In this document: positions 1 through 24,194 of the stretch, piece after piece
How the letters are laid out: each line of letters opens with the position of its first letter
Position numbering within the stretch: position 1 is the first letter of the stretch
IMG/VR virus record: IMGVR_UViG_3300048922_000306
Coordinates: 1 to 24,194 of that record
Length of the DNA: 24,194 nt
Strand: one strand, 5' to 3'
Origin: a virus
Program-made: the position numbers and the translations under genes
Notes under the pieces: model-generated
The model's database searches: none
Told to the model about the DNA's origin: nothing
What the model saw: only the letters and a program-made list of their open reading frames with translations

Positions 1-13
1 CGAAGTCGATCAT
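1..13 (-). CDS. start of a further phage head gene, cut by the window edge
   Basis: On the minus strand an ATG lies at 13-11, followed by codons for Ile-Asp-Phe before the sequence ends. It begins 20 nt after the stop of the capsid gene and has an AGGA-type ribosome-binding site about 10 nt upstream, as the other genes of this late operon do. By position in lambda-type genomes it could be a head-tail connector, but four codons cannot identify it. Confidence 0.4.
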
Positions 14-32
14 ATGGATTGCGGTCCTGGTG

Positions 33-1097
33 TCAGGCGCTGGCCCTGCCGCTCATCAGCACCTCGGGCCTGGTGCAAATGAAAAGCGGATAGGATGACA
101 GCTCCATGCGCCACCACTCGTTGCGCTGGGTATCGAAGATCGGCTGGACGTACTGCGGCTTGCCCAGTGTGTTGACGTAAGTGAAGTTCTCCGCTGGTGC
201 CCAGGCCTGGGCAAACACGCCCGGCGCACCGCGCGGGAAGAACTTCACCTTGTCGGTCGGGATGCCAATGGTGGTCGTGTCGTCGCTGCCGCGATAGTTG
301 AACCAGTCGATGTCCGCGAACGTCATAGCATCGAACATGCCTTGCGCGCCTGCATTTGGCGCCAGGCCGAAGCCAATGCCGGCGCGCAGCGCAACGGCCT
401 GCTCCCAGTTCAGGAACGTCCTTTCGACGTCTGGGTGCGTCGTCAGTTCATCCCAGAAGGTATCGCCGCAAATCCCCATGACGCGCGTGCCCGTCGTGAA
501 CGCACCCTGTGCGGCCCGCGCCATCGAGCGCTTGATGCCGTAGCAGATCGGGCGCAGCGAGCCAGTCGCCTTGGTCGCCAGATTGAACGCGATCTCCGCC
601 GGTGCGGCGATACCGAACTGCTCGAACCAGTTGTAAAGGGGCGTGCTGTCCGCATCGAGCAACACGCCTTGTACCGCAGCCAGCCGCATATGCTCGTAGG
701 TGTATTCCATGTTGCTTTGCAGCCCGGTCGGTCCGGCCAGACGCCGCGCCACCTCAGTTTGCAATTGCATCACCTCGGTTTCCGAACCGAACTCGCGCAC
801 CCCCTGGATCTCATCGGCACGGATTGTGTCACCGTGCCGTAGACGCGGCACTGCGAAATAGCGGGCCTGGCGCTGTTCGGTGACACGTTCCACTGCCGGC
901 GCGCCGCGCGGTGTGGTCTGGATCAGCACCAGCTGACCGTGTCGTTGTTCCACCGCGAGGGCCGTGGTTCGGATCGGCCTGTCGTCAAACAGGTTCAAGG
1001 AGCCGATACCGGTCGGCTGGAACGGGTTACGCTCGACCGCATCGGTGAGCGAGATCATGGTGAACGGATCAGCGTGGAACGCATCAATCGTTGCCAT
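33..1097 (-). CDS. major capsid protein, lambda gpE family
   Basis: This is a 354-aa protein of the lambda gpE type (HK97-fold family), the subunit that builds the icosahedral head. The length is normal for the family. The N-terminal run of short hydrophobic and polar segments (residues 10-60, including NPFQPT) followed by a long helical stretch around residues 100-135 is typical. It comes directly after a gpD-like decoration gene, which is the lambda order (C, scaffold, D, E). The ATG at 1097 has a purine-rich AGGGGG about 8 nt upstream. No signal peptide or membrane segment is visible. The family assignment is by recognition of overall sequence style and gene order, without an alignment. 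Confidence 0.88.
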   Translation of the reverse strand: MATIDAFHADPFTMISLTDAVERNPFQPTGIGSLNLFDDRPIRTTALAVEQRHGQLVLIQTTPRGAPAVERVTEQRQARYFAVPRLRHGDTIRADEIQGVREFGSETEVMQLQTEVARRLAGPTGLQSNMEYTYEHMRLAAVQGVLLDADSTPLYNWFEQFGIAAPAEIAFNLATKATGSLRPICYGIKRSMARAAQGAFTTGTRVMGICGDTFWDELTTHPDVERTFLNWEQAVALRAGIGFGLAPNAGAQGMFDAMTFADIDWFNYRGSDDTTTIGIPTDKVKFFPRGAPGVFAQAWAPAENFTYVNTLGKPQYVQPIFDTQRNEWWRMELSSYPLFICTRPEVLMSGRASA

Positions 1098-1121
1098 CGA
1101 AACTGCCCCCTGCGTATCAGG

Positions 1122-1505
1122 TCAGCGCGCGACGATCCCGATCGAGCGGAGATCGGCGAGCGCCGCCGTTTTGTCCGCCGCAACGTCGCCGGCGACATAT
1201 TGCAGTTCAGCCGCGTTCACTTCGGCGTCGCGCGCGATGTAAGTCTCTGTTGCCGTGACGCCGGGCGGAATGGTCAGGTTGTCCCACAGCACGCCGATGG
1301 CGGTCTGAGCGCCGAGCGTGCCGGTGTTGGTGTAGCCGACCAGGCTGCCATCAGCGGCGAGCTGTCCGATGACCAGACCGGCAGGTAGGGCCAAGTCGAC
1401 GCTGCCCGCGTTGGTGAACGCGCCGACCTCGCGCGAGCGGGTGCCTTCCGCCTCGGATATGAGAAAGCCGCCGCGCCGATGCGGTTCGGTAAAGGTGGTC
1501 GTCAT
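1122..1505 (-). CDS. head decoration protein, lambda gpD family
   Basis: This 127-aa protein resembles lambda gpD, the trimeric protein that binds the expanded capsid and stabilises it after DNA packaging. It shows the expected features: a Thr-rich N-terminus, a RSREVGAFTNAG-type segment near residues 23-34, a Gly/Leu-rich VIGQL strand and a C-terminal ALADL-type helix. Its length is close to that of gpD (about 110 aa). It lies between the assembly protein and the major capsid gene, as in lambda. A strong AGGAG ribosome-binding site sits about 9 nt before the ATG at 1505. Confidence 0.85.
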   Translation of the reverse strand: MTTTFTEPHRRGGFLISEAEGTRSREVGAFTNAGSVDLALPAGLVIGQLAADGSLVGYTNTGTLGAQTAIGVLWDNLTIPPGVTATETYIARDAEVNAAELQYVAGDVAADKTAALADLRSIGIVAR

Positions 1506-1558
1506 GTCTGCTTGCTCCTGATGATCGGGGTGGGTCGTCCCCAGGCCAGACTGGACAA

Positions 1559-2119
1559 TCAGCGTCGGGCGAGAGCCATGGCGCGGTCCCAGCTGGCGGC
1601 CGCCTGCGGTGCCCCTGCGCGCGCCTTGGCGATGGCGCGATCCCAGCCTGCCGCGACGCCATGCCGATCGGCTTCGTCTGGTCGCGCGCCATTGCCGAGG
1701 TTCAGCCGAGCGATGCCGTCCATACGCGCATCGAGGCCGCCCGTGCCGGGCAATCGCTCCAGCATCGCCAGAGCAGTCTTGCTCGGCATGTCCGTCTCGA
1801 AGGCGAGATACGCCGCGAAATCGACGGCGCGGGCGGCATGACGCGACGAGAGAATGGCCTTGCAGCGTGCCCGCTCGCGCGCCCGCGCCTGCAGGCTGGT
1901 TTCGGTTTCGTCGTGGTGCCCGTCATCATCCGGCTCCGGATCGACATCGTCGGGATCGATTTCCGCTGCGCGCTCCTGTTGTGGCTCCGGGTCCTGGTCC
2001 AGCTGCGGGTCGGCTGCGACCGGCACAGGCGGTGGCGCCTGGACACTCTCGGTCGGGCGGCGGGACAGGCCAGCGAGGTGGGCGACATTGGCCGCCCCTG
2101 CGAGCAGGCGTGAGTGCAT
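1559..2119 (-). CDS. putative capsid assembly / scaffold protein
   Basis: This is a 186-aa soluble protein lying between the prohead protease and the decoration protein. The N-terminal third is Pro/Ala-rich, and residues about 39-75 are strongly acidic (DPEPQQ, DPDDVDPEPDDD). The C-terminal half is Arg/Ala-rich and predicted helical, with two WDRA(I/M)A segments near the end. An acidic, low-complexity, helical protein at this position fits a scaffolding or assembly chaperone. In lambda the scaffold Nu3 is nested in the protease gene; here the gene is separate, starting 20 nt after the protease stop with a good AGGGAG site. The function is inferred from position and composition only. Confidence 0.6.
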   Translation of the reverse strand: MHSRLLAGAANVAHLAGLSRRPTESVQAPPPVPVAADPQLDQDPEPQQERAAEIDPDDVDPEPDDDGHHDETETSLQARARERARCKAILSSRHAARAVDFAAYLAFETDMPSKTALAMLERLPGTGGLDARMDGIARLNLGNGARPDEADRHGVAAGWDRAIAKARAGAPQAAASWDRAMALARR

Positions 2120-2139
2120 GGTCGGATACTCCCTTTATG

Positions 2140-3021
2140 TCAGGCAGGAAACTGAGCGAGGAGGTCCGCGAATCCCTCATCCGGCGCCTGGCAGGTATCC
2201 GCCAGACCGATCGCAACACCGGCGTCACCGAGGAAGGTCGCGCCTTGCAGATCGCCCACTGCGCCGGCATCGAGGCCACGATTGCGCGCCACCGTTGCGC
2301 AGAACAGCGCGGCGATTTCGTCCACGTCCGCCTGCAGTGCCGCCAGCGCGGCCTTTGACAGCGGCTCGTATTCGTTGACTTCGAGTTTCCGTTCGCCGGA
2401 ACGGATGAGCGTCACCGTCAGGCCGGCCGTGTCGAGCGCGCGTGACCAGTCGACGTGCAGACACACCACACCGATCGAACCAGTGCCGCCGGTACGTGGC
2501 ACGACGATCCGGTCTGCCGCCGACGCCAGTGCATAGGCGGCCGAGTAGGCGCACTCCGTCAGGATCGCCCAGATCGGCTTGACGCCGCGCGCCTGCCAGA
2601 TCGTGTCGACCAGGTCGAATACGCCCGATACCTCGCCGCCTGGGCTGTCGATGTCGAGCACGATGCCGCGCACTGCCGGATCGTCGAGTGCAGCCAGGAA
2701 GCTGCGCCGGACACCGTCATAGCCCGTCATGCCAGACCACGGCGTGAGGCATCCGAGTTTCGCGACCAGCGTGCCCTCGATCGGGATGACGCCTATGCCG
2801 GCTATGGTTTGGTAGCCAGAGGCTGCGTCATCTAGGAGTTGGTCATCTGGGACATCCATTGGCATGAGAGCCACCGGCATGGCGTCTGGTCCACGCAACA
2901 GGTGCGCGACGCCGAACCGATCGGCCAGGGCAGCGGTGATCACTTCGGCTTTGGCCGGATGGATCGTCACCGGGCGGTTAAATACTCGCTGGGCGAGATG
3001 GGGCAGGCGATGCGCATTCAT
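2140..3021 (-). CDS. prohead protease, S49 (SppA/lambda gpC-like) family
   Basis: This 293-aa serine protease of the S49 family matures the prohead, typically by removing scaffold and trimming the portal. The oxyanion segment LDIDSPGGEVSG is at residues 122-133. The likely catalytic serine is Ser160 in ECAYSAAYALASAAD, and the likely base is Lys212 in SGERKLEVNEYEPLS, matching the Ser/Lys dyad layout of the family. The frame is open further upstream to 3435, but the ATG at 3021 is preferred because it overlaps the portal stop as ATGA and the family-like sequence begins there. It forms part of the head operon between portal and scaffold. Confidence 0.88.
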   Translation of the reverse strand: MNAHRLPHLAQRVFNRPVTIHPAKAEVITAALADRFGVAHLLRGPDAMPVALMPMDVPDDQLLDDAASGYQTIAGIGVIPIEGTLVAKLGCLTPWSGMTGYDGVRRSFLAALDDPAVRGIVLDIDSPGGEVSGVFDLVDTIWQARGVKPIWAILTECAYSAAYALASAADRIVVPRTGGTGSIGVVCLHVDWSRALDTAGLTVTLIRSGERKLEVNEYEPLSKAALAALQADVDEIAALFCATVARNRGLDAGAVGDLQGATFLGDAGVAIGLADTCQAPDEGFADLLAQFPA

Positions 3022-4763
3022 ACTGGCTCCGGCCTGCGGTCGTTCTCGTTGGCGGCCTCGGTCTGGGTCGCCCACAATGGCGGCTTGAGACCGCGATCCC
3101 GGAAGGCCTGCACCTCGATCGCACGCTGCTCGATCTTCTCGCGCCAGTCGCCGCCGCTGATCTCCGCAACGGACTCCTCCAGCGTGCCGAATGCCGCATC
3201 GAGTCCCAGGGCCTCCCCTTGACGTTCCTTGAGCGGATCGACCCAGCCACGGCCGGGACCAATCCACTTGCAGCGCGCATAGGCCGCGCGCCACGCGGCA
3301 AATGGGGCGAGGTGGTCCGCCCATGCCGGCAGCGGCACGCGCGCCTTGTCGAACTCTTCTTCCAGCCATGCGCAGTAAACCGGTGTGGCAAACCCGGAGG
3401 CGAAGTCGGCGCGGCGACGGGTGAGCGTCTTCCACGCGTCGAGCAGTTCCGCGCGGGCCGAGGAATAGTTGGTGCGCGACCAGTCCTGACTGACCTGTGC
3501 CGCCGACATGCCCAGTGCGGCTGCGACATTGCGCAGCAGCGCATGTTCGAAGTCGGCGAAGGTTGCCGACGGCCGGGTATGCGAGACGGTCTTGATGTCC
3601 TCACCTGGGACCAATGTGGGCAGCCGCACCCCGCCGAGGCTGATGCCGCGCTCGCGATGAAACGCGGTGCGCATCTGCTGGTACGCCGTCAGCGCTGGTG
3701 CCTCGTTGGGATTGTCCTGCAGCGCCATCTCGAGCTGCTGCGAATCATACGGGCTAACGATGAAGCTGCCGAAGATGGTTTGCAGGATCGCCTGTTGCAG
3801 CTCAGCCGCATCATATTTGGTCAGCATCTTGAAGCGGGCGAGGATCGGCGTCAGCACCGACAGGCCACGGTTCTGCGATGCGCGCTGCCGGTCGAAGTCA
3901 TGCACCACGATGGGTCGGCCCCATGGCGTTTCCCGTTCAACACGATCCCACATCATCGACTGGGTCACGCCATACCAATCCCAGGGATAGGCGCGGCGAA
4001 TGTGATAGGCGCGCGGGCAACCAAGGTCGTCGATCTCGATGCCGCCGCGCAGATGCATCGTGTCTGGTCGCTGATCCGGGTTGGACAGCCGGTCAGGATC
4101 GATCAGTTGCAGCGTGGTGGCGTTGCGCGCGCCATATGTCCCTACCAGCTCGGGCAGGTACAGCAGCACCGCCAGTGCGTCGCCATCGATCAGCTTGTGG
4201 CGCAGCGCGAGATGGAACATCTGCGTCATGGTCTGCACGCGTGAGGCGTCGCAATGGTGCAGCGGATCATCGGCATACATGCGCCAGCTTGCATCCACCG
4301 CTGCTGCGAACTCCGCGGCCCAGGTGGCGTCGAATTTCGGCGAGGCGGCCCGTAGCGCTGTGTAGTCCGGCTTGCTGATGAGCAGGAATTGCGCGCCGAC
4401 CGCGTTGTCGAGGATGCGATTGACCGAGCCGGTGCCCCAGCCGTCGTTGCGCACCAGGTCGCGCGCTCGGGCCACCATGCGGTCGCGATCGCGGTTGATC
4501 TCGTAGTCGGGGGACCGCAGGAATGGCCACCAACCGCCCAGCTCCTGCGATGTGATGTCGGCGGCATCGTAGGGGAATGCCGATGTGTCGTAGCCAGTCG
4601 CCACGGGATCCCCGAACATGGCGCGCAGGCGGACACGGCGGATCTCTGCCGCCGGCACCGGCATGCCGGCACTGTCGAGCACGGCCGTAATCGCATGAAC
4701 CTCACACTGATCGCGCGTCGTGGCGGGACGTTTCCAAGCGACTGCTGCAGTTGCTGTATCCAT
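3018..4763 (-). CDS. portal protein, lambda gpB family
   Basis: This is a lambda-family portal protein, the dodecameric ring at one capsid vertex through which DNA enters and to which the tail joins. Family hallmarks are an early ARARDLVRNDGWGTGSVNRILDN segment, which closely matches the family's early RARDLVRNNPxA motif, followed by conserved central segments such as LRHKLIDGDALAVL and QDWSRTNYSSARAELLDAW near residue 420. The open frame gives 581 aa. The true start is unclear: the first ATG (4763) lies inside the gpW-like gene, and downstream candidates are GTG at 4682 and ATG at 4664 (about 548 aa, more usual for the family). None has a strong ribosome-binding site, which suggests translational coupling to the gene upstream. 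The stop overlaps the protease start as ATGA. Confidence 0.87.
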   Translation of the reverse strand: MDTATAAVAWKRPATTRDQCEVHAITAVLDSAGMPVPAAEIRRVRLRAMFGDPVATGYDTSAFPYDAADITSQELGGWWPFLRSPDYEINRDRDRMVARARDLVRNDGWGTGSVNRILDNAVGAQFLLISKPDYTALRAASPKFDATWAAEFAAAVDASWRMYADDPLHHCDASRVQTMTQMFHLALRHKLIDGDALAVLLYLPELVGTYGARNATTLQLIDPDRLSNPDQRPDTMHLRGGIEIDDLGCPRAYHIRRAYPWDWYGVTQSMMWDRVERETPWGRPIVVHDFDRQRASQNRGLSVLTPILARFKMLTKYDAAELQQAILQTIFGSFIVSPYDSQQLEMALQDNPNEAPALTAYQQMRTAFHRERGISLGGVRLPTLVPGEDIKTVSHTRPSATFADFEHALLRNVAAALGMSAAQVSQDWSRTNYSSARAELLDAWKTLTRRRADFASGFATPVYCAWLEEEFDKARVPLPAWADHLAPFAAWRAAYARCKWIGPGRGWVDPLKERQGEALGLDAAFGTLEESVAEISGGDWREKIEQRAIEVQAFRDRGLKPPLWATQTEAANENDRRPEPV

Positions 4764-4960
4764 GTGAGCAGCTGGTCGCTGTTGGCCCGGTTGTAGCTGA
4801 CCGCCTTGTGCCCGCCGTCACCGACACCGAAGCTGACCTGCATTGGCCGGCCGCCGGCCATGAGCTGCGCATAGGCCGCCTGCGCCTCGGCCAGCCATTT
4901 CCGCAACGTGGCCTGGTCGACCCCTATCAGGGCCATTGGCACATGACCTGTCGCTGACAT
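4226..4960 (-). CDS. gpW-like head-tail joining protein, frame running on without its expected stop
   Basis: The first 88 residues (4960 to about 4697) resemble gpW, the small protein that caps the portal and lets tails attach. A helix with LRKWLAEAQAAYAQLMAGG (residues 19-37) is followed by a two-strand hairpin (PMQVSFG, HKAVSY) and a second helix with LLTWIQQLQQSLG (64-76), then RRAISVRF, where family members normally end. Here no stop follows, and the frame continues to 4226 with an Arg/Cys/Pro-rich tail typical of out-of-frame translation, overlapping the portal by more than 500 nt. I believe the functional part is 4697-4960. A lost stop, a sequencing error or a frameshift could explain the overrun. 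The start could also be the ATG at 4936. Confidence 0.6.
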   Translation of the reverse strand: MSATGHVPMALIGVDQATLRKWLAEAQAAYAQLMAGGRPMQVSFGVGDGGHKAVSYNRANSDQLLTWIQQLQQSLGNVPPRRAISVRFMRLRPCSTVPACRCRRQRSAVSACAPCSGIPWRLATTHRHSPTMPPTSHRRSWAVGGHSCGPPTTRSTAIATAWWPERATWCATTAGAPARSIASSTTRSARNSCSSASRTTQRYGPPRRNSTPPGPRSSQQRWMQAGACMPMIRCTIATPHACRP

Positions 4961-5312
4961 GGTGCATTTTCCGTTTGGCTGCAGGTTCTAGGAGCAATGC
5001 GGGTGACTTTGTGGGACGGCCGCTGCCAACCTAAGTCGGTCGCACACGGTCTTCTGATGCCACCCGAAAAGCGGACAAGTCGCCAGAAGGATCGACGGAT
5101 TGGCGCACCTCGCAGCCTTGCAACTTGGGATAATGTCCTCTCGCCACAATGATGATGACAAGGAACAGAAGCTCAAGACCGTGCGGGTCTCTGGGGGGAC
5201 TCACAACGCAGGGTCGACAAGACGTAGAAAGAGAGTAGCCGAAGCCGCGGTGGCAGCGGCAGGTGACTCAAACCTCACTCCGGCGAGAGCACCGGAGTGG
5301 GAATCATGATTG
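4961..5312. other. intergenic stretch at the left end of the insert
   Basis: About 350 bp between the gpW-like gene and the small exported protein hold no convincing coding sequence. Short open frames exist on both strands, but they have no ribosome-binding site and resemble nothing I know. The only clear structure is the inverted repeat at 5276-5299. The gpW promoter-proximal side (4961-4990) has a weak GGA site. This is probably the left junction of the inserted segment that separates gpW from the large terminase. Confidence 0.5.
5276..5299 (-). terminator. perfect 8-bp inverted repeat, likely terminator of the cargo genes
   Basis: CACTCCGG (5276-5283) and CCGGAGTG (5292-5299) form a perfect 8-bp stem with an 8-nt loop, 13 nt beyond the stop of the leftward small exported-protein gene. 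Read leftward, the stem is followed by AGGTTTGAG, a weak T-rich tail. The position fits a transcription terminator that insulates the cargo from the phage late operon, but the T-tract is short. Confidence 0.5.
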
Positions 5313-5564
5313 TTATTTTGCCGGCTTATTCATCTCCATTTTCGCTTTAAATTCGTCGAGGCAATTCTTGTCATGCCAAGGATCACAGGATAATCCCTGG
5401 GAGTGCGCTATCCCGGTCATGGTTTCGTGGAGCTGCTGCAGGGTTGGCGCACTGCTGTGCGAAGAATGACCAGGAGCGGGGCTTTCGTTTCCGGCGGCCA
5501 AAGCGATACTGACTCCGACGACATGCATGCACAGTGCCAAAAAACATGGACTGGTGACTCTCAT
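5313..5564 (-). CDS. small exported protein of unknown function
   Basis: This is an 83-aa protein with a typical signal peptide: a short basic start, a hydrophobic core to about residue 23 and an ALA-A-type cleavage site near residues 21-24. The predicted mature part is about 60 aa, rich in Ser/His after cleavage (GHSSHSS), and has two cysteines (Cys60 and Cys68) that could pair in the periplasm. It lies 56 nt downstream of the lipoprotein gene on the same strand and was probably acquired together with it. I do not recognise a family. The signal peptide and small size argue for a real gene, although it could be a locally evolved ORF. Confidence 0.6.
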   Translation of the reverse strand: MRVTSPCFLALCMHVVGVSIALAAGNESPAPGHSSHSSAPTLQQLHETMTGIAHSQGLSCDPWHDKNCLDEFKAKMEMNKPAK

Positions 5565-5620
5565 TCGACTCCTCCAGATTTACACAGAGATTTCCATGGC
5601 TTCTTCGTCGGTTCAGTCCT

Positions 5621-6841
5621 TCATCCTCCTCCAACGGCCTGCACGGCTTTGGTCGTGGGGATCTCGTTGGCGTCACGATTCAAATTTAGAAGATCGTTGA
5701 GGATAGCTAAGATTTGTAAAGTACTGTCGTTGACGCCATTGCTACACGGATTCAAATAGCTGGCACTGGCGACATAATATGTCGTACCGCGATATGCCAC
5801 CGAGAATCGAGAGCCCGCCACAGGCACTGTATAAAGAAAAAATGGTATCCGAGGACATCCAGCATGAGGATCACCAGGCGGTCGGAGACGCGAGTTGTCA
5901 TCTGGATCAACAAGTGTGCCCAAATAATTGAATATCTGCTCTACAGATCTCAACCGTAGAAAATACTTTTTACGCGGACTGTGACCGGTAGATGGATTGC
6001 ATGGATTTGCTAATCCGCTGCGATCTGGTTCCGGGCCACCAAGGCTAGGTACATCCTCCCCGGTCGGCCCCTTTGTGACAGAGTTTTGCACTACCGAAAC
6101 GGGCACATAGCCATCGTTACCGCCTTCGTAAAAGCATAGTTGCGATCCACCAGACTTTGCTGTGAGCTGGACTAGCCCGTGGCCCACATCCTTAACACCC
6201 AAGCCGGCGTTGTTTGCATCGATTAGTGCTTTGGCATCGGCTCTAATCGGCGGCCCGAAAGGCTTAGGACCAGCAGATAGCGCGACGACTTTTGGTGGCT
6301 CGTTCTCGGTCCACAGATTTGCTTTAGCTAGGAAGTCGCTGCTATTTTTTCCTCGGGCTGGCAGGATCTGCGAGTTACCTGTTATTTTATCATATTCTTC
6401 AATTGATGCGACCAAAAGGTGAAAAACCCATTCGGTTGATGTTGTTCGGCTTCGCTCAATGAAATATGCAAACAGTGACCCACTTATCGGGTTTAGAAGA
6501 CCTTGATAAAACTGCTTGGTATTCGTTGGGGCTATGTCGAACGTAGGATTCGTGTTCGCCGAAAATGCGCCGGCTTGTATAGAGGTTCGCGAGCCCATCC
6601 CTGGCTGACCAAACGGAATTGTCGCCTGAGTGGAAGCGCCCATAGACACCGAACCTCTAACTTGCGACAGGTCGGAAAAATATAGAGGAGCTGCGTCCCG
6701 TCCTCGAAGGACGTTGATGACCAGTGTGCTATTGGACGTCTCTTCGATGGTGCTGTTGTAATCCATCGTTGAGTCAGAAATAAACGGTGCTAGAGAACAG
6801 CCAGTTAGTAGAAACACACACGCGAAAAAAGCCTTGTACAT
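5621..6841 (-). CDS. predicted outer-membrane or periplasmic lipoprotein (moron cargo)
   Basis: This is a 406-aa protein starting MYKAFFACVF, with a lipobox LLTGC and lipidation Cys15. Residue 17 is Ala rather than Asp, consistent with outer-membrane sorting. Just after the anchor is a segment NSTLVINVLRGRDAAPLYFSD (about residues 37-57). It resembles a family of proteobacterial hypothetical lipoproteins in which a Leu-Asn-Ile-Leu-Arg-type motif precedes a Pro-Leu-x-Phe motif; I know no assigned function for that family. The middle has a NPTFDIAPTNTKQFYQGLL stretch typical of the same proteins. The ATG at 6841 is preferred over the TTG at 6859 because it gives a compact signal peptide. Base composition is clearly less GC-rich than the phage genes on either side, which points to separate acquisition. 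It is not a normal part of the head operon. Confidence 0.72.
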   Translation of the reverse strand: MYKAFFACVFLLTGCSLAPFISDSTMDYNSTIEETSNSTLVINVLRGRDAAPLYFSDLSQVRGSVSMGASTQATIPFGQPGMGSRTSIQAGAFSANTNPTFDIAPTNTKQFYQGLLNPISGSLFAYFIERSRTTSTEWVFHLLVASIEEYDKITGNSQILPARGKNSSDFLAKANLWTENEPPKVVALSAGPKPFGPPIRADAKALIDANNAGLGVKDVGHGLVQLTAKSGGSQLCFYEGGNDGYVPVSVVQNSVTKGPTGEDVPSLGGPEPDRSGLANPCNPSTGHSPRKKYFLRLRSVEQIFNYLGTLVDPDDNSRLRPPGDPHAGCPRIPFFLYTVPVAGSRFSVAYRGTTYYVASASYLNPCSNGVNDSTLQILAILNDLLNLNRDANEIPTTKAVQAVGGG

Positions 6842-6988
6842 CGGTTCGTCCGTTGCCAAGTATAGGGGTTGGGGTATCTACGTCCGTTCCTCTTGCCGAC
6901 ACTGCAACATACCGGAGCCAAAAATACAATACCCGAAGGCGCGTCAGGTTGAGGAGAAAACTCTCCCTGAGCCTCATTTCTTATTCGA

Positions 6989-7156
6989 TCAGAAGAGCCC
7001 CAGCTTTCGCAGCAGAAATGTTGCGGAAGCTGCGTAGAAGTAGGCGTCGACGGATGCGACGATTGCTTTGAAGTCCATCGTCAGTCGGCGATCTCGGCGG
7101 GGCCATGCGAAAAGCTGCTCGACCACTCACCGGCGCGATTTCGGCCAGAAGCTAAG
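6989..7156 (-). pseudogene. decayed 3' end of an IS5-family transposase
   Basis: Read leftward from about 7156, the frame gives FWPKSRR, then a TGA at 7129-7127, then VVEQLFAWPRRDRRLTMDF, and finally a SVDAYFYAASATFLLRKLG end with a stop at 6991-6989. This matches the well-known C-terminus of IS5-group DDE transposases, where RWVVERTFAWLGR and a KDFE-like motif are followed by an FLYAAS helix and a LLTRRL end. The TGA replaces the conserved Trp of RWVVE. The catalytic Glu position of the VVE(Q/R) motif is kept, but the rest of the gene is missing. It is a remnant, not an active element, and lies directly between the large terminase and the lipoprotein cargo. Confidence 0.75.
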
Positions 7157-7239
7157 GCTATGGCCGCTTGCTGGCCCGAAGGCGGATCTGCAGGTATCCA
7201 CCCAAATTAGACCGTTTCAATGTCACTGGAAGACAAGCT

Positions 7240-9393
7240 CTAAGCGAGCATAGAGCCGATCGAGAGGGATGATGCCGCGGCCATCGGTGGCTGCTGGTCT
7301 CTGGCCAATGGCGGCGCCGCCGAGGTATCGGGCCGACCAGGTGGTGAGTCCGGCTGTACCGGATCGATCGGCCCGATCAGCGAATTATGCTCCCATGTCG
7401 CTGCCCAACTCGGTGGCCGCGTCCAGTCCATACGGGCGAGGCCATGCAAGTGAGCGATGACATGCGTGCCGGCCATCAGATCCGTCGCTTCGTTGCGGAC
7501 CCCCTGGTGTGGCTTCTCCCATTTGCCGCGCATGTTGCGTCGCTTTGCGACCAGTTGCTCAAAGAACAAGTGAGGGGGCTCGCCGCTACGTTCCTCGGCC
7601 GGAGCGCCGAAGTTGCCGCGCAGCGCATGCGGGAAATGCACGTGCCACGCGCTCGGCTCCGCGGTTGCGAGTTGCCCCGCCAGGTGATCCTTGAACTCAT
7701 CCGCCGCGAACTGCGCCAGCGGCACCTGTCCGCCGGCATTTGCCCGTCGGTCCTTGCGCGTGGTGTCGGGATAGACCACGGACAGATGGGACGCACCGGA
7801 ATGGCCCTGACCCTTCATCGGCACGATCGACCACGCATCGCGGCCGTTGATCCGGCCATACCGCCGCACCTGATTGCGCTGACGCAGTCTGCGCCAGAGC
7901 GCATAAGCGTGCATCGTAACGCCTGGCTCACCACCGGAATCATAGCCGATTGCCTTGATACTCATGCTGCGTGTCCCGTCGCCCGCCAGCGGGATGCGCA
8001 GCGCGATCAGATTGCTGAACAATCGGTCCCAGCAGACGGCGTCGGTGGCCGGCGTCGCATCAACACGCCAGGCGTCCACAATCCATGACTCGCCATTCTC
8101 GCCCCAGCCGCGAACAAGGACTTCGAAGCGGTTGGCCTGGATGTCGACCATGCAGGTGAGGAACCGCACGCCCTCCGGCACCTCGCCAAGCTTCAGTCCA
8201 GGTTCGGCACGTTCCGCCAGCGTGAGCGCATCGAGCGTGCCAATCTTGCGGCGCGGCACAAAGGGCAGGCCAAGCTGTTTGGTGCAGACCTCGTGCTCGG
8301 TTCTGTCCTCCCCCGAAATGTCCGCCTCGCGCTGCGCCTTGACCAGCGCGGTGGCCAGGCCGCCGATGCCCCGTAACAGGAAAGGCGACATGACGCCGGT
8401 GATCCAGAAGCCGGCCGTCTGACGCGGCGCCAGCTCGCCGACCACCTGGCCATCCTCGTTGATGTCCTGCCCGAGGCCGAGCCAGCGGCCTTGCAGGTTC
8501 ATGCTGCGCCGCTGCCAGTCCTCGATCAGACAGCCATTGACCGGACAGAGCAGACGCCCGTCGCGCTCGATGACGTCCAGCGGCGCATCCGCCGGGTAGT
8601 GTAGCGTCATCTGTCGCGATGCGATCGGGTTGGGCGATGACCATGCGCCACATTCCGGGCACGGCCACCACCAGATGCGGCGATCCGACTCAGCGAAGAT
8701 GGCCATGATGCCGCGCTGCCAGTCGCGCGACGGCTCCATGCCTTCCGCCTGGTCCGGATGCGAAATCGCGAGCAGCATCGATGCGGACCCGAACGTCTGG
8801 CGGCGGATGTCGAGGAGCGCCTTTGGATCGCCCAGCGATGCCGGGTAGGCATCCCACTCGTCGGCAACGATCCGCGGTGCGCTCTTGGAGATCATGTTGC
8901 CGTGGATCGCCGGCAGGAACTGAACCGACATGCCTCCGAAACGCTTGAAGTGCAGCGTATCGTCGCTCGGACGACTGCCGAGCGCCGCGCGTAACGGATC
9001 GTGGTCGAGGATCATGGGGTCGATGCGCGTCTTGACGTGCGACTCAAGCAGCGGACCCGCTGGCATGTACCAGAGGAAATCCGCCGGATCGGCGGCGACG
9101 GACTGCAACAGCCAATTATGCGCGATTTCGGTCTTGCCGGACTGCCCAGGACCCACGATTGCCGTCGTGTAATACAGTTCCGATGTGAGGCATTCCATCG
9201 GCTCGACCAGATAGGGCGCTTCATCATGCGACCACGGGCCGACATAGCCGCCGCCCGCATTGCTCAGCCTGCGATGCCGCAGCGCGTAGTCCGCGACGCT
9301 GATCTGATCGGGCGGGCGGAAGTGACGCGCGAAGTCGTCGACGAGAATGGCCCAGGCATCGGCATAGGCGCATTCGGATGGATCGGTGGGCAT
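7240..9393 (-). CDS. terminase large subunit, lambda gpA family
   Basis: This is a 717-aa packaging motor and nuclease that cuts concatemeric DNA and pumps it into the prohead. The ATPase domain has a Walker A GPGQSGKT at residues 81-88 and a Walker B RIVADEWD around 174-181. Two Cys pairs (CPECG near residue 244 and CPVNGC further on) suggest a zinc-binding insert as in other GpA proteins. The C-terminal nuclease domain begins near a CMVDIQANRFEVLV segment, matching the family's first acidic motif. The length is close to gpA (641 aa) and related proteins. The ATG at 9393 overlaps the stop of the Mom-like gene as TGATG; a GTG at 9396 is an alternative. Normally gpW would follow directly; here a 2.3-kb insert intervenes. 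Confidence 0.93.
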   Translation of the reverse strand: MPTDPSECAYADAWAILVDDFARHFRPPDQISVADYALRHRRLSNAGGGYVGPWSHDEAPYLVEPMECLTSELYYTTAIVGPGQSGKTEIAHNWLLQSVAADPADFLWYMPAGPLLESHVKTRIDPMILDHDPLRAALGSRPSDDTLHFKRFGGMSVQFLPAIHGNMISKSAPRIVADEWDAYPASLGDPKALLDIRRQTFGSASMLLAISHPDQAEGMEPSRDWQRGIMAIFAESDRRIWWWPCPECGAWSSPNPIASRQMTLHYPADAPLDVIERDGRLLCPVNGCLIEDWQRRSMNLQGRWLGLGQDINEDGQVVGELAPRQTAGFWITGVMSPFLLRGIGGLATALVKAQREADISGEDRTEHEVCTKQLGLPFVPRRKIGTLDALTLAERAEPGLKLGEVPEGVRFLTCMVDIQANRFEVLVRGWGENGESWIVDAWRVDATPATDAVCWDRLFSNLIALRIPLAGDGTRSMSIKAIGYDSGGEPGVTMHAYALWRRLRQRNQVRRYGRINGRDAWSIVPMKGQGHSGASHLSVVYPDTTRKDRRANAGGQVPLAQFAADEFKDHLAGQLATAEPSAWHVHFPHALRGNFGAPAEERSGEPPHLFFEQLVAKRRNMRGKWEKPHQGVRNEATDLMAGTHVIAHLHGLARMDWTRPPSWAATWEHNSLIGPIDPVQPDSPPGRPDTSAAPPLARDQQPPMAAASSLSIGSMLA

Positions 9394-10253
9394 CACTGGA
9401 ACCTCAGTCGCGGTGCCCAGGTGGTCGGCGGCAGCGGAATCCGGCCGGCGTTCGCGCGATGGATACGCGCACGCGGCGCCAACTGCTGACGATCACATCC
9501 GCTGAAGCGCGGCGGCATGAAGGGCGGCGGCCGTGGTGGTGGTCCGCCGCGACCACAGCCACGGGTTGCCCTCGACCAGTGGACGTGACGCTGCGGCTCG
9601 TCCGGGCGCGGATAGGGCAAAGACTGCAAGCCCAGGCGTTTGGCCTTTCTTTCGCCGTCGCGCGACAAGGCTCGCCAGTAGAAATGCTTGCCGTCATCGA
9701 AGTGGGGGCGGAGATCGGCATGGCGTATGATCCTGCGGAGCTTGGGGACCGCGTTCGTGCCATATTTGCTGTTGAGCGAGCGGTCGGGGACGAACACACC
9801 GTTGACCATGACGCCATCCTTGCGCGCCTGCCGCCGCCCGCCATAGCGCCAGCTTGCCGCTTGATAGATGCCGCCATGATGACCTTGTTCGGTGTCGGCA
9901 AACGAGACGATCAGATCGGTTAGATGCTCACGCGCGACCTGTTTGACCGTCAGTGAGATCAGGCCGGTCAGCGGCGCCTGGCAGGTCGGTACACGCACCA
10001 GTCTGGTGAGTTCCAGCACCCGCTCCTTGCGTCGTGCGACAGGGATCGAGAACACGCAGGCCGCGACACACTCACCGCAATCGCCGAACACGCCGCCGTC
10101 CCGGTGCCAGGTGCCGCACAGCTGGACCAGGCTGGGCGCTCGGCCGGAGTAGTGGTGGCGGATGATGATCCGGTTCGCTTCATCGAGCCTGCCGACATGA
10201 AAGTGCAGCCGTTCACGCGCCGGCGCTTCCGTCGGTTCCGATCCGTTGGACAT
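9393..10253 (-). CDS. Mom-like DNA adenine modification enzyme (GNAT fold)
   Basis: This 286-aa protein resembles the Mom family of phage Mu, which changes adenines to N6-carbamoylmethyl-adenine and protects phage DNA from restriction. From memory, the residues important in Mu Mom are an adjacent His-Tyr, then an Arg, an Asp and a Tyr (H48, Y49, R101, D139, Y149). Here HHYSG gives His34-Tyr35, LELTRL gives Arg84, VSFAD gives Asp120 and GGIYQAASW gives Tyr130. The Asp-Tyr spacing of 10 is identical and the other spacings are within three residues. Residues about 220-286 form an extra Pro/Arg-rich tail of unclear value. The gene lies between small and large terminase and overlaps the latter by one base, so modification and packaging genes are co-transcribed. 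No Com-like zinc-finger regulator is visible nearby. Confidence 0.78.
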   Translation of the reverse strand: MSNGSEPTEAPARERLHFHVGRLDEANRIIIRHHYSGRAPSLVQLCGTWHRDGGVFGDCGECVAACVFSIPVARRKERVLELTRLVRVPTCQAPLTGLISLTVKQVAREHLTDLIVSFADTEQGHHGGIYQAASWRYGGRRQARKDGVMVNGVFVPDRSLNSKYGTNAVPKLRRIIRHADLRPHFDDGKHFYWRALSRDGERKAKRLGLQSLPYPRPDEPQRHVHWSRATRGCGRGGPPPRPPPFMPPRFSGCDRQQLAPRARIHRANAGRIPLPPTTWAPRLRFQ

Positions 10254-10321
10254 GACCGCGTTTTATGATGCGGGCTCGAACCGCGCCGGCCTTCGGCGAT
10301 CGGCGTGGTGGAGGTCGGTGG

Positions 10322-10951
10322 TCATAGCAATGCGGGCTCAGTCTGGTCTGCGGAGACGCCGCCTTGTTCGTCTGGGCCGAACTCGCGCAGGTCGCGGATG
10401 AATTCGAGGCGTAGCTCGCGCGCCATGCCTTGCACCTCGCGCAATGTCGCCTGCGACCATTCGAGCTTGCGTGACAGCTGCAAGATGAACGAGTTGAGCC
10501 GCTTGTTCAGCCGCGTGATCGCCACCGCGTTCCGGGCGCGCACGTCGGCGGTTGGTACCAGCAGGCCGGACTCGCGTGCCAGCTCGCGTTCGAGCTGCCG
10601 CGCCTTGGCGAGCGCCGCGCGCTGTTGAGGGGTGAGCTGCGCCGCCTCCGGATCTGATGCGACATGGTCGATGGGCAGCGCGAATTGCGCCACTGCTGCC
10701 TGCCGCGCCTGCGCCTGGCGCTCTTCATCCTCGCGCTTGCCGGCGAGGAAGTCGCGCACGGCGATCAGGTCGAACTGCCATTCCCGCCCTTGCTCGCCTT
10801 CCTGGATTACCGGGAAATCGTCGAAGCGATCCAGATAGCCGGTGATCGTGGGGAGCGCGACGGCGAGGGCGCGCGCGAGTTCTCGCTTGTTGACGATGAC
10901 CGGGACTTGGCTGGACGCGGTCGGCGGTTCTGATGACAGCGCGATGGACAA
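10322..10951 (-). CDS. terminase small subunit, Nu1-like
   Basis: This 209-aa protein is the DNA-recognition subunit of the terminase, which binds the packaging site and recruits the large subunit. The N-terminal region (about residues 20-70: VNKRELARALAVALPTITGYL, then a WQFDLIAVRDFL end) looks like the winged-helix HTH domain of Nu1-type subunits. A long charged helical region follows (residues 70-170), with LTPQQRAALAKARQLERELARESG, expected for oligomerisation. The start is TTG at 10951, supported by an AGAGG site 7 nt upstream; no better ATG exists. It lies 68 nt before the Mom-like gene in the same direction. Confidence 0.82.
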   Translation of the reverse strand: MSIALSSEPPTASSQVPVIVNKRELARALAVALPTITGYLDRFDDFPVIQEGEQGREWQFDLIAVRDFLAGKREDEERQAQARQAAVAQFALPIDHVASDPEAAQLTPQQRAALAKARQLERELARESGLLVPTADVRARNAVAITRLNKRLNSFILQLSRKLEWSQATLREVQGMARELRLEFIRDLREFGPDEQGGVSADQTEPALL

Positions 10952-11114
10952 TCGAAAGCCTCTATTTTCATGGGAAAGTCTGGCTCTTACCGCGCGCGCA
11001 AATTGCCCGCGACAGGGAGCAGCGGCGGGAAGGACCCGTGGCCTTGGTGGCCGGGCGGATCGTGGGAGAGGACGGTCGCGGGGGCGGCGACGCTGTGGCG
11101 AGCCGGCGGTGGCG

Positions 11115-11834
11115 TTATCGTGCTGTCTCGACGGCTTCGGCGTAGCGCTGCTGCATCGCGGGCAAGAAGGCGATCCTGCATGCTGCGTCGACGCGCTCGG
11201 CGAAGTGGAAGCGCGGTTGGTAGTGCGCCGCTGGGACGAAGGCGATCAGGTGCGTCAGGCGATGGCCGGGCAGGCGCTGGTAGATGCCGCCCGAGGTCAG
11301 ATGACCGTGACCATGTGGTCCGACGTAGAACATGCCGCGGTCGTGGCTGGCGGCCCCGTGGGCCGATCGCGTCGCGGATTGCTTTCCGGAACTCCGTGCT
11401 TGTGCGGCCCGCCCTGTGGCCGCTCGCATCTGGCGCATGAGACGCCGCACGGCGCCGGAAGGGATGCCGCCGAACTGGTCGCGCCGCAGCCTCGGTCCTG
11501 GTTCAACCAGCGCCCGTGCTGGCTGGCGTGTGTTGGTGGCCGGGGTGCGCTGGCCGCCGATTTCCTCGGGGAGCAGGTATCTGGCCTGCGTGTCGCGCAA
11601 CATCACCACTGCAAACTGTCGTTCCTTGCGCGCCGGAATGATCGTCAGCGCCCGCATGGTGAATGGGGTCGGCCGATCGAAGATGCCTGGCAGATCAGCC
11701 GTGACCTGGCGCTGGGCCGCACGGGCGGTGTCCGTCAATGCCATCGCTGTCGCGAAGGGCAGTTGGTCGCGGTGCTGCCTGTCCAGCGTGCGTGCAAACT
11801 TGTCGAACTCGTGTTTGACGCTGATGGTGATCAT
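11115..11834 (-). CDS. phage virion protein, GpZ-like minor tail / neck family
   Basis: This 239-aa protein starts MITISVKHEFDKFART and has the layout of small phage structural proteins often annotated as GpZ-like minor tail or neck proteins. An early helix contains QLPFATAMALTDTA (near residues 23-36), followed by an IFDRPTPFTMRAL motif, a long basic Arg/Ala-rich middle and a C-terminal AAHYQPRFHFAERVD segment. The RPTPFT and YxPRF(R/H)F motifs are the strongest clues. The open frame extends upstream to 12032, but the ATG at 11834 gives the family-like N-terminus. Such genes usually sit near the head-tail joining genes; here it precedes the small terminase. The exact structural role is inferred. 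Confidence 0.6.
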   Translation of the reverse strand: MITISVKHEFDKFARTLDRQHRDQLPFATAMALTDTARAAQRQVTADLPGIFDRPTPFTMRALTIIPARKERQFAVVMLRDTQARYLLPEEIGGQRTPATNTRQPARALVEPGPRLRRDQFGGIPSGAVRRLMRQMRAATGRAAQARSSGKQSATRSAHGAASHDRGMFYVGPHGHGHLTSGGIYQRLPGHRLTHLIAFVPAAHYQPRFHFAERVDAACRIAFLPAMQQRYAEAVETAR

Positions 11835-11878
11835 GGGAGTTGCCGTGTGCTTGGCGCAAAACACGACATTGCCGCTAT

Positions 11879-12484
11879 TCACTCCTGAGACGTGGCGACT
11901 GTCAACCGAAAATAATCTGGTGGGGCAACGAATGCTGGCAGGAACGGCCGATCGGTCCAGCCCGCCAGCTCTGCGTAGCGCCATAGCGACGTGCGGATCA
12001 GGTGCAGTACACGCCTCTGGTCCATGTGCCACATGAGAGCGATCTGACGCGGACCGTAGTTATCCACGGCCAGCATGAACACGAGATCGGCCAGGGATCG
12101 ACGATGTCCGATTTCGACACTGGCTGCTTCGTCACGCCAGGGCTGATAGCGATCGCCATAGGCGGTCTGCAGCGCTGCGGACCAATCCTGCGACGTGCCG
12201 AGCCGGCCTTTTCCGGAGGGATCGCTGATGCGTGGGAACAGGGCTGCGGTGATCGCTACCCATACGTGCTCGATCTCCTTGGCCGCTCGGTGCTGTTCTT
12301 CGCCGATTTGGCCACGACCGAGCAACCGGTCGATCACGGGGCGTTGCAGCTTGCGCAGTGTTTCGGGCGTGGCGTTGACGCGGAGCTGATCCATTCGTTG
12401 CTGGCGCAGCACGGCTCGTCGTTCTCGCGATACACGCTGGACTTCCTTGAATCGCGACCACTCCGGCTGTTCCCGGCCGGTCAT
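11879..12484 (-). CDS. phage protein of unknown function with a possible C-terminal HTH
   Basis: This is a 201-aa basic soluble protein. The N-terminal 50 residues are highly charged and helical. The middle (about 50-80) reads RPVIDRLLGRGQIGEEQHRAAKEIEHVW, typical of small DNA-associated proteins in alphaproteobacterial phages. Residues about 143-170 (NYGPRQIALMWHMDQRRVLHLIRTSLWRY) look like a sigma-region-4-style helix-turn-helix. Placed just ahead of the packaging and head genes, it could be a late-gene regulator, but this is inference from position and the HTH impression. The ATG at 12484 overlaps the stop of the 15-residue mini-ORF as ATGA. Confidence 0.6.
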   Translation of the reverse strand: MTGREQPEWSRFKEVQRVSRERRAVLRQQRMDQLRVNATPETLRKLQRPVIDRLLGRGQIGEEQHRAAKEIEHVWVAITAALFPRISDPSGKGRLGTSQDWSAALQTAYGDRYQPWRDEAASVEIGHRRSLADLVFMLAVDNYGPRQIALMWHMDQRRVLHLIRTSLWRYAELAGWTDRPFLPAFVAPPDYFRLTVATSQE

Positions 12485-12528
12485 GCTGCGGCGTCCTGGC
12501 GGTACAGGAAAAGGAACAGCTCTGACAT
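12481..12528 (-). CDS. 15-residue mini-ORF coupled to the next gene
   Basis: ATG at 12528 opens a 15-codon frame, MSELFLFLYRQDAAA, ending in a TGA that overlaps the ATG of the 201-aa gene as ATGA. A clear AGGGGAT ribosome-binding site lies about 6 nt upstream, better than the site before the 201-aa gene itself. It could be a leader that loads ribosomes for the following gene. A short real peptide is also possible. Confidence 0.4.
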   Translation of the reverse strand: MSELFLFLYRQDAAA

Positions 12529-12616
12529 TACCAATCCCCTATTTTACTTGGACTCTACACACCACACATACGTAGCTGTTCAATTGTTCCTTAGTTCTTC
12601 CCGCGCTCGCACCTAC

Positions 12617-12675
12617 GCCTGTGCCCGCACGCACGCGCACGTGCGCGTCGGTGACGATGGAACGAGGGCACAGGC
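12617..12675. repeat. nested inverted repeats: 10-bp arms around a 16-bp perfect palindrome
   Basis: GCCTGTGCCC (12617-12626) and GGGCACAGGC (12666-12675) are perfect inverted copies 39 nt apart. Between them lies ACGCGCACGTGCGCGT (12633-12648), a perfect palindrome with no loop. The block is in the noncoding gap between the helicase stop and the late genes. It could be a protein-binding operator, part of an origin, or a bidirectional transcription-stop structure. Confidence 0.6.
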
Positions 12676-12734
12676 TTGATTCCATTTGGTTTCTGATGGA
12701 ACAGCCGAGCGAACACGGCAGAACGATGGAACAG
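12656..12734 (+). repeat. three direct GATGGAAC repeats, iteron-like
   Basis: GATGGAAC occurs at 12656-12663, 12695-12702 and 12725-12732; the last two extend to GATGGAACAG. Starts are 39 and 30 nt apart. A partial inverted copy, TTCCAT, is at 12680-12685. They sit immediately downstream of the replication helicase gene, where lambdoid-like phages may carry origin iterons or operators. Confidence 0.5.
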
Positions 12735-12736
12735 CA

Positions 12737-14548
12737 TCAGTCCTCGCTCAGTAGAATTGCACGCGGGAGCCAGATTGCCGCGGGGGTGTTGGATGCGCCG
12801 ACGCGAACCTTGCGCGTCGCCAGCGCCACACCGGGCAGACTGCGCAGCAGATGGCGCCAGCGCTGGCCCGGCCAGTCGGTGTTCGCGAATATCTTCACCA
12901 CCTCGGGCGCGTGATATGCGATCCAGAGCCCATCGCCGGTACCGCCGCGGGGGATGTCGCGATGATTGCGATCTGCGGTTTCATCCTCACGCACTGCGCG
13001 GAAGCCATTACGCGCCAGGATGTCCCGATGATGATCCGCATCCGCTGAATCGATGCGGTCTCCGGTCTCGATATCGTAGCTGGTCTGCCAGGCCCGCAGC
13101 GCCAGCTCTGCCACCGGAAACTCCTCGATGCTCTGCACCTTGCGCAGTTTTGCGCGGGCCAGATATTCCGCGACCCGGCGGCCAGCGGATTGCTCTGCTA
13201 CCTCGCCGGCGTCCAGGACGAAGTCGCGCACGGCTGCGACGTGGTTCAGCGCCTCACGATCATCCGGCACGTCGTCGTGGCACAAGACCCAATGTCCGGC
13301 CAAGATTGCGCCGTGCTGGTCCATCTGACGCGGTGGGCAGCCGATGCGCGCCAGCGAAGCACGGAAGGCCGACAGCGCCAGAACGTAGCGTTTGTGCCCC
13401 GCGAGAATGCGGCCCCAAATCGCCGCCGCTTGTTCGCGGCAGAATGCGATCAGCGCATCCATCTCGGCACGATGATCATCGCCGGCGTCCGGTGCTTGAA
13501 GTTCAACCAGGCCGATGCGTGCCAGGTGCTGCGGCTGCATGTCGGGCGGCGCGATGCTGGCCATGATCACTGCGCCCACCACCTGCGTCGTGCGGCCTTT
13601 GCCATCGCCGGTGCCACGCGCCACCTTGGACCCTTCGCCCCCGGTCGCGGCTGTGATCAGCGTCAGCAGGTTCTGGGCGCCGCGTTGGTCGACCTGGTCC
13701 GACGCCTCATCGACGAACGATGGCATGGCGCGACCCGCAAGGTTCGATTCCAGCCCGGCCTTTGTTGTGTCGGTGGTGTAGTAGTGCAGGGGGCACATGG
13801 CACGCAGCGTGTCGAGCAGGTAGCTCTTGCCGCCGCCAATGTCGCCGCCGATGAAGAGCGACGGGCGCCAACGTGGCCACGCGCCCAGCATCGCACTGGC
13901 GACCGTGCCCAGGACCACGATGGCACCGCCGCCGTGGCGGAAGCGCCAATAGTCCTGCAGCTGCGCCTGGACGTATTGGCCAGTGGAGCAATCGCTCGGG
14001 TTGGCTGGCCGATCGACTGCCGGCTCCGCAGGCCAGATCGTGTTGCCATCGCGCAAGCCTGCCGGAATGAACCGACCGTCGATGAACAGCACGTCGCCGC
14101 AATGCACGATCGGTGCACCGTCATTGCCCTGCCATACGCCCGGCTTTCGGATGACGATGTGCGGACCGAACATGGGTTGATCGGCGCATTGCTTGACCAG
14201 CCAGGCGCATGCTGCGAGCGCCGACCAGCCTACGACGATGCTGCGCAGGTCATTGCCGATCCTGCGCGTGGCGCGCCGCGGGAAGCAGGTCCATAGCCAT
14301 TCATCCCGTCCACCGCACAACGTCAGCAGCTCGGCCTTCGAGGACAGGGCACGCGGCGTCAGCTCGCGCCGCTCGCTTCGGTAGTCGAGGAACACGCACA
14401 CGCCGTCGCGCATGCCGATCGGCACGACCGGGCACAGTGGCAGCGGATCGACCGCTGGGCCACGCAAATCGCCATCGGGCGGCAACGCCTCACCATCGGC
14501 GGCTTGGTCGAAGCGATGCCAGCCGTCGTCGTCATCTGTGGCGGTCAT
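12737..14548 (-). CDS. phage replicative helicase / DUF927-like ATPase
   Basis: This 603-aa P-loop ATPase probably unwinds DNA during phage replication, working with the adjacent primase. A Walker A GGDIGGGKS is at residues 234-242 (Lys241), with a Walker B-like MPSFVDEASD at 275-284 (Asp280, Glu281) and a possible sensor strand VVGAVIMASIAPP at 323-335. The N-terminal 200 residues have conserved-looking Trp/Cys-rich strands (VFLDYRSERRELTPRALSS near 52-70), as in proteins whose DUF927-type region precedes the ATPase. The ATG at 14548 overlaps the primase stop as ATGA, so the two are translationally coupled. The C-terminal region beyond residue 450 is less clear. Confidence 0.75.
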   Translation of the reverse strand: MTATDDDDGWHRFDQAADGEALPPDGDLRGPAVDPLPLCPVVPIGMRDGVCVFLDYRSERRELTPRALSSKAELLTLCGGRDEWLWTCFPRRATRRIGNDLRSIVVGWSALAACAWLVKQCADQPMFGPHIVIRKPGVWQGNDGAPIVHCGDVLFIDGRFIPAGLRDGNTIWPAEPAVDRPANPSDCSTGQYVQAQLQDYWRFRHGGGAIVVLGTVASAMLGAWPRWRPSLFIGGDIGGGKSYLLDTLRAMCPLHYYTTDTTKAGLESNLAGRAMPSFVDEASDQVDQRGAQNLLTLITAATGGEGSKVARGTGDGKGRTTQVVGAVIMASIAPPDMQPQHLARIGLVELQAPDAGDDHRAEMDALIAFCREQAAAIWGRILAGHKRYVLALSAFRASLARIGCPPRQMDQHGAILAGHWVLCHDDVPDDREALNHVAAVRDFVLDAGEVAEQSAGRRVAEYLARAKLRKVQSIEEFPVAELALRAWQTSYDIETGDRIDSADADHHRDILARNGFRAVREDETADRNHRDIPRGGTGDGLWIAYHAPEVVKIFANTDWPGQRWRHLLRSLPGVALATRKVRVGASNTPAAIWLPRAILLSED

Positions 14549-15813
14549 GACGTCCGCCGCCCACGCCAGAGACGCCAGTCGAGCCGCTCCTGCCGGATTC
14601 GCTCGCGGGTGCAGACCCCCAGAACCTCGGCATCCGGCAACACGTCGCCTTGCTCGGCATTGGCATGTCGTGCCGCTGCGAAAATCTCACTGCTCTTGCG
14701 ATGGGCAGTCAGCAGATCACGGATGGCCCGTGGGATAGCGTGCTCGGCCACATGGCGTCGGCGCTCGGCCGCCAGCTCTGCCAACGCCTCGTTGATGCGC
14801 CCGCGTACCGCTGACAGGCCGCGTGCCCGCAGTAGGTCGTTGAAGTCGCTCTTGTCCTGCCGCCTGGCCGCGTTTGGTGTCGCTACCACCAGCCACGCGC
14901 CCGCACTGCGCCAGGCGCGGACTGCCTGGGCAAGCGCCTGGGCGGCCGCGACCTTGCGCGGATCGGGATGGGTCAGCGGGTCATCGTCCGCACACACGAC
15001 AACAGGGCGCCGCATCGGCGGTGTCATGCGCGCCATACTGCCGAGGGCAATCCAGGTTTCGGACCCGGTTGAGCGCCACACGGAGAGCCCGGTCTCCGGG
15101 CCTTCGGCCAGCAGGAGTGGCCCATCGATAGGCCCCGGCAGGCGTACCGCAACACCCGCGAGGGAGCCGCGTGAAAGCTTGATCTTGCTGCCGTCTGACC
15201 GTTTGGCGACCTGCCCTGAAAGGGTCAGCCGCACCATTTGCACCGCACGGACCGTGCCGCCCTCGGTCGTTGCGGCAACGATCAGGCTGCAAGTGCCGCG
15301 ATGAAACCGTATGGCGGCTGGCCATCCTTGCAGCGGGATCGGGATCTTGCGTTGCTCGACGAGGTAGCGTTCCGCCAAGGTCGCCGCGGCCGGCGCGGCC
15401 TCTTGCCAGAGGCGGCGTGCATTCGCTGACCGTCGCTCTGCGTCGGCTGTGCGGTCGGGCCATCTGTCGGCATCGGATGATCGTTGTGGTAACGAGCCTT
15501 CCGCTGTGGCGCGCGTGTCGGCGCCCTGATTTTCCTCGGGGTGGCCAAGCCACGATCGAGCCCACGCCTCGGCTGCTGGCCAATCGCATCGTCGCGCATA
15601 GCGGATCAGCCCGAGTGGATTGCCCTTCGCGTCGCTGCTGAAATCAGCCCACCCGCCGCGGCGATGGCCGGCAATCCAAATGCACAGTGCGCCCTTGCTG
15701 CCGAACCGTAACTCGCGTTTGCTGCTGAAGGCCCGGTTCGGCTCGCCGAGCAGATCACAGGCCAGCTCATTGATGCGGCTACGCAATGCTGCGACCAAAT
15801 TGTCCGTCGACAT
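14545..15813 (-). CDS. Toprim-domain DNA primase
   Basis: This protein is 422 aa from the ATG at 15813, the preferred start; the open frame reaches 15843. It would make primers for phage replication. Residues about 30-90 resemble a primase N-terminal module (LRFGSKGALCIWIAGHRRGGWADFS, then NPLGLI), but I see no CHC2 zinc cysteines. The Toprim domain has its first acidic motif LLLAEGPETGLS at residues 233-244 (Glu237) and the DxD motif VVVCADDDP at 271-279. A conserved KSDFNDLLRARG follows at 321-332. This order is typical of phage DUF7146/Toprim primases. The gene overlaps the helicase by 4 nt. Confidence 0.82.
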   Translation of the reverse strand: MSTDNLVAALRSRINELACDLLGEPNRAFSSKRELRFGSKGALCIWIAGHRRGGWADFSSDAKGNPLGLIRYARRCDWPAAEAWARSWLGHPEENQGADTRATAEGSLPQRSSDADRWPDRTADAERRSANARRLWQEAAPAAATLAERYLVEQRKIPIPLQGWPAAIRFHRGTCSLIVAATTEGGTVRAVQMVRLTLSGQVAKRSDGSKIKLSRGSLAGVAVRLPGPIDGPLLLAEGPETGLSVWRSTGSETWIALGSMARMTPPMRRPVVVCADDDPLTHPDPRKVAAAQALAQAVRAWRSAGAWLVVATPNAARRQDKSDFNDLLRARGLSAVRGRINEALAELAAERRRHVAEHAIPRAIRDLLTAHRKSSEIFAAARHANAEQGDVLPDAEVLGVCTRERIRQERLDWRLWRGRRTS

Positions 15814-15900
15814 GCGATGATTGATTACACTTTGGCGCATCATGGCATCACCGGAGTGGAGGCCGGATTGGATGGAAGAGCGGCACGACGTGCCGCCGGG

Positions 15901-16137
15901 TCATGCCGCCGGCGTTTCGTTCGCCACGCACGCGACAACGACATCGCGTGCCGTGACCTGGTTTTCCGTGACGCGCTCGATCGCGAGCACGATATGCGGA
16001 CGGGGCATCGCCTTTCCGCGCCGCCATTTCCATATGGTGGACGGCGCGATCCGATCGCTGTCCAGCACTTCACCGAGCCGGGCGGCGAATGCTTTGAGCG
16101 TCAGATGCCTGCCGGTGAGATACGCGTCGAGCGTCAT
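15901..16137 (-). CDS. Cro-like HTH regulator
   Basis: This 78-aa protein starts MTLDAYLTGRHLTLKAFAARLG and continues APSTIWKWRRGKAMPRPHIVLAIERVTENQV, the pattern of a small Cro/YdaS-type helix-turn-helix protein. The recognition helix is probably STIWKWRRGKAMP (residues 33-45). It is divergent from the XRE repressor gene across a roughly 180-bp control region, the classical Cro/CI arrangement, and begins the leftward replication and late gene set. The frame extends upstream to 16212, but the ATG at 16137 gives a canonical HTH length. Confidence 0.75.
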   Translation of the reverse strand: MTLDAYLTGRHLTLKAFAARLGEVLDSDRIAPSTIWKWRRGKAMPRPHIVLAIERVTENQVTARDVVVACVANETPAA

Positions 16138-16320
16138 GGCATGAGCGTAATAGAATTTTCCTGTGACGACAATTCTCCGATGGCGGCGAGTTTCATATTT
16201 GCTATTTGTCAAAGACTAAACGATGCGATGGCATGGTGGGATCTATGGCATTCAGTGATAGATAGACTGTCATGTCGATGACCGATCCCCTTCCATCCAC
16301 CGACTGAGGATTTTGCTCCC
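16138..16320. promoter_or_regulatory. divergent early control region (operators and promoters)
   Basis: This is a lower-GC 183-bp gap between the leftward Cro-like gene and the rightward repressor. It contains the inverted repeat GTCAT-GTCG-ATGAC (16269-16282), several GATGGC/TATGGC words, and TTGACA on the minus strand at 16212-16207. I could not pair any -35 with a convincing -10 at 16-18 nt, so no promoter is assigned exactly. The lysis-lysogeny switch most likely works here. Confidence 0.55.
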
Positions 16321-16722
16321 TTGGCTAAGGAGAGGCGCACGCATCACCCATTGCCGAGCCTGAGGATGTGGCGAACACATCTGGGCTTGACTCTGCAAGA
16401 AGTTGCAAAAAAATTAAACGTTGCGACCTCAAGTGTCCATAAATGGGAGGCGGGGAGGGCGCCAGTGAACATGGAAACGTTACAGAGGCTAGCGGAGCTT
16501 TTTGAAACAGAGCCGGCTGCTCTGCTGTTCCCACCGCACGAGCAGGCCGACCTTGAAAAGCTTCGGGCAGTGTTTCGCATCGCGACACTGGGCGATCCTA
16601 TGCTGGTTCAGCCCTGGATCGAACTCGGCAACCAGTTTGTCCGCGAGGGTGATGGAAAAATTGCCCCTCGCGATAATCCTGCCAACACGTTGCCACCTAC
16701 GAGGCGACGGGTCCGCCGATAA
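16321..16722 (+). CDS. XRE-family repressor (CI-like)
   Basis: This 133-aa protein has an XRE HTH in the first half: LRMWRTHLGLTLQEVAKKLNVATSSVHKWEAGRAPVNMETLQRLAELFE (about residues 14-62), with the recognition helix at ATSSVHKWEAG. The remainder is a short helical tail, without a visible Ser-Lys LexA/CI-type self-cleavage domain. It is therefore shorter than lambda CI and might not respond to RecA directly. The start is TTG at 16321, with GAGGA about 11 nt upstream; the first in-frame ATG would remove part of the HTH. Its divergent placement opposite the Cro-like gene supports a role as prophage repressor. Confidence 0.75.
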   Translation: MAKERRTHHPLPSLRMWRTHLGLTLQEVAKKLNVATSSVHKWEAGRAPVNMETLQRLAELFETEPAALLFPPHEQADLEKLRAVFRIATLGDPMLVQPWIELGNQFVREGDGKIAPRDNPANTLPPTRRRVRR

Positions 16723-16824
16723 CTATACTGCGCATGATGAATGTGCTGAATTTTCTGCTGAGGAAAAATCTCGCTTGACCTTGGTTTTCCTGTGGGTGCA
16801 ACATCCGTGGCCGGAGGAGCCTCG

Positions 16825-16920
16825 ATGGAACGCATCGCGCTTATCCTGCACAGGTCGGTCAAGAAACGACTTAGGTTGCATCTGACAGCAGACATCGTCG
16901 CGCCCGATGAGGCCGGGTGA
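16825..16920 (+). CDS. 31-residue ORF, early operon
   Basis: ATG at 16825 opens a 31-codon frame beginning MERIALILHRSVKKRLRLHL and ending in TGA at 16918-16920. It has a strong GGAGGAG ribosome-binding site 5-6 nt upstream, and its stop overlaps the next start as TGATG. The product would be basic and amphipathic. No family is recognised; the strong RBS and coupling support translation. Confidence 0.45.
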   Translation: MERIALILHRSVKKRLRLHLTADIVAPDEAG

Positions 16921-17213
16921 TGATCGCCACCGTGCCGGTCGGCTTTCTCGTCGACCATGCCAATGCGGGTGATGTGCTGGCAGCGACTGCGGCCAGCATC
17001 GATGCCCGGTTCTGCGTCGCCATGGCGGGCGCACTGGTCAATCCCCACAATACGCCGGATGCGTTGTTCTGCCTCGCCGATGCACTCGACGAGTGTGGCA
17101 GGCATGTTCGCCTGGTGGCGGAGGAACCGAGCCTGGTTCGTCCGACGCTTGCCGCTCTGCGTGGACTGGCGGCTATCGCTCGCGACCGTGCAACACTGCT
17201 GGTGACACCATGA
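16920..17213 (+). CDS. early phage protein of unknown function
   Basis: This is a 97-aa, Ala/Leu-rich, predicted helical protein (MIATVPVGFLVDHANAGDVL...). It reads like a small soluble regulator or accessory protein, with two helical halves separated by VNPHNTPDALFCL. A GTG at 16917 is an alternative start, but the ATG at 16920 overlaps the upstream stop and is preferred. Its own stop overlaps the next ATG as ATGA. I know no family or function for it; its place in the early operon suggests recombination or anti-host work, which is only inference. Confidence 0.55.
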   Translation: MIATVPVGFLVDHANAGDVLAATAASIDARFCVAMAGALVNPHNTPDALFCLADALDECGRHVRLVAEEPSLVRPTLAALRGLAAIARDRATLLVTP

Positions 17214-17323
17214 TCAGGCAGGGCCGGGATCAGGTGTGGCTGGCTCCAGCCAATCGTTCACCGGCGCCCAATCGCTGCGCGCGCACGACTATGGCTCCCT
17301 TGCAGGCGAGGGCGGTGACTTGA
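17210..17323 (+). CDS. 37-residue coupled ORF, uncertain
   Basis: ATG at 17210 overlaps the preceding stop (ATGA) and gives a 37-aa basic product (MIRQGRDQVWLAPANRSPAP...). It ends in a TGA that overlaps the TTG start of the next gene. Coupling at both ends is the only support. The region might instead be the N-terminal extension of the following gene, which is open from a GTG at 17236. Confidence 0.3.
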   Translation: MIRQGRDQVWLAPANRSPAPNRCARTTMAPLQARAVT

Positions 17324-17673
17324 GCGATCAGGTGCGATCCTTCGGCATGTTCCTCGCCGAAGTCGAAGATGGGGAACTGCATGCTGACCTGACGCATGCT
17401 GTTCAAACGCTCATCGCCGACCTCCATGAAGGCCAAGCGGTCGGCCAGGCACGCGTTTCGGGCAAGCTGACCGTGGTCTTCGATTTTGTGCTGACGGAAG
17501 GCGTTGTCGAAGTGCGTGCCGACATCGTCAGCAAGACGCCGAAGCGTCCGCGCAGTCGATCGATCTTCTGGGTCACACCTGAAAACAACCTGAGCCGTCG
17601 GAACCCCCGTCAGCCTGACCTGCCGTTCCGCGACGTCAATACGGCAGCCGGTCCGACGCGCACCGTTAGCTAG
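17320..17673 (+). CDS. conserved phage early protein
   Basis: This protein is 117 aa from TTG at 17320, with GAGGG about 9 nt upstream. The N-terminal part (VRSFGMFLAEVEDGELHADLTHAV) is followed by two strands (GKLTVVFDFVL and GVVEVRADIVSK) and a conserved-looking end, PKRPRSRSIFWVTPENNLSRRNPRQPDLPFRDV. I recognise this pattern from hypothetical proteins that sit beside DUF2303/YfdQ-type genes in many temperate phages. The function is unknown; a recombination or nucleoid role is possible. The frame is open from GTG at 17236 (145 aa), but the family-like sequence starts near the TTG. Confidence 0.6.
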   Translation: MSDQVRSFGMFLAEVEDGELHADLTHAVQTLIADLHEGQAVGQARVSGKLTVVFDFVLTEGVVEVRADIVSKTPKRPRSRSIFWVTPENNLSRRNPRQPDLPFRDVNTAAGPTRTVS

Positions 17674-17699
17674 ACGCCTGCCATCCAGGGAGAGGAGTC

Positions 17700-18674
17700 A
17701 TGTCCGAGCCGCTCGCCACGTCCAGCCATCGACCCGTCGCTCCGCCGTCCCTCGTTGCAGATACTCGACAGCTCATGGAGGATTTTCATATCCCCGACCT
17801 GATCGAGTTGCCGAAGATTGAGGCAGACGACGCACCGCGCGTGTTGGTTCTGCCTCGCGGCATGGAAGCCCGCAGCATCAAGGCGCTCATTGATGAGTAT
17901 CGTGACCGGCCGGAGCGTCGTGCCGGTACCGCAGTGCTTGGGGATCTGGAATCATTTATCGCCTGGGTGAACCGATTCAAGGACGCAAACTCGGCCGTGT
18001 TCGTGGATCGCTCGCCAGAGACGCCAAGCATCACTGCGGTTATCGATTATCACGAGGCCGGCACGGAGGCGGACGCGGATGCTCGGTTCTGCAAGCATCG
18101 CGGAGTCTATCGCTTCCCATTGTCGGAGCCTTGGAAGGCGTGGGCAGCGATCGACGGCAAGCCGCTGCCGCATGGTGATTTTGCCGCATGGCTGGAGGAT
18201 CGCATTGGAGACGTTATTGCACCACCGGATCGATTAGCGGGTGCTGATTCACTGAGTGAGGTGGATCTCAAGCTGATCGAGCTGCTGAAGACGCTGGGTG
18301 GACAGTTCGTCGGGCCGTCACGGCTGCTGGATCTATCGCGCGGGCTGAGGTTGACCGAGGAAGCGCGGTTCACCTCGGTGCAGAACATCACCTCCGGTGA
18401 GGTCGAGCTGGCCTATCAGAATGAACATCGCGAGGATGCCGGGGCACCGCTTAAGATTCCGTCCATCTTCCTGCTTGGGATTCCGGTGTTTGAGCGCGGA
18501 CCGATCTATCGTATACCGGTACGGCTCCGTTACAGACTGGCTGGCAGCAAGCTCACATGGTTCGTGGTGCGCTATCGCTCGCAACTATCCTTCGACGATG
18601 CGCTGAATGAAGACGTGGAAGAGGTCCGTTCGCAATGCGATCTTCCGGTGTTTTCCGGGGCGCCGGAGTTGTGA
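17700..18674 (+). CDS. DUF2303 / YfdQ-family phage protein
   Basis: This 324-aa protein of the DUF2303 (E. coli YfdQ) family is found in the early regions of many prophages. The family's overall pattern is clear: a LVLPRGMEARSIKALIDEYRDRPERRAGTA motif at about 49-78, SFIAWVNRFKD near 87-97, a central TAVIDYHEAG stretch, PFPLSEPWKAW-like residues around 137-147 (here RFPLSEPWKAW), and a C-terminal YRIPVRLRYRL strand pair. The length matches the family. The function is not established. A strong GGAGAGGAG site precedes the ATG at 17700. It follows the small conserved early protein, a pairing common in prophages. Confidence 0.85.
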   Translation: MSEPLATSSHRPVAPPSLVADTRQLMEDFHIPDLIELPKIEADDAPRVLVLPRGMEARSIKALIDEYRDRPERRAGTAVLGDLESFIAWVNRFKDANSAVFVDRSPETPSITAVIDYHEAGTEADADARFCKHRGVYRFPLSEPWKAWAAIDGKPLPHGDFAAWLEDRIGDVIAPPDRLAGADSLSEVDLKLIELLKTLGGQFVGPSRLLDLSRGLRLTEEARFTSVQNITSGEVELAYQNEHREDAGAPLKIPSIFLLGIPVFERGPIYRIPVRLRYRLAGSKLTWFVVRYRSQLSFDDALNEDVEEVRSQCDLPVFSGAPEL

Positions 18675-18958
18675 GCGGCGACATGGGGCATGCCATGCGC
18701 CTGCGCGACCAGATCATGCGGAGCTGTGATGTGGCGCGCGCATCGGACCTGGGCGTGGGCGCGTTCGCTGCGTTGAAGGCGGATGATGATGCCATCGTGG
18801 CCGATGGGATGTTCGCACTGGCGATGGCCGCGGCTGTGCTGGCGGCGGAGGCTGCGCCGCGCGACCGCGCGCCGCTTGCCACCGCGATTGGCCTGCTGAT
18901 CCTTGAGTGCCTGCCGCATGCTGTCGAGCGCCTGTCTGTGCTTCGGGTTGTGCGATGA
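18671..18958 (+). CDS. early phage protein of unknown function
   Basis: This is a 95-aa protein starting at GTG 18671, which overlaps the DUF2303 stop (GTGA). It is Ala/Leu-rich and probably all helical, with a hydrophobic middle (FALAMAAAVLAAEAA, around 54-68). It is too polar elsewhere to be a clear membrane protein. The open frame runs back to 18635, but the GTG is preferred because of the overlap and because the earlier residues lie in the DUF2303 gene. No family is recognised. Confidence 0.5.
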   Translation: MSGDMGHAMRLRDQIMRSCDVARASDLGVGAFAALKADDDAIVADGMFALAMAAAVLAAEAAPRDRAPLATAIGLLILECLPHAVERLSVLRVVR

Positions 18959-19035
18959 CGGTTCGCGGGCTGGGGTGTTGGCGGGGGTTTGCGTTGGCCG
19001 GGGCCTGGCGCTGGCTTTGGCCGGTCGTTGCTTGA
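18955..19035 (+). CDS. 26-residue Trp-rich ORF, uncertain
   Basis: ATG at 18955 overlaps the preceding stop as ATGA and gives 26 residues with five Trp (MTVRGLGCWRGFALAGAWRW...), ending 6 nt before the next ATG. It has the same coupling pattern as its neighbours, but nothing else supports it. Low-complexity GC-rich sequence can produce such frames by chance. Confidence 0.28.
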   Translation: MTVRGLGCWRGFALAGAWRWLWPVVA

Positions 19036-19041
19036 TCTGCG

Positions 19042-19356
19042 ATGACACGCGCTCCGCTGGCGGATCTGCCATTTTGGCCGCGCTACCTCTCGCGGGAGGA
19101 AGCGGCGCGCTATGTTGGCGTATCAGTGGATGTGTTCGACGCGGAAATTCGGTCCGGCCGATGGCCGCATGGTACCGGGCGAGGGGCTCGGGGAGGGCGC
19201 CTGACGTGGGATCGGCTCATGTTGGATAGCATGGCCGATGGATGGACCGGGCCGGCGCGGGCGGGACAGTTCGAACAGTCGCGCGAGGATCCAGCAACCC
19301 TCGCTTGGGAGCGGCGGCTTTACGGGGAGGGAGGGCGCGCTGGCGGGCGGAAGTGA
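19042..19356 (+). CDS. excisionase-like HTH protein
   Basis: This 104-aa protein has an N-terminal winged-helix pattern typical of Xis/AlpA-type DNA binding: FWPRYLSREEAARYVGVSVDVFDAEIRSGRWP (about residues 11-42), followed by GGRLTWDRLMLDSMADGW, the usual continuation in these proteins. The C-terminal third is basic and Gly/Arg-rich. In temperate phages such a protein normally directs excision and lies next to the integrase gene. Here it is the last recognisable phage gene and no integrase follows. The ATG at 19042 sits in a weak RBS context. Confidence 0.7.
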   Translation: MTRAPLADLPFWPRYLSREEAARYVGVSVDVFDAEIRSGRWPHGTGRGARGGRLTWDRLMLDSMADGWTGPARAGQFEQSREDPATLAWERRLYGEGGRAGGRK

Positions 19357-19965
19357 TCGTCAGGGGGAGCTGGGGCCGCACTTCGCCGGATCGCTGCTCG
19401 CTACAGAAAGCTGATTTGTATACTGCGTCCACTGGTGGTGAGCATCGAGTCATCTGCCTTTGAGCCAGATGCCACCTCCCAAATATTCTATTTGTGGCTG
19501 GCTGGCTGGCTGGGCTTGGCTGTGAGCGGAGCGTTCGGTGTCGGGCGGACATTCAAAAAAAGGCGGACACTGATCCGCCCGGGCGCTTCGACGGCTATCG
19601 ACCCAATTCGGTTGCTCGATACTCCGGCGGTCACTTCTAAAAGCCGCCATCCGCCGACAGAAGCTTTACTCAGAAGGCGATAATTTATCCGACCGATGGT
19701 GGAAAGCATGTAGATAATAACTACGGTCTTTGCTTTCTGTTGTCGCCTTACTTGCCGACGCCTGAGTAATTGGCTTTGCGCCCACTTCGGACATTCAGGC
19801 TGTTAGGGCATTTCGTGAAAAGCCGCCGCCCGTTTGGCTCGAATGTCGGGGTACCCTTCCAACTTAGGCCGATTGACATCGATTTGTGCGAATTTGCCGT
19901 GGATGATTCCGGCGATGCAACACAGTATGTGACTGCGAACTCCGCGCTGCATTTTGGGCATCGCT
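19357..19965. other. non-coding junction between phage early genes and the accessory operon
   Basis: Open frames here are short, lack ribosome-binding sites and resemble no known protein. Visible structures are a (TGGC)n run near 19495-19510, a hairpin at 19562-19579, and two copies of CGGACATTCA (19546-19555 and 19788-19797). An integrase gene would be expected here and is missing. The right attachment site or a deletion scar probably lies within this stretch. I could not identify a core repeat, since the other prophage end is outside the window. Confidence 0.5.
19562..19579. terminator. GC-rich hairpin, possible bidirectional terminator
   Basis: GGCGGA (19562-19567) and TCCGCC (19574-19579) form a perfect 6-bp stem with a 6-nt loop, preceded by AAAAAAA at 19555-19561. 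For leftward transcription from the accessory operon, that A-run reads as a T-run after the stem, a good intrinsic terminator shape. It is nearly 390 bp from the operon stop, so the assignment is tentative. Confidence 0.45.
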
Positions 19966-21942
19966 TTAAGCCGCGTCGAGATTGTTTGACTTCATACGAG
20001 CGGGCGCGTTTGCCTTGCGGATGACGTCTGCGATGTGGCTGGTGAGGCCTACCTTCCCAAGGAGCTCGACGCCTTCGCCCGGTTCGAGTTTCGCGATCAG
20101 CTGGCGGAGCTCCTCAAGTCCTTGCGAAACTTCAAAGGTCGTCCAGCGCTTTGCCTTGCCAGGGACCAGCACATCGGCAACACTTTCAGTAGCGCCGCGA
20201 TGCATCTGCACCACCCACGCGCGTTCGCCATCGTGAACCCATTCGAAGCGGACAGGGCCGAGTTCGGCCGCATCTGCATGCAGGCGCTCGACATCGCTGG
20301 TGATAGAAGCGGGAAGCTTTTGCGCCTTTGCGGTGCCTTGCATGAAGGCGTCGCCTGTGCCAGGCAGCCCCTCAGTTACGATCTCGCCCGTCTGGAGCAC
20401 GATGGACGCGCCGGAATAGCGCGGCTCAACGGCTGCCTGACTGAGAATCGACGCAATCAGTTCATGTTTGGGGTCTTCACCCACCATGATCCGAAAGGGA
20501 TCGCTCCAGCCCCGCGTCGTGGTGAACTTTCCTGGCACCTGCTCGGTTGGCGCCGTTCGACACCAAATCTCGGAGGAGCCCGTAGCCTGACCGAACGTAA
20601 ATGGCGCTACTCGCCGATTGATTACAGTCGTGCGCGGCACCGGCAGGCCAATGTGGTGCGCCACGAGCAGACCGAACACCTTGTCGCCAACCATCCGGCT
20701 GAAGCGATTCGGCCACTGAACGGTCGGCGGCAAGCCGAGTCCAGCGTGCTCGGCGATCTCCCATCCCAGAGTGTGCGTGTGGCGCCAGCCGCGCGGCCGG
20801 GGATGAAGGCTGAATTCTAGCCGCGTGTTCACCGGGACCGCTAAATCGGGCTCGAAGCCGTAAACCGTAGCAAGAAGCCTCAGGCCCCACCCGAGCGGTA
20901 GGGAGGCCGTGCCAGCTTTCTCTACGGCGCGCGGCGTATCGTCCGGTGAAAATTCGATGACTTTGCCGAGCAACACGCCCGACACGCCACCATCATGGAT
21001 ATCAACCGTCTCGTTGACGATCGTGTTGAGGCCTTCGCGGGTGAGGCGAACAACCGCGTCGATGACATCATCGGCGCTCGTGAGCCCGTAAATGAATTCG
21101 CGGCTGAGTGGACTTTCCGGCCTGAAGCTGCGGACGTTGACTGATCCGTCGGCACTGCGCGCGAGAAGCGTCTCAGCCACGTCCTGGATGCTCGAGAATA
21201 CGTGGTTGGGCTCTTCCCCCAAGACACGCGAATAGGCCTGCTTCGGCTTGCCGTAACGCGGCTCGTAGCTGACGAACTGGGCAACGTTGATCAGTTCCGC
21301 CAGACGATCGAGTGATGCATCTTTTCGTGGAATCCCGCCACCCGGCACATAGACGATGGTCGGCAGCGTTGCCTCGAGCTTGTCATGTGCCGATCGCAAT
21401 GTTTCGCGGAGATACGAAGGTGGCTGCGCCAATCCCTCCACGCGCGCGAGCGCGTGCTCTATAGCCGCAATACCGTCACGCGCGACCACAGGTGAGCCAT
21501 CGATCTGTGTGGTGGGAATGCCTTCGAGATGCGCACGGCAGAATTCGGACGCGCAGCCCGCGCTATACTCCCATCCTTCCATCAACAGAATACGGTCGGC
21601 GTGATCGGCGATAAACTGCTCCCACAGCTCCAGGTAATCCTGCTGCGACCAAGCGTTGACGAAAAGGCTGGCTGGCTCGATCACTGGCTCGGAGCCCTTG
21701 GCGCGGAGGAATTCGGCAGCGAGCTTGAGCTGGTTCTCGTTGGGGACGATCACGTGCTCGTGAAGGGCGCTGCGATAGGCCTCGGAATCCAAGGCAAGCC
21801 GATGCCCCGCTCCGCTCCACCAGTCGATGAAACGCAGCCCCGTGGTAATCGGGCCGCTGAGATAGGCGACTTTTCGCGATCCAAAGGCGGAGCGCCAGAC
21901 CTTGCGGATTGCGTCCTGAGGCTGGGGTAAAGACGAAGTCAT
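19966..21942 (-). CDS. deoxyribosyltransferase-like / PEP-synthase-type ATP-grasp fusion protein
   Basis: This is a 658-aa protein with two recognisable parts. Residues about 22-147 resemble a nucleoside 2-deoxyribosyltransferase/DUF4406-type Rossmann domain: an early strand VAYLSGPIT (25-33), ADRILLMEGWEYSAGCASEF (115-134) with a GW-x2-SxG-xxxE layout, and a following helix. Glu133 would sit near the usual active-site acid. Residues about 305-590 look like a divergent ATP-grasp region of PEP-synthase/pyruvate-dikinase type: DGGVSGVLLG (317-326), FSPDDTPRAVEKAG (331-344), EIVTEGLPGTGDAFMQGT (520-537) and FEWVHDGERAWVVQMHRG (566-583). The last closely matches the family's xEWxxDGxxxxLLQxRP end. 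It lies 18 nt after the AAA+ gene with an AAGGA site, so the two form an operon. Substrates are unknown. Confidence 0.68.
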   Translation of the reverse strand: MTSSLPQPQDAIRKVWRSAFGSRKVAYLSGPITTGLRFIDWWSGAGHRLALDSEAYRSALHEHVIVPNENQLKLAAEFLRAKGSEPVIEPASLFVNAWSQQDYLELWEQFIADHADRILLMEGWEYSAGCASEFCRAHLEGIPTTQIDGSPVVARDGIAAIEHALARVEGLAQPPSYLRETLRSAHDKLEATLPTIVYVPGGGIPRKDASLDRLAELINVAQFVSYEPRYGKPKQAYSRVLGEEPNHVFSSIQDVAETLLARSADGSVNVRSFRPESPLSREFIYGLTSADDVIDAVVRLTREGLNTIVNETVDIHDGGVSGVLLGKVIEFSPDDTPRAVEKAGTASLPLGWGLRLLATVYGFEPDLAVPVNTRLEFSLHPRPRGWRHTHTLGWEIAEHAGLGLPPTVQWPNRFSRMVGDKVFGLLVAHHIGLPVPRTTVINRRVAPFTFGQATGSSEIWCRTAPTEQVPGKFTTTRGWSDPFRIMVGEDPKHELIASILSQAAVEPRYSGASIVLQTGEIVTEGLPGTGDAFMQGTAKAQKLPASITSDVERLHADAAELGPVRFEWVHDGERAWVVQMHRGATESVADVLVPGKAKRWTTFEVSQGLEELRQLIAKLEPGEGVELLGKVGLTSHIADVIRKANAPARMKSNNLDAA

Positions 21943-21960
21943 TTGGTCCTTGCTAGCCGA

Positions 21961-24194
21961 TCATGCATTGTTTGTCATGTAGCCGTCAGCTGCGCTCTGG
22001 AGAGCGCTTTCGCTGGCATACGGTGGCTCTGGCCCGCTAATGAGCGGCTTGACGTCGAGTGGTGGTGTTCCTTGCAGCGCACTGCCCTCCCTATGCGCCA
22101 TTGCGACGAGAGGCAGAAACTCGCGCTCGATCGCATCGCGATCGTCGGTTTCGCTGAAGGCCTTGGAATACAGGCGCAGGGTCGTCGTACGTCCCCATCT
22201 CAGTAATTCACGCTCGAGCCCCTGGAGCGTTTGACACTTCGGCGGCTGGTGCAATACTCGAGCCACCGCCGCCTGAATATCGTTGAAGCCAAGGAAGAAC
22301 GAGGCGCACCCCAGCTTATCCCAATCCGCGCTGTTAAGGCCTTCTGGGCTCAATGAACCTTCGCTCGTGGCCCCTTTTAGAAATTCTTTCAACATGCGCC
22401 TTCTGGAGCCGGCATCGGGCGCGAGGAGAAGATAATTCTGATCGATACGCCCCGTCCTGCGGATCGCAGGGTCGATGCGATAGGCATAGTTCGTCGCCAA
22501 GACGAAGATGCTGCGCTTAGCTCGACGGAGATTGTTGAGCTTGGTTAACATCCCAGGTGTCATGAACTTGAACACCGTGTCCTGCTTTTCGTGTCGGCCA
22601 GAACTACGGTCGAGCACTAGCTCATCGATCTCGTCGAATAAGATGACAACGTTTGCCTGAGCTCCGAGCACTTCGAAGATCATCTTGGCACGCGCTTCCA
22701 CTTCACCGCTACCGCCGGCAAGGAAATCGCTTACGGTAATGGTAACGAGAGGGAATTTGAGTGCGTCGGCGAGTTTCTCCGCGACCGTGGTCTTGCCGGT
22801 GCCCGGCGGACCATAAAGGAGCATCGAATAGTTCTCTGGCTCTCCGGCCAACCAGCCTCGCAGGAAAGCTTTTTCGACTTGCAGATAGGTTTTGAAGTTG
22901 TCCCCGAACGAAGTGACAGGTTCGAATCTTCCCGACACAGTGTCGTCGTTCGCCTTGGGCTCGGCGAGCGATTGCTGTTGCCATGTGTCCTTGCTCCAGG
23001 ACTCTTCGAGGAGTTCCGGTTTGCGCACGGCGAAACGCGAAAGCCGCAACGTGGTTCGAGCGATATGGTTGTAAAGGCTACGGCGGTAGCCGAGGAGGAA
23101 GCCGACGACCTGAGCAGTATCCCAGAGATGGATCGCATCGGGATCGGCGATATGTTCCGAATGCCAACCGGAAACTCCAGGGCTAATGTTTACGCGGCGC
23201 GCGATCAGCCAACTCCAGAACCGCCGGAACAGCTCGATATAACGTTCTGAATAGCGATGGAACCGTTCGTCCCGCCTGTCCAGCAGCTCGCACGAGCGGA
23301 GAAGCGAGTTTGCGGCCTCCACGCTCACGGGGAACAGCACCATCCCGCGTTCATTTCGGAGAAACGGCTTGGTCGGGCGCCAATGGGCGCTGGTTTCCTG
23401 CGCCTTGCCGAGCACATCGAGGATGCGTTCGAACAGCGGTGTGTCGATCGGCTGCTCGGACAGCCGCAATAGGCCCTCCAGGCAGAAGATTAGCTCGGCA
23501 GGATCGAAGCGACTGTCGGGGATCGTCGAATAGGACAATTGATCGTGCAGCGTGCTTTCGAAATAGCGGAGGAAGGCAGGCGGTCGCGTCTCGATTTCCA
23601 ATGCATCCGCTGCTCGGACGACGCACAGTGGCACGAAAGCATTGGTGAGCGGCTTGGACGGATCGCTATCGACAAAATTGAAAAATTTAACCGCCCCTTG
23701 TGCGGGATCGAGCCCAAGCAGTTTCTCCGCGGAAGCCAGCGCATAGTCTCGCACGTCCTGCGAGATGTCTTCCCCGTGTGGCGAATTCGATAGGATATTG
23801 GTCAGAAAGCAGAGCGTAAGCGGATCGTCTGGACCATAGGTTTTCGATAAGGTCTTGATAATAGCATGATCGCCCGCCTTGATTTTTTTCTGAAGCTTGG
23901 CGATCGCTTTTTTTCGGGGTGTCTCGAGATTGATGCGAACACCCTTGTCCAGATCGAACGGATAGACCGGACGGTCGCGGCCAGTGCGCTTCGCCTCGTT
24001 TAGGAGATCGATCGCGTGGATCATCATCGCCGTGGTGCTCTGCGAGAACTCAGCCTTCTTGGCCAGGTCCGCGTTCTGTGCGGATCCTCCATCGGCGCCC
24101 GATTCGACTGCCTCGCCAGATGCTCCCTGCGCATCATCTTTGGAGGCGTTCTCTTCCCCCTTTCGGCATTCATAGGGCCATGAGTCGCGAGTCG
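21961..24194 (-). CDS. AAA+ ATPase with long N-terminal helical region, open at window edge
   Basis: This is an AAA+ protein of the classic (FtsH/Cdc48-like) type. From the first internal ATG (24027) it is 688 aa: an alpha-helical N-terminal region (1-370) with WHSEH near residues 288-292 and IHLWDTAQVVGFLLGYRR at 299-316, then the ATPase module. That has Walker A GPPGTGKTT (406-414), Walker B VILFDEIDEL (461-470), sensor 1 ATN (511-513) and an arginine-finger region AIRRTGRID (521-529). The frame continues without a stop to the window edge, with coding-like sequence (ENASKDDAQGASGEAVE...) and no in-frame start, and the ATG at 24027 has no ribosome-binding site. The true start therefore probably lies beyond 24194. 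It is the first visible gene of the operon with the fusion protein. Confidence 0.82.
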   Translation of the reverse strand, partial: TRDSWPYECRKGEENASKDDAQGASGEAVESGADGGSAQNADLAKKAEFSQSTTAMMIHAIDLLNEAKRTGRDRPVYPFDLDKGVRINLETPRKKAIAKLQKKIKAGDHAIIKTLSKTYGPDDPLTLCFLTNILSNSPHGEDISQDVRDYALASAEKLLGLDPAQGAVKFFNFVDSDPSKPLTNAFVPLCVVRAADALEIETRPPAFLRYFESTLHDQLSYSTIPDSRFDPAELIFCLEGLLRLSEQPIDTPLFERILDVLGKAQETSAHWRPTKPFLRNERGMVLFPVSVEAANSLLRSCELLDRRDERFHRYSERYIELFRRFWSWLIARRVNISPGVSGWHSEHIADPDAIHLWDTAQVVGFLLGYRRSLYNHIARTTLRLSRFAVRKPELLEESWSKDTWQQQSLAEPKANDDTVSGRFEPVTSFGDNFKTYLQVEKAFLRGWLAGEPENYSMLLYGPPGTGKTTVAEKLADALKFPLVTITVSDFLAGGSGEVEARAKMIFEVLGAQANVVILFDEIDELVLDRSSGRHEKQDTVFKFMTPGMLTKLNNLRRAKRSIFVLATNYAYRIDPAIRRTGRIDQNYLLLAPDAGSRRRMLKEFLKGATSEGSLSPEGLNSADWDKLGCASFFLGFNDIQAAVARVLHQPPKCQTLQGLERELLRWGRTTTLRLYSKAFSETDDRDAIEREFLPLVAMAHREGSALQGTPPLDVKPLISGPEPPYASESALQSAADGYMTNNA

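Follow-up and report, generated by a model that had tools for sequence, protein, structure and literature searches.

An AAA+ ATPase and a nucleoside deoxyribosyltransferase–dikinase-like fusion protein form a rare mobile gene pair with a putative role in nucleotide-targeting conflict

RADAR consists of the AAA+ ATPase RdrA and the adenosine deaminase RdrB (PMC9994260), and the gene pair described here resembles it in being two tandem genes for an AAA+ ATPase and a nucleotide-acting enzyme. It differs from RADAR in that its AAA+ protein belongs to the Cdc48/NVL clade and its enzyme is a fusion of a nucleoside deoxyribosyltransferase (NDT) domain with a dikinase-like region, not a deaminase. As neither RdrA nor RdrB was matched in PADLOC and the partner showed no deaminase match in Pfam, PADLOC or by fold, membership in RADAR was rejected; the parallel to RADAR drawn in an earlier note on this DNA thus holds as logic, but no RADAR-type homology was found. 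In PADLOC the AAA domain matches IetA best (E 1.3e-17, with TRIP13 among the other matches), but this match is confined to the AAA core and the pair has no subtilisin partner. With 56.5 bits against the cut-off of 510 bits for NCBIfam IteA, and no protease family match of the second gene in Pfam, PADLOC or NCBIfam, IetAS was rejected as well. Precedents for NDT-type domains as NAD+ or nucleotide effectors are given by the DrHyd survey (PMC9503650) and by the NDT-like effector of Retron-Eco1, which forms filaments by polymerisation and is reported to hydrolyse NAD+ (Carabias 2024, cited in PMC12887533). The retron and the pair, the latter as a putative conflict system, are both mobile and contain a domain of the NDT superfamily, whereas the NDT domain studied here is joined to a dikinase-like domain and its conserved neighbour at 17 loci is an AAA+ gene and not a reverse transcriptase gene. 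Rifampin phosphotransferase, PEP synthase and PPDK share with the dikinase-like region an ATP-grasp domain and a phosphohistidine swivel motif, published as GGXTS/CHAA(I/V)(I/V)(A/S)R, whose His forms the phosphohistidine (PMC12167813). In contrast to these enzymes, the region comprises about 450 aa in total with a very short swivel domain, is too small to include a domain that binds PEP or rifampin and has NDT as partner. The anti-phage dGTPase adjoins the same region in another gene cluster (module C, see below) and is absent from the pair. No description of the pair, of DUF4406 or of DUF7002 in defence was found in the literature searched, which contained few subscription journals and preprints. 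The pair is also not described in PADLOC, and the fusion protein has neither a PADLOC nor an NCBIfam model, in agreement with the earlier statement that no named system with this pair was known.

The window, meaning the whole stretch of 24,194 nucleotides that was analysed, is an IMG/VR virus record (IMGVR_UViG_3300048922_000306), and the far side of the locus lies beyond the contig end and outside of it. Both leftward genes were recovered as open reading frames at the spacing noted before (Table 1). The pair adjoins the edge of a prophage and is convergent on the phage early region; a tRNA attachment site of the prophage was looked for, and the window contains no tRNA. No stop codon interrupts the AAA reading frame before the contig ends, homologues have a start about 40 residues beyond that point, and the ATG at 24027, the nominal start, falls within an S.sT.aM motif that is conserved in 15 of 15 relatives. 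Thus, the AAA gene continues beyond the window and this ATG is internal.

Table 1: Features of the gene pair (window positions).
Feature	Position	Strand	Remarks
AAA+ ATPase gene, 5'-incomplete	21961..24192	-	743 codons up to contig end; homologues 714-881 aa
Helical N-terminal region of AAA protein, candidate sensor	22903..24192	-	at least 11 helices in model
AAA domain, Cdc48/NVL-like	22432..22824	-	the four motifs listed next are retained; pore-loop aromatics absent
Walker A GPPGTGKT	22789..22812	-	
Walker B ILFDEID	22624..22644	-	
Sensor-1 ATN	within 22489..22500	-	
Arg finger RRTGRID	22441..22461	-	
Intergenic gap, 18 bp	21943..21960	-	ribosome-binding-like AAGGA ahead of NDT start
NDT-dikinase-like fusion gene	19966..21942	-	658 aa
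NDT/DUF4406 domain	21358..21942	-	YLSGPITTG, WSQQDYLELW, GWEYSAGCASEF with invariant Glu133
PPDK_N/PEP-synthase-type ATP-grasp region	20190..21324	-	VNVRSF ... FEWVHDGERAWVVQMH
Short phosphohistidine (swivel) domain	19980..20189	-	invariant TSH at codons 20035-20043
Terminator-like hairpin GGGCGGATCAGTGTCCGCCT, then TTTTTT	19561..19580	-	385 bp downstream of NDT-dikinase-like gene; shuffles give about as many such sites

The first protein matches Pfam AAA with an E value of 5.6e-27, and its core is nearest to Cdc48, NVL and FtsH. The complete set of Walker A, Walker B, sensor 1 and arginine finger claimed earlier could be located, and the motif residues are mostly invariant among 15 homologues. 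Where p97 D2 has its aromatic pore-loop residues the window protein has Gly-Ser, and no aromatic residue was found at this site in its relatives. As far as this can be judged from the alignment, a role in regulation or assembly is thus more likely than protein threading. A large helical N-terminal region had also been proposed and agrees with the predicted model, which is of moderate confidence (pLDDT 78) and helical in this part. The region is strongly patterned, with WPY, SRFDPAEL and GWHSEH being conserved; a sequence comparison of it with the PDB gave nothing credible, and the Foldseek matches listed for the whole model are dominated by AAA proteins. An alpha/alpha toroid is a possible candidate for its fold. 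An AAA protein with part of a related N-terminal region is encoded on a Parabacteroides plasmid (L004, 7434-9446), between a gene annotated as thyX and HIT/DHFR genes.

The NDT-like domain proposed for the second protein was confirmed by matches to Pfam DUF4406 (E 5.9e-6, above the gathering cut-off) and to a PHROG nucleoside deoxyribosyltransferase family (E 1.6e-6), and a comparison of its profile with the PDB gave no match. Among 27 relatives the invariant residues include Tyr27, Thr33, Gly35, Trp107, Trp124, Ser127, Gly129 and Glu133, and the SxGCxxE motif with the catalytic-type Glu is invariant or nearly so. Domain match and conserved catalytic Glu together place the domain in the NDT/DrHyd superfamily. 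In Rhizobium beringeri (L003, 9944-12034) a stop separates the in-frame NDT and dikinase-like parts, being either a split or a decaying fusion.

For the approximately 450 aa following NDT in the window protein no Pfam, NCBIfam or PADLOC model was matched. The AlphaFold model of the fusion protein is very confident (pLDDT 92.9), and a Foldseek search with it resulted in ATP-grasp enzymes, with ligases as the best matches; rifampin phosphotransferase and PPDK, the latter over 471 columns, were among the others. Pfam PPDK_N was matched in five of 61 members of the family (best E 3.8e-4), the window protein itself not being one of them. When the swivel region was compared by hhalign with verified swivel proteins, the C-terminal GLTSHIADVIRKANAPAR aligned to GG.TSHAAIVAR of the swivel domain (P 1.4e-5, probability 80%), bringing the TSH into register with the catalytic swivel His. 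T634, S635 and H636 are invariant in 12 aligned proteins. Both a PPDK_N-type ATP-grasp domain and a swivel domain with the catalytic His, the latter shorter than usual, can therefore be recognised as in enzymes of the PEP-synthase/PPDK type. On the basis of the ATP-grasp fold, the PPDK_N matches in relatives and the TSH/swivel alignment we named the region dikinase-like (DIK), and sequence and model suggest that it is probably a compact dikinase of the PEP-synthase/PPDK type. Describing it as ATP-grasp-like, as the earlier note did, is correct by fold but incomplete with respect to the probable dikinase with its phosphohistidine motif. Over its full length the region resembles PEP synthase only weakly (hhalign probability 7%), and as the best Foldseek matches are ATP-grasp ligases, a ligase reading of DIK is possible.

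In order to describe the distribution of the pair, a genome scan and a viral scan were combined, and DIK was found at 88 loci. On viral contigs single-protein queries matched nothing and matches were obtained with an alignment as query. In part of the loci NDT and DIK form one protein; in the others NDT has an adjoining gene of its own for about 200 aa, usually immediately before DIK. At 17 loci including the window the AAA gene adjoins NDT and DIK, and these loci belong to Pseudomonadota, Bacteroidota, Myxococcota, Planctomycetota and Actinomycetota, the count of five phyla including L092. In 16 of them AAA is located directly upstream of NDT, the two genes being separated by -38 to +39 bp, and in L092 it lies downstream. 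A pairing kept to less than 50 bp across distant genomes, which the earlier note had named as support, is found here. The three parts diverge together, with correlations of 0.79 for AAA and DIK, 0.72 for AAA and NDT and 0.85 for NDT and DIK (Mantel p 0.0005, calculated without a host-tree control). NDT and DIK are found without such an AAA gene nearby at no fewer than six loci, L027, L067, L070, L076, L078 and L088 (five further loci end at contig ends), genomes of four of these six carry only generic AAA proteins, and DIK also occurs without NDT or AAA. Thus, the pairing is not obligatory. With few candidates scored per genome, NDT was detected in one of 298 genomes from the order of the Mesorhizobium copy and AAA in a single genome each among 396 Bacteroidota and 399 Pseudomonadota, every time only in the genome at the centre of the comparison. 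Among 50,697 phage records NDT-DIK is absent. In the DIK tree the window protein groups with copies from Novosphingobium and Mesorhizobium. The pair is real, mobile, rare and patchy and is present in at least five phyla.

Two further virus contigs bear the pair among phage genes, once between portal and terminase (L096) and once beyond a tail-fibre gene (L095), and two rhizobial plasmids carry it, while most copies have a chromosomal or plasmid location with no evident phage genes nearby. Defence genes were found beside several copies: type I restriction adjoins L089, a type IV restriction endonuclease L092, mad3 L033, HerA-SIR2 L035 (and also L072, which belongs to the dGTPase form), PDC-S01 L081 and HipA L003. 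If restriction, HerA-SIR2 and candidate defence genes are counted together, about five of the pair loci have such a neighbour. PADLOC families matched were 210 for 130 neighbours and 105 for 118 control proteins of the same contigs, the latter matches, as listed, being mostly generic SNF2 or FtsH-like, a difference to be taken as an indication and not as a statistic. No core metabolic operon was seen around the pair (module A). Homologues that occur alone and mainly in housekeeping operons would have spoken against a defence or stress system; since the loci are patchy and accessory, this is not the pattern found, and the earlier interpretation is partly supported.

From the sequences we propose, with slightly less than even confidence, that the pair is a mobile AAA+-gated nucleotide-targeting conflict system that would be RADAR-like in logic and unrelated to RADAR, its defence role being putative. 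The AAA+ ring would sense an infection or stress cue via its helical N-terminal region and license the partner enzyme. The NDT domain would then split a free (deoxy)nucleotide, a nucleoside or NAD+ at its N-glycosidic bond, and the dikinase-like domain would phosphorylate the cleavage product through the phosphohistidine with conversion of ATP to AMP, which might make the step irreversible, deplete the pool or yield an abnormal or toxic nucleotide. The proposal builds on domains, active-site motifs, the tight operon, co-divergence, prophage and plasmid carriage, patchy distribution and the recurrent nucleotide-enzyme partners of DIK, all of which can be read from the DNA; from these we infer the sensing, the order of catalysis, the substrate and the defence outcome. 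If it works as proposed, the pair would be a further independent coupling of an AAA+ ATPase to an enzyme acting on free nucleotides, with the logic of RADAR built from other parts, and it would bring a phosphohistidine dikinase into bacterial immunity. To our knowledge, such a reaction is not known from any defence system.

Without a fused NDT, DIK also occurs with other partners in two clusters. One cluster (module B, 33-35 loci) contains a P-loop kinase-adenylosuccinate synthetase fusion, an HD (YfbR-like) protein and DUF7002; with L014, L048 and L086 among its more than 30 loci it looks like an undescribed nucleotide module. Another one (module C, 27 loci) contains a dGTPase-like HD protein (PADLOC dGTPase E 4.6e-121), joined in part of the loci by PfkB-NDT, QueC and an Ogg-like protein; this version with the Ogg-like glycosylase (L007, L010, L039, L054, L072) is found mostly in Hyphomicrobiales. 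Neighbours that recur in the DIK clusters and could be assigned to Pfam are mostly nucleotide or nucleic-acid enzymes, and this recurrence with varied nucleotide enzymes predicts nucleotide or nucleoside phosphorylation with conversion of ATP to AMP as the chemistry of DIK. In the DIK tree the AAA form needs at least five label changes on well-supported branches, showing that partners have been swapped. Divergent DIK genes standing alone are present in two large virus contigs (L101 and L102, 109 and 48 kb). It is conceivable, if rather doubtful, that compact phosphohistidine dikinases, so far undescribed as a family, form the common core of at least three mobile nucleotide-centred systems with swappable partners (AAA+/NDT; adenylosuccinate synthetase-kinase/HD/DUF7002; dGTPase/NDT-PfkB/QueC/Ogg), which would make abnormal phosphorylated nucleotides in infection and of which the AAA prophage version would be the sensor-gated form.

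Modules B and C could instead be nucleotide salvage or base-modification pathways, and the same might apply to the pair itself as a pathway of salvage or of DNA-base modification or exchange on mobile DNA, in which a base is set free or exchanged by NDT and then activated by DIK, with AAA as assembly or remodelling factor, not being defence as such. The biosynthetic appearance of the other DIK partners (adenylosuccinate synthetase-kinase, QueC, PfkB-NDT, Ogg-like glycosylase) and the position of the AAA relative L004 between thyX and HIT/DHFR genes agree with this, but the patchy, rare and plasmid- or prophage-borne distribution, the defence neighbours and the lack of a core metabolic operon around module A do not, and we regard this explanation as unlikely. 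Less probable still is an abortive-infection effector in which AAA gates an NADase or nucleosidase and DIK, not being a phosphotransferase, does no more than sense ATP or nucleotides or acts as an amine-modifying ligase. The filament-forming Retron-Eco1 effector, NAD+-hydrolysing according to the report cited in PMC12887533, speaks for it and the ligases at the top of the Foldseek matches fit such a DIK, but the invariant TSH and the swivel-domain match argue against a DIK other than a phosphotransferase, and the Pfam matches are to PPDK_N and not to a ligase. That the pair is phage cargo, guarding the lysogen from other phages or manipulating host nucleotide pools for the prophage, is improbable: three virus contigs bear it beside phage genes, including the copy between portal and terminase, but most copies show no evident phage genes around them and the 50,697 phage records do not contain NDT-DIK. 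The AAA+-gated conflict system remains our preferred, tentative reading.

Two other genes of the window were noted. A Mom-family protein (Pfam E 1.8e-19) is encoded at 9393-10253 on the minus strand adjoining the terminase gene and is possibly a phage DNA-modification gene with anti-restriction function. Between the terminase and portal genes a lipoprotein-like ORF of 412 aa (5621-6859, minus strand) has a low GC content of about 0.51 and gave no match in a PHROG search; it is possibly a moron.
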